A stretch of DNA of 64,000 bases from Euzebya pacifica (lineage in GTDB: Bacteria > Actinomycetota > Nitriliruptoria > Euzebyales > Euzebyaceae). The notes under the pieces were generated by a model, which was not told the origin of the DNA, made no database searches, and saw only the letters and a program-made list of their open reading frames with translations. Numbering within the stretch: position 1 is the first letter of the stretch; every line of letters begins with the position of its first letter. The stretch covers positions 4,159,910 through 4,223,909 of the forward strand of contig NZ_CP031165.1 of assembly GCF_003344865.1 (NCBI RefSeq). The letters run 5' to 3'. Below, piece by piece: positions 1 through 64,000 of this stretch. The translations under genes and the position numbers were made by a program.

Positions 1-695
1 AGTCCGCCGACCTGGCTCGCCGCCACGGCCTGCGGCTGCACACCCACCTGGCCGAGACGCGGGAGGAGGAGGCGGACTGCCTCGCCCGGTTCGGCAAGCG
101 TCCCCTCGCGGTGCTGGACGGCTGGGGATGGGTGGCCCCCGACGTCTGGTTCGCCCACGGCATCCACTTCGACGACGACGAGATCGCCCGGTTGGCCGCG
201 GTCGGGGCCGGCGTGGCCCACTGCCCCTCCTCCAACGCCCGCCTGGCGGCCGGCTTCTGTCGCACGCCCGAGCTGCGCGCCGCCGGGGTCCCGGTCGGGC
301 TCGGCGTGGACGGCGTGGCCTCCAACGAGCAGGGCACGCTGATCACGGAGCTGCGGCAGGCCCTCTGGTCGGCCCGGCAGGGGGCGCAGGACCCGTCGGC
401 CCTGTCCGCCGCGGAGGCGCTGGAGATGGGCACGATCGGCGGTGCGGCCTGCTTGGGTCGCCGGGACATCGGCCGCCTGGCGGTCGGTGCCCGCGCGGAC
501 CTGGTGGTCTGGCCCGGTGACGACGTGGCCGACATCCCCGATCCGGTCGAGGCGATCGTCCTCGGCCCGGACCGTCGGGCAAGGCACGTGCTCGTCGGTG
601 GCCAACCGATCGTGACCGACGGCACCCTCCTCGGTATGGACCTCCACGCCGCACGGACGGACCTGGCCGTTCGTGCCCGGCGGCTGTGGGGCTGA
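1..695 (+). CDS. Amidohydrolase, 8-oxoguanine deaminase-like (3' part)
   Basis: Partial gene whose start lies before the window; the first whole codon is at base 3. The visible 230 residues are the C-terminal half of a TIM-barrel metal-dependent amidohydrolase. Seen: HTHLAET near the left edge (substrate/metal region), AHGIHFDDDEI (metal His), CPSSNARLAAG, and VGLGVDGVASNEQG with the active-site Asp. The CPSSN..L.G plus GVDG.ASN pair is typical of 8-oxoguanine deaminase and hydroxyatrazine hydrolase (AtzB) relatives, which hydrolytically deaminate or dechlorinate purine/triazine-like rings. The C-terminal GRLAVGARADLVVW block is the usual composite beta domain. An MFS exporter starts a few bases after the stop, so the two are probably co-transcribed. 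The subfamily is fairly clear; the true substrate is not. Confidence 0.8.
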   Translation, partial: SADLARRHGLRLHTHLAETREEEADCLARFGKRPLAVLDGWGWVAPDVWFAHGIHFDDDEIARLAAVGAGVAHCPSSNARLAAGFCRTPELRAAGVPVGLGVDGVASNEQGTLITELRQALWSARQGAQDPSALSAAEALEMGTIGGAACLGRRDIGRLAVGARADLVVWPGDDVADIPDPVEAIVLGPDRRARHVLVGGQPIVTDGTLLGMDLHAARTDLAVRARRLWG

Positions 696-699
696 TCGG

Positions 700-1938
700 G
701 TGAGCAGCGCCCGCAACGGCCGTCCCCCGGGGGCGGCCGGCCCGAGCGGCCCCGATGGGACCCCCGACCCGGGCGGCACCTCCGCCGGGCTGTCGCGCGA
801 GGTCCGCCTGGCGCTTGTCGCCGTCGTCATCGCACGGCTGGGCATCAACGGCGGCATCCGCGTGGTCTTCCCGTTCCTGCCTGCCATCGCGCGCGGCCTG
901 GGCACGACGCTTGCCGTCATGGGCGTGCTCGTCGCCGCGCGCAGCCTGGTGGGCACGATGGCACCGCTGGCCGCCTCCCTCGGCGAACGGACCGGCCGGC
1001 GGGCGGTGATGCTCGGCGGGCTCGCCGCCACCGCGATCGGCAGCGCCGTCATCGGCCTGGCCCCGAGCGTGGTCGTGGCGGCGGTGGGCTTCGTCCTGGT
1101 CGGCCTCGGCAAGCCGCTGTTCGACGTGCCGATGCAGGGGTGGTTCGGCGCGCGAGTACCCTACGCGAAGCGTGGGCGGGTCCTCGGGATCACCGAGCTG
1201 ACCTGGGCCGGTGGGTTGCTGGCCACCGTGCCCCTCTCCGGGTGGCTCATCTCACGCACGAGCTGGCGCATCCAGTTCCTGCCGGTGATCGTGCTGGTCG
1301 TGGCGGGCCTGCTGGCCGTGGCCGTGCTGATGCGCAACGACCGGCCACCGTCACGCGTGCGGACCACGCTGGCCCTGACACGTCCACGGGTGGCGATGCT
1401 GGCCGTGGTCGGCCTGTTCTCCTTCGCCGCCGAGAGCCTGTTCGTGGTCTACGGCGCCTGGCTGGAGGCGGACCTCGGGTTCGACGTCGGCGCCATCGGG
1501 GCGTTCACCGTGCTGGTCGTCGCCGCCGAGCTGACCGGCGAGGGCGGCGTGGCCGCGCTGGGCGACCGCATCGGCCTGCACCGCGCGGTCCGGGTGGCCC
1601 TCGTCGTGTCGACGGTGGCCTACCTGACCCTGCTGACGGTCGGCAACAGTGTGCCGCTGGCCATCCTCGCCGTCGTCATCTGGTTCGTCGGCTACGAGGT
1701 CTCGATCGTCGCATCGGTCCCGCTGGTCACCGAGCTCGGCGGCGAGGGGCGGGACCGGCTGCTCGGCCTGATGGTCGGGGTGCTCGCCGGCGGACGGGCC
1801 GTCGGGGCGTTGGTGGCCCCGCAGCTGTTCGCGCTGGGCGGCATCGGCGCCATGGCCGTCGTGTCAGCAGTCAGCGTGGCCATCGCTGCGGTGCTGATGG
1901 CCACGCTGGTTCCGGTCCCCCGCCGATGGGTCGGCTGA
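700..1938 (+). CDS. MFS transporter
   Basis: Major facilitator superfamily permease, about 412 residues, inner membrane. About 40 polar, Pro/Gly-rich cytoplasmic residues precede the first membrane helix (LALVAVVIARLGINGG). Helices follow in two groups of six, with the charged loop GERTGRRAVMLGG between helices 2 and 3 and GDRIGLHRAVR in the matching place of the second half, both hallmark MFS loops. Start choice: GTG at 700 lies four bases after the deaminase stop with a G-rich stretch upstream; an in-frame GTG at 673 would overlap that gene by 23 bases. Coupling with the deaminase suggests transport of a related small molecule or drug efflux, but no substrate signature is visible. Confidence 0.85.
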   Translation: MSSARNGRPPGAAGPSGPDGTPDPGGTSAGLSREVRLALVAVVIARLGINGGIRVVFPFLPAIARGLGTTLAVMGVLVAARSLVGTMAPLAASLGERTGRRAVMLGGLAATAIGSAVIGLAPSVVVAAVGFVLVGLGKPLFDVPMQGWFGARVPYAKRGRVLGITELTWAGGLLATVPLSGWLISRTSWRIQFLPVIVLVVAGLLAVAVLMRNDRPPSRVRTTLALTRPRVAMLAVVGLFSFAAESLFVVYGAWLEADLGFDVGAIGAFTVLVVAAELTGEGGVAALGDRIGLHRAVRVALVVSTVAYLTLLTVGNSVPLAILAVVIWFVGYEVSIVASVPLVTELGGEGRDRLLGLMVGVLAGGRAVGALVAPQLFALGGIGAMAVVSAVSVAIAAVLMATLVPVPRRWVG

Positions 1939-1962
1939 CGGAGCCGGGGCGGTGTTGGCTGG

Positions 1963-3537
1963 CTAGGTGAGGTTCACCGCGCGGATGGCGGTGGCATCGA
2001 TGGCCTGGGCGATGTCGCTGAGGACGTCGTCGGGGATGACGGAGTCGACCGCCATGGCCACCAGCGCCTCGCCACCGGAGTCGGTGCGCCCGACCTGCAT
2101 GGAGGCGATGTTGACGCCGGCGTCGCCGAAGCGGCCACCGACGGTGCCGACGACCCCGGGACGGTCGGTGTAGCGGAAGAACGCCATGTGCTCGGCGGGC
2201 TCCATGTCCACGTCGAAGCCCCAGACCTTGATCAGCCGCGGCTTGTGGGCGTGGCCGACGAGGGTGCCGGCGACGACGTTGTCACCTGCCCGCAGCGTGA
2301 CCGTCGAGACGTAGTCCTGGCTGTCGGTGCTGGTCAGCGTCGACAGCTGCATCTCGCGTTCCTTGGCGATCAGCGGCGCGTTGACGAAGGTGACGGGCTC
2401 GTGCACGACGTCGCCGAGCAGGCCACGCAGCGCCGACAGGTTGAGGGCGTCGACGGTCTCCTCGGCGATGCGGCCGTGGTACTCCACGCACACCTCGCCG
2501 GTCGTTTCCTTGCCCCCACCGAGGGCGGTGAACAGGCGACCGAGGGTCTCCGCCAGCGGCATGTACGGCTTGAGGGCCTCGGGGATGCCGCCGCCGATCT
2601 CGACGTTGACCGCCGACGGCACGAACTCGCCGTCCAGCGCCAGGGCGACGGCCTCGGCGACCTGCGTCCCGGCCTTGTCCTGCGCTTCGTCGGTCGACGC
2701 GCCCAGGTGCGGGGTGGCCACCAGGTTGGGCAGGCCGAGCAGCGGCGAGTCGCCGACGGGCTCGTCGTCGAACACGTCCAGCGCGGCGCCGCGGATCCAG
2801 CCCTCGGTCAGCGCGGTGTGCAGGGCGGCCTCGTCGACGAGGCCGCCACGGGCCGCGTTGACGAGCAGGCCGTTGGGGCCCAGCGCCAGCAGCTCGGACT
2901 TGGAGATGATCCCCGTGGTCTCGGGCGTCTTCGGCAGGTGGATGGTGATGATGTCGGCCTGCTCGCAGACTTCCAGCACCGTCGGGACCAGCTCGACACC
3001 CAGGCGTGCGGCGCGCTCGGCGGTCACGTAGGGGTCGTAGGCGATCAGGTGCACGCCGAAGGCCATCAGCCGCTGGGCGACCAGGGTGCCGATGCGGCCC
3101 AGGCCCAGGACCCCGACGGTCTTGCCGGCCACCTCGACGCCCTTCAGCTTCGACCGCAGCCACTGGCCCTCGCGGAGGCTGGCGTCGGCCTCGGGGATCC
3201 GGCGGGCCATCGACAGCAGCAGGGCAACGGCGTGCTCGGCAGCGGAGATGATGTTGGACTGGGGGGCGTTGCACACCAGCACACCACGGGCGGTGGCGGC
3301 GGGGATGTCGACGTTGTCCAGCCCGATGCCGGCGCGCGCGACGACCTTGAGGTTGTCGGCTGCCGCCAGGACGTCGGCGTCGATGAACGTGGCCGAGCGG
3401 ATCACGACCGCGTCGTAGGGCGCGATCGCGGCGATCAGCTCGTCCTTGGACATACCGGTGCGCACGTCGACGTCGAAGCGCTGTGCCAGCACGTCGACTC
3501 CGGCTTCGCTGAGGGCGTCAGCGACGAGGACCTTCAT
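1963..3537 (-). CDS. serA: D-3-phosphoglycerate dehydrogenase
   Basis: Cytosolic NAD-dependent enzyme that oxidises 3-phosphoglycerate to 3-phosphohydroxypyruvate, the first step of serine synthesis. At 524 residues it has the long actinobacterial form. Seen: substrate motif RAGIGLDNVD, Rossmann NAD motif GLGRIGTLVAQR, ARGGLVDE, and catalytic HLGAST; then an intervening domain and a C-terminal ACT domain (about residues 450-524), the expected site of serine feedback control. It is transcribed towards the MFS gene (convergent, 24-base gap) and stands alone. The ATG at 3537 fits the family N-terminus (MKVLVADALSEAG). Confidence 0.96.
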   Translation of the reverse strand: MKVLVADALSEAGVDVLAQRFDVDVRTGMSKDELIAAIAPYDAVVIRSATFIDADVLAAADNLKVVARAGIGLDNVDIPAATARGVLVCNAPQSNIISAAEHAVALLLSMARRIPEADASLREGQWLRSKLKGVEVAGKTVGVLGLGRIGTLVAQRLMAFGVHLIAYDPYVTAERAARLGVELVPTVLEVCEQADIITIHLPKTPETTGIISKSELLALGPNGLLVNAARGGLVDEAALHTALTEGWIRGAALDVFDDEPVGDSPLLGLPNLVATPHLGASTDEAQDKAGTQVAEAVALALDGEFVPSAVNVEIGGGIPEALKPYMPLAETLGRLFTALGGGKETTGEVCVEYHGRIAEETVDALNLSALRGLLGDVVHEPVTFVNAPLIAKEREMQLSTLTSTDSQDYVSTVTLRAGDNVVAGTLVGHAHKPRLIKVWGFDVDMEPAEHMAFFRYTDRPGVVGTVGGRFGDAGVNIASMQVGRTDSGGEALVAMAVDSVIPDDVLSDIAQAIDATAIRAVNLT

Positions 3538-3652
3538 CTGGGGATCACTTTCGACGAGTTCGGGGGGATGACCAACATAAGGGGGGTCGCCACGGACCTC
3601 CCATTCCCCAACGGTACGAACTCCCGGAATGTGGGACGGCCCACCGTGGAGC

Positions 3653-4420
3653 TCACTGGGGAAACGCCACGTCCAGGGGCGCCGGCGCGATCACGAACTG
3701 GTGGGTGGCAGCCAGCGCCAGCTCGATCGGGGTCGGCCACGGGTTGGCCCGGCAGCCCCGCAGCGTGCCGCTCTGCTGCTCCATGACCGGCGCGACCGCT
3801 CCCTCCTCGGTGCAGCGCAGGTGGTGCATGCCCAGCAGGTGGCCGACCTCGTGGTTGATCAGCATGGTCCGGTAGCTGGCCACGTCGCCCGGCCAGTGCG
3901 GCACGGCCTCGCGCCAGCGGATGGCGTTGAGCACGACGAGCGGGCCGTTCTGGCACGAGAACCGCCCGCCGACGTCGTAGGGCTGGCACAACGCCTGCGC
4001 TTCCTCCCCTTCCACGACCAGGATCGTGTACGGCGCGTCCGGGGACTGGCGGAAGTCGATGTTCGCCTGCTGCCAGCCCCGGGGGTCCTCCAGCACCGAG
4101 GTGATCGTGGTCGCGGCATCGGCGAGGTCCGGGTCGGGGCTGCGCACCTCGACCCGGTAGTCGATGGTCAGCACCGCATCTGCCGGGGTGTCGGTCGGGG
4201 GCGGCACCTCGGGGGGCTCGACCTCCCCGTCGGGTGCCTCGGCGGAGGCCTCGGCGCTCGGCGGTTGGCGCTCGAGCAGGACCGCTGGCTTCCCTCCCGT
4301 CGACGGGACACAGGCCGCGGCCGCGAGGGTCAGGAGCAGCACGAACCCTCCAACGAGGGAGGGGAAAGATGGGGTGGGCACTACGGTTGGCAGTCTCGCT
4401 GCCGAATGTGATTCATGCAT
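3653..4420 (-). CDS. DUF3152 lipoprotein with metzincin-type zinc motif
   Basis: Predicted surface lipoprotein of 255 residues. The N-terminus has a hydrophobic stretch ending in the lipobox LAAAAC (Cys37). A Pro/Glu-rich spacer follows, then a DUF3152 domain: RVEVRSPDPDL near the start, and HEVGHLLGMHH around residue 187, matching HExxHxxGxxH, so a zinc peptidase fold is plausible. The ending APVMEQQSGTLRGCRANPWPTP is the characteristic C-terminal block of the family, including the Met-turn-like VMEQQ. Activity and substrate of DUF3152 proteins are not established to my knowledge. The chosen ATG overlaps the ATG of the divergent c-di-GMP gene by two bases inside the palindrome CATGCATG; no clear ribosome site is visible, so leaderless initiation or a later start is possible. 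Confidence 0.82.
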   Translation of the reverse strand: MHESHSAARLPTVVPTPSFPSLVGGFVLLLTLAAAACVPSTGGKPAVLLERQPPSAEASAEAPDGEVEPPEVPPPTDTPADAVLTIDYRVEVRSPDPDLADAATTITSVLEDPRGWQQANIDFRQSPDAPYTILVVEGEEAQALCQPYDVGGRFSCQNGPLVVLNAIRWREAVPHWPGDVASYRTMLINHEVGHLLGMHHLRCTEEGAVAPVMEQQSGTLRGCRANPWPTPIELALAATHQFVIAPAPLDVAFPQ

Positions 4421-7049
4421 GGACCAGACGGGCTCGTCACGGCGGAGCAGAAGGCGGGCTGCCTTCCGTGTCGTTGCGGCGCCCGTCCTGATGCTGCTGC
4501 TGGGAGTCCTCGCGAGCGTGGCCATCGCCGAACAGGTCGACACCACCCGACGGACGAGCCGCCTCGAGCGAACCCTGGCGGAATGGTCGGGCATCCTCCA
4601 GGCCAGGGTCGACACCACGGGCGGCCTGGTCGCCGGCGCCTCCGCCCACCACAGCCGCCTCCGCCACGACGCCGCCGGGGTCACCGACGAGGACCTCCAG
4701 CAGTTCCTCGCCACCTCGGGGGCACAGCAGCGGCATGGTGAGCTGACCCAGGGCCTGATGTACGTGGCGCGGGTCGACCGAGACCTCCTCTCGCAGTACG
4801 TCGCCCGTCGCCGCCTCAGCATGTCGACGTTCGAGGTGGCGGACGGTCCGTTCCGGGTCTACCCGGCCGTCCTGTGGGCGGCGTCCGGCGGCACCGAACG
4901 GCACGGCGAACGCCTCGACGCCGACCCCGAGCGGGCCACGATCCTGGCCGACGTCCGCAACCGCCAGGAGGTGCTGATGACCCCTCCCCTGCCCGGTGGC
5001 GACGGTCCGACCCTGGAGATCTTCGGCCCGGTTGTCTCCGCCCGCGACCGCCACATCGGCTGGGTCGGCACCAGCCTCTCCCTCGGGGACCTGATCGCCA
5101 CGATCGGCGAACCGCCCCGCGGACTGGCCATCACCGACAACGGCGTCCCCGTGTTCGGCGAGCTCGTCGCCGAGGACGGGCAGGACGTCGTCCAGCGCTC
5201 CACGACGCTGGACCTGCTCGGCCGGCGGTGGCAGGTGAGCGTGACCGACGGAACCGTCGGGCTGGACATCCCGTCCCTGCTCGCGGGACTGTCCCTCACC
5301 GTCACGATGGCCCTCCTGGTGGCCATGGGGCAACGCACCCGGCGACGGCTTGCCTCCTCGGTGGTGACCGTGACGGAGTCGAGGGACCGCTACGCCTCCT
5401 ACCTCGATGCCATCGTGCAGAACCTCGACGTCGGCATCATCGCCTGCGACGCCGACGGCACGATCGTGGTCAGCAACGACACGTCTGCCGACATGTTCGG
5501 GGCACCCAGCACACGGGACGCCATCACGCAGTGGAACGCCGAACGTGGCCCCGACGGGGTACCGATCGCGCTGGAGGACACCCCGCTGGCACGCGTCATG
5601 ACCGGCGAGTTCGTCCACCGCGAGCAGCACACCCGTCCTGCGACGGACGGCCCCGAGCCGGTCTGGTCGTTCAGCGGCCAACCGATCAGCGTGCACGCCG
5701 ACCGGGTCGGCGGTGTGGTCGCCATCCACGACGTGACCGAGCTGGTCGCCGCGGAGGCCCGCATGACCCGCTTGGCGATGCGCGACCACCTGACCGGCGT
5801 GGCCAACCGCCGGCGACTGGGAATCGAGCTCGACACCGCCCTGGACGACCAGCGGGCGGGAGGGGCCCCCGCAACCGTGCTCTTCATGGACCTCGACCGG
5901 TTCAAGGCCGTCAACGACACGGCCGGTCACCACCGTGGCGACCGGATGCTGGTCGATGTGGCCAGGGCCCTGACCAGGGCGTCCCACGACGGCGACCTGG
6001 TGGCACGGGTGGGCGGCGACGAGTTCGTGTTGTTGTGCCGCCACTGTCCCGACCGGCAGGCGGCCGATCAGCTCGCAACCGACGTCAGCGAGGCGGTGCG
6101 GCCGATCCTGTCCACCGAGGAGCTCGTCGTGGTTGGTGCGGGGATCAGCATCGGTGTCGTGATGCCGCAGGACGTCGACAGCGTCGACGACGTGCTGCGG
6201 TTCGCCGACCTCGCCATGTACGAGGCCAAGCGCACCGATGGCACCGCGGTGCGGATCTACGAGACGGGCCTCGGGACCCGTGCGGCCGAGCGGTACGACC
6301 TGGAACGACGGCTGCGCGAGGCGTTGCGCACCGGCGCGCTGACCGTGGCGTTCCAGCCGATCGTGGAGGCCGACGACCGTCGCATCACCGGCGCCGAGGC
6401 GCTGGTGCGCTGGAACGACGACGGCCGGGCAATCCCACCCGACGACTTCATCCCCCTCGCCGAGCAGACCGGCCTCGTGGTCGACATCGACCTGTTCGTG
6501 CTCGACCGCGCGTGTGCGGCGCTGGCCATGGCGGGATCGCCCAACCGGATCGGCGTCAACTTCAGCGCCGGCACGCTGGCCCTGCCCGACCTCGTCGACC
6601 GCATCGACGAGGTGCTGTCCCGTCACGGCGTCCCCGCCGACCGCCTCTGCATCGAGCTGACCGAGACCACGCTGATCGGTGTGTCACCGGTGACCGACGC
6701 GATGCTGCATGCCCTGTTCGACCGCGGTGTGCACCTCGCCCTGGACGACTTCGGGACGGGCTACGCCTCGCTGAACTACCTGCGACGGTTCCCGGTCACG
6801 CGGATCAAGATCGACCGCAGCTTCGTCGACGACCTGCTGTCCAGCCCCGAGGACTCCGCGATCGTCCAGGGCACGGTCCTCCTCGCCAAGCGGTTGTCGA
6901 TCCAGACAGTCGCCGAGGGAGTGGAAACGGTCGCGCAGGCCGACGCACTCACCGCCCTCGGCTGCGATCACCTGCAGGGCTACCTGCTGGGCCGCCCCAT
7001 GCCGCTGGAGGATCTGCTCGCGACGACCAGCGCATGCGTACGGACGTGA
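4419..7049 (+). CDS. CHASE-PAS-GGDEF-EAL c-di-GMP protein
   Basis: Membrane sensor of 876 residues that should make and/or break cyclic di-GMP. Order: Arg-rich N-terminus, membrane helix (about 17-37), extracellular CHASE-like sensor (about 40-270), second helix (about 285-304), PAS (325-445), GGDEF (motif near 530), EAL (motif near 660). The cyclase signature GGDEF is intact, but the inhibitory RxxD site before it reads HDGD, so product inhibition is probably lost. The EAL half keeps EALVRW, the Asn of NFSAG, ELTET, DDFGTGYASL and EGVET, so phosphodiesterase activity is likely. ATG 4419 was chosen because the Arg-rich stretch and helix follow at once. A paralogue follows 55 bases downstream. 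Confidence 0.93.
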   Translation: MDQTGSSRRSRRRAAFRVVAAPVLMLLLGVLASVAIAEQVDTTRRTSRLERTLAEWSGILQARVDTTGGLVAGASAHHSRLRHDAAGVTDEDLQQFLATSGAQQRHGELTQGLMYVARVDRDLLSQYVARRRLSMSTFEVADGPFRVYPAVLWAASGGTERHGERLDADPERATILADVRNRQEVLMTPPLPGGDGPTLEIFGPVVSARDRHIGWVGTSLSLGDLIATIGEPPRGLAITDNGVPVFGELVAEDGQDVVQRSTTLDLLGRRWQVSVTDGTVGLDIPSLLAGLSLTVTMALLVAMGQRTRRRLASSVVTVTESRDRYASYLDAIVQNLDVGIIACDADGTIVVSNDTSADMFGAPSTRDAITQWNAERGPDGVPIALEDTPLARVMTGEFVHREQHTRPATDGPEPVWSFSGQPISVHADRVGGVVAIHDVTELVAAEARMTRLAMRDHLTGVANRRRLGIELDTALDDQRAGGAPATVLFMDLDRFKAVNDTAGHHRGDRMLVDVARALTRASHDGDLVARVGGDEFVLLCRHCPDRQAADQLATDVSEAVRPILSTEELVVVGAGISIGVVMPQDVDSVDDVLRFADLAMYEAKRTDGTAVRIYETGLGTRAAERYDLERRLREALRTGALTVAFQPIVEADDRRITGAEALVRWNDDGRAIPPDDFIPLAEQTGLVVDIDLFVLDRACAALAMAGSPNRIGVNFSAGTLALPDLVDRIDEVLSRHGVPADRLCIELTETTLIGVSPVTDAMLHALFDRGVHLALDDFGTGYASLNYLRRFPVTRIKIDRSFVDDLLSSPEDSAIVQGTVLLAKRLSIQTVAEGVETVAQADALTALGCDHLQGYLLGRPMPLEDLLATTSACVRT

Positions 7050-7104
7050 CGTAGGTGGAAATGGCCACGCCGGGCCATGTTGCTGCACCGCTGGGACGGG
7101 CAGG

Positions 7105-9420
7105 TTGGAGGGTGTGACTTCGTTCGCCCTTCCGGCCCGTTGGCGTGTCGTGCTTCCTCCGCTTGCGGTCGTTGCGGCGATCGCCGCCGGATGGGCGCTG
7201 GTCGATCCGGGTGGCACGTCGCTGGCCGCAGCAGCCCTGCTCGCTGCAGCGGGCTCGGCGGGCCTCGCCGTCGTCGATCGACACCGGCTCGCCGCCGACG
7301 TCGCCGTCAGCACGCGCGAACGCGACGAGCTGGCCAGCGTGGTGGAGGCGGTCTTCGCCAACGGCCCGGTCGGCATGGCCGTCATCGACCTGTGCGAGGA
7401 CCAACGCGGACGGTTCCTCGTCGTCAACCCACAGCTGGCGGACTTCCTCGGGCGCACAGTCGCCGAGTGCGAGACGCTGCGCTGCGTCGACGTCACCCCG
7501 TCGGAGGACGGCCTGGCCGACCTGGCCGAGGAGCTCCTCACCGTCGCCGAACGGTCCGGACGAACCAGGGTTGCGGTCGAGCGACCGCTGGTGCGGGCCG
7601 ACGGCACGACCGTGTGGGGCCTGCTCAGCGGCATGGTCATGACCGACCGCCACGGGCGGCCCGACACCCTCGTCCTGCAGGTCCAGGACATCGACCGCCG
7701 GCGGCGCCTCCAGCGCGACCTGCATCGCCACACCGCCTTCATCGAAGCCGTCGTGACCGACGTCGAGGTCGGGCTGATCGCCTGCGACGCCAGCGGCGAG
7801 GTGACGTTGTTCAACCCGGCGGCGTACACCCAGTTCTCCGGCTGCACCGACACTCGGCAGATGCCCCAGACGTGGCCGCGCGAGCTGTGGCCACGCCACG
7901 CCGACGGCAGCCGGTTCCGGTTCGAGGAGCTGCCCCTCCAGCGCGCCCTCGCCGGCGAGGTCCTGGTCAACGAGGAGTTCGCGCTGGTCCGTGGTGACGG
8001 CGACCTGCGGACCCACCTCACCAGCGCCCGGCGGATGCTGGCCGAGGACGGCACCGTCATGGGCGCCGTGGTGACGGTCAACGACATCACCGAACGCAAG
8101 CGCAACGAGGAGGCGATGGCGCTGATGGCGAGGACCGATCACCTGACCGGCCTGCCGAACCGACGCCTGCTGAACGCCCGCCTCAGCGAGGCCCTGCGCC
8201 GCCCGAACCCCCAGGCATCACGCGTGGCGCTGCTGTTCCTCGACCTCGACCGGTTCAAGCTGATCAACGACAGCCGCGGGCACGAGGTCGGCGATCGGCT
8301 GCTGCAGCGGATCGCGGACCGCCTGCTGGATGGCCTGCGGCCCGGGGACACGGTCGCACGCATGGGCGGCGACGAGTTCGTCGTCCTCTGCGACGGGGTG
8401 CTGGGTGAGCTGGAGGCCCTCGCCATCGCCGACCGCATCCGCCACGACGTCAGCCAGCCGTTGCTGGTCGACGACGACGAGGTGGTCATCACCTGCTCGA
8501 TCGGGGTCGTGGTCGCCGAGGACGGCGCCCACCCCGACGACCTCGTGCGCCGGGCCGACCTGGCCATGTACGCCGCCAAGGACGCCGGCCGCGCGGCGGT
8601 CAGCATGTACCGCGACGGCCTGTCCACCGCGGTGAGTCGCCGCTTCCACCTCGAACGGCGGCTGCGCACCGCGCTCCGCGACGACGAGCTGGTCGTGCAG
8701 TACCAGCCGATCGTCGATGCCGTCGCCGGGGACACCGTCGCCGTCGAGGCCCTCGTGCGCTGGCAGCGTGACCACCAGCTGCTCCTGCCGGCAGAGTTCA
8801 TCGACGTGGCCGAGGACAGCGGCCTGATCGTCGACATCGACCGGCTGGTCCTCTCCACGGCCTGCCGGACCGCCGCGGGGATCGACGACCAGCTGACGGT
8901 GAACGTGAACCTGTCCTCGCGTCAGCTGGCCGACCGTGACCTCGTGTCGCTGGTCACCGGCATGCTGGACACCAGCGGCCTGGCCCCGGAACGGCTGTGC
9001 CTGGAGCTGACCGAGCGCGCGCTCATCAGCGCAGGCGCCGGGGTGGACGCGGCGCTGCAGGTGCTGCGGCAGCAGGGTGTCCGCGTCGCCCTGGACGACT
9101 TCGGTACCGGCTACGCCTCGTTGACCTACCTCCGCCGCTTCGCCGTCGACGTCGTCAAGATCGACCACTCGTTCGTTCGCGGGATGCTGAGCTCCCGCAA
9201 CGACCACGCCATCGTCGCCGCGACCATCGACCTGGCGCACGAGCTCGGGCTGTCAACCGTCGCCGAGGGCGTCGAGACGCCGGAGCAGGAGCGGGTCCTG
9301 ACCGACATGGGGTGTGACCGGCTGCAGGGCTTCTGGTACTCCCGGGCCGTGCACTCCGCGGACCTTCCCCGCCACCCCGTCGCCCGACCGGGCACATCGC
9401 CCGACCGGCACATCGCCTGA
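7105..9420 (+). CDS. PAS-PAS-GGDEF-EAL c-di-GMP protein
   Basis: Membrane-anchored bifunctional c-di-GMP enzyme of about 771 residues. Two short hydrophobic segments (about 12-30 and 37-54) form a hairpin anchor without a large outside domain; two PAS-like domains follow (about 75-190 and 205-330, the second ending in VNDITERKRNEEA), then GGDEF (near 419) and EAL (near 547). The inhibitory RxxD site is present (RPGD before the GGDEF loop), unlike the upstream paralogue. EAL residues EALVRW, NVNLSSRQL, ELTERAL, DDFGTGYASL and EGVET are kept. The start is uncertain: TTG 7105 or GTG 7114, the latter only two bases after GGAGG. It is very likely co-transcribed with the preceding gene and ends at a strong hairpin. 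Confidence 0.92.
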   Translation: MEGVTSFALPARWRVVLPPLAVVAAIAAGWALVDPGGTSLAAAALLAAAGSAGLAVVDRHRLAADVAVSTRERDELASVVEAVFANGPVGMAVIDLCEDQRGRFLVVNPQLADFLGRTVAECETLRCVDVTPSEDGLADLAEELLTVAERSGRTRVAVERPLVRADGTTVWGLLSGMVMTDRHGRPDTLVLQVQDIDRRRRLQRDLHRHTAFIEAVVTDVEVGLIACDASGEVTLFNPAAYTQFSGCTDTRQMPQTWPRELWPRHADGSRFRFEELPLQRALAGEVLVNEEFALVRGDGDLRTHLTSARRMLAEDGTVMGAVVTVNDITERKRNEEAMALMARTDHLTGLPNRRLLNARLSEALRRPNPQASRVALLFLDLDRFKLINDSRGHEVGDRLLQRIADRLLDGLRPGDTVARMGGDEFVVLCDGVLGELEALAIADRIRHDVSQPLLVDDDEVVITCSIGVVVAEDGAHPDDLVRRADLAMYAAKDAGRAAVSMYRDGLSTAVSRRFHLERRLRTALRDDELVVQYQPIVDAVAGDTVAVEALVRWQRDHQLLLPAEFIDVAEDSGLIVDIDRLVLSTACRTAAGIDDQLTVNVNLSSRQLADRDLVSLVTGMLDTSGLAPERLCLELTERALISAGAGVDAALQVLRQQGVRVALDDFGTGYASLTYLRRFAVDVVKIDHSFVRGMLSSRNDHAIVAATIDLAHELGLSTVAEGVETPEQERVLTDMGCDRLQGFWYSRAVHSADLPRHPVARPGTSPDRHIA

Positions 9421-9433
9421 CCGGCACACGACA

Positions 9434-9461
9434 ACGGCGGCACCCCGAGGGACGCCGCCGT
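9434..9461. terminator. Bidirectional hairpin terminator
   Basis: Perfect 8-bp stem ACGGCGGC/GCCGCCGT with an inner CCC/GGG pairing, placed in the 66-base gap between the convergent c-di-GMP gene (stop 9420) and ilvC (stop 9487). No T tract, as is usual in very GC-rich genomes. Confidence 0.7.
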
Positions 9462-9486
9462 CGACTGACTCGTGGGGTCGGCTGGC

Positions 9487-11105
<1,619 letters not shown>

Positions 11106-11150
11106 GTGTGCTGTGCTCCTGCGTGGTGCTGCCGTGCTGCCGCGAGTCGG

Positions 11151-12932
11151 CTAGCTGGGCGGGCCGGCGGAGGTGAGGTCCTCGCCCTCGCCGCGTTCGG
11201 CGGCCGCCTTGCGCGCCCACCACTCGTCCATGTTCTCGATGATGGTGTCGTTGGACTGGCCGGCCGGGACCATCGGGAAGACCTTCTCCTCCGGGTCGAC
11301 CCGGAAGTCGATCAGAACGGGCGTGTCCTTGACCGCGAACGCCTTCTCCAGCGTCGCGTCGACGTCCTCGGCCTTCACGCAGCGGAAGCCGACCGCACCC
11401 ATCGCGTCAGCCAGCTTGACCAGGTCGGGCACGTCCTGGCCCAGCTCGATCTGGCTGAAGCGCCGGTCGTAGAACAGCTCCTGCCACTGCCGGACCATGC
11501 CGAGCACGCCGTTGTTGAGGACGGCGAAGATCACGGGGATCCGCTCGGTGCTGGCGGTGGCGAGCTCCTGGAGGGTCATCTGGAACGACCCGTCACCATC
11601 GACGGCGATCACCTGGGCCTCGGGCCGGCCGACCTTGGCGCCGATCGAGGCGGGGACGCAGAAGCCCATCGTGCCGAGGCCACCGGAGTTGATCCAGTTG
11701 CGCGGCGTCTCGTAGTGGATCAGCTGGGAGGCCCACATCTGGTGCTGGCCGACCCCGGTGACGATGATGGAGTCCTCGGCCCGGCGGGCATCGATGGCCC
11801 GCACGACCGTCTGCGGCTTCAGCGGACCGTCGGGCTCCTGCTCGTGGCGCAGCGGGTGGTCGGCCAGCCACGTGCGCAGCTGGTCCCACCAGGCAGAGGT
11901 GTCGGCCTGCTCGACCCCGTCGTCCAGGCGGGACTGCAGGACCTCCAGCATCTGCCCCATGACCGTGCCGACGTCGCCGACGATCGGGACGTCGACGGCC
12001 TTGTTCTTGCCGATCTCGGCCGGGTCGACATCGACGTGCACGACCTTGGCGTTGGGCGCGAACGCGTCGAGCTTGCCGGTCACCCGGTCGTCGAAGCGCG
12101 TGCCGAGGCCGATCAGCAAGTCGGCCCGCTGCAGGGCGGTGACCGCCGTCCAGTGGCCGTGCATGCCGGGCATGCCGAGGTGCTGCGGGTGGCTGTCGGG
12201 GAACGCGCCGCGGGCCATCAGCGTGGTGACGACGGGCAGCTCGAGGGTCTCCGCGAGGGTCTTGAGCACCTCGTGGGCGCCCGAGGCAACGATGCCACCG
12301 CCGGCGTAGATGACCGGGCGCTGGGCGGCCAGGATCACGTCGACGGCCTCGCGGACCATCTTGGAGTGGCCACGCACCGTCGGCTTGTAGCCGGGCAGGG
12401 TCACCCGCTCGGGGTAGTCGAAGGAGGTCAGCTTCTGGGCCAGGACGTCCTTGGGGATGTCGATCAGGACGGGGCCCTTGCGGCCGGTGGAGGCGATGTG
12501 GAACGCCTCGGCGATCGCACCGGGGATGCGGTCGGCGGTGGCGACCATCTCGTTGTGCTTGGTCACCGGCATGGTGATGCCGGTGATGTCGGCCTCCTGG
12601 AACGCGTCACCACCCACGGCGCTGGTCGCGACCTGACCGGTGATGGCCACGATCGGGATGGAGTCCATCATCGCGTCGGCCAGCGGGGTGACGAGGTTGG
12701 TGCCACCGGGGCCGGACGTGGCGATGCACACGCCTACCCGCCCGGTCGCATGGGCGTAGCCCTCGGCCATGTGCCCTGCACCCTGCTCGTGACGAGCGAG
12801 CACGTGGCGAATGGACGATTCGAGCATCGGGTCGTAGGCAGGCAGGATCGCGCCGCCCGGGTGGCCGAAGACCACCTCCACGCCGGCCAGCTCCAACGAA
12901 CGGATGACTGCCTGTGCGCCGGTCATCTCCAT
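11151..12932 (-). CDS. ilvB: Acetolactate synthase large (catalytic) subunit
   Basis: Thiamine-diphosphate and FAD enzyme of 593 residues that condenses two pyruvates, or pyruvate and 2-oxobutyrate, opening branched-chain amino acid synthesis. Seen: [13 protein letters not shown] with the catalytic Glu region upstream of it in the family, the ThDP/Mg motif [14 protein letters not shown]...NNG, the FAD region TRFDDRVTG, and MVPAG near the C-terminus. The start [14 protein letters not shown] is as expected, with AGGAAGGGA about 15 bases upstream. First gene of ilvBNC; the leader in front holds several inverted repeats that may serve attenuation. Confidence 0.97.
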
Positions 12933-13240
12933 GTGGCTGCTGTCCCTTCCTCGTTCTCGTGTTCCGCCGAAACGACTACGACCTCCCAGCAGGGAGGTCG
13001 CGTCCGGTTCCGTGTGTGGTTACTGCAGTTCGCTCACGCGACCGCGCACGGGTCAGACGCCCGGAACGGTACGAGGTACCGGCCGAGGGCATACCCAACC
13101 ATGCAACGCTGCATGGGGACAGTCTGTCGTGTTCGCGGGCGCGGGGCAACCCGGACGGTGGGCTGTGAAGGACGACTGCCCCCGTCGGATTGGCTGACTG
13201 GTCCTTGTGGGCTACCCCGAGGTTGCTGCTAACGTAGTCA
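12933..13240 (-). promoter_or_regulatory. ilvBNC leader with three inverted repeats
   Basis: Non-coding stretch upstream of ilvB. Three dyads are visible on the plus strand: GACCTCCC-AGCA-GGGAGGTC (12980-12999, perfect 8-bp stem, 48 bases before the start codon), CGGTAC-GAG-GTACCG (13067-13081) and CCATGCA-ACGC-TGCATGG (13099-13116). The first could be an attenuator or ribosome-site sequestering hairpin; the other two look like operators. A 26-codon frame reading towards ilvB (about 13112 to 13032) holds several Val/Leu codons but no run of them, so a leader peptide is only a weak possibility. No T-box core sequence was recognised. Confidence 0.5.
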
Positions 13241-13306
13241 CCGTTTCCGGGGACAGGCCGTGATTCCGCGCGTGCCGTCCCGGGATCCGGTACGCAGACC
13301 TACCTC

Positions 13307-13360
13307 GACACACCATGCGTAGGGCGGGTTCCCGCCCCCTCCCTACGCAGCCGGTGTGTC
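13307..13360. other. Long hairpin at the left edge of the repeat element
   Basis: GACACACC (13307-13314) pairs with GGTGTGTC (13353-13360), and inside it TGCGTAGGG pairs with CCCTACGCA, with a further GCGGG/CCCGC pairing around TTC. The result is a stem of more than 17 pairs with small bulges. It sits just outside the inverted arm starting at 13369. It may terminate transcription or mark an element boundary. Confidence 0.6.
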
Positions 13361-13368
13361 CGGTCTGT

Positions 13369-14502
13369 GTTTGTTGGTCCTCGCTCCGCTCGTTGTTGAT
13401 TGGTCCTCGCTTCGCTCGTCGGGTCCTCGGGCTCTGACCCGACGAATCGCTCCCTCGATTCTCGGCCCTCGCTCCGCATCGGGCACTGCGAGCCTCGCTC
13501 GCGTTTCGCCGGCGCCCTGCGGCGGTGCAGCTCTGCCAACCGCGGTTTGCAGCACACCGGGGCTGGCGGTGCGTTGGCACCTCTGCGGGTCCCGTACATG
13601 ACCGGCGTGTGCGTTGAGCCGCTCTGAGAGTGGTCGACCGCACCCGGGGTGAGGGCTCGTGCGCCATGCCCACCTCCTGGCGGCTTGTATGCGACACACC
13701 CGCCGAGGGTGGGCGAGGTGGGCGCCCCCTGACGTCGCCCAACGCACACGCAGGTGGAGGGGCGGGCGGCGTCGACGCGTGGCGATCCACTCCGTCTGCG
13801 CTGACTGGACCGCCGGGGTCGGGGTGGCGTGTGACATGGACGCCTCTGAGGGTGGTCCAACGCACCCGGGGTGCAGGGTCGTGCGCCATGCCCACCTTTT
13901 GACGGCTTGGATGCCCCACACCGGCCGAGGGTGGGTGACATGGGCACCTCCTGACGGCTTGGATGTCACACGACGGCTGAGGGTGTGCGACATGGGCACC
14001 CCCTGACGTCGCCGAACGCACACGCGAGCCGAGGGGGCGGGGCGCTGGGTGTGGGTCGGCTCGCCGTGCCAACGCAATACCGGCCGAGGGTGGGTGAGGT
14101 GCCCACCCCGTGGCGAGGCCGAACGCACACGCCGGCGCCGGGACCGTGTGCGTTGGGAAACGCTCTCCGACGTGGAACGCACCCGGGGTGAGGGCACGTG
14201 TGCGATGCACGCCCTCAGGCGGTGTGGGTCGCACCCGCCGGCCGACGGTGGGTGCGATCAACAGCAGCCGAAGCAGGGGAACGCACACACCGTTCGTGTG
14301 CGCAACGCACTGGGCTGCCAACGCACCGCCGCAGGGCGCCGACGCCTCCGTGGTGGCTCCCGCAGTGCCCCGATGCGCAGCGAGGGGTCGAGGAAGCCGC
14401 CGCGGATCGTCGGTTACGAGCCCGAGGACCAGACGAGCGAAGCGAGGACAAACCAACAACGAGCGAAGCGAGGACCAACCAACAACCCGAGGACCAACAA
14501 AC
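13369..14502. repeat. Foldback-like repeat element, non-coding
   Basis: About 1.1 kb with no convincing gene. The left arm (about 13369-13528) is an imperfect inverted copy of the right arm (about 14323-14502). Shared blocks include GTTTGTTGGTCCTCG at the outer ends, TCCTCGCTTCGCTCGTC followed by GGTCCTCGGGCTC, a block near GCATCGGGCACTGCG, and an exact 19-bp block at 13510-13528 matching the reverse complement of 14323-14341. Between the arms about 105-bp degenerate direct repeats begin with CGCACCCGGGGTG at 13639, 13861 and 14178, and a roughly 26-bp motif like CGGCCGAGGGTGGGTGACAT recurs about five times (near 13702, 13923, 13973, 14084, 14241). The right end almost touches the stop codon of the glycosidase gene. 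No transposase is present, so it could be a non-autonomous mobile element. Confidence 0.75.
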
Positions 14503-14508
14503 AACGAC

Positions 14509-16698
14509 CTACCGGCGGGACCAGTACGTCGGGATGGCGAGGTCGGCGACTGGGGTGGGGTCGACGCCGGCGGTCCAGCCGGCGATGGTGGCGCCGCCGG
14601 GGAGGCGCCAGCCGCCGACCACGCCCTCGGCCCAGCCCGGCAGCGCACCGTCGATGGTGGGCAGGGGCAGGGCACGACCATCCCGGGCGAGGGGGAGGGC
14701 GGCCATCAGGTGGGCGAGGCCGTCGTGGGCGAGGACGGCGGGACCGGCGGCGCCGACCTCGAACAGCCAGGTCGCCTGCGCTCGGGGGTCGGTCGGGATG
14801 CGCTCGCCGTCAGCCCCCTCCCGGCCGCCTCGGATGGCCGCGTCGACGGCGTCACCGAGCCCGAGGGTGTGGACGGTCCCGTCGTGGCTTGCCAGGCGGT
14901 CGGCCACTCCGGCATCCAGCCGGTCGGCCGGGGTCAGCAGCAGCGCAACGTCCCGGCGGGCCAGCCACGGCAGCAGCAGCGTCGGGTCGACCCCCGGGTC
15001 GGCCACCACGACCGTCCCGACCGGCGCACCTCGACGGTCCCAGACCTGCTGGGCCCCGACGACCGGGGCGTCGACCGCGATCGCCTCCACCGCGCCCTCG
15101 ACACCCTCGGGGACAGGCCCGACGACCGTCAGCACGCCGTCCTCCGCCAGTACGCGGTCGGCCGCCGCAGCCAGCCGCGCGGAGTCGGCCACCGGCAGGA
15201 CCGGGACACCGTCGGACAGGTCAGCGGCCAACGCCGCCGCGATCGGCGCCGGGGTGGTCACCGCAACGGCACGCCCATGCCCCTCCCCTGCTGACTGCTC
15301 GGCCCGTTGCACCGCGACGTCCAGCGGGTCGGCGCCCACACCGGCGACCACTCCGACCGCGAAGCGACGCGCGGAGACCAGCGGATCGCCGAGCGGCAAC
15401 GACGCCAGCTCGACGTCGCTGTAGCGGACCGGCGTCGCTCCCCGGCGGGCCAGCGTCTGCGCATCCGGCACCGGCCGACGAACCCCGTCGATCACGGCCA
15501 CGACGCCGCCGTCCCCGTCGAGGGCTGCACGGGCCTCGGCCACCGGGGGCAGGCCGAGCAGGCACGACGCCGCCGCACCCTCGATCCCCTTCAGCGCCAG
15601 CGCCCGCCGCACGGCCTGGCGCAACCGCTCCACCGGCAGGCTGCCGTCGTCCAGCGCGGAGAGGATCCGGGCGTGCGCAGCCGCGGCCCCGTCGGGGGTT
15701 CCGACCAGGAGCACGTCGACGCCGGCCTGCAGCGCCATCAGCGCCGCGGTCGGCTGGTCGGCCACGCTCGCCACGGCCTGCATCGACAGGTCGTCGGTGA
15801 CCAGGGCCCGGTCCCACCCCAGCTCGTCCCGGAGGAAGTCCACGGCCACGGCCGACAGGCTGGCGGGCAACGACGGGTCCAGCGACGACACCCGCAGGTG
15901 GGACAGCATGATCGAGTCGAGCTGGTCGGCGGCCACGCGGTAGGGGGCGAGGTGGTGCTGCTGGATGGCCTCGCGGGACACCTCGACGGAGGCCACGTCG
16001 CGGTGGGTGTCGACGGTCGTCAGCCCGTGGTCGGGGAAGTGCTTGCCGTTGGTCACGAGGCCCGCATCACGGAGGCCTGCGGCGAACGCCGTCCCGTAGG
16101 CCCCCACAACGGACGGGTCGGTCCCGTAGGACCGGTCACCGATCACGGTGTCGGCGGGCGCGTCGGTCAGGTCCAGCACGGGGGCAAGGTCCCAGTCGAC
16201 GCCGAGGTCGGCCATCTGCCCGCCGAGCGCAGCCGCCTGGCCACGAAGCTCCTCGGGGGTCCACATCGCCGCCTGCTGTCGGGCTGACGGAAGGCGCACG
16301 GTCACCCCGGCCCGACCGAAGCGCGCGACGCGGCCTCCCTCCTCGTCCACGGCGATCAAGGGTGGCAACCCGGCTGGGGCGCTGGCATCGAGGGTGTCGA
16401 TGAGCCCGCGGACCTGCTCGGCGGAGGTGATCGCGTCGCCCAGCAGCACGACCGTCCCGGCGTGCTCGGCGGCAAGGGTCGTTGCGGCCGCGGTGGCCAC
16501 CGGGGTGCGCAACGGCGCGCCGATGACCTGGGCGACCAGCTGCGCGTCCGTCAACGGCTGACAGGTCTGGGCACCAGCCGGCGCGGGAGGGCTCGCCACA
16601 CCGGGCAGCAACGCCAGCACCGCGAGCACGGCCACGACCACCGGGAGTCGACGTCGCCAGACGACGGCCCCGGCCGACACTCCCCCGATGCGGCTCAT
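14509..16698 (-). CDS. Secreted glycoside hydrolase family 3 protein (NagZ-like)
   Basis: Exported protein of 729 residues. Signal peptide: RRR then a hydrophobic core and a likely AGA|Q cleavage near residue 44. The GH3 barrel (about 50-380) resembles beta-N-acetylhexosaminidases: IAVDEEGGRVARF, KHFPDHG near 218 (family KHFPGHG, so Gly to Asp), and TDDLSM near 299 holding the expected nucleophile Asp. A second alpha/beta domain and a long C-terminal part follow. Family members remove N-acetylglucosamine, often from peptidoglycan. Its ATG overlaps the fni stop (ATGA), so it is the last gene of the carotenoid operon. The stop codon lies six bases beyond the right arm of the foldback repeat. 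Confidence 0.87.
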   Translation of the reverse strand: MSRIGGVSAGAVVWRRRLPVVVAVLAVLALLPGVASPPAPAGAQTCQPLTDAQLVAQVIGAPLRTPVATAAATTLAAEHAGTVVLLGDAITSAEQVRGLIDTLDASAPAGLPPLIAVDEEGGRVARFGRAGVTVRLPSARQQAAMWTPEELRGQAAALGGQMADLGVDWDLAPVLDLTDAPADTVIGDRSYGTDPSVVGAYGTAFAAGLRDAGLVTNGKHFPDHGLTTVDTHRDVASVEVSREAIQQHHLAPYRVAADQLDSIMLSHLRVSSLDPSLPASLSAVAVDFLRDELGWDRALVTDDLSMQAVASVADQPTAALMALQAGVDVLLVGTPDGAAAAHARILSALDDGSLPVERLRQAVRRALALKGIEGAAASCLLGLPPVAEARAALDGDGGVVAVIDGVRRPVPDAQTLARRGATPVRYSDVELASLPLGDPLVSARRFAVGVVAGVGADPLDVAVQRAEQSAGEGHGRAVAVTTPAPIAAALAADLSDGVPVLPVADSARLAAAADRVLAEDGVLTVVGPVPEGVEGAVEAIAVDAPVVGAQQVWDRRGAPVGTVVVADPGVDPTLLLPWLARRDVALLLTPADRLDAGVADRLASHDGTVHTLGLGDAVDAAIRGGREGADGERIPTDPRAQATWLFEVGAAGPAVLAHDGLAHLMAALPLARDGRALPLPTIDGALPGWAEGVVGGWRLPGGATIAGWTAGVDPTPVADLAIPTYWSRR

Positions 16699-17729
16699 GC
16701 CAGGTGGGCGGTGCCCAGGTCGCTCGGGCGGGTCGCGCCGATGCCCCACACGGCGATGCGCATCTGCTGCACCAGCGTTCCCAGCGCCGAGGTCGCCCGT
16801 TCGGGGCCCTCGGCTCCGGCGGCGATCAGCCGGCGACCGAAGCCGACGAGGTCGGCACCGAGACACAGGCACTTGACGGCGTCCACCCCGTGGGCCAGCC
16901 CGCCCGAGGCGATGAGGAGGGGGCGTCGATCGGCCGGTGCGTCCCCCAGGACCCCCATGGCGGCCACCAAGCTGTCGTGCGTGGACCAGCCCCAGTCCAC
17001 GAACGCGGCGGCGATCGCCCCGGCGTCGGTGTCGCGGTGGCCCTCGACCCGCGCCCAGTTCGTCCCGCCTGCGCCGGCGACGTCGATGGCGGCGACCCCG
17101 GTGTCGACCAGCGCTCGGACGTCGTCGGCGGCCATGCCGAACCCGACCTCCTTGGCCACGACGGGAACCCCGAGGCCCGCGACCACGTCGGCGATGCGGC
17201 CCAGCACGTCCCCGAAACCGGTGTCGCCCTCGGGCTGCACGGCCTCCTGCACGGCGTTGAGGTGCAGCACCAGCGCGTCGGCCCGGGTCCGCTCCACCAG
17301 CTCGTGACAGCCGTCGAGGCCGACCTCGGCCAGCTGGACCGCACCGAGGTTGGCCAGCAGGGGCACGTCCGGTGCGATGTCGCGGACCTCGAAGGACGCG
17401 GGGTCGCCGCCCTGCAGCAGCACCCGCCCCGACCCGAGGCCGAGGGCCACCCGGTGATGCTGTGCGGCAGCCGCCAGCGCGGCGTTGACGGGGCCGGCAT
17501 CACCGGTCCCACCGGTCATGCAGCTGATCAGGACCGGAGCCCCCAGCGTCGTGCCGAACGCCCGGACCGACAGGTCGACGGTGTCGAGGTCGTGGCCGGG
17601 AAGTGCCCTGGCCGCCAGCCGGACCCCTTCGAGCCCGGTGGTCAGGCCGACGTGTGCGACGTCACCGTCGAGGACCACCCGCAGGTGGTCGGCCTTGCGA
17701 CGGGCGGACGCGTCCGCCTGTTCGCTCAG
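16695..17729 (-). CDS. fni: Type 2 isopentenyl-diphosphate isomerase, CTG start
   Basis: FMN- and NADPH-dependent isomerase of about 344 residues interconverting IPP and DMAPP, supplying the allylic primer for CrtE. Seen: RRKADHLRVVL near the N-terminus, VLISCMTGGTGDAG (flavin/substrate site), LHLNAVQEAVQPEGD, AKEVGFGM, AGAGGTNWARVEGHR and the phosphate-binding IASGGLAHGVDAVK. No ATG, GTG or TTG is available at the right place: the only codon that gives the family N-terminus is CTG at 17729-17727, and it overlaps the yjbQ stop as CTGA, the same geometry as the GTGA and ATGA overlaps elsewhere in this operon. The only nearby GTG would start inside yjbQ and add about 30 unlikely residues. Confidence 0.9.
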   Translation of the reverse strand: MSEQADASARRKADHLRVVLDGDVAHVGLTTGLEGVRLAARALPGHDLDTVDLSVRAFGTTLGAPVLISCMTGGTGDAGPVNAALAAAAQHHRVALGLGSGRVLLQGGDPASFEVRDIAPDVPLLANLGAVQLAEVGLDGCHELVERTRADALVLHLNAVQEAVQPEGDTGFGDVLGRIADVVAGLGVPVVAKEVGFGMAADDVRALVDTGVAAIDVAGAGGTNWARVEGHRDTDAGAIAAAFVDWGWSTHDSLVAAMGVLGDAPADRRPLLIASGGLAHGVDAVKCLCLGADLVGFGRRLIAAGAEGPERATSALGTLVQQMRIAVWGIGATRPSDLGTAHLA

Positions 17730-18376
17730 CGCCAGCCCTGGACCTGCAGCTGGACCTTGCGGTTGCGGGCCTGGTCCAGCTCGATGAACATGATCCGCTG
17801 CCACGTGCCCAGGCGCAGCGTCCCGTCGGCGACCGGCACCGACTCCGACGCGCTGCCCAGCAGCATCTGCTTGATGTGGGCGTGGCCGTTGATCGGCTCC
17901 TCCTCCACGGTGCCCGCCAGTGTCGCGTGGTCGCGGATCTCGAAGTCGTCGTGGCGGTAGTAGGCCTCCTGCGGCACCAGCGCCTCCATGAACAGCCGCA
18001 GGTCCTCCAGGAAACACGTCTCGCGCTCGTTGATCTTGATCGCGCACGTCGTGTGCTGGGAGAAGACCGACAGCATGCCCTCCTTCACCCCGCTCTCGGC
18101 GACGAGCTCCTGGCAGTCCTCCGTCACGTCGGTGACGTGGAACAGCCGCTCGGTGGCGATGTGGATCGCACGCCGGGCCACGACCGGCTGCAGGCCGGAC
18201 AGCTCGGTGATGCTCGCTTCACGACGGGCAGCGCGGGGCGCCTCGACCAGCACCTGCGGGGGAAGCCCGTTGAGCTTCTCCTTGGGGCGGCCGTTGCCGT
18301 TCAGCTCGGCAACACCGTTCAGCGTCTCCATTGACTCTGGGCTTGAGGGGGTCACGGACAGATCCTTTGTGTTCAC
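17726..18376 (-). CDS. YjbQ/UPF0047 family protein with long N-terminal extension
   Basis: 216 residues: about 75 polar N-terminal residues rich in Asn, Gly and Leu, then a complete YjbQ (UPF0047, secondary thiamine-phosphate synthase) domain of about 135 residues. Conserved positions are visible: SQHTTCAIKINE, LVPQEAYYRHDD, NGHAHIKQMLLG and GTWQRIMFIELD. Members have weak thiamine-phosphate synthase activity in vitro; their real role is uncertain. GTG 18376 overlaps the crtB stop as GTGA. If the extension is not translated, an internal start such as the Met in PESMETLNG is the alternative. Its place between crtB and fni suggests a role tied to isoprenoid phosphates, which is inference only. 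Confidence 0.85.
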   Translation of the reverse strand: MNTKDLSVTPSSPESMETLNGVAELNGNGRPKEKLNGLPPQVLVEAPRAARREASITELSGLQPVVARRAIHIATERLFHVTDVTEDCQELVAESGVKEGMLSVFSQHTTCAIKINERETCFLEDLRLFMEALVPQEAYYRHDDFEIRDHATLAGTVEEEPINGHAHIKQMLLGSASESVPVADGTLRLGTWQRIMFIELDQARNRKVQLQVQGWR

Positions 18377-19485
18377 TTGGGCTCCGGCCGCGGTCGCACG
18401 TCCGATGATCGCACGCCCGCCGTGGTTTGACCACGTGGCCGGTCAGCGATGACCGGAACCCGGCCATCAAGAGTAGAGGTCGTCGGCAGCGCCGGGGGCG
18501 GCGCTGGTACAGGTGTGGCCATCTGGCGCACCGCCACCCCGAGTTTCTGCCAGGCAGGGACGACGGCACGAACGTCGAACACCTGATGATCCGCAGCTTC
18601 GATCCGATCGAGGATTCGCTCGTACAGCGTGTGTGCGGTCCGCACACAACGGGCGCTTGCTGACGGCAGCATGCCCCATCCGGCCCGAGCCGATTCGTAC
18701 AGGCGCCGAGTTCGTGCGATCTCGAAGGTCAGCAGATGGCGGATCTCCGGCGTCACACGGCGCGCCTGCATCATCTCCTCGGTCACGCCGAAGCGGTCGA
18801 GGTCCTCCATGGGCAGGTAGATCCGGCCACGCTGGAGGTCCTCGGCGACGTCTCGGAGGAAGTTGGTCAGCTGGAACGCCACGCCGAGCGTCATGGCCGG
18901 CTCCCGCGCGGCGGGGGTCAGCGGTTGCAGCACCGGCAGCATCATCGACCCGATGACCGCGGCCGAGCCGTGCATGTAGGCGAGCAGGTCCTCGTAGGTC
19001 TCGTACCTGGTCACCGTCAGGTCCATGGCCATGGACCGGAGGAACGCGTCGAGGTCCCCGTGGTCGATGCCGAGGGTTCGCACCGTGTGGATGGTCGCCT
19101 TGCAGACGGGGTCCTCGGAGTCACCCCGTTCCAGGTCGGCGAGGAACTCCGCGGCCCAGCCCTCCAGGGCCGCTCGCCGCTGCTCGGCGTCCCAGTCCAG
19201 GGCGAGGTGGTCGACCAGGTCGTCGGCGTACCGCGCGAAGGCGTAGATGGCGTGGACGTGCGGGCGGCTGGCCGCGGGCAGCAGCCGGGTGGCGGTGTAG
19301 TAGGTCCGGCCGTGGGCGGCGTTGATGCGCCGGCACACCTCGTAGGAGGCGGTGAGGTCGATCCGTCCGCCGGTGTGCCCACGAGCAGCGAGGGTCTCCT
19401 CCACGATCAGGGTGGAGGGGGTCGGATGCTCGTAGCCACCGGCGACAGCGGCGGTCGGGACGGCACCAGCCGGGGCCACGCTCAC
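18373..19485 (-). CDS. crtB: Phytoene synthase
   Basis: Squalene/phytoene synthase family enzyme of 370 residues that joins two geranylgeranyl diphosphates head to head. The two Asp-rich Mg-binding motifs are seen: YADDLVD (first) and NFLRDVAEDLQRGRIYLP (second), plus TYYTATRLLP at the substrate pocket. About 40 extra residues at the N-terminus and 60 at the C-terminus are Pro/Ala-rich and probably unstructured. GTG 19485 overlaps the crtI stop as GTGA. Third gene of the carotenoid operon. Confidence 0.95.
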   Translation of the reverse strand: MSVAPAGAVPTAAVAGGYEHPTPSTLIVEETLAARGHTGGRIDLTASYEVCRRINAAHGRTYYTATRLLPAASRPHVHAIYAFARYADDLVDHLALDWDAEQRRAALEGWAAEFLADLERGDSEDPVCKATIHTVRTLGIDHGDLDAFLRSMAMDLTVTRYETYEDLLAYMHGSAAVIGSMMLPVLQPLTPAAREPAMTLGVAFQLTNFLRDVAEDLQRGRIYLPMEDLDRFGVTEEMMQARRVTPEIRHLLTFEIARTRRLYESARAGWGMLPSASARCVRTAHTLYERILDRIEAADHQVFDVRAVVPAWQKLGVAVRQMATPVPAPPPALPTTSTLDGRVPVIADRPRGQTTAGVRSSDVRPRPEPK

Positions 19486-20975
19486 GGTTGCCGCTCCAGC
19501 TGCTGGGCGACGCGTTCGGCGGCCAACCGGCCGCTGACCAGGACCATCGGCACCCCGACGCCGGGCGTGGTGGAGGACCCGACGAAGACGACGCTCTCGA
19601 CCTTGGGGGCGACGTTGGCAGGCCGGAAGGGACCGGTCTGGCGGAAGTGGTGGCTGGCGGCGAACGGGGTACCGGCCGCCATGCCCATGTCGGCCCAGTC
19701 CTGCGGGGTGACGACGTGGCTGGTCACGACGCTGTCACCGACGGGGCCGTACTTGGCCTGCTCGAGCCGTTCGATCGTGGCCGCGACCTCGCGTTGCCCC
19801 TGGTGGGTCCAGTTGATCGGGTCACCGTTGAGGTTGGGGCTGGGCACGAGCACGAAGGCGACCTCGCCGCCGTCGGGGGCCATGTCGGGGTCGGCGTGGG
19901 TCGGAACCGACAGGAACCACGAGGGGTCTCGCTGGAGTCGCCCGGCGAGGATGTCGTCGAAGGACGCCTGGTAGTCCTCGGCGAAGTGGATGTTGTGATG
20001 TGCGGCGTCCAGGAGCTTGCGGTCCAGGCCCAGGTGCACGACGGTGCAGGACGGTGAGAACGTCAGCCGCTTCACGCGTGCGGGAGTGGCCCGGGGTGGC
20101 AGCAGGTCGCGATAGGCGATCGGCAGGTCGGGGTTGAGGACGACGACGTCGGCGTGGTGGACGGTGCCGTCGACCAGCCGCACCCCGTTGGCGCGCTTGC
20201 CCGCCCCGGTGACCTCGGCCACCTCCGCGCCGTAGCGGATGTCCACCCCGTGGCGCGATGCAAGGTCGGCCAGGCCCTCGGCGATCGCGTGGATGCCGCC
20301 CTTGACGCCGTACACGCCAGCGATGGCGTCCATGTAGGCGATCACGGCGTAGATGCCGAGCGCCTCGTACGGGCTCATCCCGGCGTACATCGACTGGAAG
20401 GTGAACAGCCGCTGGAGCCGCCAGTCGGTCAGGAACGACCCGACGAGGTTGGCGACCTTGCGGAAGCCCCCGAGCCGGATGAGGTTGACCATCTTGTCGG
20501 GCCGTGCCAGATCCAGCGGGCTGTCGAAGTTGGCGTCGATGAAGGTCTCGTACTCCGCCTCGTACAGCTTCTTGAGGTGGCCGGCGAAGCGAACGAAGTT
20601 GTCGGCCTCCGCGGGACCGGCGAGCTGGCGGACCTCCTCGGTCATCGCGGCCACCGAGCCACGGATGCGCACGACCGAGCCGTCGTGGAACGTGGCCCGA
20701 TACGCCGGGTCCAGCCGTTCCATGGTCAGGTGGTCCTGCATGCGTTCCCCGTGGAGCGCGTACAGGTCGGCGACCAGCGCCGGCATCGTCATGACCGACG
20801 GACCCGTGTCGAACGTGAATCCCCGGTCCAGGATCTGGCCGGCGCGGCCGCCCGGGATCGGGTCGCGTTCCAGCAGGGTGACGTGGTGTCCGTCTGCGGC
20901 AACGCGGATGGCGGTGGCCAGGCCCCCGAGTCCAGCGCCGACGACCACGACGTCGGCGGGGTGCGTCCGCAGCAT
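19482..20975 (-). CDS. crtI: Phytoene desaturase
   Basis: CrtI-type FAD-dependent phytoene desaturase, 497 residues, converting phytoene to neurosporene or lycopene. Seen: N-terminal dinucleotide fold VVVGAGLGGLATAIR, LLERDPIPGGRAGQ, DTGPSVMTMP, and the C-terminal FAD block FVGSSTTPGVGVPMVLVSGRLAAE. It starts two bases after the crtE stop. No lycopene cyclase, ketolase or elongase is present here, so the final carotenoid cannot be named. Confidence 0.96.
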   Translation of the reverse strand: MLRTHPADVVVVGAGLGGLATAIRVAADGHHVTLLERDPIPGGRAGQILDRGFTFDTGPSVMTMPALVADLYALHGERMQDHLTMERLDPAYRATFHDGSVVRIRGSVAAMTEEVRQLAGPAEADNFVRFAGHLKKLYEAEYETFIDANFDSPLDLARPDKMVNLIRLGGFRKVANLVGSFLTDWRLQRLFTFQSMYAGMSPYEALGIYAVIAYMDAIAGVYGVKGGIHAIAEGLADLASRHGVDIRYGAEVAEVTGAGKRANGVRLVDGTVHHADVVVLNPDLPIAYRDLLPPRATPARVKRLTFSPSCTVVHLGLDRKLLDAAHHNIHFAEDYQASFDDILAGRLQRDPSWFLSVPTHADPDMAPDGGEVAFVLVPSPNLNGDPINWTHQGQREVAATIERLEQAKYGPVGDSVVTSHVVTPQDWADMGMAAGTPFAASHHFRQTGPFRPANVAPKVESVVFVGSSTTPGVGVPMVLVSGRLAAERVAQQLERQP

Positions 20976-20977
20976 GG

Positions 20978-22081
20978 TCAGGCGCTCCGGTCGACGGCCA
21001 CGGATGCGAGCTCGAGCAGGGCGGATCTGGAGGGGTCGGAAAGGTGCTCCACCGCGCGGTCGGCGTCGGCCCGGAGACCGGTCAGGTGGGCCTCGACGTG
21101 ATCGGCGGCACCGGTGTCCACGACGATCTGGCGGACGGCATCGGCATCGTCCCGCGTGGCGTCGGGGTTGCCGACGACCCGATCGAGGACCTCGCGCTGG
21201 GCAGGGGTGGCCTGGTCACGGGCGTGGAGGATCAGCATGGTGCGCTTGCCCTCGCGGATGTCCTCCAGCGATCCCTTGCCGGTGGTGTCGGGATCGCCGA
21301 GCAGCCCGAGGACGTCGTCACGCAGCTGGAAGGCCACCCCGACGGCGTCACCGAACGTCGACAGCGTGCGGTCGAGGTCCGGATCGGTTCCGCCGAGCGC
21401 CGCCCCCATCTGCAGCGGGCGGGTGACCGTGTACCGGCCGGACTTCAGCAGGGACACGCGCAGCGAGTCGGCCTCTGATGCCGCGGGAAGGCCGGAGAGC
21501 CGCAGGTCCAGGTACTGGCCGGCCATCACCTCCGCGCGGAGCTGCCCGAACACGCGTCGAGCCCTGGCCATCGCACGGTGCTCCAGACGAGCCGCCTCGA
21601 ACAGCATGTCGGCCCAGACGAAGACCATGTCACCGGCGAGGATCCCGCCGCCGACGCCGAACCACTCGGGGTCGCCGGAGAGGCCGGCCTCGATGTGGTG
21701 GTCGCGCAGGGCGGTGTGGACTGCCGGCAACCCGCGACGCGTGGCCGAGCGATCCATGATGTCGTCGTGGATGAGCGCGAAGGTGTGCAGCAGCTCGACG
21801 GCACCGGCGGGCTTCAGCACCTCGGGGTCGGTGTGTCCCGTCGCGGCCCGGTAGCCCCACCACACGAAGGCAGGACGCAGCCGCTTGCCACCAGCCGACA
21901 CCAGCGCGGTGACCGCATCCGCGACGGGTTCGAGGGCGGGGTCGAGATCAGCCAGTTCGTCCGCGCGAGCGCGCAGGAACCGTTCGAGGACCGCGTCGAC
22001 CCGGCCGGCAACACCGCCGAGCACACCTCCCGGAGGAGGGTCGAGCAGATCGGTGGTGTCGGAAGAGGTCATGGTGTGCAT
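20978..22081 (-). CDS. crtE: Geranylgeranyl diphosphate synthase
   Basis: Trans-prenyltransferase of about 367 residues elongating DMAPP with IPP, presumably to C20 for CrtB. Seen: GGKRLRPAFVWWG, first Asp-rich motif LIHDDIMDRSATRRG, the KT-type region LKSGRYTVTRPLQMG, and the second motif FQLRDDVLGLLGD followed by GKGSLEDIREGKRT. The frame extends further upstream, but ATG 22081 has GAAGG about seven bases before it; ATG 22072 is the alternative. First gene of the crt operon, divergent from the ECF sigma gene. Confidence 0.94.
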   Translation of the reverse strand: MHTMTSSDTTDLLDPPPGGVLGGVAGRVDAVLERFLRARADELADLDPALEPVADAVTALVSAGGKRLRPAFVWWGYRAATGHTDPEVLKPAGAVELLHTFALIHDDIMDRSATRRGLPAVHTALRDHHIEAGLSGDPEWFGVGGGILAGDMVFVWADMLFEAARLEHRAMARARRVFGQLRAEVMAGQYLDLRLSGLPAASEADSLRVSLLKSGRYTVTRPLQMGAALGGTDPDLDRTLSTFGDAVGVAFQLRDDVLGLLGDPDTTGKGSLEDIREGKRTMLILHARDQATPAQREVLDRVVGNPDATRDDADAVRQIVVDTGAADHVEAHLTGLRADADRAVEHLSDPSRSALLELASVAVDRSA

Positions 22082-22389
22082 GCGCGGCCTTCGCCCGGTG
22101 GGGGGAGAACGGGGATCGGGACACAGAGGATGCCCAACCGTTGTTCGGAGCGAACGCAGGCGCGGTTCAACCGTACCCCCCGAAAACAGGATCAGGGCCG
22201 GATCCCCTGCTCGACGATCCGGCCCTGCCCACCCCCTCACGTACGTGCGTACGCGGGATGCCCACCCGTACAGAACGAGCGAGAGGCCCAGGTGGTTAAC
22301 ACTCCGAACGAAACTTTCTTGAAGGATGCTGCTGCCCGACGGCGAACCCTGTGATGCGGGCATGTTCACCTTCTGCCCAACGCCGCTGT
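22082..22389. promoter_or_regulatory. Divergent control region, crtE / ECF sigma
   Basis: 308 bases without a gene. It holds a perfect 12-bp inverted repeat CAGGGCCGGATC (22193-22204) / GATCCGGCCCTG (22216-22227) with an 11-base spacer, and two overlapping short palindromes: CACGTACGTG (22238-22247) and GTACG-TG-CGTAC (22241-22252). These look like operators or a leader hairpin for crtE. An AT-richer patch at 22294-22322 (GGTTAAC, GAAACTTTCTT) is where a promoter for the sigma gene would be expected, but no consensus can be named. Confidence 0.5.
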
Positions 22390-23547
22390 ATGTCCACCAC
22401 GAATTCCTCTCCGCCGTCCTCGCCGCCGCACCGCCTGCTGGCGGCTGCCCGCGCGGGCGATGACGACGCCTTCGCGGCCATCGTCCGTCAGCACGGCCCT
22501 CCGGTGATGACCACGTGCCTGCGGTGGGTCAAGGACCACCACACGGCCGAGGACCTGACCCAGGACGTGTTCGTGCGGTTGCTGCGCAGCGACATCGCTC
22601 CCCTGGACGATCGGGAGCTGCGCCGGTGGCTGCTGCAGGTGGCACGCAACGTCGCCATCGACCACCACCGTCACAGCGAGGTGGTGCGTCGCAGCGAGGA
22701 CGCCGCCGTCGACCTCGTGATCCCGGAGTCGGCACCGCAGCGCACCGTGGAGATGCGGGTGCTGATCGCCCAGGTGCTGCACGAGCTGAGCGACCGCGAC
22801 GCCGAGCTGGTGGTCGAGCACTACATGGAGGACCTGTCGCTCCGCGAGATGGCGGAGCGACGCGGCACCACCCGGGACACGATCAAGGTCCAGCTGCACC
22901 GCGCCCGTGCCCGCGCCCGGACCATCGCCCGGGACCGTCGGATCGACGGGCTCCCGTGGCTGCCCGCCCCGTTCGCACGCATGACGTCGGCCGTCAAGGG
23001 CATGGGCGCGCAGGTTGGCCTCAAGGCCGCCGCGGCGGTGCTGGCTCCCCTGCTCGTTCTCGGCGGGCTGAACCTGACACCGGACCGTTGGCCGGGAGAG
23101 ACCCGCGACGACGATCCAGCGGTGCTCGATGCGGTGACGGAGGTCTCGGTGCCGACGGCCACAGGCGACACGGTGGCGGCCCCGGCCGGTGCCGCGGCGG
23201 GCACGAGTGCGGACACGCAAGCCGCAGAGGACGACGCCGGTGGCCGTGATGGCGGTGGTGCACCGAGCGTCGACTCGGACCCACCGCCGGCACTGCCCCA
23301 GGACGTGATTCCCAACGGACGGGTCACCGTGCCCACCACCGATCGGACCGTGGTGGAGTCGAGCAACTACAGCGACCGCGAGGCAGGTACTCGACAGCTC
23401 ATGCTCCTACCGGGCGTGACCCACGAGGACGGGGTCACGGGGCTCACCGAGAACCCCGACGACACTCCCGAGGAACGCGCGGCGTTCCGCGACATCTGCG
23501 AGCTCGGCGGTCGTGCCGAGCCGGTCCTGGAGTGCCAGGAGAACTGA
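22390..23547 (+). CDS. ECF sigma factor with membrane-spanning C-terminal tail
   Basis: Protein of about 385 residues. Residues about 25-95 form sigma-70 region 2 (CLRWVKDHHTAEDLTQDVF) and about 128-180 region 4 with its helix-turn-helix (LSLREMAERRGTTRDTIK). A hydrophobic segment follows (about 212-228, AAAAVLAPLLVLGGLNL), then about 155 Ala/Asp/Thr-rich residues that would lie outside the cell, with two Cys near the end. No separate anti-sigma gene is next to it, so the tail may tether or regulate the factor itself. Divergence from crtE suggests control of carotenoid synthesis. The start is uncertain: ATG 22390, or GTG 22351 / ATG 22354 with 12-13 extra residues; no good ribosome site is seen for any. 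Confidence 0.85.
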   Translation: MSTTNSSPPSSPPHRLLAAARAGDDDAFAAIVRQHGPPVMTTCLRWVKDHHTAEDLTQDVFVRLLRSDIAPLDDRELRRWLLQVARNVAIDHHRHSEVVRRSEDAAVDLVIPESAPQRTVEMRVLIAQVLHELSDRDAELVVEHYMEDLSLREMAERRGTTRDTIKVQLHRARARARTIARDRRIDGLPWLPAPFARMTSAVKGMGAQVGLKAAAAVLAPLLVLGGLNLTPDRWPGETRDDDPAVLDAVTEVSVPTATGDTVAAPAGAAAGTSADTQAAEDDAGGRDGGGAPSVDSDPPPALPQDVIPNGRVTVPTTDRTVVESSNYSDREAGTRQLMLLPGVTHEDGVTGLTENPDDTPEERAAFRDICELGGRAEPVLECQEN

Positions 23548-23554
23548 CGGCCGG

Positions 23555-23716
23555 TCAGCGCACGCAGAGCATGTCGTCGATGGCAGGCAGCGGCAGGCAC
23601 GGGAGCGCCGACGCAACCACCTCCTCGGACGCGCCGTGGGTGGAGGCGCTGGTGGGCCCGGCGAGGGCGAGGGAGAGCGCGAGGGACAGGACCAGGGTGG
23701 CGTTTCGGATGACCAT
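23555..23716 (-). CDS. Small secreted peptide, 53 aa
   Basis: Short frame from ATG 23716 to the stop at 23555. The N-terminus is a textbook signal peptide: MVIRN, a hydrophobic core of alternating Leu/Ala/Ser, then LAGPTSAS with a likely TSA|S cleavage. The mature part would be about 28 residues with two Cys (ALPCLPLP and DDMLCVR), possibly disulfide-linked. It faces the end of the ECF sigma gene (seven-base gap, convergent). Upstream is the dyad GAACC-AGT-GGTTC on the coding strand. No family recognised; the signal peptide is the main support. Confidence 0.55.
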   Translation of the reverse strand: MVIRNATLVLSLALSLALAGPTSASTHGASEEVVASALPCLPLPAIDDMLCVR

Positions 23717-23800
23717 GCATCCGAATGTGAACCACTGGTTCGGTCACTCCTGACGCCCGCGCCGTCACATTTGACGAACCCTTGCCCCCGCCGCCTGGGG

Positions 23801-25246
23801 TCAGCCCGTCAGCTTGGCGTTCAGCAGCTGGTTGACCAGGGCCGGGTCGGCCTTGCCCTTGCTGGCGCGCATGACGCCGCCGACGAGGGCCCCCATGGCC
23901 TTGGGGTTGCCGTCGCGCACCTTCTGGGCGGCGTCGGCCTGCTCGGCGATGACCTGGTCGACGATGGCCTCGATCGCGCTGACGTCGGAGACCTGCTCGT
24001 GGTCCTTCGCCAGGTCGGCCACGGTGCCCTCGCCGGCCAGCACCGACGTCAGGACCTTGCGGGCCCCGCCCTTGCCGAGGGTGCCGTCGGCAACCCGGCC
24101 GAGCAGCGAGGCGAACTCCTCACCCGGCAGCGCCTCGACCGCCGAGCGGCCGGTCTCGTTCTGCCAGCCAGCGACCTCGTTGACCAGCCACTTGGTGGCG
24201 TCGGCGGCGTCGGCGCCACCGGCCACGGCGGCGTCGAGCAGCGGGATCAGGCCGGCGTCCTGCATGGTCACGACCGACTTGCGGTCCAGGCCGTGGGCAT
24301 CGATCAGCCGCGCCCGCGTGACGGCGGGCAGCTCGGGCAGGCTGGCACGGATCTCCTCGATCCACGCCGGATCGGGGACCATCTCGACCAGGTCGGGATC
24401 GGGGAAGTACCGGTAGTCGTCCAGCGTCTCCTTGCGACGCAGGGTAGAGGTCGTGCCGGCGTCCTCGTCCCAGTGGCGGGTCTCCTGCACCACGGTGCCG
24501 CCGGACTCCACGACGTCGATCTGGCGGGCGATCTCGTACTCGATCGCACGACCGAGCGAGCGCACGGAGTTCATGTTCTTGATCTCCGCGCGGGTGCCGT
24601 AGGGAGTACCCGGCTTGTGGATGCTGACGTTGGCGTCACACCGCATCGACCCCTCCTCCAGCTTGGCGTCGGAGATGCCAAGGGCGAGGACGATGCCGCG
24701 CAGCTCCGTCAGGTAGGCCTGCGCCTGCTCGGCGGTGCGGATGTCGGGCTCCGACACGCACTCCAGCAGCGGCACCCCGGCCCGGTTGTAGTCCACGAGG
24801 GAATAGTCGGCGCCGTGGACCCGTCCGGACTCGCCGACGTGCACGTTCTTGCCGGCGTCCTCCTCCATGTGGATCCGCGTGACGCCGATGCGGACCGGCC
24901 CCTCGCTGGTCTCGATGTCGAGGTGGCCCACACCGCAGATCGGCACGTCGTACTGGCTGATCTGGTAGTTCTTCGGCATGTCCGGATAGAAGTAGTTCTT
25001 CCGGTGGAACTGGCTGACCGGTGCGATCTCGCAGTCCAGGGCCAGGCCCATCCTGATGGCGTGCTCCACGGCCGTGCCGTTGACCACGGGCAGGGTGCCG
25101 GGCAAGCCGAGGTCGACCTCGGTCACCCGGGTGTTGGGTGCCCCGCCGAACTCGTTGGGGCAGGCGGAGAACATCTTGGTCCGTGTCGACAGCTCGACGT
25201 GGACCTCCAGGCCGATGACGGCTTCCCAGTCGCTCATCTTCGTCAC
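23801..25246 (-). CDS. gatB: Asp-tRNA(Asn)/Glu-tRNA(Gln) amidotransferase subunit B
   Basis: tRNA-binding and kinase subunit of the GatCAB complex, 481 residues, which converts Glu-tRNA(Gln) and/or Asp-tRNA(Asn) to the amidated form. Seen: [20 protein letters not shown] at the N-terminus, [51 protein letters not shown], and the C-terminal YqeY-like helical tail domain. GTG 25246 overlaps the gatA stop as GTGA; ATG 25237 is an alternative. Last gene of gatC-gatA-gatB. Confidence 0.97.
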
Positions 25247-26745
25247 TCGCTCTCGGGCAGGGCCAGCGCACGCGGCCCGCGGGGGGTCAGGTCGAGGGCC
25301 AGGTCGGCCTCGAGGGCGGCCGCGGCCTGCACCATGACGGCTTCGCCGAGCATCGGCCCGACCAGCTGCAGCCCGACGGGCAGCGGCCCGCCGTCCTCGG
25401 CGGTGTCGAAGCCGACGGGCAGCGACATCGCCGGCATGCCGGCAAGCGAGGCCGGGACGGCGAAGACGTCGTTGAGGTACATCGCCAGCGGGTCGGCGGT
25501 CTTGTCACCCAGCTTGAAGGCCGCCGTCGGACACGTCGGCCCCACCAGCACGTCGGCCTTGTCGAACGCGGCCTCGAAGTCGCGGATGATCAGGGTCCGG
25601 ACCTTCTGCGCCTGCCCGTAGTAGGCGTCGAAGTAGCCGGCCGACAGCGCGTGGGTGCCGATCATGATGCGCCGCTTGACCTCGGCGCCGAAGCCGGCAG
25701 CCCGGGTGGCGGCCATCATCTCGTGGGTCGTCTCACCGTCGACACGGAGGCCGTAGCGCACACCGTCGTAGCGGCTGAGGTTGGCCGACGCCTCGGACGG
25801 GGCGATCAGGTAGTAGGCCGGCAGGCCGTAGTCGGCGTGGGGAAGGGAGACCTCGACGATCTCGGCGCCGAGCGACGACAGCCGGTCGATGGCGTGCTGC
25901 ACCGCCGCCTTGACGCCGTCGCTTGCCCCGTCGCCCATGAACTCGGTGACCACGCCGACGCGCAGCCCCTCCACTCCCCTGTCGAGGGCGTCGACGTAGG
26001 ACGTCATCGGGTCCGGGATGGAGGTCGAGTCCTTGGGGTCGTGGCCGCACATGACCTCCAGCCCCAGGGTGGCGTCGCGAACGGTCCGACCGAACGTGCC
26101 GGCCTGGTCCAGCGAGGAGGCGAACGCGATCAGCCCGTAACGGCTGGCCCGACCGTAGGTGGGCTTGATGCCGACGGTGCCGGTCACAGCGGCGGGCTGG
26201 CGGATCGAGCCGCCCGTGTCGGTGCCGGTGGCGATCGGTGCCTGGTAGGCCGCGACCGCCGCCGCGCTGCCGCCGGAGGACCCACCGGGCGTGGTGTCGG
26301 TGTCCCACGGGTTGTGGCACACCTTGTACGCGGAGTTCTCCGTGGAGGAGCCCATCGCGAACTCGTCCATGTTGGTCTTGCCGAGCAGCACGGCGTCGGC
26401 CGCCCGCAGGCGTGCCACGACGGTGGCGTCGTAGGGCGGCACGAAGGTCTCGAGCATGCGCGACCCGGCGGTGGTCGTGGTGCCGTTGGTGCACATCACG
26501 TCCTTGACGGCCACCGGGATGCCCGCCAGCGCACCGAGCGCCTCCCCGGCCGCACGACGTCGATCGACGTCGGCTGCCGTGTCCAGCGCCTCGTCGGCCA
26601 TCATGGCCAGCCAGGCCCCCGTGGTGCCGTCGGTGGCCTCGATGCGGTCCAGGTGGGCTCGGGCGACCTCCACGGCCGACAGGTCTCCCGCGGCCATCGC
26701 ATCGGCCAGCTCCGCCGCGGTGCGGGTGACGATCGGGCCGCTCAC
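25243..26745 (-). CDS. gatA: Asp-tRNA(Asn)/Glu-tRNA(Gln) amidotransferase subunit A
   Basis: Amidase-signature subunit, 500 residues, releasing ammonia from glutamine for GatB. The catalytic Lys lies in GIPVAVKDV, and the Ser-cisSer pair in [11 protein letters not shown] and [30 protein letters not shown] is the expected substrate block. GTG 26745 overlaps the gatC stop as GTGA, and the gene overlaps gatB in the same way, so the three subunits are translationally coupled. Confidence 0.97.
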
Positions 26746-27041
26746 GACGACTCCCCCATGATCTTGGGGACGCGGAACTGCAGGTCCTCGGCGTCGGGGG
26801 CGTTGGCGACCACCACCTCCGGCGACAGCGGTTCCGCGACGACGGCGTCGTCACGGAAGACGTTGCGCAGCGGGTAGGGGTGGGAGGTCGGCGGCACGTC
26901 GGCCGCCGCGACCTCACTCACCTTCTCGGCGTAGGCGAGGATCTCTGCCAGCTGGGGGGCCAGGGCGGTGATCTCGTCGTCGGTCAGGTCCAGCTGGGCC
27001 AGCCGGGCGACGTGTCGGACGTCGTCGTCGGAGAGTGCCAT
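26742..27041 (-). CDS. gatC: Asp-tRNA(Asn)/Glu-tRNA(Gln) amidotransferase subunit C
   Basis: Small subunit of 99 residues that stabilises GatA-GatB. Seen: [19 protein letters not shown] at the N-terminus and the Pro-rich segment [16 protein letters not shown] that threads between the larger subunits. First gene of the operon; the ACGCTAGCGT palindrome at 27087-27096 lies 46 bases upstream and may be part of its promoter. Confidence 0.95.
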
Positions 27042-27086
27042 CGGTGCGGAACGATCCTGGGGTGGAGGGCGGACGGTCGGCGTGCA

Positions 27087-27143
27087 ACGCTAGCGTCTCT
27101 CGGCCATCAGCCCCACCGCGCCGGCACGCGGACCCGCTAGCGT
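27087..27143. promoter_or_regulatory. Paired CGCTAGCG sites between gatC and rsbQ-like gene
   Basis: Palindromes ACGCTAGCGT (27087-27096) and CGCTAGCG followed by T (27135-27143) lie 47 bp apart in the divergent gap. TAGCGT resembles an actinobacterial -10 hexamer and, being palindromic, could work for either direction. No matching -35 boxes are clear. Confidence 0.35.
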
Positions 27144-27218
27144 GTGGGGTTGCGCAGGCCGTACGTCCCGACCCCCGACAGATCTCCTGCTCCTTCGGCG
27201 ATGGGAAGAACGAGAACG

Positions 27219-28025
27219 ATGGATGTGGCGCAGCGGTACAACGTGACGGTCGGCGGTGTCGACGACGGACAGCCGATGCTGTTCGCCCACGGCTTCGGCT
27301 GCGACCAGCAGATGTGGCGCTTCGTCGAGCCGGCGTTCGCCGATCGGTACCGGACGATCCTGTTCGACCACGTCGGCGCAGGTCACTCCGACGCGTCCGC
27401 CTGGGACCCCGAGACCTACGGCTCCCTGGATGCCTACGCCGCGGACGTGCTGTCCATCGTGCACGAGCTGGACCTCCAGGACGTAGTCTTCGTCGGCCAT
27501 TCGGTCTCGGCGATGATCGGGGTGCTGGCCGCCAACGCCGAACCCGACCGGTTCGCCTCCCTCGTCCTCGTCGGCCCGTCGCCGCGCTACATCAACGACG
27601 ACGGGTACACCGGCGGGTTCTCCGAGGCCGACATCGAGGAGCTGTTCGGTGCGCTGGACAGCAACTACCTGGGCTGGTCCAGCGCCATGGCGCCGGTGAT
27701 CATGGGCAACCCCGACCGTCCGGCACTCGGTGAGGAGCTGACGGAGAGCTTCTGCCGCACCGACCCCGAGATCGCCCGCAGGTTCGCCCACGTCACCTTC
27801 ACCTCCGACAACCGCGCGGACCTCGAGAAGGTGTCGGTGCCGGCGCTGGTGCTGCAGTGCACCAACGACGTGATCGCCCCGGAGGCGGTCGGCCGCTACG
27901 TGCACGACCGGATTCCCGACAGCGACTTCGTGCTGCTCGACGCCACGGGCCACTGTCCCAACCTGAGCGCACCGGACGCCACGATCGAGGCGATCGAGGG
28001 CTTCCTGAGGACCCGCACGGGGTGA
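27219..28025 (+). CDS. RsbQ-like alpha/beta hydrolase
   Basis: 268 residues, nearly the same length as Bacillus RsbQ. Catalytic triad: Ser in GHSVSAMIG (the RsbQ-type elbow), Asp in CTNDVIAPEAVG, His in ATGHCPNLSAP; the oxyanion region is AHGFGCDQQMW. RsbQ is needed with the phosphatase RsbP to signal energy stress to SigB; plant KAI2/D14 receptors are its relatives. ATG 27219 matches the family N-terminus; ATG 27201 is an in-frame alternative. The stop overlaps the GTG of the PAS-phosphatase gene (GTGA), so both proteins are probably made together. Confidence 0.9.
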   Translation: MDVAQRYNVTVGGVDDGQPMLFAHGFGCDQQMWRFVEPAFADRYRTILFDHVGAGHSDASAWDPETYGSLDAYAADVLSIVHELDLQDVVFVGHSVSAMIGVLAANAEPDRFASLVLVGPSPRYINDDGYTGGFSEADIEELFGALDSNYLGWSSAMAPVIMGNPDRPALGEELTESFCRTDPEIARRFAHVTFTSDNRADLEKVSVPALVLQCTNDVIAPEAVGRYVHDRIPDSDFVLLDATGHCPNLSAPDATIEAIEGFLRTRTG

Positions 28026-29227
28026 CGGACTCGCTGTCATCACGATCCGACGGCGTCGGGCCGGTCCTGGTCCCCGATGACGACGCGGAGGACCTCTACG
28101 AGCGTGCCCCCTGCGGCTACTTGTCGACGACCCGGACCGGCACGATCGTGCGGGTCAACCAGACGTTGCTGGAGTGGCTGGGCGCGGAGCGCGAGGACCT
28201 CCTCGGCAAACCGTTCACCGACCTGCTGAGCGCGGGCGGCCGGATCTACCACGAGACCCACTACCGCCCGATGCTGTCGCTCCACGGAACGGTCCGGGAG
28301 ATCGCCCTGGACTTCGTCCGCCAGGACGCAACCCGGCTGCCGGTGCTGGTCAACTCCCGGGTGGTCGTGCCCTCCGACGGTGGGGAGGAAGTCATCCGGA
28401 CCAGCGTCCTGGACGCGACCCACCGCCGCGAGTACGAGCAGGAGCTGCTGCGCGCCCGCCGGCGAGCCGAGGAGTCCGAAGCCAAGTCCGCCGAGCTCGC
28501 CCGCACCCTGCAGTCCAGCCTGATCCCCCCGGGCCTGCCGACCATCGAGGGTGTGGAGCTGGGGGCGACCTACCGTCCCGCCGGGGACGGTGCGCAGGTC
28601 GGCGGTGACTTCTACGACGTGTTCGAGACCGAACGCCACGACTGGATCGTGGTGGTCGGCGACGTCAGGGGAAAGGGCGCCCGGGCGGCAACCATCACCG
28701 CGCTCGTCCGCTACTCCATCAGGGCGGCCGCCATCCGCCAGCAGCGACCGTGCGACATCCTCGCCGACCTCAACGCCGTCCTGCTGCGCCACGAGACCGA
28801 GCGCTTCTGCACCGTCGTGTGCTGCCGCGTCCGGGTGGAGGACGACGGGACCGTGCGGGTCACGATTGCCAGCGGCGGGCATCCCCCGGCGGTGCTCGTC
28901 GGGCCCGAGCAGGCCGAGGCGGTCGACGTTGCCGGCACCCTGATCGGCGTGGTGGAGGAACCCTCCCTCACCGACGTCGAGGTGCGCCTGGGGCCCGGCG
29001 AGGGGCTGTTCTGCTACACCGACGGGCTGACCGAGGCCCGCCGGGGCCGGTCGATGCTCGGCGTGGAAGGGTTGCTGGACCTCCTGTTCACCCATCGCGC
29101 GCTCCCCGCCAACGAGCTGACCGACGCCGTGGTCGACGACGTCATGGCCTACCAGGGCAGCCGACCCCGCGACGACATCGCCGCGGTCCACATCCGCGTT
29201 CCCAGCGCCCCGCCACACACCACCTGA
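28022..29227 (+). CDS. RsbP-like PAS/PP2C phosphatase
   Basis: 401 residues: N-terminal PAS domain (about 20-130, YERAPCGYLSTTRTGTIVRVN), a helical linker (about 135-170), and a SpoIIE/RsbU-type PPM phosphatase domain (about 175-395). Metal-binding Asp residues are seen in GGDFYDV, VVGDVRGKG and YTDGLTEAR, and near the C-terminus in RDDIAAV. Such enzymes dephosphorylate an anti-anti-sigma factor in partner-switching stress pathways. GTG 28022 overlaps the hydrolase stop. The partners (RsbV/RsbW/SigB-type) are not in the window. It ends in a terminator shared with the convergent VWA gene. Confidence 0.92.
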   Translation: MTDSLSSRSDGVGPVLVPDDDAEDLYERAPCGYLSTTRTGTIVRVNQTLLEWLGAEREDLLGKPFTDLLSAGGRIYHETHYRPMLSLHGTVREIALDFVRQDATRLPVLVNSRVVVPSDGGEEVIRTSVLDATHRREYEQELLRARRRAEESEAKSAELARTLQSSLIPPGLPTIEGVELGATYRPAGDGAQVGGDFYDVFETERHDWIVVVGDVRGKGARAATITALVRYSIRAAAIRQQRPCDILADLNAVLLRHETERFCTVVCCRVRVEDDGTVRVTIASGGHPPAVLVGPEQAEAVDVAGTLIGVVEEPSLTDVEVRLGPGEGLFCYTDGLTEARRGRSMLGVEGLLDLLFTHRALPANELTDAVVDDVMAYQGSRPRDDIAAVHIRVPSAPPHTT

Positions 29228-29259
29228 TCAGGCCTGGCCCCGGGGACCAGGTGATCAGG
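29223..29259. terminator. Bidirectional terminator containing both stop codons
   Basis: CCTGATCA (29223-29230) pairs with TGATCAGG (29252-29259), and inside CCTGG pairs with CCAGG around CCCCGGGGA. Both the RsbP-like stop (29225-29227) and the VWA gene stop (29255-29257) are part of the stem. Confidence 0.75.
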
Positions 29260-30217
29260 GGAGGCGGGAGAACCAGACGAGGGAGGCTGCGGCCGCCGCG
29301 GTCCCGAGGATCATCGCGGCGACGACCCACGGGACGATGACCTCGACCTCCTCGGTCGTGAAGCCGACGGCCACGCCGAGGGTCTCGAAGACCTCCGTCA
29401 GCGCCTCGGCGCTGTCGGCGTCGTAGAAGCGGCCGCCGGTGTCGTCGGCGATGCCCTCCAGGGCGCGACCGTTGGAGGGGACGGGCACGATCTGGCCCTG
29501 GAACTGGATGACGCCGTTGACGGTGCCGAAGCTGATCGTGGAGACGGCGATCCCGGCTTCCTGCGCCGCCCGGACGCCGAAGGCGTTGGGACGCCCGGCG
29601 GTGGTGTCGCCGTCGGAGAGCACGATGATGGTTGCCGGCTCGGGTTCGTCGTCGCCCTGCTGCTCGGCCTGGATGGCCTGCAGGTCGGCCTCGATCAGGT
29701 CCACCGCGACCAACAGCGCCTCGCCGATCGCCGTACCGGGGCGCAGCTCGAGGTTCTCGATCGTCGTCCGGACGATCGCTCGGTCGTCGGTCGGGGCGAC
29801 GTTGGCGACGGCGTTCTCCGCGAAGCTGACCAGGCCGACGCGGACCTGATCGGGCACCTCGTCCATGAAGCGCAGCGCCGCGGCCTGGGCGGCGTCGAGC
29901 CGTCGCGGTTCGACGTCGCGAGCATCCATCGAGATGGAGGTGTCCAGCGCCAGGATGACGGTGGACGCCTCGACCGGGACCTGCTCGGCCTTCACCGGCC
30001 GGGCGATCGCGATGACGAGGCAGATCAGCGCCAGCACGAGGGCTGCGGCTGGGACGTGGCGTCGCCAGCCGGGGCTGTCGGGGGCGATCTCGTCGAGCAG
30101 GTCGAGGTTGGTGAACTGCACCGCGTAGTGGCTGCGGCGCGACTGCATCACGACGTAGCCGATCGCCAGCCCGATGGGGATGACGACCAGCAACAGCATG
30201 GCGGGGGCGGCGAACAT
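29255..30217 (-). CDS. VWA-domain membrane protein (BatA-like)
   Basis: 320 residues. N-terminal helix (MLLLVVIPIGLAIGYVV), second helix (AALVLALICLVIAIA), a von Willebrand A domain with the MIDAS motif LALDTSISMDA, VLSDGDTTAG, and a C-terminal helix (VVAAMILGTAAAAASLVWF). Topology and order match BatA-like partners of MoxR ATPases. Its ATG shares one base with the stop of the DUF58 gene (TGATG). Last gene of the MoxR operon. These systems are thought to act in envelope protein maturation or stress; the substrate is unknown. Confidence 0.92.
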   Translation of the reverse strand: MFAAPAMLLLVVIPIGLAIGYVVMQSRRSHYAVQFTNLDLLDEIAPDSPGWRRHVPAAALVLALICLVIAIARPVKAEQVPVEASTVILALDTSISMDARDVEPRRLDAAQAAALRFMDEVPDQVRVGLVSFAENAVANVAPTDDRAIVRTTIENLELRPGTAIGEALLVAVDLIEADLQAIQAEQQGDDEPEPATIIVLSDGDTTAGRPNAFGVRAAQEAGIAVSTISFGTVNGVIQFQGQIVPVPSNGRALEGIADDTGGRFYDADSAEALTEVFETLGVAVGFTTEEVEVIVPWVVAAMILGTAAAAASLVWFSRLP

Positions 30218-31185
30218 CAACGAGGGCTCCGTGGGAGGGGGGCACGGCGGCGCCGTTCGACGTAGCGGATGACGTCGGCCAGCCAGTCGGTGTCGGTTCG
30301 CACGCTCAGGTGCGAGGCGCCGGCCCGGCGGATCTCCGCGGCGATGCGCTCGCGCTGCTGTCGTGCCGCCTGTGCGTAGCGGATCCGGACCGACCGATCG
30401 CGGGTGTCGACGACCCGACGGCGACCGGACTCCGGGTCGGCCAGGGTGATGAAGCCGACGTCGGGGAGGTTGAGCTCGCGCGGGTCGACGACGTCGACGG
30501 CGATGACCTCGTGGCGTTCGGTCAGCGCCCGGATGCTCTTGGCCCAGGGCGGTGTCGAGTCCTTCTCGGCCGCGCGGCCCAGGAAGTCGCTGACGACGAT
30601 GACCAGGCCGCGCCGTCGGGCCAGACGGCCGGCCCGCCGAAGGCCCCGGGACAGGTCGACCGGGGTCGCGTCGCCGGTGCTCCGAGCGGTCGCCCGGGGA
30701 AGGCGGGCGATCCGCTGCAGGGTCGAGTGCACGTGGTGTCGGCCGGCGGCGGGTGCGTACCACTCCTCCCCTGCGGGGTGCAGGGCGAGGGCGCCGAACC
30801 GGTTGGCGCCGTGGGCCGTGACGAACCCGAACGCCCCGAGGACCTCCACGGCGACGTCGCGCTTCTGTCGCCGGCCGGTGCCGAAGTGCAGGCTGCCGGA
30901 CAGGTCGATGACGCCGATCGTGGTCAGCTCGTGGTCGGCGATGGTGTCGCGCACGTGGGGATGGTCGGTGCGTGCCGTGACGGCCCAGTCGATCCGCCTG
31001 ACGTCGTCGCCCGGCCGGTACCGACGCGCCTCACCGGGCTCGGAGCCGTGCCCGGGCAGCAGGCCCTGGTAGTCGCCGTGCAGGCGGCCCTCCAGCCGTC
31101 GGCGCACGGCCAGCTCGAGCCTGCCGAACGCCTCGGGACGAAGCGTCGTCCCGGGGGTCAGCGCCGGGGGGATGGGCGAGCTCAC
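30217..31185 (-). CDS. DUF58 protein
   Basis: 322 residues with the family block YRPGDDVRRIDWAVTARTDHP, preceded by GRLHGDYQGLLPGHGSEPGE, and a VWA-like second half (TTIGVIDLSGSL, VIVVSDFLGRAAEKD). DUF58 proteins nearly always sit between a MoxR ATPase and VWA proteins, as here. GTG 31185 overlaps the MoxR gene stop as GTGA. No membrane helix seen, so it is probably a soluble adaptor. Confidence 0.92.
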   Translation of the reverse strand: MSSPIPPALTPGTTLRPEAFGRLELAVRRRLEGRLHGDYQGLLPGHGSEPGEARRYRPGDDVRRIDWAVTARTDHPHVRDTIADHELTTIGVIDLSGSLHFGTGRRQKRDVAVEVLGAFGFVTAHGANRFGALALHPAGEEWYAPAAGRHHVHSTLQRIARLPRATARSTGDATPVDLSRGLRRAGRLARRRGLVIVVSDFLGRAAEKDSTPPWAKSIRALTERHEVIAVDVVDPRELNLPDVGFITLADPESGRRRVVDTRDRSVRIRYAQAARQQRERIAAEIRRAGASHLSVRTDTDWLADVIRYVERRRRAPLPRSPR

Positions 31186-32678
31186 GCGGGCGGGGCCAGG
31201 GGATCACCGGACGCGCCACCGTCGTCGTCCGTGCTGTCGTCGCGAGTGGTGTCCTCGCGAGTGATGTCGTCGACGCCCCGGGCAACGCCGTCGTGCGGAC
31301 CGTCCTCGGGGTCGACTGGCGGTGCCGTGTCCTCGGGGGCGGTCAGGGGCACTCCCTGGGGTGGGGTGTCGTCCTCGGCCCCGGTGTCGTGGCCATCGGC
31401 CGCCAGGTCGGCGAAGGGGTCCTCGCCGGCGTCCGTCGCGCTGCCGGTGGTCTCGGCTGGTCCCCACTCCCCCGCCGGTGGCGGCATCACGGGCCCGCGG
31501 TTGGCGCCACGGGCGGCGTCCTGCTGCCCCTGGAACGTCCCCGGGGCGCTCTGGGCGACATGGTAGGGCTGCTGGGCCTGCAGCCCGCGGCTGGCGTTGG
31601 GAGGCACCGGGGTGGCATCCGGAATCCGTGGCGGTCCGGCCGGCGGACGCGCGGCGCCGTTGGACGAGGCCAGCTGCGGCGCCGGGATCGTGGTCAGCAG
31701 GTGGTAGAGCACCTCGTCGACGGTGATGCCGTCCGCCACGGCGTCGAAGGACAGCACCAGCCGGTGGTTCAGGACGTCGTAGGCGATGTCGTAGATGTCC
31801 TGCGGCTCGACCGCGCCACGCCCCCGCAGCAACGCCAGCGCACGCGCGCCCTCGACCAGGCCGATGGACGCGCGGGGGGAGGCGCCGAAGGCGATCAGGG
31901 GGGTCAGGCTGTCCAGCCCCTGCCGCGCCGGCTCACGGGTGGCCAGGACCAGCCGAACGGCGTAGTCGGCCACGCGCGGGTCGACGTGGATGGCCCGGGT
32001 GGTCGCCTGCAGCGCCTTGACGTCGTCGAGGGAGATGACCTCGCGCGGGTGGATCGGGTCACCGGCGGCCCGGCGGACGATCTCCATCTCCTCGTGGGGG
32101 CCGGCCGGATAGTCGACGGGGACCTTCATGAGGAAGCGGTCACGCTGTGCCTCGGGCAGCTGGTAGACGCCCTCGGACTCGATGGGGTTCTGCGTGGCGA
32201 GGACCAGGAAGGGACGGTCGACCCTGAACGACTCGCCGCCGATGGTCACCTGCTTCTCGGCCATGACCTCCAGCAGGGCCGACTGGACCTTCGCGGGGGC
32301 ACGGTTGATCTCGTCGGCCAGGACGAAGTTGGCGAAGACCGGGCCGAGCTCGACGGTGAACCGGCCCTCCTCCTGCCGCCAGATGCGTGTCCCGACGATG
32401 TCGGAGGGCAGCAGGTCGGGGGTGAACTGCACGCGGCTGAACGAGCCACCCATGGCCGTCGACAGGGTCGTCAGCAGCCGGGTCTTGCCCAGGCCCGGCG
32501 CACCCTCGAGCAGGCAGTGCCCCTCGGCGAGCAGCCCGACCATGACCCGCTCGACGACACGCTGCTGGCCGACGATGACGCGGCCGATCTCGGCTCGGAC
32601 GCTCGACAGCAGCTCCGCGGACCGTGACGGGGTCAGCAGCTCGATGTCGGCGTCGTTGTCGGTGGGGACGGTGGTCAT
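31182..32678 (-). CDS. MoxR-family AAA+ ATPase with acidic C-terminal tail
   Basis: 498 residues. AAA+ core (about 20-335): Walker A GAPGLGKT (59-66), Walker B LADEINRAP, sensor ATQNPIESEGVYQLPEAQRDRF, and the lid region FGASPRASIGL. About 160 C-terminal residues, absent from ordinary MoxR proteins, are Pro/Gln-rich and then strongly acidic with many Asp/Thr, and probably disordered. ATG 32678 overlaps the upstream gene's stop (ATGA), and the frame upstream is not supported by a ribosome site. It should remodel or activate partners together with the DUF58 and VWA proteins. Confidence 0.93.
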   Translation of the reverse strand: MTTVPTDNDADIELLTPSRSAELLSSVRAEIGRVIVGQQRVVERVMVGLLAEGHCLLEGAPGLGKTRLLTTLSTAMGGSFSRVQFTPDLLPSDIVGTRIWRQEEGRFTVELGPVFANFVLADEINRAPAKVQSALLEVMAEKQVTIGGESFRVDRPFLVLATQNPIESEGVYQLPEAQRDRFLMKVPVDYPAGPHEEMEIVRRAAGDPIHPREVISLDDVKALQATTRAIHVDPRVADYAVRLVLATREPARQGLDSLTPLIAFGASPRASIGLVEGARALALLRGRGAVEPQDIYDIAYDVLNHRLVLSFDAVADGITVDEVLYHLLTTIPAPQLASSNGAARPPAGPPRIPDATPVPPNASRGLQAQQPYHVAQSAPGTFQGQQDAARGANRGPVMPPPAGEWGPAETTGSATDAGEDPFADLAADGHDTGAEDDTPPQGVPLTAPEDTAPPVDPEDGPHDGVARGVDDITREDTTRDDSTDDDGGASGDPLAPPA

Positions 32679-33823
32679 TCGGCGAGCTCCAGCCCGTTTG
32701 CGATCGTCAGCAGTTCGTCGGTGCCCACGTCGGCGGGTCCGTCGATGTCCAGGTAGGTGTCGGGGGTCCCCTCGACCAGCCACACGATCCGCTGCCCCTC
32801 CAGCAGGTAGGCGGTCTGGCCGCGCACGCTGACCTCCTGGGCCTCGTCGGTGAGCACGACGTCGAGCCTGCGAGCGGCGTCGTCGGCGCGGACGGCGAGG
32901 ACGGTGATGTCGCCGAGCGGGTGGTCGAGGTGGGTGACCTGTTCGATCCGGTTGGCCTCGTTGCCGGTGGAGGTCTGGGTGACGGTGGTGTCGTCCTCGG
33001 CGGTGCCCGAGGGCAGCTGGGTCAGGTCGAACAGCAGCGGCAGGTCGATGTCGCCGTCCTCGGGGTCCTGCGGGGCGGGTTGGGGCTGCAGCCCGCCCTC
33101 GCCTGGTGGGGCCTCGGGCGCCGTTCCGCCCTCCGGGGGCAGCGCGTCGCCTTCCGGGGGCAGCGCGTCGCCCGATGGCGGCACGGTGCCCTGTTCGCCG
33201 CTGGGATCCTCCGGCGTGGCACCGGGGTCCTCACCACCGGCGCTCGGTGCAGGGGCCGGCTCGAGCTCGCCGGGGCTGGGTGTGGCCTCCGGGGTCCCGT
33301 CCGCCAGGTCGTCCTCGGCCGGGGGTGCCGGCGCGGGGGCCGGGTTGTTTGGCGATGGGGTGAAGGTGCCGAACGGGTCGCCGTCCCCCTCGTCGGCGGT
33401 CTCGGCGGGCAGGGGCGAGTCGGCATCCGCGGGCTCGTCGTCGCCCAGCAGCAGCAGGGCCGCGGCAACGCCGAGCGCCAGCAGGAACAGCACCCCGAAC
33501 ACCGCGATGGCGATCTGCGCAGGGGTGATCCGGGATTCGTCGTCCGGCGGCGGCGACGGCGACGCGGCGGCCGGGCGGGGCACCATCCGGCCGCGCATCG
33601 GCGGGATCGGCCCGAACGGGGGGTCCTTGGGCAGGTCGCGCCAGGTCGGTCCCTCCACCGTCGGGCCCGGGGCCCCGTTGCTGCCGGGGATGCCCGTTCC
33701 GGGGCCCGTCAGCGGCGCACCGGCGACGAGCCCGGGGATGGGCGGGCCGGCGACGGGGCCTGCGGGACCGGGCGTACCGGAGGGCATCCCGATGGGCGCG
33801 CCGGCAGACGTTGGATTCGACAT
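32675..33823 (-). CDS. Proline-rich single-pass membrane protein, function unknown
   Basis: 382 residues, not recognised as a named family. Gly/Pro/Ala-rich N-terminal part (about 1-95), one membrane helix (about 103-125, VFGVLFLLALGVAAALLLL), a long Pro/Glu/Asp-rich linker containing a tandem GDALPPEGDALPPEG, and a folded-looking C-terminal part of about 110 residues (from LPLLFDLTQLP) with alternating strand-like segments. Orientation would place the C-terminal part outside. First gene of the MoxR/DUF58/VWA operon and coupled to moxR by ATGA, so it is probably a client or membrane partner of the complex. Confidence 0.8.
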   Translation of the reverse strand: MSNPTSAGAPIGMPSGTPGPAGPVAGPPIPGLVAGAPLTGPGTGIPGSNGAPGPTVEGPTWRDLPKDPPFGPIPPMRGRMVPRPAAASPSPPPDDESRITPAQIAIAVFGVLFLLALGVAAALLLLGDDEPADADSPLPAETADEGDGDPFGTFTPSPNNPAPAPAPPAEDDLADGTPEATPSPGELEPAPAPSAGGEDPGATPEDPSGEQGTVPPSGDALPPEGDALPPEGGTAPEAPPGEGGLQPQPAPQDPEDGDIDLPLLFDLTQLPSGTAEDDTTVTQTSTGNEANRIEQVTHLDHPLGDITVLAVRADDAARRLDVVLTDEAQEVSVRGQTAYLLEGQRIVWLVEGTPDTYLDIDGPADVGTDELLTIANGLELAE

Positions 33824-33836
33824 GTCGGACTGAACG

Positions 33837-33866
33837 CTAACCGCACACGCGTAAAGCGGCAGTCAA
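33837..33866 (-). promoter_or_regulatory. Candidate promoter of the MoxR operon
   Basis: On the minus strand TTGACT (33866-33861) is followed after 18 bases by GGTTAG (33842-33837), 13 bases before the start codon at 33823. The -35 is good, the -10 weak. Confidence 0.35.
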
Positions 33867-33924
33867 AGCTGCGCCGACCGGACTCCTTCGGGTGCGTCGA
33901 CACGTCGAGACAGGTGGCCGACCG

Positions 33925-36561
33925 TCAGCGGGTGATCATCGGGTCGACGGACTGGTCATCGGGGCCGAGCGGTGGTCCGGCCAGCACGTCCGCAAGGTCC
34001 TGCCGTCCGTGGACGCCCAGCACCTGGTAGGCACGGGCGAGGTGGTTGTCGACCGTACGGACGCTGAGGACCAGGTGGTCAGCGATCTGCCTGCTGGTCC
34101 AGCCCTCTGCGGCAAGCGTCGCGATCTGCCACTGGCGAGGGGTCAGCCCGGCCGCGGACGATCCCCGCAACGCCGTCACGGCGGGAGAGGTCAGGTCGAC
34201 GAACTCGCGGGCATGGGCTTCCGCCGCAGCCCGGCGCTGCATCGCACGCCCGTCGCGTCGGGACCTGCGGTCCAGGGCAGCGCCACGGGCCAGCAGGTCC
34301 ACGGCCCAGAGCCGGGCCCCGAGGTCCATCAGTCGCTCGCAGCCGTCCTCGAGCAGGCCGTCGGGGTCTGCGGGATCGGCGAGACCCCGTGCGGCCACCC
34401 CCACCGCCGGCCACAGGCGACCATCGACACGTGCCGCCACCTCGGCCAGGGCACCGGCCTGGTCGAGCCCCCCGAGGCGGACTGCGGCGAGCAGGCAAAG
34501 GCACTGGTGGAGCAGGTCCCCGCTGGCTTCCGCCCGTGCGGCGGCCCGCCGCATGAGTGCGCAGGCCCGTGGGAATCGGTGCGTGGCGGCGAGGGCCCAA
34601 CCCTCGGCGGCGGGCACGGCCCACGCCCACCATCCGAGGTGTGGGCGATGGCTCTCCCGGGCGGTACGCGCCGCGGCGACGGCGGCATCGCGGCGACCCT
34701 GATGGGCCGCGATCTCCGCGGCAACCGCGCCCACGAACGCCCGATGACCGTATGGGTCGGTCTCGGTCAACGTCACGTCGATCCGCTCGACCAGTGACCT
34801 CGCCAGGTCGCCACGTGCCATCACCAGATGCGCGGCGGACTGGCCCACGTCGAACACCACGTTCGACAGGAGCAATGCGGCGTGGGAGCGGTGATCCTCG
34901 GGGCCGTCCAGCACACCCTGCAGGTCACCGAGGTGCAGTCGCAGGTAGCGCCGGCCAGCCCACATCCGGACGTGGTGCTCGGGGGCCACAGCAGGGTCGG
35001 CCAGGAGCGGGATCGCCTGTTCGGTCAGGCGCCAGGCAGCATCCAGGTGTCCGGCGGATGCGACCGCGACGTGGCGGACGGCAAGGGCGACCAGCCGCAG
35101 GTCCGGCGTCGCGCGTGGTCCGACCCGTTCTGCAAGGACGGCAGCCTCGGCCATGTCTCCCCCGCAGAGGGCGATCATCGCGGCGAGCGCGGTGGTCGCA
35201 TCCCGTCCCGCGCAGTCCTCGGAGGTGCCGTCCTGCAGCGCAGGGGGGTCGCCGATCGGGGCCAGCGCCACCTGCGCTGCCTCGCGGTCCCCGCGGCCGA
35301 AGAACGCGGACTCGGCCAGCCCGAGTCGTGCTTGCAGTCGCTGCTCCGGTGTCCCTCCCAGGTGCTCCACCATCGCGAACCAGCGTTCGGCTTCGATCGG
35401 TTCACCACGCAGCAGGGCCGCACCAGCGAGCAGCAGGATCGCCCCGCAGTCGTTCGGCCGGCGTTCGTGGACGACGGCGGCAAGGCGTTGGGCGCCAGCG
35501 GCGTCCCACCGCACGAGCATGTGCCGGCTTGCCTCGGCGATGATGTCGAGGTCGACGACCTCGCCGGCGTCCATCTGCCAGCGCGCATGGCGAACCGCCC
35601 CGTCCGGCAGGTCCGGCCACCCGCGTGCTGCCGCGTCCGGGACGACCTGCAACAGGGCGCTGGCCAGTGCCGCCCGACGTGTGGCTCCGATGTCGGCCAG
35701 CACCACCTCGGCCAGCAAGGGGTGGGCCAGGGACACGAGGTGCACCGGTCCGTCGCCGACCGTGACGAGGGCCTGCTGCTCGACCGCCTCGGCTGCCGCA
35801 GCGCCCACGACGTCGACGAGCACGCCCAGCGGCAGCGGCGAGTCGTAGGCGAGGACCTCGACCGCTCGCCGCGTCGTGTCGTCCACGACCTCGAGGTGGG
35901 CCGCCATTGCGCGGCGCAGTCGATCGGTGAGGGGCAACCGCTCGAAGCCCGGTCGCGGCGCGATCCGCGCCAGCTCGGCGAGCAGCAGCGGGTTGCCCTC
36001 CCCCAGCTCGACCGCCCAGCGCACCGACGTCGTCGTGGACCGCCCACCTGCGACGGTGCGGACCAGCGTGGCGGCGTCGACGGCACCGAGCGGCGTCAGC
36101 ACCACCTCGCGCAGCAGCTGTTCGTCGTGCAGCCCCTGCAGGGGTGGGGGGACCTCTGCGTGCTCCCGAACGGTGAGCACGACGCGCAGGCCCTCGCGCG
36201 CCGCGTCGGCCACCAGTGCCGCCGACACCCCGTCCAGGTGGTGGACGTCATCGAACCCGAGGACCGTGCCCGCCGCGGCGAGGGCACCGAGGGCGCTCCT
36301 CACGGCACCCAACGCCCCGGACGTGACGGCGGGAGACACCTCGCCGGGCAGGAACCGGGCAAGGGCACCCAGCGGGACGGGAGCGGTCGCGGGCGTGGCG
36401 GTCACGCGGACGACGTCGATATCGGGTTGGGCCTGCAGGGCGCGCAACACGCTGGTCCGCCCCATCCCCGATGTCCCCGTCAGCAGCACTCCCGAGCCGT
36501 CATCGAGCGCACGCCCGATGTCGTCCAGCACACCGGTCCGTCCCACCAGCGTCAACACCAT
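33925..36561 (-). CDS. Large LuxR-type ATPase regulator (LAL family-like)
   Basis: 878 residues: an N-terminal AAA/STAND ATPase, a long helical repeat region, and a C-terminal LuxR helix-turn-helix (about 805-865: LTPRQWQIATLAAEGWTSRQIADHL, then VRTVDNHL). The P-loop reads GTSGMGRTS, with Arg in place of the usual Lys; the Walker B-like stretch is VLGFDDVHHLD. Such regulators bind an effector and ATP and usually activate nearby genes. It is divergent from the pseudopilin operon, and a 7-bp inverted repeat lies between them. The frame could start at ATG 36561 (MVLTLVGRTG), which fits the family N-terminus. Confidence 0.9.
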   Translation of the reverse strand: MVLTLVGRTGVLDDIGRALDDGSGVLLTGTSGMGRTSVLRALQAQPDIDVVRVTATPATAPVPLGALARFLPGEVSPAVTSGALGAVRSALGALAAAGTVLGFDDVHHLDGVSAALVADAAREGLRVVLTVREHAEVPPPLQGLHDEQLLREVVLTPLGAVDAATLVRTVAGGRSTTTSVRWAVELGEGNPLLLAELARIAPRPGFERLPLTDRLRRAMAAHLEVVDDTTRRAVEVLAYDSPLPLGVLVDVVGAAAAEAVEQQALVTVGDGPVHLVSLAHPLLAEVVLADIGATRRAALASALLQVVPDAAARGWPDLPDGAVRHARWQMDAGEVVDLDIIAEASRHMLVRWDAAGAQRLAAVVHERRPNDCGAILLLAGAALLRGEPIEAERWFAMVEHLGGTPEQRLQARLGLAESAFFGRGDREAAQVALAPIGDPPALQDGTSEDCAGRDATTALAAMIALCGGDMAEAAVLAERVGPRATPDLRLVALAVRHVAVASAGHLDAAWRLTEQAIPLLADPAVAPEHHVRMWAGRRYLRLHLGDLQGVLDGPEDHRSHAALLLSNVVFDVGQSAAHLVMARGDLARSLVERIDVTLTETDPYGHRAFVGAVAAEIAAHQGRRDAAVAAARTARESHRPHLGWWAWAVPAAEGWALAATHRFPRACALMRRAAARAEASGDLLHQCLCLLAAVRLGGLDQAGALAEVAARVDGRLWPAVGVAARGLADPADPDGLLEDGCERLMDLGARLWAVDLLARGAALDRRSRRDGRAMQRRAAAEAHAREFVDLTSPAVTALRGSSAAGLTPRQWQIATLAAEGWTSRQIADHLVLSVRTVDNHLARAYQVLGVHGRQDLADVLAGPPLGPDDQSVDPMITR

Positions 36562-36597
36562 CTCGACCCCCGTTCCCTCCAGTGAGGTGGTCAGAGT

Positions 36598-36616
36598 TGA
36601 GTAGTCATCCTACTCA
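36598..36616. promoter_or_regulatory. Inverted repeat between LAL regulator and pseudopilin operon
   Basis: TGAGTAG-TCATC-CTACTCA: perfect 7-bp arms with a 5-base spacer, 37 bases upstream of the regulator start and 63 bases upstream of the pseudopilin start. Size and place fit the operator of a dimeric LuxR-type protein. Confidence 0.55.
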
Positions 36617-36678
36617 TGACGCCCGCCACGGTGGTGCCAGCCTTCCATCGAAGGGATGCCAGCGGAGGGGAGACGTCG

Positions 36679-37833
36679 ATGAGGTGGACCGACGAGGCGG
36701 GCTTCACGCTCGTGGAGCTGTTGGTGGTGATCGCCATCATCGGGGTGACGATCCCGCTCCACTCGACGCTGACGGAGCGGATAGGGGCCAACGAGGAGCT
36801 GATCCAGCGCACCCTCGCCCTGCTCGTCGAGGCCCAGGAGGCCTACGTCGTCGAACACGGACGGTTCGCCGACAACCTGCGCGAGCTCGGCGACTCCGAA
36901 CCGGAACTCGTCGACGAGCAGCTCGCGACCGGCCGCACGGATGGCTACCTCGTCGAGCTCCACGACGTGGACGGTGACGGCTGGACCGCCAGCGCGGCTG
37001 CTGCGGCACCGGGGCTGAGCGGCCGGGCGGCCTACGTCGTCGACCAGACCGGCGTGATCCGCGAACGAGACTGCCGCGCCGGGCAGGTCTGGGACCATCG
37101 GGAAGGGGGCTGCGTTCCCGATCCTGCGGCTGCCCTCATGCCTGCCGCGGAGGAGCTGGTCGGGACGCTGGACCGGATCGGTTGGGGCCTGGTGCTGTCG
37201 GCTGCCGCCGAACAGGTCAGCGAGGAGGCCTTCGTCGACCAGGTCGCATCGCGGGTGGACGTCGACGGGGACGGGCGGGTCGGCCTCGACGAGCTCGTCG
37301 TCACCGACCCGTTCGCCATCGCCGAGGACCTCGTCGACGCCCCCGAGGACGCGCGCGCCACCATCGCGGGCGAGGATCGTGCCCGAGAGCTCGTCGACGC
37401 CCACCGCCGCTGGTTGGTGGCGGTCCTGCAGCCGGGCATCGCCGGCGAGGCCCTGCCTGACGGGGTGCCCCTGGCCGATCGCCTCGACGACGCCCGGGCG
37501 CTGCTCGACGGCGTCGGCAGCATCGACGCGGCCACGTCACTGCGGTTCCTGGGCGACCACGTGGACGACCTCGACGTCACCCCCGAACCCCGTGGCGACA
37601 TGATGCATCCGTCCGCTCGGGTCAACGCCCACCGTCGGGACGTCCTGCGGCGCGACGTCGCGTACATGGTCCGTTTCCTCGACGAGGGCAGGCAGGAGGC
37701 GCTCGTCGCCTCGCTGCACCGTGTCCGGGCCCGAGGCGACGGCACCGGCGCGCCCGAGGACTGGGTCGTTGGCCCCGCGGCGGCGCTGATCACCGCGCAG
37801 GTCGACCTGACCCTCCGACTGCTGGGCCACTGA
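36679..37833 (+). CDS. Type IV pilin-like protein with EF-hand loop
   Basis: 384 residues. The N-terminus is a class III (prepilin) signal: MRWTDEAG|FTLVELLVVIAIIGV, with Glu at +5 and a single hydrophobic helix. The rest is much larger than a normal pilin (about 150). A calcium-binding EF-hand/dockerin-like loop DVDGDGRVGLDE lies near residue 195, after a segment with two Cys (DCRAGQVWD, GGCVPD). ATG 36679 has GGAGGGG eight bases upstream; an earlier in-frame ATG at 36616 lies in the palindrome region and lacks a ribosome site. First gene of a three-gene operon; no pilus assembly ATPase or prepilin peptidase is in the window, so processing would use enzymes elsewhere. Confidence 0.82.
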   Translation: MRWTDEAGFTLVELLVVIAIIGVTIPLHSTLTERIGANEELIQRTLALLVEAQEAYVVEHGRFADNLRELGDSEPELVDEQLATGRTDGYLVELHDVDGDGWTASAAAAAPGLSGRAAYVVDQTGVIRERDCRAGQVWDHREGGCVPDPAAALMPAAEELVGTLDRIGWGLVLSAAAEQVSEEAFVDQVASRVDVDGDGRVGLDELVVTDPFAIAEDLVDAPEDARATIAGEDRARELVDAHRRWLVAVLQPGIAGEALPDGVPLADRLDDARALLDGVGSIDAATSLRFLGDHVDDLDVTPEPRGDMMHPSARVNAHRRDVLRRDVAYMVRFLDEGRQEALVASLHRVRARGDGTGAPEDWVVGPAAALITAQVDLTLRLLGH

Positions 37834-37872
37834 GGGCCGGCGTCTCCCACCCCGTCGAACCGAGGAGCGACC

Positions 37873-40800
37873 ATGACCGACCAGACACCCCAACCTTCGG
37901 TGACCCGCCGAACCGTCCTGCGCTGGGGCACCACCGTTGCGGCGACGGGAATGGTCCTGTCCAACGACCCTGTTCGGCTGCTGGCGGCCCCGAACCCCGA
38001 TCCTGCCGCGTCCCCACCGGCCAAGCTGACGTTCACCACCCGCCTGCGCCGGGCGGCCGACCAGCTCGACCTGACGCTGGAGTTCTGGAACCTCGAGCTC
38101 GTCACCGGGGACGGTCCCGCACGCCTGCAGCGGGAGAAGTCCAACAAGGGCAGCTACCTGGTGGTGGAGTTCCCACCGCAGGCGATCGCCGAGGAGGCCT
38201 TCTACCGCGCGGGCGGCTCGATGGAGGACGACGCCCAGGAGCCCGAGCCCCCGTACCCACCACCCTCGCCACCCTCCGGGGACGAGCCGCCGGCCCCACC
38301 GCCGATCGCGGCGCGGATGGCCAACCCGACACGGCTCGCCTTCTACGTCCCTGCCTCGGTCCTGCCCATGCCCTACACCGTTCCCCGACTGTTGTCGTGG
38401 CTGGACCTGACGCCCCGTGTGGTGGACAACGCCACCGCGCGCGACGTCCTGCCGGCCCAGCTCAAGTCGCCGACGGCCCCATCCGACAGCCAGACAGCCA
38501 TCGAGCTGCCCTGGCACCTCGTGCTGTCTCCCCACGCCCAGTCGGCGTGGGCCCACGCCCATGCGCCCGTCAACCGCGGTGGGCGGACGGAGCTGTGGCA
38601 CACCCGCCTTGCCGTGCGCGGCCTCGACGGGCAGGGACAACCGCTCCTCGACGAGGACGACGAGGACGGCCGCACCGTCCGGGCCGTCTGGTGCACCGAC
38701 GACGACCCCGAGTTCAAGGACTACGTGAAGCAGGCCGACCCGCCGTCGACCCTCGCCGCCGACATCCCGTTCCGCACCTCCCTGACGCGCCGCGACCGGC
38801 TCGACCTCGTCCGCCTGTCCTCCGACTTCGGGTTGTCCAGACCTGGCCGAGCAGGACGCCAGGGCGCCGACGGTGGCCCGTTCGTCCCGGAGGTGGTGGA
38901 GGTCGACCGGCTGATGCTGACTGCCCTCGGCGGCTACCTCGACTCCGCCTTCGACCACGAGCTGAAGTACAGGGCCGGCGCGTACAACACCTCGCTGCTG
39001 CAGTGGCGGCACCTCGCGGCGATGGGGCGGGACAGCTACGTCCGGGTCGTCCGGAAGGGCTTCCTGTTTCCCTACGGGTTCAAGGCGGCGCTGGTCCGCA
39101 TCACCGAACGCCGCATCGACCACATCGCCGACCTTCCGACGAAGCCGGCAGGGGCCTACCTGCGGCAGCGGGTGTTCATCGTCGTCCTGAAGGCTCGGCG
39201 GCGTCTGGCCGGCGACCCGGCGTTGCGCCATGACGGCAGGCAGGTCCCCTTCCGGTCGTTGACCTGCGTCACGAAGGCCACGCCCCCGCTGAGCACCCCG
39301 ACGGACTACGCCGGACTTCCGGAAAGCGAGGTGTTCGTGCCCTCCGTCGACGGCGTTCCCTACGCCTTCGACCTGCGGGTCACCGACTGGTCGGGTGCCA
39401 CGGTCCCGCTCTCCGCCCCCGCGGTCTGGGTCGACGAGGTGCACGCCTACGATTCCGAGGCGCTGGCCCCGATCATCAGCGCCTACCAGAGCGCCCCGGA
39501 GTCGACGGCCGGCGCAGCCCACGCGATCGACCTCGAGGGGCGGGAGATCGCCTTCGCGCCGCCCAAGGACCCCGGCGACACGACCTTCGTGGTGCGCAGC
39601 CTCGCGGTCGGCGCGGAGGAGGCCGACCCCGCCTTCGGCCCCGATGACCTCGCCGGTGCCGGCAACCCCGGCTTCTACCCAACGCTCGGCGAGGCCCAGG
39701 TGGAGCTGTCCACCGGCGGACAGGCCAGCGGCCCCGGTGGCGCACCGTCGGCACGGTTCGGCTACCACCCCGACTACGTCGTGCACGGGTTCGGCCAGGG
39801 AGGCCAGGACCACCCCAACCGTGGCGACGTGCTGTTCACCCGCGTCGGCCAGGCACCGGCGGGGCTGCTGTCGGTCGACACGAAGCAGGCCGGCGGCGCA
39901 GCCACGCCGGCCCTGGCGATGGAGGGCTGGTCCCGCGAGCTCGGCCCGACCGGCGACCCGGAGGACACCAGGACGGGCAGCTTCGACCCGACCAAGGTGC
40001 TCGGCGACGGGGCCAGGATCCTGGGTGGCATCGCCCTGAAGACCGTCCTCGCGGCGGTCGAGGACTTCCTGACCGACAAGGAGAAGGCCCTCAAGATCGT
40101 CAGCCGTCAGGAGACCGGCCCGAACCGGGTCGTGACGCTGATCGACTTCCACCCCGACCTTCAGGCGGGTCCGCTCGAGGAGCTGACGCTGTTCGCCCCC
40201 GACAAGTCGTTCGGCAAGGACTACCCGCCGAAGGCCGACATCCACGCGGAGATCGTCACCAACATCGACGACCCGTCGGCGTCGACGTCCAGGGTGGACG
40301 GTCGCATCACCGGCTTCGTGATCCTGCTGTTCGGCGGGGAACGGGACGGCGAAGCGGGTGACACCACCTTCATCCGCGTGCCGGTGCAGCACCTGGAGTT
40401 CAAGGCCGGCAGCAGCACCAAGGACGAGCTCCACATCCAGCTCGGCGACATCTCCTTCCACGGGGTCCTGGCCTTCGTGGAGGAGCTCAGCTCGCTGCTC
40501 GCCTTCGGCGACAGCGGCGGGCTGAAGATCGATGTCGACGGCACCGGCATCCAGATCGAGCTGATGGTCGCGTTGCCCGACATCAGCGTCGGGGTGCTGT
40601 CGCTGACCAACATGGCCATCTTCGTCAAGCTGGTCATCCCCTTCGACGGCTCGCCCGTGGAGCTGCTCTTCGCCTTCTGTTCTCGCGAGAACCCCTTCAC
40701 CCTGACCGTCTGGATCTTCGGCGGGGGCGGTTTCGTCGGCATCACCGTCAGCGTCCGTGGGGTGGAGCTGTTCGAGCTCGCCTTCGAGTTCGGCGGCGGC

Positions 40801-41244
40801 TATGCCCTTTCCCTGGCGGGGCTCGCCAGCGGCAAGGTCGAGGCGAAGTCCGGCATCTACTTCCGTGTGGAGACCCTCGAGGACGACACCCAGCAGTGCA
40901 CCCTCGAGTCCTACTTCCGCATCGCCGGGGCGGTCAGCATCCTCGGCCTGATCACGGTCAGCATCGAGTTCTACGTCTCGCTGACCTACAGCAAGCCGCC
41001 CGGGAGCCTGGTGGGCGAGGCCAGGTTGACCGTCGAGATCGACCTGACGGTGTGGAGCACCTCCGTCGAGCTCACCGTCCGCAAGGAGCTGGCCAAGGGT
41101 GACGGTGGCGACAGCAGCTTCGCCGCAGCCGCCCCTGCGGCGCTGGAGGCCGACAACGGTCCCGCGGTGACGTGGGCGGACCTCATGACCGCCGCGGACT
41201 GGGAGCAGCAGTACGTGACCGCCTACGCCCCGATGGGAGCCTGA
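37873..41244 (+). CDS. Large Tat-type exported protein, unknown family
   Basis: 1123 residues, not recognised. The N-terminus has a twin-arginine-like signal: TRRTVLRW, then a weakly hydrophobic segment (GTTVAATGMVLS) and LLAAPN. A Pro-rich insert occurs near residue 120. From about 745 to 1060 the chain is rich in alternating hydrophobic/polar strands with many Gly and Phe (for example IFGGGGFVGITVSV, LAFEFGGGYAL), suggesting a large beta structure such as a barrel or sheet. The C-terminus has an Ala-rich stretch and ends WEQQYVTAYAPMGA. It starts 39 bases after the pseudopilin gene; the next gene starts one base after its stop, so they are coupled and probably act together. Confidence 0.7.
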   Translation: MTDQTPQPSVTRRTVLRWGTTVAATGMVLSNDPVRLLAAPNPDPAASPPAKLTFTTRLRRAADQLDLTLEFWNLELVTGDGPARLQREKSNKGSYLVVEFPPQAIAEEAFYRAGGSMEDDAQEPEPPYPPPSPPSGDEPPAPPPIAARMANPTRLAFYVPASVLPMPYTVPRLLSWLDLTPRVVDNATARDVLPAQLKSPTAPSDSQTAIELPWHLVLSPHAQSAWAHAHAPVNRGGRTELWHTRLAVRGLDGQGQPLLDEDDEDGRTVRAVWCTDDDPEFKDYVKQADPPSTLAADIPFRTSLTRRDRLDLVRLSSDFGLSRPGRAGRQGADGGPFVPEVVEVDRLMLTALGGYLDSAFDHELKYRAGAYNTSLLQWRHLAAMGRDSYVRVVRKGFLFPYGFKAALVRITERRIDHIADLPTKPAGAYLRQRVFIVVLKARRRLAGDPALRHDGRQVPFRSLTCVTKATPPLSTPTDYAGLPESEVFVPSVDGVPYAFDLRVTDWSGATVPLSAPAVWVDEVHAYDSEALAPIISAYQSAPESTAGAAHAIDLEGREIAFAPPKDPGDTTFVVRSLAVGAEEADPAFGPDDLAGAGNPGFYPTLGEAQVELSTGGQASGPGGAPSARFGYHPDYVVHGFGQGGQDHPNRGDVLFTRVGQAPAGLLSVDTKQAGGAATPALAMEGWSRELGPTGDPEDTRTGSFDPTKVLGDGARILGGIALKTVLAAVEDFLTDKEKALKIVSRQETGPNRVVTLIDFHPDLQAGPLEELTLFAPDKSFGKDYPPKADIHAEIVTNIDDPSASTSRVDGRITGFVILLFGGERDGEAGDTTFIRVPVQHLEFKAGSSTKDELHIQLGDISFHGVLAFVEELSSLLAFGDSGGLKIDVDGTGIQIELMVALPDISVGVLSLTNMAIFVKLVIPFDGSPVELLFAFCSRENPFTLTVWIFGGGGFVGITVSVRGVELFELAFEFGGGYALSLAGLASGKVEAKSGIYFRVETLEDDTQQCTLESYFRIAGAVSILGLITVSIEFYVSLTYSKPPGSLVGEARLTVEIDLTVWSTSVELTVRKELAKGDGGDSSFAAAAPAALEADNGPAVTWADLMTAADWEQQYVTAYAPMGA

Positions 41245-41245
41245 C

Positions 41246-44200
41246 ATGCCCGCCTCCTCGCTCTTGCTGACCGCCATCCCCCACGGCGTCGACGCCGACG
41301 ATCCGCTGGTTGACAACGGCGGCGGGGACACGATGCGGGTGCTCGTCCACCTCGCCCCCCGTCTGCGCACGCCGGGCACCCTGGCCGATCACCCGCACTG
41401 GGTGGACTGGCCCGCGACCCTCGCCGGGGTCTCGTGGTCCGTCCGGTTCCCGGACCTCGGGGTGCCCGACATCCCGGCGACACCGGTGGGCACCGCGGCG
41501 GAGTCCGCGCGCTGGACCGCCGTGCTGCCACCCGACACACCCGTCGACGCCCACGCCTACCAGGGCTTCGACCACCGTCCGCTGGTGTCCTACCAGAGCA
41601 CCGCGATCATCGAGTTCCTGGCCGACCGGTGGGGCCGCGTCGGGGCGATCAGCCCGACGGACCATCCGTTCTTCGCCGACCTCGTCGGCGACGACGACGG
41701 CTTCGGCGCCATCGGCTTCGAGGCGTTGTGGGCTCGCCCGACCACCGAGGAGACCGGTCCGCAGCGGCGTGCACGCCTCCGCGCCGAGATCGCCGCGGAG
41801 ATCAACGCCGCGAGCGACAGCCCGGCGGACTGGGCGACCCCCGCCGCCGGACCGCTGCCCGCTGACCCAGAAGCCCGCCGCGACGAGCTCGGCCGGCGGT
41901 TCCTCCGCTTGGCGAGGTTCCACAACCGCGACCGCATCGGCGTCCACGAGAACGACGCGATGCCGGAGGAGCCGTTCCTTCCCGACGTGCACCGCGTGCT
42001 TGCAGCCGTTCGACGCCACCCCACCCTCGAGCGGCTCCTCGGCACGGTCGTGGAGCTGGTCTTCCCCGCTCCCGGCGCGACGTCGACGTCCACGGCCGTG
42101 CAGGTCCTGGCCACCCTTCCGGCCGGCATCGACGTCGTGTCGGCCCGGACGATGTGCACCGTCCAGCCGCAGGCGTTCCGTGCGGTGTCCGCCACGCCCG
42201 GTCAGACCGACCTGGTCGACGGCTACCTGGCGCTGGGGGACCCCAGCCGGTTCGCGGTGGTCACCATCGACCCGGACGGCGGGGGGTTGAAGGCCCTGCA
42301 GTTCGCCGACAACCTGGCCCGTTCCCGCGTGCTGGTCGGCCCCGACACCTACGAGCCGTTCAGCGCGGCCACACCCGAGGCCTACGCGCTGCCCAGCCAG
42401 TCCAGCGCCGGCCTCGCCGTCGTCCGGCCGGGACGAGCCCAGGGGATGGCCGCCAGGCTGGCGGCGGTCACCGCCATCAACGCCGTCGCCTTCACCGGTG
42501 ACGGCACCCCCGCCGGCGAGCCGACCCTGTGGGCCGAGGACCTCGTCCGCGGCCACCGCTTCGACATCCGCCTGGGCGGGGAGTCGGCCTGGCGGTCGCT
42601 GCAGGCGCAGGCCGGGAGCTACTGGTTCCTCACCGGCGGCGGACCCCAGGAGCTCCCCGGCATCGAGGAGGAAGCCGTCGTCGTCGCCGGCGCGACCAGC
42701 GCAGGCGGTGCCACCCCGCCACCGGACCTGTACCTGCAGGAGTCGCTGATGCGTTGGGGTGGCTGGAGCCTCGCGGCCCGTCTGCCCGGCACGTCCCTGG
42801 GGCCAGCCGACGAGGTCGGCGCCGACCCCGACGCCACGCAGCCCGACCCTTCCCTGCGGTTCCGGGCGGCGCTGGGCGTCGCCCCCGGGTCGCTGCCCCG
42901 GCTGCGATACGGTCAGAGCTACCACGTGCGGGCGAGGGCCGTGGACCTCGCCGGCAGCAGCGCCGCCCTCGACGACGACAACCCGGCGGTCGCGGAGTCG
43001 CCGCCGGTGCACTACCTGCGGTTCGACCCGGTGCCCTCACCCGTCACGGTGCTGGCCCATCCCGCCGTCGTGCCCGGGGAGAAGGCCGAGACCCTCGTCG
43101 TGCGGACCGACACCAGCGCGGGCCCCGCCGGGGACGACACCGTCACCGAGACCAGGCGGCACGTCGTGCCCCCGCGCGGCAGCGTCGCGCAGGCCGAGCA
43201 CCACGGCATGTTCGACCTGGCCGACCATCCCGGCCAGCCGCTGGACCCCGGCGCGCATGCGGCGTACGCGTCGCGCGACGCCGAGGACCTTGCCACCCAT
43301 CCCGACGGCGTCGCCGACCCCGACGATCCGCAGCGGTCGAAGTACTTCCCCGTGCCACACCTGACGATCCAGCACCTGTCCGACCCCCTCGCGCGGGCAG
43401 CCACGGTGCGTGGCCTGCCCGAGGGCAGCGGCGGCACCGGCACCCGGACGGTCGTCCCCTTCGCCGTGGACGACTGGCCGAACTGGGACAGCTTCGGCCT
43501 GCGGGTCACCGGCGGTCCCGCGAGCAGCTGGTCCTTCGATCCCGTCCAACGGATGCTGGACCTCGTCGTGGCCCCCGCGGAGGACCTCGACCTGCGGCTG
43601 TCCAGCAAGCCCGAGGACGACCAGGTCTCGCTGATGGGGGTGCTCAGCTGGATCCGGGCATGGCGCGAGGCGAACCCCTCCCACCCGTCGGTCACGGGGA
43701 CGACCATGGAGGCGCTGGTCGCGGAAGCCGCAGCCGGTCACCACTGGATGTGCACCCCGTGGCGCACCATCCGCGTGGTCCACGCCGTCCGACGGCCACT
43801 GGCCGACCCCGACATGCCCGAGGGCCAGCTCTCCATCGCCCGAGACCATGGTGACACCCACGCCACGGTCCAGTGCCGGCCGATGTTGCTGCACCGGCGC
43901 AGCACGAGCAAGGTCGACATCGAGGCGACGTGGTCCGAGCACGTCGACAGCGGCCCGGGCGGTCCCGACCCCACCGAGTCCACCAGCGTCCGGAGCGTCC
44001 CGATCAGCATCACCATCGATCCGCGATCCGGCGAGGACGACGAGGAGTTCGTGTCGGAACGCCACGAGTTCGGCGACACCCGCCACCGGCTCGTCACCTA
44101 CCAGGCGGTCGCGACCAGCGCCTTCGTGGAGCACTTCCGCGACGCCACGGCAGTCGTCGTCCCCGAGTCCGCACCAGCGCAGGTCGATGCGAGGGGCCTG

Positions 44201-45352
44201 GTCGCCTCCACCGTCGTCGTCACCGGTGACGACGGCGCGGAGCTCCGGCAGGGCACGGATGGTGACTACACCGTCGACGAGGCCGCCGGGACGATCAGCC
44301 GGGTCCCCACGGGCACCCTTGCCGCCGGCGCCACCGTCGACGTCGGGTTCGTGGTGCCAGCGATCACCACCGCCTCGGTGCCGAGGACACGGGTCGTGCC
44401 CAGCAGCGCCCGGCCCGCTGCGCCGCTGCTGGAGTACGTCGTCCCGACCTTCGCCCACGAGGTCGGCGACGGCGGGGCGCGGACCCGACGCGGACGGGGC
44501 CTGCGGGTGTACCTGCGACGACCGTGGTGGTCCTCCGGTGACGGGGAGCAGCTCGCCGTGGTCCTGTGGCCGGGCGCCGCAGGCGGGGGCCCGTTGCCCG
44601 AGGACCTGGAGTCCCATGTCACCCAGTGGGGGTTCGACCCCGTCTCGGCGTGGAGCACCAGCAGCAACCCGCCGGCCCCCATGCCGCCCCACCCCACGCA
44701 GGCCCACTTCGCCCTGTCGACCGGAGCGGTCGAGGGCTTGTCATTGCCCGGGGTGCCCGGCACCACGGTCGACATCGCCCCCCACGACGTCGTCTACGAC
44801 CCGCAACGCGATCTGTGGTCGGCTGACATCACCGTCGGCTTCGGCCACGGCGACAGGACCTACTGGCCGTTCCTTCGACTCGCGCTGGCGCGCTACCAGC
44901 CCCACTCGCTGGCCGGGGTGTCGCTGTCCCGGGTGGTCCTGACCGACTTCGTCCAGGTCGCCCCGGACCGCACGGTGACGGTCGCCAGCAACCGCCAGGG
45001 ACACCGGGTGGTGACGGTCACGGGCCGCACGCACGCGCGCAACGGTGCCGTGGCCGGCCCGCCGACCATGCGGGTCACGATCGAGGCGACCGAGCCCGAC
45101 GTCGACGACCCCGACCTGCGCTGGCAACGGCTCGTGACCCGCGCCGGCGTACCGAACCCCGTCGTGCTGCAGGCCTCGCTGCAGGACGGCAACCACGCCA
45201 CCTGGAGCGGCGAGGTCGTCGTCCCACCGACGCAGGGCCCGACACGGCTGGTCGTTGAGGAGGTCGAGCGGCATGCCACCACGAGCGCGTCGTCCTTCGT
45301 CCCCCGGGACACCGCCGAGCGTGTCGTCTTCCTCGACACCATCGACCTGTGA
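41246..45352 (+). CDS. Very large protein of unknown function (1368 aa)
   Basis: 1368 residues, not recognised. No obvious signal peptide or membrane helix, so export would need its partners or another route. Composition is Asp/Ala/Pro-rich with many predicted strands. Around residues 975-1035 it has a pattern (GDYTVDEAAGTISRVPTG, then VDVGF) like small beta-sandwich modules seen in secreted and virion structural proteins. Other notable segments: a conserved-looking HWMCTPWRTIRVVHAVRRPL near 835 and YLRRPWWSSGDGEQLAVVLW near 1090. It begins one base after the stop of the 1123-aa gene and ends 12 bases from the convergent ligA stop. Third gene of the operon. Confidence 0.65.
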   Translation: MPASSLLLTAIPHGVDADDPLVDNGGGDTMRVLVHLAPRLRTPGTLADHPHWVDWPATLAGVSWSVRFPDLGVPDIPATPVGTAAESARWTAVLPPDTPVDAHAYQGFDHRPLVSYQSTAIIEFLADRWGRVGAISPTDHPFFADLVGDDDGFGAIGFEALWARPTTEETGPQRRARLRAEIAAEINAASDSPADWATPAAGPLPADPEARRDELGRRFLRLARFHNRDRIGVHENDAMPEEPFLPDVHRVLAAVRRHPTLERLLGTVVELVFPAPGATSTSTAVQVLATLPAGIDVVSARTMCTVQPQAFRAVSATPGQTDLVDGYLALGDPSRFAVVTIDPDGGGLKALQFADNLARSRVLVGPDTYEPFSAATPEAYALPSQSSAGLAVVRPGRAQGMAARLAAVTAINAVAFTGDGTPAGEPTLWAEDLVRGHRFDIRLGGESAWRSLQAQAGSYWFLTGGGPQELPGIEEEAVVVAGATSAGGATPPPDLYLQESLMRWGGWSLAARLPGTSLGPADEVGADPDATQPDPSLRFRAALGVAPGSLPRLRYGQSYHVRARAVDLAGSSAALDDDNPAVAESPPVHYLRFDPVPSPVTVLAHPAVVPGEKAETLVVRTDTSAGPAGDDTVTETRRHVVPPRGSVAQAEHHGMFDLADHPGQPLDPGAHAAYASRDAEDLATHPDGVADPDDPQRSKYFPVPHLTIQHLSDPLARAATVRGLPEGSGGTGTRTVVPFAVDDWPNWDSFGLRVTGGPASSWSFDPVQRMLDLVVAPAEDLDLRLSSKPEDDQVSLMGVLSWIRAWREANPSHPSVTGTTMEALVAEAAAGHHWMCTPWRTIRVVHAVRRPLADPDMPEGQLSIARDHGDTHATVQCRPMLLHRRSTSKVDIEATWSEHVDSGPGGPDPTESTSVRSVPISITIDPRSGEDDEEFVSERHEFGDTRHRLVTYQAVATSAFVEHFRDATAVVVPESAPAQVDARGLVASTVVVTGDDGAELRQGTDGDYTVDEAAGTISRVPTGTLAAGATVDVGFVVPAITTASVPRTRVVPSSARPAAPLLEYVVPTFAHEVGDGGARTRRGRGLRVYLRRPWWSSGDGEQLAVVLWPGAAGGGPLPEDLESHVTQWGFDPVSAWSTSSNPPAPMPPHPTQAHFALSTGAVEGLSLPGVPGTTVDIAPHDVVYDPQRDLWSADITVGFGHGDRTYWPFLRLALARYQPHSLAGVSLSRVVLTDFVQVAPDRTVTVASNRQGHRVVTVTGRTHARNGAVAGPPTMRVTIEATEPDVDDPDLRWQRLVTRAGVPNPVVLQASLQDGNHATWSGEVVVPPTQGPTRLVVEEVERHATTSASSFVPRDTAERVVFLDTIDL

Positions 45353-45364
45353 CGGCGCCCGGGA

Positions 45365-47401
<2,037 letters not shown>

Positions 47402-47428
47402 CTACGAAGCCCCTGCGACATCCGGGCC

Positions 47429-47446
47429 GACACCCCCGGCGGTGTC
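47429..47446. terminator. Short hairpin upstream of ligA
   Basis: GACACC-CCCGGC-GGTGTC, a perfect 6-bp stem in the 112-base gap between the ligA start and the small membrane protein gene. It could terminate the latter or affect the ligA leader. Confidence 0.35.
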
Positions 47447-47501
47447 ACGAGCGACGGCGCGCAGGTGCAACGGCAGGGTCGGCCGGAGGATCAGCTACGC
47501 G

Positions 47502-47660
47502 TCAGCGCAGGTCCTTCCAGTCGTGGATCTCCGCCTCCCAGCGTTCCCACTCGTCATCGATGGGGACCTCGACCTGCTCGAGCTGCTCGTCCGGACCGCT
47601 GTTGGCCTGCAGCCAGGCCAGCACGGCACCCAGGACCGTGACCCACAACACTTCGCTCAT
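47502..47660 (-). CDS. Small membrane protein, 52 aa
   Basis: Start ATG 47660 has a strong ribosome site (AGGAGAG, seven bases upstream). Sequence: one N-terminal hydrophobic helix (EVLWVTVLGAVLAWLQAN), then a charged tail rich in Glu, Asp and Trp (PIDDEWERWEAEIHDWKDLR at the C-terminus). Probably a single-pass inner membrane peptide with a cytoplasmic acidic tail. No family recognised; it lies alone between ligA and the SDR gene on the same strand. Confidence 0.65.
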   Translation of the reverse strand: MSEVLWVTVLGAVLAWLQANSGPDEQLEQVEVPIDDEWERWEAEIHDWKDLR

Positions 47661-47721
47661 CGTCGACTCTCCTGACCCGCTTCCGGCGATTGGGTCCAAA
47701 CGTACCCAGTTCAGCCTCCCG

Positions 47722-48684
47722 TCACCGCACGGAACCGGTGCTCGTTTCCAAAGCGTCGTACGTCACGCCCGTGGTGTCCACCGAGATGTCCCACAACCTG
47801 GCCGCATCGGCCTCGTTGCGGGCCTTCCGGTTGACCTTCGCCGAGCCAACCGGGCCGCGCATCTCCCCTGGCCCCTGCGGCCCCCAGTAGCTGCCACCGG
47901 GCACGTCGCTGACGGCGGCGTGGATCTGGGGCAGCGCACCTTGCTCCACCGACATGCCGACGATCGGGTTCAGCAGTCGCATGCCGATGCTGGCGGCCTT
48001 GTGGAACAAGCCGCCGCCGGGCAGCTGCACCCCGGCGGACTGCAGGTTGGTCGCGGTGTACCCCGGGTGGGCCGACACCGAGCGGGCGTCCACACCGGCC
48101 GCGTCGAAGCGACGCTGGAGCTCGAGGGCGAACATCAGGTTGGCCAGCTTGGAGCGGGCGTACTGGGCGGTGGTGTCGTAGCCGTCGGACTGCTGCTGCT
48201 GGAGGTCGTCGAAGTCCATCTCGCCGCGGTGGTGCATGCCGGAGGAGACGGTGACCACGCGGGCGTCCCCTGCGGCGAGCAGCGGCTCGAGGAGCAGGCC
48301 GGTGAAGGCGAAGTGCCCGAAGTGGTTGGTGCCGAGCTGCAGCTCGAGGCCGTCGGCGGTGGTGGCCTCCGGGGTCATCATGATGCCGGCGTTGTTGACC
48401 AGGATGTCGACTTCGGGGTACTCGCTGCGGATGACCTCCGCTGCGGTGCGGACGTTGTCCAGGCTGGCCAGGTCCAGCTGCACGAACCGCAGGTCGGCGG
48501 TCCGGTTGGTGGGGCGGATGTCGGCCTCGGCGGCGTCGAACTTGTCCTTGGACCGGGCGGTCATCACGACGGTCGCGCCGGCCCCGGCGAGGGCCCTGGC
48601 GGTCTCCAGCCCCAGCCCGGAGTTGGCGCCGGTCACCACCGCGGTGCGGCCGGTCAGGTCGGGCAGGTCGGCAAGCGTGAACAC
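47722..48684 (-). CDS. Short-chain dehydrogenase/reductase (SDR)
   Basis: NAD(P)-dependent oxidoreductase of 320 residues, resembling the retinol dehydrogenase/oxidoreductase group. Seen: TGANSGLGLE (coenzyme site), NNAGIM, VSSGMHH and the catalytic YARSK. TARSK after the second strand hints at NADP. GTG 48684 has GAGGAG six bases upstream, which decides the start although the frame stays open further up. Alone between the small membrane protein and the WYL regulator; substrate unknown. Confidence 0.9.
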   Translation of the reverse strand: MFTLADLPDLTGRTAVVTGANSGLGLETARALAGAGATVVMTARSKDKFDAAEADIRPTNRTADLRFVQLDLASLDNVRTAAEVIRSEYPEVDILVNNAGIMMTPEATTADGLELQLGTNHFGHFAFTGLLLEPLLAAGDARVVTVSSGMHHRGEMDFDDLQQQQSDGYDTTAQYARSKLANLMFALELQRRFDAAGVDARSVSAHPGYTATNLQSAGVQLPGGGLFHKAASIGMRLLNPIVGMSVEQGALPQIHAAVSDVPGGSYWGPQGPGEMRGPVGSAKVNRKARNEADAARLWDISVDTTGVTYDALETSTGSVR

Positions 48685-48760
48685 AGGAGCTCCTCGATGG
48701 ATTGCAGTCGGCGTCGGGGACAGCCTGCCCCGATCATGCCTCGCCGAACGTGTCCCCCCG

Positions 48761-49702
48761 TCAACGACCGGCCAGCCACCGTCCGAGCGCGTGCAGCTCC
48801 TCCACCAGCTCTGGCGGGTCGAGCACCTCGAAGCCACAGGTCAGCCCCACGAGGAAGGTGGCGATCGGGCGCAGCTCCTCGCCCCCGAGCCGCAGGAGCG
48901 ACCGGTTGTCGTCGGCCTCCTCGAGCAAGCCGATCGTCGGCGGCACCCGCATGCGGGCCACGTCGAGGGGCAGGTCGAGCAGGATCCGGGCCTGCCAGCG
49001 GTAGGCCGCCAGGGCGGTCCCCCGCTGGACCAGGCCGAGGGGTTCGGGCACCTCGTCGGGCAGGACGGCCGGTCCGACCTCCTCGGGCGCGGTGATGCGG
49101 TCGACCCGGAAGGTCCGCCAGGCGGCGCGGTCCACGTCGTGGGCAACCAGGTACCAGCGTGGGCCGGTGTGGACCAGCGCTGACGGATCGGCTCGTCGGC
49201 GGCTCGCCGTGCCGTCGACGGTGGTGTAGCCGAACCGCACCCGACGGCTGTTTCGCACGGCGGTGGCGAGCCGCGCAAGGGCAGCGGCATCGACCGGTGA
49301 TGGATAGACCCGCTCCGGGCGCACGGTGGCGGCGTCGAGGTCGGCCACCCTCGCCCAGGCCGCCGGGGGCAGGACGGTTGCGAGCTTGGTCAGGGCGCCG
49401 TCCGCAGCCTCGTGCATGCCGGCGACCCCGGCCGGTCCAGCCGAGCGGACCCCGATCACCAGGGCGACGGCCTCGTCGGCGGTCAGCAAGAGGGGTGGGA
49501 CAGCCCGTCCACGGTCCAGCCGGTAGCCACCGTCGGGACCGGGTGCGGCAGCGATGCGGTAGCCGAGCTCGCGCAGCCGGCTGATGTCGCGCCGCACGGT
49601 TCGGGGAGTGGTACCGGTGCGCTCGGCCAGGGCCGTGGCGGTCCACACCGGGCTGCCCTGGAGCAGGCCGAGGATCTCCAGCAGGCGGGCGAGGGGGTCC
49701 AT
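48761..49702 (-). CDS. YafY-type HTH-WYL transcriptional regulator
   Basis: 313 residues. N-terminal DeoR-like helix-turn-helix (LLGLLQGSPVWTATALAERTGTTPRTVRRDISRL), a central WYL domain whose RWYLVAHD block replaces the plain WYL triad, and a C-terminal WCX part. WYL proteins usually sense small ligands or nucleic acids. It is divergent from an alpha/beta hydrolase gene, and an 8-bp inverted repeat lies between them, so that hydrolase is the likely target. ATG 49702 matches the family start (MDPLARLLEIL). Confidence 0.92.
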   Translation of the reverse strand: MDPLARLLEILGLLQGSPVWTATALAERTGTTPRTVRRDISRLRELGYRIAAAPGPDGGYRLDRGRAVPPLLLTADEAVALVIGVRSAGPAGVAGMHEAADGALTKLATVLPPAAWARVADLDAATVRPERVYPSPVDAAALARLATAVRNSRRVRFGYTTVDGTASRRRADPSALVHTGPRWYLVAHDVDRAAWRTFRVDRITAPEEVGPAVLPDEVPEPLGLVQRGTALAAYRWQARILLDLPLDVARMRVPPTIGLLEEADDNRSLLRLGGEELRPIATFLVGLTCGFEVLDPPELVEELHALGRWLAGR

Positions 49703-49721
49703 GGAACGCAGTGTCCCACGG

Positions 49722-49744
49722 ATGCGGACAGGTTCGGTCCGCAT
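49722..49744. promoter_or_regulatory. Operator-like inverted repeat, WYL regulator / hydrolase
   Basis: ATGCGGAC (49722-49729) and GTCCGCAT (49737-49744), perfect 8-bp arms with a 7-base spacer, 20 bases from the regulator start and 51 from the hydrolase start. Likely binding site of the WYL regulator. Confidence 0.55.
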
Positions 49745-49794
49745 TGGTCGGCACGCTGGGGTCGATCACCCCCCTACAACCCGAGGAGCAAGCC

Positions 49795-50571
49795 GTGCCT
49801 GCAGCCACCCCCACACCTTCGACAACCCTGCCGCCCATCGTCCTCGTTGCCGGCGCCTGGCTGGGCGGCTGGGCCTGGGACGACGTCGTCGGACCGTTGC
49901 GGGCGGCCGGCCACCGGGTCCTCGCGCCCACCCTGCCCGGCATGGGCGATCGCCGCGACGAGGACCACGCCGACATCGACGTGACCGCCCACATCGAGGA
50001 CCTGGCGGGCTGGCTGCAGGAGCAGGCGCTGACCGACGTCGTGCTGGTCGGCCACAGCTACGCCGGCGCCGTGGCCACCGGGGCCGCAGCCGCCCTTCCG
50101 GGCACGGTCGATCGGCTGGTGTACGTCGACGCGTCCGTGCCCACCGACGACGGACCGCTCGTCGGCGCCGGACCGCAGCTCGAGGCCATGCAGGCGTGGG
50201 CGGACGGTTTCGGCGGCCGGCTGCTGCCGCTGCTGCCCGACGAAATGCTGCGTGCCCGCGAGCTCTACGGCGCCGACGACCTGTCGGACGAGGCGTTGCA
50301 GCGGTTCCGCGAGCACGCGAGCCCGTTCCCCCTCCCCTGCATGACCAGCGCGTTGCCCCCGGGCACGGTTGCCGGCGCCTCCGGCATCCCACGGACGTTC
50401 GTGCGCTGCACCCGTTCGGGCCCGCCACCGTGGTGGACCGACGCCGACCAGCGCCGCCCCGAGGACCGCTACGTCGAGCTCGACGCTGGCCACTGGCCGA
50501 TGTGGTCTCGGCCCGAGGAGCTGGCTGCCGCGATCCTCGCACGAGCCGAGCAGCCGGCCAGCGGGGGGTGA
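49795..50571 (+). CDS. Alpha/beta hydrolase (esterase-like)
   Basis: 258 residues. Oxyanion region VLVAGAWLGGWAWDDV, nucleophile elbow GHSYAG, catalytic His in LDAGHWPMWSRPEEL. The short N-terminal GAWLGGWAW with GHSYAG is typical of plant-type methylesterase/hydroxynitrile lyase-like bacterial hydrolases. GTG 49795 has GAGGAG seven bases upstream. It is divergent from the WYL regulator and probably under its control. Substrate unknown. Confidence 0.9.
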   Translation: MPAATPTPSTTLPPIVLVAGAWLGGWAWDDVVGPLRAAGHRVLAPTLPGMGDRRDEDHADIDVTAHIEDLAGWLQEQALTDVVLVGHSYAGAVATGAAAALPGTVDRLVYVDASVPTDDGPLVGAGPQLEAMQAWADGFGGRLLPLLPDEMLRARELYGADDLSDEALQRFREHASPFPLPCMTSALPPGTVAGASGIPRTFVRCTRSGPPPWWTDADQRRPEDRYVELDAGHWPMWSRPEELAAAILARAEQPASGG

Positions 50572-50596
50572 TGGTCCGGCGACCGCTGCTGGGCGC

Positions 50597-51661
50597 TCAG
50601 CGAACGGTGGCGGCGATGGTGCCGCCGCCGACGCATTCCTCGCCGCGGTAGACCACGACGGCCTGGCCGGGAGCGACCCCGCTGGGCCTGACGCCGGTGA
50701 ACGCCACGTCCATGACGTCACCGGCCACCTCGACGGCCACCGGCAGCCGGTCGCCGTGGTAGCGGACACGGACGGTCAGCCCCTCCTCCCCCGGGGTGGG
50801 CGGGGCGACGGTCCAGCTCACGTCGGTCGCGGTCAACGCGGCCACCTCGAGGTCCTGCCGCCGGCCGACGGTGACGGTGTCGCCCTCGATGGCGGTGACG
50901 AACCGCGGTTCGGGCATGCCCGACAGGCCCAGGCCACGCCGCTGCCCGACCGTGAACGCGAACGCCCCGTCGTGCTCACCGAGCTCGGTGCCGTCGTGGT
51001 CGACCAGCCGGCCGGGACGCCGGCCGATGCGGGCCCCGAGGAACGCCGCGGTGTTGCCGGAGGGGATGAAGCAGATGTCGGTGCTGTCGGGCTTGGACGC
51101 CGTGACCAGCCCGCGTTCGGCCGCCATCTCGCGCAGCTCGGACTTGGGCATCCCGCCGACGGGGAACGCCGAGTGCCGCAGCTGGTCCTGGCTGGCCATG
51201 TACAGCACGTAGGTCTGGTCCTTGCCCTCGTCGACGGGGCGGAGCAGCCGCACGGTGCCGTCGTCGTCGGTGGACAGGCGGACGTGGTGGCCGGTGGCAA
51301 GCCGGTCGAACCCGGCGGCCCGGGCACGGGCCATCAGGGCGGTGTACTTGACCCGCTCGTTGCAGCGGATGCACGGGTTGGGGGTGCGGCCGGCGGCGTA
51401 CTCGGCGACGAAGTCGTCGACCACCCGTTCGTGGAAGGCGTCAGCGAAGTCCCACACGTAGTAGGGGATGCCGAGCAGGTCGGCGACCCGGCGGGCGTCG
51501 CGTGCGTCGTCGAGGGTGCAGCAACCCTTCCCCGGGATGCCGCTGGGGGTGTCGGCCATCTTCAGGTGCACGCCGGTGACGTCGTGGCCCTGCTCGACCA
51601 GCAGGGCGGCGGCCATGGAGGAGTCCACACCGCCCGACATCGCCACGAGGACGTTCGCCAT
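50597..51661 (-). CDS. mnmA: tRNA-specific 2-thiouridylase
   Basis: 354 residues; forms 2-thiouridine at wobble U34 of tRNAs for Lys, Glu and Gln. Seen: ATP PP-loop MSGGVDSS, first catalytic Cys in TPNPCIRCN, second in STDICFIP, and GQRRGLGL. It follows the cysteine desulfurase by a single base, so the sulfur donor and the thiolase are made together; the order nifS-like then mnmA is common in Actinobacteria. Confidence 0.96.
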   Translation of the reverse strand: MANVLVAMSGGVDSSMAAALLVEQGHDVTGVHLKMADTPSGIPGKGCCTLDDARDARRVADLLGIPYYVWDFADAFHERVVDDFVAEYAAGRTPNPCIRCNERVKYTALMARARAAGFDRLATGHHVRLSTDDDGTVRLLRPVDEGKDQTYVLYMASQDQLRHSAFPVGGMPKSELREMAAERGLVTASKPDSTDICFIPSGNTAAFLGARIGRRPGRLVDHDGTELGEHDGAFAFTVGQRRGLGLSGMPEPRFVTAIEGDTVTVGRRQDLEVAALTATDVSWTVAPPTPGEEGLTVRVRYHGDRLPVAVEVAGDVMDVAFTGVRPSGVAPGQAVVVYRGEECVGGGTIAATVR

Positions 51662-51662
51662 G

Positions 51663-52832
51663 TCAGCTGTCCCCGTTGCTGGTGCCGCCTGCGCGCAGGC
51701 GTGCGACCGCGTCGGTGACCGGGGTGATCGTGCGGGCGACGTCGTCGTCGGTGGTCTCGGGCCCGAGGGTGAAGCGCAGGTGGGCGGCGTCCTCGCGGGC
51801 GCCGATGGCGTCGAGGACGTGGCTTCGCTGGGCGGCGCCGGACTGGCAGGCAGATCCGGTCGAGCACTGGATGCCGGCCCGATCGAGGCCCATCAGGAGG
51901 GCTTCGGCGTCGACCCCGCCGATGCCGACGTGGGCGTTGTGGGGCAGGCGACGCCCGGGGTGGCCGTTGTGGGTGGTGTCGTCGATGGCGAGCAGGCCCT
52001 CGAGCAGCGCGTCCCGGCGTGCTCGGACGACGGTGCCGAAGGTGTCGAGGTGTGCCACCGCTCGTTCGGCGGCCGCGCCGAGGCCGACGATGCCCGCGAC
52101 GTTGAGGGTGCCCGACCGCACGCCGCGTTCCTGCCCCCCGCCGTGCAGGACGGGATGGGGCTGGAGGTCGCGTCGGAGCACCAGCACGCCGACCCCGGTG
52201 GGACCGTTGAACTTGTGGGCCGAGAGGGCAAGGGCGGCCGGCCGCCACTCCTCCAGCGGCATGGGGACCTTGCCGAACGCCTGCACGGCGTCGATGTGCA
52301 GCGGGACGCCACGGTCGGCCAGCGCCGGGCCGAGCACGTCGATCGGCTGGATCGTCCCGAGCTCGTTGTTGGCGGCCATGACGCTGACCACCCGGGTGTC
52401 GGGCTGGACGGCGGCGAGGACCTCATCGGGGTCGACGGTGCCGTCGGGGTCCACGCCCACGACGGTGGCCTTGATGCCTTGGTGGTCGCGCAGCCACTCG
52501 ACGGTCTCGAGGACCGCGTGGTGCTCGATGGCGGTGGTGACGACGTGCCCGCCCGGGCCGCCGGACCAGACGAGCCCCTTGATCGCCTGGTTGTCCGCCT
52601 CGGTGCCGCCGGAGGTGAAGAGGACCTCCAGCGGGGTCACGCCCAACGCCACGGCGACCCGGTCGCGGGCGTCCTCGACGGCGGCCCGGGCCCGCCGCCC
52701 GGCGGTGTGCAGCGACGAGGCGTTGCCCACGGCCCCGGCGGTGATCCACGGCGCCATGGCCTCGGCCACCTCCGCCGCCAGGGGCGTGGTGGCCGCGTGG
52801 TCCAGGTAGACCGCGTCGGGGGTGGTCGACAT
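51663..52832 (-). CDS. Cysteine desulfurase
   Basis: PLP-dependent NifS/IscS-type enzyme of 389 residues, taking sulfur from cysteine as a persulfide. Seen: YLDHAATTPL at the N-terminus, TEADNQAIKG, PLP Lys in SAHKFNGPTG, and the active-site loop CSTGSACQSG with its Cys. ATG 52832 fits the family; an in-frame GTG lies just before it. Coupling with mnmA indicates a main role in tRNA thiolation; general Fe-S supply is also possible. Confidence 0.95.
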   Translation of the reverse strand: MSTTPDAVYLDHAATTPLAAEVAEAMAPWITAGAVGNASSLHTAGRRARAAVEDARDRVAVALGVTPLEVLFTSGGTEADNQAIKGLVWSGGPGGHVVTTAIEHHAVLETVEWLRDHQGIKATVVGVDPDGTVDPDEVLAAVQPDTRVVSVMAANNELGTIQPIDVLGPALADRGVPLHIDAVQAFGKVPMPLEEWRPAALALSAHKFNGPTGVGVLVLRRDLQPHPVLHGGGQERGVRSGTLNVAGIVGLGAAAERAVAHLDTFGTVVRARRDALLEGLLAIDDTTHNGHPGRRLPHNAHVGIGGVDAEALLMGLDRAGIQCSTGSACQSGAAQRSHVLDAIGAREDAAHLRFTLGPETTDDDVARTITPVTDAVARLRAGGTSNGDS

Positions 52833-52874
52833 CACGCCGACGACGGTAGCCGCTTGCCCGCGCCGGGTGGCCCG

Positions 52875-53053
52875 TGGCGCGATCGGGGCCCAGACCACGC
52901 CGGCGTGGGTACCGGCACGATCCGGTCCGACCGACGCGCGTGGGTACCGGCACGATCGGGGCCCGGACCACGTGGAGGTGGTTCCGGCCCCGATCGGGGG
53001 CCAGCCCACCGGCAGCGACCAGCCCACCGGCAGCGGCGGGTCTGCCGGTGGGC
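52875..53053. repeat. Repeat-rich intergenic stretch with hairpin terminator
   Basis: The 253-base gap between the cysteine desulfurase start and the next gene's stop holds repeated GTGGGTACCGGCACGATC blocks (two copies), repeated CGATCGGGGCCC-like blocks in both orientations, and GCCCACCGGCAG twice in direct order (53004-53015 and 53022-53033) plus once inverted (CTGCCGGTGGGC, 53042-53053). The second copy and the inverted one form a perfect 12-bp stem with an 8-base loop, a probable terminator for the peptide operon that ends at 53086. Confidence 0.65.
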
Positions 53054-53085
53054 GGCCATTGGGGTGGCGAGGTGGCTGCGGGGAT

Positions 53086-53934
53086 TCAGGCGCGGGCGAG
53101 GGCCCGGTCGAGGAAGTCGCGGACGACCTGCTGGAACCGCTCGGGCTCCTCCAGGGGCGGCGAGTGGCCGGACTCCTCGAAGATCACCAGCTCGGCGTCG
53201 GGCAGGAGCTCGGCGATCTGCTCGCTGTTGACGACCGGGGTGATCCAGTCCTCGCGGCCGACCGTGACCAGCGCGGGGCAGGTCACGCGGTGGAGGTGCG
53301 GCTTGACGTCGTAGGTCTCCCGGGCCGTGGAGAACGCCGCGTTGTGGGTGGCGTAGTGGTAGTCCACCGACGCGACCTTCGCCTCGATCGCCGCCGGGTC
53401 GTGGGTGAACGTGTACAGCGGCAGCAGCTCGCGCCACAGGTCGCGGAAGTCGTCGTTGTCGAGGACCTTCCCGTCGAACATGCGGGCCAGCCGCTCCTCA
53501 GGGATGTCGACCCGGTCCGACGCCCGCGCGTTCTCCAACGCCAGGTTGTCGTGGGTGGCGTCCGGGGCGGTGTCGCGCAGAACCAACGCGAGCAGGCGCT
53601 CGGGGTGCCGCACGGCGTACTCCATCGACAGGAACCCGCCGTAGGACCCACCGGCCATGACGAACCGTTCGGCGCCGGCCCACTCGCGGAGGGCATCGAT
53701 GTCGGCGACCCACTGGTCGTGGTCGTACGGCGGCACGTCGGCGGACTTCCCGCTGCCACGGGCGTCGAAGATGATCACCCGGAACGAGTCGGCCAGCCAG
53801 CCGAAGGCCGCCCGGGGCTCCTCCATCGAGCCGAGCCCGGGGGCGCCGTGGTGGGCGATGAGCAGTGGCTTGGCCGGGTCCTCGCCGCCGAGCAGCTCGA
53901 CGTTGAGGGCGCAGCCGTTGATGTCCAGCATCAT
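53086..53934 (-). CDS. Proline iminopeptidase-like alpha/beta hydrolase
   Basis: 282 residues. Oxyanion HHGAPGLG, FDARGSGKS, nucleophile elbow GGSYGG (S33-type), and His in EESGHSPPLEEPERF. S33 iminopeptidases release N-terminal proline or other residues from short peptides. Start ATG 53934 (second ATG at 53931) has AGGAGG about 11 bases upstream. Last gene of the peptide uptake operon, 15 bases after the M24 gene, which supports a peptidase role. Confidence 0.87.
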   Translation of the reverse strand: MMLDINGCALNVELLGGEDPAKPLLIAHHGAPGLGSMEEPRAAFGWLADSFRVIIFDARGSGKSADVPPYDHDQWVADIDALREWAGAERFVMAGGSYGGFLSMEYAVRHPERLLALVLRDTAPDATHDNLALENARASDRVDIPEERLARMFDGKVLDNDDFRDLWRELLPLYTFTHDPAAIEAKVASVDYHYATHNAAFSTARETYDVKPHLHRVTCPALVTVGREDWITPVVNSEQIAELLPDAELVIFEESGHSPPLEEPERFQQVVRDFLDRALARA

Positions 53935-53949
53935 GGATCGATCGGCCTC

Positions 53950-55140
53950 CTAGGCAGGGATGATCGAGGACGCGAGGTCCCGCGGATAGGTGGTCAGGCG
54001 TTCGCGGCCGTCGGGGGTGACCAGCACCGTGTCGCTGATCCGGTAGCCGGCATGGCCCAGCACGTAGATGCCGGGTTCGCTGGAGACGACCATCCCGGCG
54101 GCGAGCTCGGTGTCGTCGCCGTCCTCCAGCCACGGCGGCTCGTGGAAGTTCAGCCCGATGCCGTGGCCCTGGCGGTGGCGGATGTGCTCGGCGTACCCGG
54201 CGTCGCGGATCACGTCGAGGCAGCCGGCGTTGACGTCGGCGCAGGTGGCGCCGGGGCGGATGGCCTCGGTGCCGACGTGCTGGGCCCGGGCGTCGGTCTC
54301 GAACAGGGCGCGCTGCTGGTCGGACGGCTCACCCAGCACGAAGGTCCGCTCGCTCTCGGCGTAGCGGCCCCCCACCGCTCCACCGAGGGACAGGATGAAC
54401 GTCTCGCCGGGCTGCAGGCGATGCTCGGTCACCAGCCCGTGGGGATAGGCGGAGTTGGGGCCGGAGTAGACCAGGCCCCCGGCGAGGAGCGGTACGACGA
54501 CGACGTTGTCGTGGGTGTCGTACATCCAAGCCGTCCCGCGACCGATGACGTGCTTGGCCAGCTCCGCCTCCGACGGCAGGGGGCCGCCGTCGGCGACGCG
54601 CTCCTCCACCAGCTCGCGGCCGGCGGCCAGCATGACGTCGCCCAGCCGAGCGGCCTCGCGGTGCAGCACGACCTCCTCATCGTACTTGACCAGTCGCATC
54701 CGGTCGACCAGGTGGGTGCCGACCCACTCGACCCCGCCCATGGCGGCCCGGAGCAGGCCGAGGTCACCGGTCGACAGCGTCCAGGCGTGGCCCCAGCGGC
54801 CGCTGGCACCGGACAGCGCGTCGGCCAGCACCTCCTGCGGGGTGCGGACACCCGGGTACTCGGGGTAGGCGACCAGCTCGTCGACGGCGATGTCCTGCTG
54901 CTGGGCGTACTCGTACTCCAGCGCCGGGACCAGCCCGATCGTGCGGTCGGCGGTGACCACGACCAGGACCGGGCGTTCGGTCGGGGTGTGGAAGAAGCCG
55001 GTCAGGTAGGCGACATCACGCCAGTCCTCGCAGACGATGGCGTCCAGTCCCTCCTCACCCAGGTGGCGGCGGACGTCGGACTGCACCCGGGCGTAGAAGC
55101 TCCGGGGCAGGCGTTGGGACAGTCGGGCAGGGGATGACAC
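53950..55140 (-). CDS. M24-fold hydrolase, creatinase-like (metal ligands changed)
   Basis: 396 residues: N-terminal creatinase domain and C-terminal pita-bread domain. In Xaa-Pro peptidases five residues bind two metals. Here the first Asp is Ser (ILSLGG), the second is Glu (YAESERTF), and the last Glu is Ser (YRISDTVLV), while the His of RQGHGIGL and Glu of SSEPGIY remain. ILSL with ERTF resembles creatinase and ectoine-hydrolase-type members, which work without the metal pair. So it is probably a metal-independent amidino- or amide hydrolase, not an aminopeptidase. GTG 55140 lies eight bases after the permease stop. Confidence 0.82.
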   Translation of the reverse strand: MSSPARLSQRLPRSFYARVQSDVRRHLGEEGLDAIVCEDWRDVAYLTGFFHTPTERPVLVVVTADRTIGLVPALEYEYAQQQDIAVDELVAYPEYPGVRTPQEVLADALSGASGRWGHAWTLSTGDLGLLRAAMGGVEWVGTHLVDRMRLVKYDEEVVLHREAARLGDVMLAAGRELVEERVADGGPLPSEAELAKHVIGRGTAWMYDTHDNVVVVPLLAGGLVYSGPNSAYPHGLVTEHRLQPGETFILSLGGAVGGRYAESERTFVLGEPSDQQRALFETDARAQHVGTEAIRPGATCADVNAGCLDVIRDAGYAEHIRHRQGHGIGLNFHEPPWLEDGDDTELAAGMVVSSEPGIYVLGHAGYRISDTVLVTPDGRERLTTYPRDLASSIIPA

Positions 55141-55148
55141 GGCGGTGA

Positions 55149-56063
55149 TCAGTCCTCGCGGGTTCGGGGGTTGCGGGCGTCGTTGTAGGCAAGGGAGACG
55201 AGGGTGGCGGCGACGACCAGCAGGAGGATCGCCAGCGACGGCATCGCGGCGGTCCACCAGGCCGTGCCGAGCGTCCCGGACCGCTGGGCGTTGTGGAGGA
55301 TCGTCCCCCACGACCAGCCGTTGGGGTCGCCGAGGCCGAGGAAGGCAAGGCCGGACTCCGACAGGACGGCGCGGGAGGCGGTCAGCACGACGCTGACGGT
55401 GATGACGGGGGCGACGGCGGGCACCAGGTGGCGGCGGATGATCCACAGGTGGGACCCGCCGGCCAGGGCACCGGCCTCGACGTAGGGCAGCCCGACGATG
55501 GAGAGCGCCTGGGAGCGGACGACGCGGGCGACCTCGGGCCAGGAGAACAGCGCGATGACGACCGCGAGCGTCCAGGTCGAGGGGCCGGCGAGCGCGGCGA
55601 TGAGGATCATCAGCGGCAGGACGGGCAAGGAGAGGGTGACGTCGACCAGCACGCCGAGCGCGGTCTCGACCCGCTTGAAGTAGGCGGCGGCCACCCCCAC
55701 GGCGACCCCGACGGCGATGGCCATGGCCGAGGCGGCACCACCGATCATCAGGCTGGTCCGGGCGCCCCAGACGACCTGGGCGAAGATCTCGCGGCCGAGG
55801 GAGTCGGTGCCGAACCAGTGCTCAGCCGAGGGGGGCGACAGGACGTCCACGCCGTAGCCGGAGGGGTACTCCGCGATCAGCGGGGCGAACAGGGCGGTCA
55901 GCACCATGCCGACCAGGACCACGACGCCGAACACGCCGAGCGGGTTGCGGACGAAGGCCCGGGCGGTGCGGCGGCCGGGCGACTCGCCGGGCGTGGCCAG
56001 GGGCTGGTCATCGCGGACGATGCCGTCCTCGACGGTGGGGGCCGGACGGAGCTCGGCGCTCAT
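55149..56063 (-). CDS. Peptide ABC transporter permease (DppC-like)
   Basis: 304 residues. Helix near the N-terminus (VFGVVVLVGMVLTALFAPLIA), GTDSLGREIFAQVVWGARTSL characteristic of DppC/OppC, and the EAA loop (YVEAGALAGGSHLWIIRRHLVP). Membrane component of a dipeptide/oligopeptide importer. ATG 56063 has GGGAG six bases upstream; a GTG at 56126 would overlap the DppB-like gene. Works with the DppB-like permease, the lipoprotein and the two divergent ATPases. Confidence 0.93.
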   Translation of the reverse strand: MSAELRPAPTVEDGIVRDDQPLATPGESPGRRTARAFVRNPLGVFGVVVLVGMVLTALFAPLIAEYPSGYGVDVLSPPSAEHWFGTDSLGREIFAQVVWGARTSLMIGGAASAMAIAVGVAVGVAAAYFKRVETALGVLVDVTLSLPVLPLMILIAALAGPSTWTLAVVIALFSWPEVARVVRSQALSIVGLPYVEAGALAGGSHLWIIRRHLVPAVAPVITVSVVLTASRAVLSESGLAFLGLGDPNGWSWGTILHNAQRSGTLGTAWWTAAMPSLAILLLVVAATLVSLAYNDARNPRTRED

Positions 56064-56115
56064 GGGCGCTCCCGGGTCGGGTGGATGGGTGACAGCGGGG
56101 ACGTGGACGGCGTGG

Positions 56116-57078
56116 TCACTGCGCACGCACCCGCGGGTCGAGGGCCCCGTAGGCCAGGTCGGTCAGCAGGTTGGCGACCACGACGGTGGCCGCCAGCAGC
56201 ACGAACGCGCCCTGCAGGACGGGGAAGTCGAGGCGGCCGACGGACTCGAAGATGGCCCGTCCCACGCCGGGGTAGGCGAAGATGGTCTCGGTCAGCACGG
56301 CGCCGCCGACGAGGAACCCGAGCTGCAGGCCGACCAGGGTGGTGGTGGGCAGCAGGGCGTTGCGCAGGGCATGCCGCCAGACGATGCGTCGCTGCGGCAC
56401 CCCCTTGGCACGTGCGAGGTCGCAGTAGTCCTCGCCGAGGCTGTCGATGAGGTTGGTCCGCAGCGTCAGCACGTAGGCGCCGATCTGCAGGATGACGAGG
56501 CTCGAGGCCGGCAGGACGAGGTGGCGCAGGATGCTGATCCACGCGTCGATGCCGTACACGCCGTCGTCGATCGCCCCGCCGATCGGGAACCAGCCGAGGT
56601 ACAGCCCGAAGGCGTACAGCATGGCGATCCCGATGGCGGGCACGAACATGGACTGCCCGAGCACGCTCCCGACCTGGATGGTTCGGTCGACCCAGCCGCC
56701 ACGGCGGGTGGCTGCGGCGACGCCGAGCGGCACCCCGATGAGCACCGTGACCAGCAGCGCGGACCCGGTGAGGATCAGCGTCCACGGCAGCCGCGCCATC
56801 AGGATGTCGGTGACGGGCAGGGACTGTCGGAAGGAGATGCCGAGGTCCCCCTGCAGGAGGTGGCCGAGGTAGCTGACGTACTGGACCGGCAGCGGCCGGT
56901 CCAGTCCGTAGTCGGCCAGGAGCTCCATGCGGAGGTCCTCGGTCATCATCGGGTCGGCGACGGCCAGCGCAGGGTCACCGGGCAGCAAGCGCACGAGGAA
57001 GAACGTCACGGTGACGGCGAACCAGAGGGTCAGCAGACCCCGCAGCAGCCGCCCCCCGGCGAAGCGCATGACCGTCAT
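56116..57078 (-). CDS. Peptide ABC transporter permease (DppB-like)
   Basis: 320 residues. First helix LLTLWFAVTVTFFLVRLLPGDPA, then periplasmic loop, GDLGISFRQSLPV (DppB/OppB hallmark), further helices, and the EAA loop DYCDLARAKGVPQRRIVWRH. ATG 57078, five bases after the binding protein stop, has GGGGAG seven bases upstream. Pairs with the DppC-like permease. Confidence 0.94.
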   Translation of the reverse strand: MTVMRFAGGRLLRGLLTLWFAVTVTFFLVRLLPGDPALAVADPMMTEDLRMELLADYGLDRPLPVQYVSYLGHLLQGDLGISFRQSLPVTDILMARLPWTLILTGSALLVTVLIGVPLGVAAATRRGGWVDRTIQVGSVLGQSMFVPAIGIAMLYAFGLYLGWFPIGGAIDDGVYGIDAWISILRHLVLPASSLVILQIGAYVLTLRTNLIDSLGEDYCDLARAKGVPQRRIVWRHALRNALLPTTTLVGLQLGFLVGGAVLTETIFAYPGVGRAIFESVGRLDFPVLQGAFVLLAATVVVANLLTDLAYGALDPRVRAQ

Positions 57079-57083
57079 TTCGT

Positions 57084-58802
57084 CTACTCCCCTGCCGGGA
57101 CGACCTGCGCCAGCGAGCGCGGGTTCAGGATCGACAGCAGCTCGCTGGGCTGGGCGACGAAGCCCTCCCAGTCGCTGGAGTGGGCGAAGTTGAACTGCTC
57201 GACGTACATCACGTTGTCGTAGACGTTGTCGTGCACGATCCGGCCGGCCTCCTGCACGAAGGGACGGGCCTCCTCCACCGAGGTCTGGACCGCAGCGTTC
57301 TCGATCGCGGCGACCAGGTCGGGGTCCTCCACACCGGCGTAGTTGATGAAGCCGTCGGGGAAGAACAGCAGCGAGAAGTTCGACTGCGGCTCGTCGATGA
57401 TGGCCCACGACCCGGCGTAGATGTCGAAGTCGCGTTCGTTGGTGCGGGCGAGGTAGGTGTTGCGCTCCAGCCCGGACAGCTGGATGTCGATGCCGGCCTC
57501 GCGGCTCTGGTCACGGACGATCTCGGCCCATGCGGAGATGTTGGGATCCGCGGAGTCGTAGACCATCTCGAGGGTCAGCCCGTCGTAGAGGCCGTCGCCG
57601 TCGGCGTCGACCTGTCCGGCGGACTCCAGCAGCTCACGGCTGCGCTCGGGGTCGTGGGCGTACTCCTCGGAGGAGTCGTCGTACCACTGCTGGAAGCTCG
57701 GCGTCAGCGGGCTGGAGCCCGACGACACGGCCTGCCCGCGGAGGACGACCTGGCGGATGGCCTCGTAGTCCACGGCGTGGGCGAGTGCCTGCCGGACCTC
57801 CAGCTGGTCAAGCGGCTCACGGCGCATGTTGTACTGCATGTGCGCCCAGCCGAGGGACGGGACGGTGACGAGCTCGAGGCCGTCGACGTCCTGCAGCTGC
57901 TCGACCAGGGTCGGCGGGATGGCGTTGCCGATCAGGTCGATGTCGCCGTTGCGCAGCGCCAGCACCTCGGTGTTGACGTCGGGGAAGACGCGGAAGACGA
58001 CCTCGTCCAGCGTCGGGGTGCCCTCCGGGGCCAGCGGGTAGCTGTCGACGGCGGTCATCGTGTAGCGGTCACCGGCCTGCACGTCGGTCAGCCGGTAGGG
58101 ACCAGCGGAGACCCAGTCGCTGTCGTTGGCGAACTCCTGGACGCTCTCGGCGGCGGAGAACACGTGCTCGGGCACGATCGGCATCCAGAAGCCGACGCTG
58201 TTCAGGAACGCACCGTCCGGGCGGGAGAGGGTGAACTCGATGGTGTGGGGGTCCGGCGCCGTGGAGGACTCGTAGGCGGCGATCATGCCGGCGACCACGC
58301 CGAACTGCTCGGCCTTGATGGCGTCGATGGTGAACATGACGTCCTCGGCGTCGACGGGCTCGCCGTCGCTCCAGGTGAAGTCGTCACGCAGGTTGACCGT
58401 GGCGGTCAGGCCGTCCTCGGAGTAGCTCCAGTCGGTGGCCAGGGACGGGGTCTTGGTGCCCTCGAGGTCCATGTCCATCATCCGGGGGTACATGAGGTTG
58501 GTGACCCAGGTGTCGGTGCGGCTGTTGCCGACCAGTGGGTTGAGGTTGACCACGTCGGCGGTGGTGCCGATCACGAGGGTGCCGCCGGTCTCGCCGGTGG
58601 TGGCGTCGGTGTCGCCGTCCTCCGACGCCTCGTCCTCGGCGTCATCGGCGGTGTCGGTGCCGGCGTCCTCGGTGGTGTCGTCTGTGCCGTCGGCGGTCTC
58701 GGCGTCGGGGTTGCTGGGCGCGCAGGCAGCCAGCATCGCGGTGATGGCCAGCAGGAGCGCCAGGCGACGGAGCATGGTGGAGCGGGTTGTGGCGGTGAGC
58801 AT
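57084..58802 (-). CDS. Peptide-binding lipoprotein of ABC importer
   Basis: 572 residues, SBP family 5 (DppA/OppA). Lipobox LAAC with Cys27, then about 50 residues almost wholly Asp/Glu/Thr/Ala (a flexible acidic linker), then the binding domain (LVIGTTADVVNLNPLV, WSDGEPVDAEDVMFTI, SAGPYRLTDVQAGD, VRQALAHAVDYEAI). A loop DADGDGLYDG resembles an EF-hand calcium loop. ATG 58802 shares a base with the dipeptidase stop (TGATG); ATG 58775 is the alternative closer to the usual signal length. Confidence 0.93.
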   Translation of the reverse strand: MLTATTRSTMLRRLALLLAITAMLAACAPSNPDAETADGTDDTTEDAGTDTADDAEDEASEDGDTDATTGETGGTLVIGTTADVVNLNPLVGNSRTDTWVTNLMYPRMMDMDLEGTKTPSLATDWSYSEDGLTATVNLRDDFTWSDGEPVDAEDVMFTIDAIKAEQFGVVAGMIAAYESSTAPDPHTIEFTLSRPDGAFLNSVGFWMPIVPEHVFSAAESVQEFANDSDWVSAGPYRLTDVQAGDRYTMTAVDSYPLAPEGTPTLDEVVFRVFPDVNTEVLALRNGDIDLIGNAIPPTLVEQLQDVDGLELVTVPSLGWAHMQYNMRREPLDQLEVRQALAHAVDYEAIRQVVLRGQAVSSGSSPLTPSFQQWYDDSSEEYAHDPERSRELLESAGQVDADGDGLYDGLTLEMVYDSADPNISAWAEIVRDQSREAGIDIQLSGLERNTYLARTNERDFDIYAGSWAIIDEPQSNFSLLFFPDGFINYAGVEDPDLVAAIENAAVQTSVEEARPFVQEAGRIVHDNVYDNVMYVEQFNFAHSSDWEGFVAQPSELLSILNPRSLAQVVPAGE

Positions 58803-60010
58803 CAGATCCAGACTTCCTCGAGGACGCGCATGGTGTTGCCGCCGACGACGGCGCGGATCTCGTCGTCGGAGTAGTCGTGGCTGACGAGCCAGCCGACGAT
58901 GTTGCTGAAGCACTCGGCGGGGTTCTCCAGCCCGTCGACGTAGGGGACCTCCTCGTAGGAGACGCCGGCATGGGCCGCACCGAGCGAGAGCTGCTCGGCG
59001 AAGGCCTTGTGGAGGTTGACGTGGTCACCGAACAGGGTGTCAGGACCGAAGGAGACGTGCTCCAGGCCCATCAGGTCCACGCAGTACACGAAGTGGTCCA
59101 TGACCGACTCGAGGCTGTGCTTGGGGTGGTCGTGGCTGAGCGTGGTGTGGGGGGCGGCCTCGAGGCCGAGCACCCCGCCGCGCTCGGCGCAGGCCGTCAG
59201 CACCTCGTCGGGCTTCATCCGGTTGGTGTCCCAGACACCGCGGGCACCGGCATGGGTGATCAGGATCGGCTTGGTGGAGTGCTGGATGGTCTCCAGCGAC
59301 GTGCGGTCACCGGAGTGGGACACGTCGATGGCGATGCCGAGCTTGTTCATGCGACGCACGGCGCGCTCGCCGAAGTCGGTCAGGCCGCCGTCGCCCTTCT
59401 CCTTCAGGCCGCTGCCGAGGGTGTTGGCCTCGCTGTAGGCGATGCCCATCTGGCGCACGCCGAATCCGTAGAGGATGTCGATGCGGTCCAGCTCGTTCTC
59501 GATCGGGGTCGACGCCTCGAGCCCGGGGATGAGGGCGACGCGACCGGTCTCGTGCGCCAGCTGGATGTCGGCGATGGAGCCGCCCTTGATGACGAAGTCC
59601 TGGTGGGCGATGTCGCTGAACCGCATGCCGAGGTCGGCGATGATGTCGGTCCACTTCCAGCCGGCCTGGCTGGTGACACAGGCGGTGCCGTCCATGAAGT
59701 TGTCGAAGACGGCGGTCATGCCCGAGCGGGCCAGACCCTCGTACCCCGTCCGGTGACGCGCCGTCCGGTTGTAGTCGACGGTCTCCATGATGTCCTCCGG
59801 GAACAACGTGGGGTGCTCGTGCAGCGACACCACGATGTTCTCGGTGAGCAGGCGCGTGGCCCGCTCCTTCTGGGTGTCGGACAGGTCGAGCCCGGCGTAG
59901 GCGGGGACGCGTCCGATCTCGGCGGCGAGGTCGAAGGCGCGGAAGTCCTCCCCCTCGGTCAGGTACTCGTACGACTTGTAGCCGTCATAGCGCTTGGCGG
60001 GTTCCAGCAC
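58802..60010 (-). CDS. Membrane-dipeptidase family (M19) protein
   Basis: 402 residues. M19 amidohydrolase barrel: GLEAS (bridging Glu), FGVRQMGIAY, GGLTDFGERAVRRMNKLGIAIDVSHSG (metal His), ITHAGARG (second His), FGPDTLFGD (Asp). The N-terminal metal HxD motif is HEH (VSLHEHPTLF), a change that may alter metal binding. No signal peptide at the chosen start, so probably cytoplasmic. GTG 60010 has GAGGAGG about ten bases upstream; the frame remains open above. First gene of the operon that goes on with the peptide ABC transporter; likely hydrolyses imported dipeptides. Confidence 0.9.
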   Translation of the reverse strand: MLEPAKRYDGYKSYEYLTEGEDFRAFDLAAEIGRVPAYAGLDLSDTQKERATRLLTENIVVSLHEHPTLFPEDIMETVDYNRTARHRTGYEGLARSGMTAVFDNFMDGTACVTSQAGWKWTDIIADLGMRFSDIAHQDFVIKGGSIADIQLAHETGRVALIPGLEASTPIENELDRIDILYGFGVRQMGIAYSEANTLGSGLKEKGDGGLTDFGERAVRRMNKLGIAIDVSHSGDRTSLETIQHSTKPILITHAGARGVWDTNRMKPDEVLTACAERGGVLGLEAAPHTTLSHDHPKHSLESVMDHFVYCVDLMGLEHVSFGPDTLFGDHVNLHKAFAEQLSLGAAHAGVSYEEVPYVDGLENPAECFSNIVGWLVSHDYSDDEIRAVVGGNTMRVLEEVWI

Positions 60011-60087
60011 GTGGGTTGTCCTCCTCGGACGACGCGGACCACCGGACGGTGGCGTCGCGGATTTCGGCGAACCGGATGGCAAGGGCA

Positions 60088-60138
60088 TCGCAACCCGGCG
60101 TTGGAATGCACTATAGTGAAGGAATCCTGCACAGCACA
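60088..60138. promoter_or_regulatory. Divergent promoter/operator with CACTATAGTG palindrome
   Basis: CACTATAGTG (60109-60118) is a perfect 10-bp palindrome, so TATAGT can be the -10 on both strands. For the leftward operon TTGTGC (60138-60133) lies 18 bases before it. For the rightward genes only a weak -35 is seen (TCGCAA at 60088-60093, 18 bases). Probably bound by the Lrp-type regulator encoded downstream. Confidence 0.55.
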
Positions 60139-60150
60139 AGGAAGCCATGA

Positions 60151-61182
60151 ATGATTGCTGCAACGAACGGAGCCGGCGTGCCGGTTGACGACACCCAGAC
60201 GGGGGCGATGGCCCTGGAGGTCGCCGGCCTCCACGTGAACTTCCACACCCGCCGGGGCACCGTCGAGGCGGCCACCGACGTCGACCTGCACGTCCGCAGC
60301 GGCGAGGTGCTCGCGCTGCTCGGCGAGTCCGGGTCGGGCAAGTCCGTCACTGCGCGCGCGATCATGGGGCTGCTGCGTGGGCGGGGGGTCGAGGTGGGCG
60401 CCGACGTGCTGCGCCTCGGCGACACCGACCTGCGCGGCCTCGACGACAGGGCCATGGCTGGGATACGCGGCGAACGGCTGAGCCTGGTCTTCCAGGACGC
60501 CCTGTCGGCGCTCAACCCCGTCCACACCATCGGCCAGCAGATCGGCGAGATGTTCCGCGTGCACCGGGGCGCCACCCGCAAGGAGGCCAGGGAGCAGGCG
60601 ATCGACCTGCTGCGCATGGTCGGCATTCCGAGCCCCGAACGACGGGTCGACGACCACCCGCACCAGTTCTCCGGCGGCATGCGGCAGCGCATCCTCATCG
60701 CCATCGGCATCGCCCTGCGGCCCGATGTGCTGATCGCCGACGAACCCACCACCGCCCTCGACGTGACCGTGCAGGCACAGGTGCTCGAGCTGCTGGACCG
60801 GCTGCGCGACGAGCTCGGCATGGCGGTCGTCCTCATCACCCACGACCTGGGTGTGGTCGCGAAGGTCGCCGACCGGGTCGCCGTCATGTACGCCGGGCGT
60901 ATCGTGGAGACGGCCACGACCGCCCAGATCTTCGACGGTCCCGCACACCCCTACACCGAGGCGCTGCTGCGTTCGGTCCCCCGGCTGTCCCGTGCCGACG
61001 ACGAGCTGTCGGCCATCCCGGGTGCACCACCGTCCCCCACCGCCAAGCCCTCCGGCTGTGCGTTCCACCCCCGCTGCCACCGTCGCATCGCCCCCTGCGA
61101 CACCGACCGTCCGCTGCTCGAACCGCTGCCCGGCAACCGCGCGAGCGCCTGCCACGTCAAGGAGGAGATGCTCGATGCCTGA
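60151..61182 (+). CDS. Peptide ABC transporter ATPase (DppD-like)
   Basis: 343 residues. Walker A GESGSGKS, Q-loop VFQDALSALNPV, signature FSGGMRQR, Walker B VLIADEPTTALD, His switch ITHDLG, and the DppD/OppD C-terminal region with Cys-rich GCAFHPRCHRRIAPC that in some homologues binds an Fe-S cluster. ATG 60151 has AAGGAAG about seven bases upstream. It overlaps the following ATPase gene by eight bases. Energises the importer encoded divergently. Confidence 0.95.
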   Translation: MIAATNGAGVPVDDTQTGAMALEVAGLHVNFHTRRGTVEAATDVDLHVRSGEVLALLGESGSGKSVTARAIMGLLRGRGVEVGADVLRLGDTDLRGLDDRAMAGIRGERLSLVFQDALSALNPVHTIGQQIGEMFRVHRGATRKEAREQAIDLLRMVGIPSPERRVDDHPHQFSGGMRQRILIAIGIALRPDVLIADEPTTALDVTVQAQVLELLDRLRDELGMAVVLITHDLGVVAKVADRVAVMYAGRIVETATTAQIFDGPAHPYTEALLRSVPRLSRADDELSAIPGAPPSPTAKPSGCAFHPRCHRRIAPCDTDRPLLEPLPGNRASACHVKEEMLDA

Positions 61183-62197
61183 TGCCGTCCTCGAGGCGAC
61201 CGACCTGGTCAAGACGTTCCGCGTCGGCGGGTTCGCCAGCCGTGAACGCGTGCACGCCGTGTCCGGCGTGTCGTTGTCGCTGCGCGCTGGCGAGACGCTG
61301 GGGGTCGTGGGTGAATCCGGCTGCGGCAAGACCACCCTCGCCCGGCTGCTGGTCGGGCTGGAGCAGCCGGACTCCGGCACCGTCCGGGTCAGCGGGACAT
61401 CGCTGGGCGAGCTGGGGCGGCGGGAACGCAGCCAGCGCATCCAGATGGTCTTCCAGGACCCATTCACGTCGCTGAACCCCCGCCTGACCGTGGCCGACGT
61501 GATCGCCGAGCCGCTGGACGTGCACCGGAAGGCCGGTGACCGACGGGCACGCAGGGCACGGGTCGAGGAGCTGCTGACCCTCGTCGGGCTGGATCCCTCC
61601 CACGCCGAGCGGTTCCCCCACGAGTTCTCCGGGGGACAGCGACAGCGCATCGGGATCGCCCGCGCCCTGGCCCTGGAGCCGTCGGTGCTGGTCTGCGACG
61701 AACCGGTCAGCGCGCTCGACGTGTCGGTGCAGGCCCAGGTCATCGGGTTGCTGCGCGACCTGCAGCGCCGGCTGGACCTGGCCATGGTGTTCATCGCCCA
61801 CGACCTGTCGGTGGTGCGGCACCTGTCGGACCGGGTCGCCGTCATGTACCTCGGCCGGGTCGTCGAGCTCGGGACCGACCGGGAGGTCTACGACCGCCCG
61901 GCCCACCCCTACACCCAGGCGTTGCTGTCCGCGGTGCCCGAACCCGACCCGGCGGTCGCCCGCGCGAGCGACCGGATGGTGCTCGAGGGCGAGCCGCCCA
62001 GCCCGATCGACCCGCCGCCCGGCTGTGCGTTCCACGAACGCTGCTGGCTGGCGACCGACGTCTGCCGCAGCGACGTGCCGGCGCTGACGACCCATGGCGA
62101 GGGTGCCGACGCCGTCGTCCAGCAGGCGGCGTGCCACCATGCCCTCGAGTCGGTGCACGGTCCGGTCGGCCGGGGCACCGCGCCTGCCGGCAGGTAG
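61175..62197 (+). CDS. Peptide ABC transporter ATPase (DppF-like)
   Basis: 340 residues. Walker A GESGCGKT, Q-loop VFQDPFTSLNPR, signature FSGGQRQR, Walker B VLVCDEPVSALD, His switch IAHDLS, and the C-terminal GCAFHERCWLATDVC block. ATG 61175 lies within the end of the DppD-like gene with GGAGGAG about six bases upstream. Second ATPase of the heterodimer. Confidence 0.95.
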   Translation: MPDAVLEATDLVKTFRVGGFASRERVHAVSGVSLSLRAGETLGVVGESGCGKTTLARLLVGLEQPDSGTVRVSGTSLGELGRRERSQRIQMVFQDPFTSLNPRLTVADVIAEPLDVHRKAGDRRARRARVEELLTLVGLDPSHAERFPHEFSGGQRQRIGIARALALEPSVLVCDEPVSALDVSVQAQVIGLLRDLQRRLDLAMVFIAHDLSVVRHLSDRVAVMYLGRVVELGTDREVYDRPAHPYTQALLSAVPEPDPAVARASDRMVLEGEPPSPIDPPPGCAFHERCWLATDVCRSDVPALTTHGEGADAVVQQAACHHALESVHGPVGRGTAPAGR

Positions 62198-62206
62198 AAC
62201 AGCCCC

Positions 62207-63166
62207 ATGGAGACCGCCGCCCCCGTGCTGGACGACACCGACCGCGCGCTCATCACCGAGCTGCAGCGGGACGGCCGCGCGAGCTGGAACCACATCGGCA
62301 GGGGCGTCGGCATCGCCGACACCACCGCGTCACGGCGGGCCCAGCGCCTGATGGGCGACGGCGTCGTTCGGGTCGTCGGCGGCCTGGATCCGCTGCGGTG
62401 CAACCTGGGCTACCCGGTGCTGATCCGGATGCGGACCAGCCCGGGACGGATCGGCAACGTGCTCGACGAGCTGGCGGTGCGCGAGGACGTCCGGTTCCTG
62501 GCCGTGGTCACCGGGACCTCCGACGTCGTGGCCGAGCTGATCGTGACCTCCCAGCAGCACCTCGCGCGGGTGGTCCTCGACGAGCTGCACGTCGTCGAGG
62601 GCGTGGAGTCGACCGTCACGTCGACGGTCATGCGCCACTACAAGCTCAGCCACCACGAGCGGCCAGCCCTGCCCGTGGGTCCCGACGGCCGGCCCGAGGT
62701 GGCGGCCGATCCGCTGGACGAGATCGACCACCGCATCGTCGGCGAGCTGGCCCGTGACGGCCGCATGTCGGTGGCCACCCTGGCGGCCAACCTGGGCATC
62801 AGCGAGTCGATGGCCCGCCGGCGGGTGGACGCCCTCATCAGCGACGGGCGGGTGGTCATCTCCACCCTGCTGGACGCCGACGCGCTGGGTTACCACGTCG
62901 AGGCGCTGGTGTGGCTGGGGGTGGACTTCGGCTGCCTGGAGACCGTCGCCGACCAGCTCCGCCAACGACCCGAGGTCCGTTACCTGGCCGCGTCGGCCGG
63001 CGAGGCCGAGCTGGTCGCCGAGGTCCTGCTACGCGATCAGGCCGACCTGTACCGCTTCGCCACGACGGTCCTCGGCCGGATGGAGGGCATCCGCCGCACC
63101 GAGCTGTCGCTGGAGCTGGAGGTCGTCAAGCGCGCCTGGATCCGGCTGACCCGGCTGGGGGACTGA
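62207..63166 (+). CDS. Lrp/AsnC regulator with two complete modules
   Basis: 319 residues, twice the usual length. Two copies of HTH-AsnC plus RAM domain in tandem: first LDDTDRALITELQRDGRASW ... then a ligand-binding half (FLAVVTGTSDVVAELIV); second LDEIDHRIVGELARDGRMS ... with YLAASAGEAELVAEVLL. Amino-acid or peptide sensing is expected. It follows the ATPase genes by nine bases and is likely to regulate the divergent peptide regulon, including its own operon. Confidence 0.93.
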   Translation: METAAPVLDDTDRALITELQRDGRASWNHIGRGVGIADTTASRRAQRLMGDGVVRVVGGLDPLRCNLGYPVLIRMRTSPGRIGNVLDELAVREDVRFLAVVTGTSDVVAELIVTSQQHLARVVLDELHVVEGVESTVTSTVMRHYKLSHHERPALPVGPDGRPEVAADPLDEIDHRIVGELARDGRMSVATLAANLGISESMARRRVDALISDGRVVISTLLDADALGYHVEALVWLGVDFGCLETVADQLRQRPEVRYLAASAGEAELVAEVLLRDQADLYRFATTVLGRMEGIRRTELSLELEVVKRAWIRLTRLGD

Positions 63167-63198
63167 ACGGGCGTCGGTAGTCGTGCGAGGATGCCGGC

Positions 63199-64000
63199 AT
63201 GCGCTCGACGTTGATCCGCTCCCTGGTCCTGATGCTGCTCCTCACCGCCTGCGGAGGAGGCGAGGACCTCGACGTCGCCGGCACCGCGACCTCGGTACCC
63301 GCGACGAGCGAACCGGCACCGGCGACCGAGACCACCGCACCCGAGGCCACCGCGGCAGCGGGAACCGACGCCGAGCCGACCGACGCCGAGCCGACCGACG
63401 CCGAGCCCACCGACGCCGAGGTCCCCACGGAGCCGATCGAGCCGGCTGACGACAGGGGGGCGACGCTCGTGCTCGACGGGGACGGCCTGCCGGCCGGTGA
63501 CTACACCGTCGTCGTCGAGGCGGCCGGCCAGCCGGTGGCCAGCACGGTGCGGTTCGACGGCGGGCAGGTCACGGTCACGCTGGACGCCACGACCCCCGAG
63601 GACGTCAGCAGGGTCGACGTGCATGCCGGCCCCAGCGCCGACGGGCCCGCGTTGCTGTCGGGCACGGTGGCCGACGGGACGGGCACGATCGAGCCAGCGG
63701 TGCCGGTCGACCTCAGCGGCGCCAGCGGGCAGTACATCCTCGCCACACCGACCAACGGCAGCGACTCCGACGAACGATCGGGGATCTGGTACGTCCTGAT
63801 CCCCCGCGCGCCGGGGTTGGTGCTGCCCGCCCTCCCGGCGGAATGGGTGTACGAGGGGTGGGTCACCATCGACGGCGTGGACGTGACGACCGGCCGGTTC
63901 GGCGACCCGGCGACCCCCGACGACTTCGACGGGTTCTCCGGCGACCAGGGCGGCCCGCCGCTGCCGGGCGAGGACTTCCTCCTCTCTCCTCCCGAGGGCC
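63199..64000 (+). CDS. Secreted lipoprotein, RskA-like C-terminal segment (partial)
   Basis: At least 267 residues; the gene runs off the window. Signal peptide with lipobox LLTAC (Cys18) followed by a Thr/Ala/Pro/Glu-rich linker with four DAEPT-type repeats. The later part has strand-rich segments (TLVLDGDGLPAGDYTVVVEA) and WVYEGWVTIDGVDVTTGRF, a motif also seen near the C-terminus of anti-sigma-K-like extracytoplasmic domains. No sigma or zinc-binding part is visible, so it is only a relative of that domain. ATG 63199 with GAGGA about eight bases upstream. Confidence 0.75.
   Translation, partial: MRSTLIRSLVLMLLLTACGGGEDLDVAGTATSVPATSEPAPATETTAPEATAAAGTDAEPTDAEPTDAEPTDAEVPTEPIEPADDRGATLVLDGDGLPAGDYTVVVEAAGQPVASTVRFDGGQVTVTLDATTPEDVSRVDVHAGPSADGPALLSGTVADGTGTIEPAVPVDLSGASGQYILATPTNGSDSDERSGIWYVLIPRAPGLVLPALPAEWVYEGWVTIDGVDVTTGRFGDPATPDDFDGFSGDQGGPPLPGEDFLLSPPEG
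63367..63420 (+). repeat. 15-bp in-frame tandem repeat (DAEPT)
   Basis: GACGCCGAGCCGACC in three full copies and a partial fourth, coding for DAEPT in the lipoprotein linker. Likely unstable in length. Confidence 0.8.

Follow-up and report, generated by a model that had tools for sequence, protein, structure and literature searches.

ECF sigma factors that carry their own membrane anchor have been described in several bacteria. IutY of Pseudomonas putida (ECF243), one of the systems closest to the protein analyzed here, is cut by Prc and RseP, and its truncated forms are constitutively active even when only the last nine residues are lost (PMC5411451). Among actinobacteria, descriptions of the groups ECF48, ECF52 and ECF53 report a fused C-terminal transmembrane (TM) helix with an outward extension, and regulation of these proteins is thought to proceed by proteolysis (PMC8999054, PMC5826349). 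Membrane-tethered ECFs as such are already known from these accounts of IutY and ECF48/52/53. A different arrangement is seen in Myxococcus xanthus, where CarQ, an ECF that controls carotenoid genes, is held at the membrane (PMC8156234). Moreover, the control of ECFs that lack an apparent adjoining regulator has been named as an open problem (PMC8103513).

We examined an ECF sigma factor gene located between gatB and crtE in a 64-kb stretch of DNA (hereafter the window), together with its relatives in the same genome, class and phylum. The comparison suggests that tethered sigma factors of this kind are recurrently accompanied by a small secreted-type protein with a pair of cysteines, which may take part in their control.

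Domain architecture and predicted topology of the sigma factor

The gene spans 22390..23547 on the plus strand, with an ATG at 22390 and a stop codon that ends at 23547, and encodes a product of 385 aa which Pfam, TIGR02937, AlphaFold2 and hydropathy together describe as an ECF sigma factor with a predicted TM helix and extracytoplasmic tail. Sigma-70 region 2 (PF04542, E 3.7e-13) covers residues 31-95 (22480..22674, plus strand), region 4 (PF08281, E 1.7e-9) covers residues 125-175 (22762..22914, plus strand), and the TIGR02937 score is 79.2 bits against a cut-off of 42.9; regions 1 and 3 are absent by the same searches, which places the protein among the ECF (sigma-70 group 4) factors. Beyond region 4 (after residue 177) no Pfam family was reported at E up to 1. 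Specifically, at this threshold the segment that links region 4 to the TM helix showed no zinc-finger (ZAS) domain, and no extracytoplasmic CSS anti-sigma domain of the IutY type was found; no anti-sigma domain was recognized in the juxtamembrane part, and the protein is free of cysteine between residues 44 and 369.

The TM helix is predicted at residues 209-231 (23014..23082, plus strand) from hydropathy, charge and conservation. The mean Kyte-Doolittle value of residues 209-227 (19 residues) is 1.98, which exceeds every control by a moderate rather than a wide margin: the maximum was 1.86 in nine cytosolic-type proteins of the window (reached in the nucleotide-binding fold of crtI) and 1.74 across the 49 sigma domains of the genome. 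The flanking charges (five K+R and two D+E before the stretch, two K+R and eight D+E after it) fit an N-in/C-out topology. The helix is followed by a low-complexity linker that is predicted to face outward and to be disordered (residues 232-354; 23083..23451, plus strand; AlphaFold2 and ortholog comparison), and by a C-terminal end that ortholog comparison shows to be conserved again and that contains Cys370 and Cys382 in a C-x11-C arrangement (23452..23544, plus strand). In the AlphaFold2 model the sigma domains are mostly above 90 pLDDT, a helix at 210-224 is of low confidence, residues 225-354 are disordered and a further helix occupies 360-372. The ortholog in the congener G002 is 63% identical and keeps both the hydrophobic stretch and the tail; identity is 85% in the sigma domains, 77% in the juxtamembrane part, 57% in the TM stretch, 28% in the linker and 54% in the last 31 residues. 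The first-pass annotation, which had proposed an ECF sigma factor with a TM helix and an extracytoplasmic tail, is thus confirmed, with a helix at 209-231 and about 154 outward residues after it; the exact length of the helix and the topology are matters of prediction only.

Small secreted-type proteins beside tailed sigma factors

Directly beside this gene lies an unannotated ORF of 53 aa (23555..23716, minus strand), convergent with the sigma gene and 7 bases from its stop, which the ORF filter, motif and AlphaFold2 characterize as secreted-type, with a signal-like N-terminus and a C-terminal C-x10-C. The best-predicted part of its AlphaFold2 model is formed by strands 40-43 and 48-51 (pLDDT about 80), and Cys40 and Cys51 are the ends of the modeled beta-hairpin, which is predicted to form a disulfide loop. 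Under a strict filter that demanded a length of 40-110 aa, a signal-like N-terminus, codon bias and at least two Cys after residue 26, this was the single ORF that passed in the whole window. The earlier suggestion that the protein may be a self-contained membrane-tethered sigma factor stands for the tethering, as a prediction, and is not supported for the self-containment, given a Cys-pair ORF 7 bases from the stop; a partner is likely because secreted-type Cys-pair ORFs accompany related TM-tailed ECFs as well.

The evidence for this association comes, in part, from the genome itself. A sigma factor survey gave 67 TIGR02937 matches, from which 49 loci were examined, the remainder being mostly weak region-4 matches below the cut-off. 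A short tail with a single TM stretch is present at four of these loci, namely the window gene, C1:1147948, C1:3140974 and C1:5584122, and within 700 bases on each side the strict filter retained an ORF at two of the four short-tailed TM-ECFs versus none of the 45 others. All four have an ortholog in G002, which encodes one extra short-tailed TM-ECF (C3:239138), and another genome of the same class, G050, encodes two; the zinc finger is missing from all those of the window's genome and from their orthologs in the congener. Full-length profile matches among the 66 genomes of the class were confined to the window's genome (G000), G002 and G050, and ten further loci read from this class-wide search were without a TM tail; among five outside matches, G243 and G113 were poorly resolved (frame wrong or no tail). 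A scan of genome contigs yielded nothing beyond one distant ECF, from a Bacteroidales MAG. The genome of the window also encodes an ECF-like protein (C1:808012, L085) that has a tail of 501 aa, contains a strong TM stretch (2.75) and differs in plan from the short-tailed set.

Across the three genomes G000, G002 and G050, a Cys-pair ORF flanks seven of the 11 short-tailed TM-ECFs, including the G002 ortholog of the window gene, where the spacing is again C-x10-C; the remaining four all have a Cys pair in their own tail, and three proteins have both the peptide ORF and the tail pair. Exactly two Cys, within the last 26 residues, were found in five distinct tails (window, 1147948, 3140974, G002 C3 and G050 C25b), and the tails of 5584122, G050_C22 and G310, a genome from elsewhere in the phylum, are free of Cys. 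Two other tailed ECFs, in G061 and G117, have neither the peptide nor a tail Cys pair. The peptide beside the window gene is only 22% identical between the two species, versus near identity in G000 and G002 for the peptide beside 5584122. Judged by their sequences, the short tails resemble each other in plan and not in sequence: the best hhalign E in tail-to-tail profile comparison across sigma lineages was 0.018, which is not significant. A single origin of all short tails was rejected on the sigma-domain tree, which did not include the long-matching sigma factors of groups 1-3 (AU p 0.0128, 11 rows); one origin of the eight Cys-pair rows was not rejected (AU p 0.087).

The pairing recurs in a second lineage, represented by the TM-tailed ECF of G310, which is followed by a 69-aa peptide-type ORF with a start that overlaps the sigma stop. 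Among the matches to this sigma factor in 148 relatives of G310, the 30 loci listed were read here, and 16 of these 30 have the peptide directly downstream. The start and stop codons overlap (ATGA or GTGA) in 15 of these 16, distributed over 11 family codes, and the peptide of the remaining locus, L198, begins 158 bases after the sigma stop. Such an overlap is also present at G050_C22, and is not a feature of the convergent window peptide. As L193 ends at a contig end, 29 of the 30 listed loci are assessable, 13 of which are without the peptide and mostly have long repetitive tails; at one of these peptide-less loci, L182, the tail itself terminates in a Cys pair. Over the 112,783 bases of these loci no ORF besides the peptides passed the strict filter. 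We further note that the outward tails of four TM-tailed ECFs without the peptide (L184, L190, L187 and L197) are built of short repeats.

The C-x10-C spacing is found in 13 of the 16 G310-type peptides, and the motif C[VLIFA]x5[DN]x3C in 12 of the 16 as well as in the window and G002 peptides. This motif has one match among the 895 six-frame segments of the window, the peptide itself, which is not a blind test because the motif was written after that peptide had been seen, with residue classes chosen by eye; with an HMM of the 16 G310-type peptides, the window peptide was outside the top 12 of the 895 segments. Ten of the peptides compared with Pfam and NCBIfam matched no family above cut-off. 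One G310-type peptide had a sub-cut-off NCBIfam match to the Phr N-terminus (E 0.33), which is signal-sequence similarity only. Taken together, the recurrence of sigma-peptide pairs within the phylum, as traced by sequence comparison, suggests a signaling module.

The locus between gatB and crtE

The sigma gene diverges from crtE (polyprenyl synthetase, PF00348; 20978..22081, minus strand), and on its other side, beyond the peptide ORF, lies gatB (PF02934 and PF02637; 23801..25246, minus strand). By Pfam, the sigma-peptide unit is flanked by crtE, crtI and crtB on one side and by gatB and gatA on the other, so that the initial reading of a sigma factor with no adjoining anti-sigma gene is borne out. 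The sigma gene is missing from two of the four genomes of the genus, all four of which have crtE. Eight other relatives were examined, and in seven of them gatB immediately precedes crtE with the same orientation. Given this usual gatB-crtE order and the absence of the sigma gene from two of the four genomes of the genus, the sigma-peptide unit, along with the intergenic region, is probably an insertion between gatB and crtE; the retention of crtE in genomes without the sigma gene implies, moreover, that crt can exist without this sigma factor.

The intergenic region that separates crtE from the sigma gene (22082..22389, 308 bases) is strongly conserved in G002, more so than the sigma tail, and occurs once in the genome; elsewhere there was a single weak match of 41 bases, in G011. 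Upstream of crtE it contains a perfect hairpin of 12 bp and, after it, a T-rich stretch (22193..22227, minus strand; z -4.9 for the minus strand), identical in G002 and resembling a terminator or attenuator, which could terminate antisense read-through from gatB or attenuate crtE. A 14-base direct repeat with the motif GGRTGCCCAMCCRT is present at 22128..22141 and 22256..22269 (both plus strand); it was rejected as a regulon motif, these being the only two exact sites in the genome. A candidate ECF-type promoter toward the sigma gene, GAAC-N16-CGTA (22152..22175, plus strand), is conserved in G002 and is weak evidence: the one site of the pattern GAAC-N16/17-CGT[AC] upstream of the sigma gene is not significant given 22 sites in the window on both strands, and none points toward crtE. 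An Rfam search of 20900-24000 returned nothing at E up to 1.

Divergence from crtE, which had been taken to indicate a stress- or light-linked signal for pigment synthesis, is indeed found in both genomes that have the sigma gene; the link to pigment control is positional only, and the flanks read around the three short-tailed paralogs contain no crt genes. The light link is without direct support, as no photoreceptor gene lies beside the sigma gene and a regulator with HTH and B12-binding domains is encoded elsewhere. This regulator (G000:C1:871067-871282; L158 1111-1977, minus strand) combines HTH_17 with two B12-binding domains, is not linked to crt and is a possible light sensor of the CarH/LitR kind. 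Within the crt cluster, a UPF0047 (YjbQ-type) gene (17726-18376, minus strand) is located between crtB and an FMN-dependent dehydrogenase family gene, which may be idi-2. Farther along the window, Pfam identifies an alpha/beta hydrolase followed by a PAS + SpoIIE-phosphatase protein (27144-29227, plus strand), a pair whose domains resemble the RsbQ-RsbP energy-stress pair of Bacillus subtilis.

A model for control and its relation to known systems

We tentatively propose, with a confidence that falls a little short of even, that the window protein is a tethered sigma factor and that its release by proteolysis depends on an extracytoplasmic Cys-loop part, whether fused to it or encoded separately. 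The sigma factor would be anchored at the cytoplasmic membrane by its one C-terminal TM helix, with the outward tail serving as a flexible linker to a small terminal module with a Cys pair and the neighboring secreted protein presenting a similar Cys pair, possibly in contact with the tail. As long as these Cys-loop parts stay undamaged and in position, tethering would keep the sigma factor inactive. A signal, such as envelope damage, a redox change, or the loss or arrival of the peptide, would remove or alter them, whereupon the tail would be trimmed and an M50-type site-2 protease, of which the genome encodes two, might cut the TM helix and free the sigma domain. The sigma domain would then be likely to act on its own gene and on that of the peptide, and perhaps also on the divergent crt operon. 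More broadly, and with more doubt, the Actinomycetota might possess a two-part signaling module that consists of a membrane-tethered ECF and a secreted disulfide-hairpin microprotein, the two often being coupled in translation; the hairpin, whether free or fused to the sigma tail, would gate proteolytic release, and because tails and hairpins are joined to several sigma lineages, such a module would have been recombined as a sensing unit.

Several other readings have to be weighed against control through the Cys-loop parts. It seems somewhat unlikely that the protein is a tethered sigma factor of the IutY or ECF52 kind that is freed by proteolysis of its own tail alone, the peptide being unrelated to control and, for instance, an envelope product of the target genes. 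Loss of the tail is the known or presumed mode of action of IutY and SCO4117 (PMC5411451, PMC8999054, PMC5826349), and the peptide is missing beside four of the 11 short-tailed TM-ECFs and 13 of the 29 assessable G310-type loci among those listed. However, a fused Cys pair is present in the peptide-less TM-ECFs of G002 and of the window's genome, and the 15 start-stop overlaps in 11 family codes point to production in fixed proportion, which would be expected of a partner or an inhibitor more than of a loosely associated target gene. Signaling between cells, with the secreted Cys-loop peptide as a pheromone and the sigma tail as its receptor in a Rap-Phr- or Agr-like manner, would account for the small size and signal-like N-terminus of the peptide, the overlapping genes and the fast change of the peptide beside the window gene between the two species. 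We consider it quite improbable, since no maturation or receptor gene was seen adjoining, the 5584122 peptide is nearly constant between G000 and G002, unlike typical pheromones, and a sigma factor acting as a tethered receptor lacks precedent.

That the hydrophobic stretch is not a TM helix at all, and that the tail is a cytoplasmic regulatory extension of a soluble protein, appears very unlikely. The moderate hydropathy, a Lys near the start of the stretch and the low model confidence are compatible with it, but short-tailed paralogs of the same plan have TM hydropathies of 2.39 and 2.67, the charges fit N-in/C-out and a Cys pair near the C-terminus suits an exported tail. A dedicated role in carotenoid gene control is unlikely, even though LitS of Streptomyces is an ECF sigma factor that controls carotenoid genes and could serve as a model alongside CarQ. 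The conserved divergence from crtE in both sigma-bearing genomes, an intergenic region better conserved than the tail and the known control of crt genes by CarQ (PMC8156234) speak for such a role; against it, G001 and G003 have crtE without the window sigma factor, gatB-crtE is the usual order, no promoter motif toward crtE rises above background, and none of the three paralogs is near crt genes in the flanks read.

If control through Cys-loop parts is correct, a co-encoded secreted protein outside any Pfam or NCBIfam family would be the missing regulator for one class of ECFs without an apparent adjoining regulator. If, in addition, the sigma factor drives crtE, the locus would exemplify an inserted membrane sensor that takes over an existing pigment operon. 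The peptide partner appears to be new within the searchable literature, in which no small secreted Cys protein was found as the partner of an ECF; this is weak evidence of novelty because most subscription papers were outside the search.

With respect to the known systems, the window sigma factor shares with CarQ its membership in the ECFs, and control of crt by it is a candidate function only; CarQ is held by a separate anti-sigma factor with six TM segments, CarR, whereas the predicted anchor of the window protein is part of the sigma factor itself. In Rap-Phr cassettes, a gene for a small secreted peptide overlaps the 3' end of the regulator gene, much as in the overlapping sigma-peptide pairs; Rap proteins, however, are soluble and Phr peptides are taken up, whereas here a Cys-pair peptide accompanies a regulator that is predicted to be a membrane-bound sigma factor. 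The fused C-terminal TM helix and outward extension of ECF48, ECF52 and ECF53 are, by prediction, present in the window protein too, but the zinc finger described for these groups, and the carbohydrate-binding module of SCO4117 (PMC8999054, PMC5826349) were not found in it by Pfam at E up to 1. Set against the ECF groups with C-terminal extensions, a comparison suggested at the outset, the protein thus shares the predicted TM extension, and it is not filed under ECF48/52/53 because their described zinc finger is absent. Another TM-tailed protein, G039:C1:212400, with a His/Cys-rich stretch ahead of its TM helix, looks by eye closer to these groups, although Pfam reports region 2 only. Like IutY, finally, the window protein combines a sigma domain, one predicted TM segment and an extracytoplasmic tail in a single polypeptide, and it is from IutY that the model of proteolytic release is borrowed (PMC5411451); in place of the CSS anti-sigma domain of IutY and its partner, a TonB-dependent receptor, however, the window protein has a predicted disordered linker with a terminal Cys pair and adjoins the gene of a small secreted-type protein.

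Follow-up and report, generated by a model that had tools for sequence, protein, structure and literature searches.

Two adjacent genes of Euzebya pacifica, here designated P2 and P3, form a gene pair whose association is far beyond chance, and since they are kept together so strictly in named hosts covering at least 12 phyla, P2 and P3 very likely constitute one functional unit. Neither protein of this strictly kept pair is named by any of the libraries searched.

Organization of the P2–P3 locus

The window (the whole stretch of DNA analysed, 64,000 nucleotides of contig NZ_CP031165.1) carries the open reading frames of P2 (1123 aa, 120 kDa) at positions 37873..41244 and of P3 (1368 aa, 145 kDa) at positions 41246..45352. 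P2 is the first and P3 the second gene of the conserved pair, and both are on the + strand, separated by a gap of 1 bp. A third gene on the same strand, P1, ends upstream of P2 with a gap of 39 bp. The combined mass of P2 and P3 is 266 kDa, and a single copy of P2 is present in this genome. In a sequence-only reading of the region, the three genes had been described as an unrecognised export operon. Its coordinates, gaps (39 and 1), strand and sizes were all confirmed from the open reading frames, its Tat-like signal on P2 and lack of signal on P3 agree with the sequences, and its descriptions of P2 as strand-rich and of P3 as beta-sandwich-like agree with the AlphaFold2 models (for P3, via the orthologue L086).

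Conservation of the P2–P3 pair

Relatives of P3 were sought in the GTDB set, one genome per species, with an alignment-based query, and 385 stretches encoding a P3 relative were identified, as against zero matches in an earlier contig scan with the P3 sequence alone. The best 80 of these 385 stretches, eight plasmid loci and the window were compared. In 85/85 of the compared loci that include upstream sequence, P2 precedes P3 in the same orientation, with a median gap of 18 bp between the two genes; the four compared loci without P2 start inside P3, at a contig end. A genome search for the adjacent pair had been proposed in the sequence-only reading, which would have been abandoned if homologues were regularly found without the others. 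For P2 and P3, which were together at all 85 loci, this was not observed. Of its proposal that three genes work together, the part concerning P2 and P3 therefore stands, while the part concerning P1, absent at every other locus examined, does not.

For sampling in the reverse direction, a P2 profile was run against 296 genomes of the phylum to which the window belongs. P2 was present in eight of these (the window's own genome counted), and P3 adjoins it in all seven of the others, indicating that the module is rare and patchy, yet strictly paired. The distance matrices of P2 and P3 were correlated in a mirror-tree comparison (r=0.857 for 68 loci; permutation maximum 0.155), but since linked genes share descent, which explains part of this value, the correlation indicates co-inheritance rather than contact. 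No homology between P2 and P3 themselves was detected (hhalign probability 0.9%).

The pair is also found on several plasmids, and among the plasmid matches relatives of P2 and P3 are adjacent in Streptomyces, Rhizobium, Cupriavidus and Diaphorobacter. Along a FastTree tree of P3, the host phylum changes at least 23 times, a count that is approximate owing to the long branches of the tree but points to horizontal transfer. The distribution of P2–P3 is best explained as that of a horizontally mobile two-gene module. In Streptoalloteichus hindustanus, one genome has the pair twice (L063 and L078), and the two copies differ greatly.

Searches against known families and systems

P2 and P3 were compared, singly and by homologue alignments, with Pfam, NCBIfam and the sequences of PDB, and nothing convincing was found, in agreement with the earlier claim that the system is unrecognised. 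Among the defence models of PADLOC-DB the only match was Cas3b (E=0.087), and in PHROGs only a local stretch of one homologue was matched; P3 was not found in phage records, nor P2 in viral contigs. No third gene is common to the pair loci, any one Pfam family being present in at most three of 101 flanking genes. An earlier account of the pair, searched for by locus tag and by description, was not found in the open-access literature. What is new is the pair of proteins as such, which could not be placed in any known family or system; the biochemistry that it performs may turn out to be conventional.

Predicted structure of P2

The AlphaFold2 model of P2, built with 69 sequences, gave a mean pLDDT of 83. 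The clearest similarity of the model is that of residues 878–1085 (40504..41127, + strand), a predicted porin-like amphipathic beta-barrel or meander, which was aligned by VIA-align to CymA (4d51) with Z 13.5 and rmsd 4.7 over 196 aligned residues. In family-averaged Kyte–Doolittle values, the hydrophobic face of the barrel strands scored +2.4 and the polar face -1.0, and these strands are more amphipathic than the N-terminal strands of P2. The shape of the predicted barrel and the amphipathicity of its strands, from which alone this reading is drawn, suggest a lipid or membrane target. A conserved C-terminal helix (41191..41229, + strand; family consensus W..YC.AFA) follows a low-confidence linker in the model and the alignment, and is possibly a docking element.

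The N-terminal body of P2 is unmatched. The structural aligner bore mainly on P2 residues 878–1085 and on the C-terminal part of P3 and hardly touched the rest of P2 or the first half of P3, so a new fold is not claimed. P2 contains four and P3 three cysteines; conserved polar residues are scattered through both proteins, with no obvious catalytic cluster.

In 16 homologues (L036, L037, L038, L042, L043, L047, L055, L057, L067, L071, L074, L085, L086, L090, L092 and L094), a conserved extra domain of about 400 aa with a motif like ERWVIDTRRFAG is fused before P2. Many of these fused P2s open with a Tat signal that precedes the extra domain; the domain was not encountered as a gene of its own.

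Predicted structure of P3

P3 was modelled through its orthologue L086, which is 34% identical to the P3 of the window (AlphaFold2, mean pLDDT 89). Mapping from this model places a row of fibronectin-III/Ig-like domains at about residues 847–1368 of P3 (43784..45349, + strand). Alignment of this C-terminal part with tenascin and fibronectin fragments by VIA-align gave Z of about 10 with rmsd of 13–16 over several domains, values that indicate a row of FnIII-like domains and not kinship. The C-terminal domains of P3 are thus similar in fold to fibronectin type III/Ig proteins, but sequence similarity to these proteins was not detected and the N-terminal half of P3 is unmatched. Complement/alpha-2-macroglobulin and integrins, which appeared in Foldseek, were rejected as relatives of P3, the matches reflecting generic Ig/FnIII domains; query-normalised TM-scores were near 0.1 throughout the Foldseek searches. 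On a plasmid of Streptomyces nigrescens (L016, 17213–21850), P3 carries an inserted peptidoglycan-binding domain (PG_binding_1, E=1.7e-4), the sole sizeable Pfam/NCBIfam match among the family members, and a His/Asp/Gly-rich C-terminal tail.

Tat signals in the P2 family

The N-terminus of P2 (MTDQTPQPSVTRRTVLRWGTTVAATGMVLS) carries a Tat-like signal, located at 37903..38007 on the + strand (TRRTVLRWGTTVAATGMVLS...) and assigned from the sequence and from the Tat signals among homologous P2s. The test for a Tat signal required a twin-arginine motif and, after it, a hydrophobic stretch free of charged residues; 34 of 79 P2s passed it, against 13 of 674 genes in the neighbourhood (Fisher p=1.5e-26). 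As the P2s are related and hence not independent of one another, this p value makes the case look stronger than it is, but the recurrence of the signal in different phyla does not hinge on it. TatC is encoded by the genome of the window. The other 45 of the 79 P2s, the main Pseudomonadota clade among them, fail the Tat-motif test, and the presence of the signal changes at least nine times over the P3 tree. A genuine Tat signal was found on none of 85 P3s, a Tat-like match in the P3 frame of L030 being discounted as it lies upstream of the gene start. Sec signals were assessed by eye and hydrophobicity only, and no signal peptide was found on the P3 of the window.

Possible function of the P2–P3 pair

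The best explanation at present, to which we give slightly less than an even chance, is that P2 and P3 form one complex, in which P2 is exported in the folded state by Tat where the signal is present and P3 is a hitchhiker. The two proteins would assemble in the cytoplasm, as we infer, and in the Tat-bearing lineages the Tat translocase would export the folded complex, with the signal-less P3 riding on P2. Once outside the membrane, P3 could serve as an adhesive arm or an extended scaffold, and a hydrophobic ligand or a membrane could be bound by the barrel of P2; in the Tat-less lineages, the complex might be used inside the cell or released by another route. In favour of this explanation are the strict pairing, the mirrored distances of P2 and P3, the Tat signals on P2 only, the TatC of the genome, the barrel and FnIII-like domains of the models, the peptidoglycan-binding domain in the P3 of S. 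nigrescens and a mostly exported-looking downstream gene in six actinobacterial loci; a putative surface or extracellular assembly is plausible. Against this explanation, more than half of the P2s carry no recognisable signal and there is no shared third gene hinting at function.

HybOC and PaoABC are established cases of a hitchhiker exported together with the subunit that bears the signal (PMC4273604). As in these systems, the Tat-bearing P2–P3 lineages have one signal-bearing subunit and an adjacent gene for a signal-less partner; the rule that exactly one subunit bears the signal holds for the pair of the window, but not for all homologues. The known hitchhikers differ in being cofactor enzymes (135 kDa for PaoABC), whereas P2–P3 is by prediction mostly of beta-structure with a mass of 266 kDa, no cofactor family or motif was found in it, and its co-export is putative. 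A review gives Tat cargo of up to 150 kDa (PMC6708511), and hitchhiker export of a 266-kDa pair would therefore be exceptional. The pair thus offers a concrete test of the cargo size limit of Tat and of whether Tat hitchhiking reaches beyond cofactor enzymes. The more specific proposal, that the pair represents an undescribed two-subunit class in which a folded beta complex of about 266 kDa is exported as a Tat hitchhiker and its barrel acts on lipids or membranes outside, is rather unlikely to hold in full. If the barrel does act on lipids, P2 would represent a novel type of exported protein that binds lipids or membranes, present in single- and double-membrane bacteria alike.

Alternatively, the P2–P3 complex might work inside the cell; P3 would then never be exported, and the Tat signal would be an optional feature that some lineages have. 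The invariable lack of a signal on P3, the 45 of 79 P2s without the Tat motif by the test used and a mass above the range quoted for Tat all favour such a role, which is nevertheless improbable in our estimate: the strong enrichment of Tat signals on P2 in many phyla argues that export is no oddity, and the peptidoglycan-binding insert in one P3 also counts against it.

The pair might also be a secreted two-component factor acting on membranes, either a pore former or a competition protein: the barrel of P2 would enter a foreign membrane and P3 would bind the target. This would be consistent with a barrel that is porin-like and amphipathic although single-membrane bacteria also have the protein, and with the patchy, partly plasmid-borne distribution of the pair. 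The libraries searched, however, gave no match to a toxin or defence family, and a shared partner gene resembling an immunity gene was not found at the loci; we regard this role as quite unlikely.

Dedicated chaperones are known for other Tat substrates, and P3 might be such a cytoplasmic export chaperone or quality-control partner, staying behind while P2 alone is exported. The strict pairing and the presence of the signal on P2 only are in line with this assignment. It is, however, made doubtful, about as much as the membrane-acting factor, by the size of P3, which exceeds that of its client P2, by its terminal FnIII-like domains, typical of extracellular proteins, and by its persistence where P2 has no Tat signal.

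That P2 is an ordinary outer-membrane porin is very improbable even though outer-membrane barrels are its best fold matches and residues 878–1085 resemble CymA and OmpG in their amphipathic up-and-down strands, because the match spans only about 200 of 1123 residues (less than 20% of P2), P2 has a Tat signal or none recognised, and it is conserved in Actinomycetota and Paenibacillus, single-membrane bacteria without a Gram-negative outer membrane. The combination of a Sec signal, judged by eye and hydrophobicity, and an outer-membrane host, characteristic of outer-membrane barrels, was not found for the P2 family.

Separation of P1 from the conserved pair

P1 (36679..37833, + strand; 384 aa, 41 kDa) is a pseudopilin with the prepilin cleavage site EAG^FTLVELLVVIAIIG (Pfam N_methyl, E=1e-6) and one EF-hand-type loop, DVDGDGRVGLDE. 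Both the cleavage site and the calcium loop had been noticed in the sequence-only reading, and both were found, although the Pfam EF-hand match (E=0.006) is below the curated cut-off. At no other locus examined, the nearest P3 relative included, does a prepilin-type gene adjoin P2–P3, and two genomes of the same genus (G162 and G247) carry P2–P3 without P1 or the LuxR-type gene described below. Searched against a further 60 genomes of the class, P1 gave no match beyond its generic pilin N-terminus. The occurrence of homologues without the others, by which the earlier proposal of a trio was to be judged, is thus what was found for P1: the trio as a conserved system is refuted, and P1 is a bystander outside the conserved module. 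An export or surface assembly driven by the pseudopilin is accordingly extremely unlikely, even though P1 lies 39 bp from P2 on the same strand and the genome has a prepilin peptidase along with 13 matches of the N_methyl type, since P1 was found at none of the other loci, the two same-genus genomes that retain P2–P3 included. Given these 13 matches and the peptidase, P1 can belong to that machinery. It shares the classic prepilin site with type IV pilins and pseudopilins but, unlike the pseudopilins of type IV pilus and type II secretion systems, is not linked to P2–P3 at any other locus examined.

Neighbouring genes and divergent variants

A gene for a large LuxR-family ATPase regulator (33925..36561, - strand; GerE, E=8e-13) is located divergently, reading away from P1. 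Loosely clustered regulators were identified near seven loci, few of them clearly similar to the LuxR-family gene of the window. Six further actinobacterial loci have loosely similar regulators close to the pair, in some cases convergent with P3. With this weak association, the LuxR-family gene is a possible regulator of the pair.

The Agrobacterium vitis plasmid locus L018 (8251–22959) encodes a Tat-signal-bearing P2 of about 3040 aa, and its P3 is split into adjacent genes of 1262 aa and about 600 aa, the former matching N-terminal P3; this split accounts for L018 being the sole outlier in the P2–P3 gap. A dpdE gene is located downstream of the pair in L018.

In six actinobacterial loci (L030, L032, L034, L035, L040 and L041), a third gene of about 390–440 aa follows P3 after 8–36 bp. 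The N-terminus of its product is mostly signal-peptide-like, and no Pfam family was found in the two that were scanned. In L053 and L069, a related signal-less gene of 622–624 aa, with a Big_3_5 Ig-like domain at its end, is located 2–16 bp after P3. In Cupriavidus and Rhizobium (L014 and L015), the pair is followed downstream by genes for patatin-like phospholipases, a possible link to lipids.
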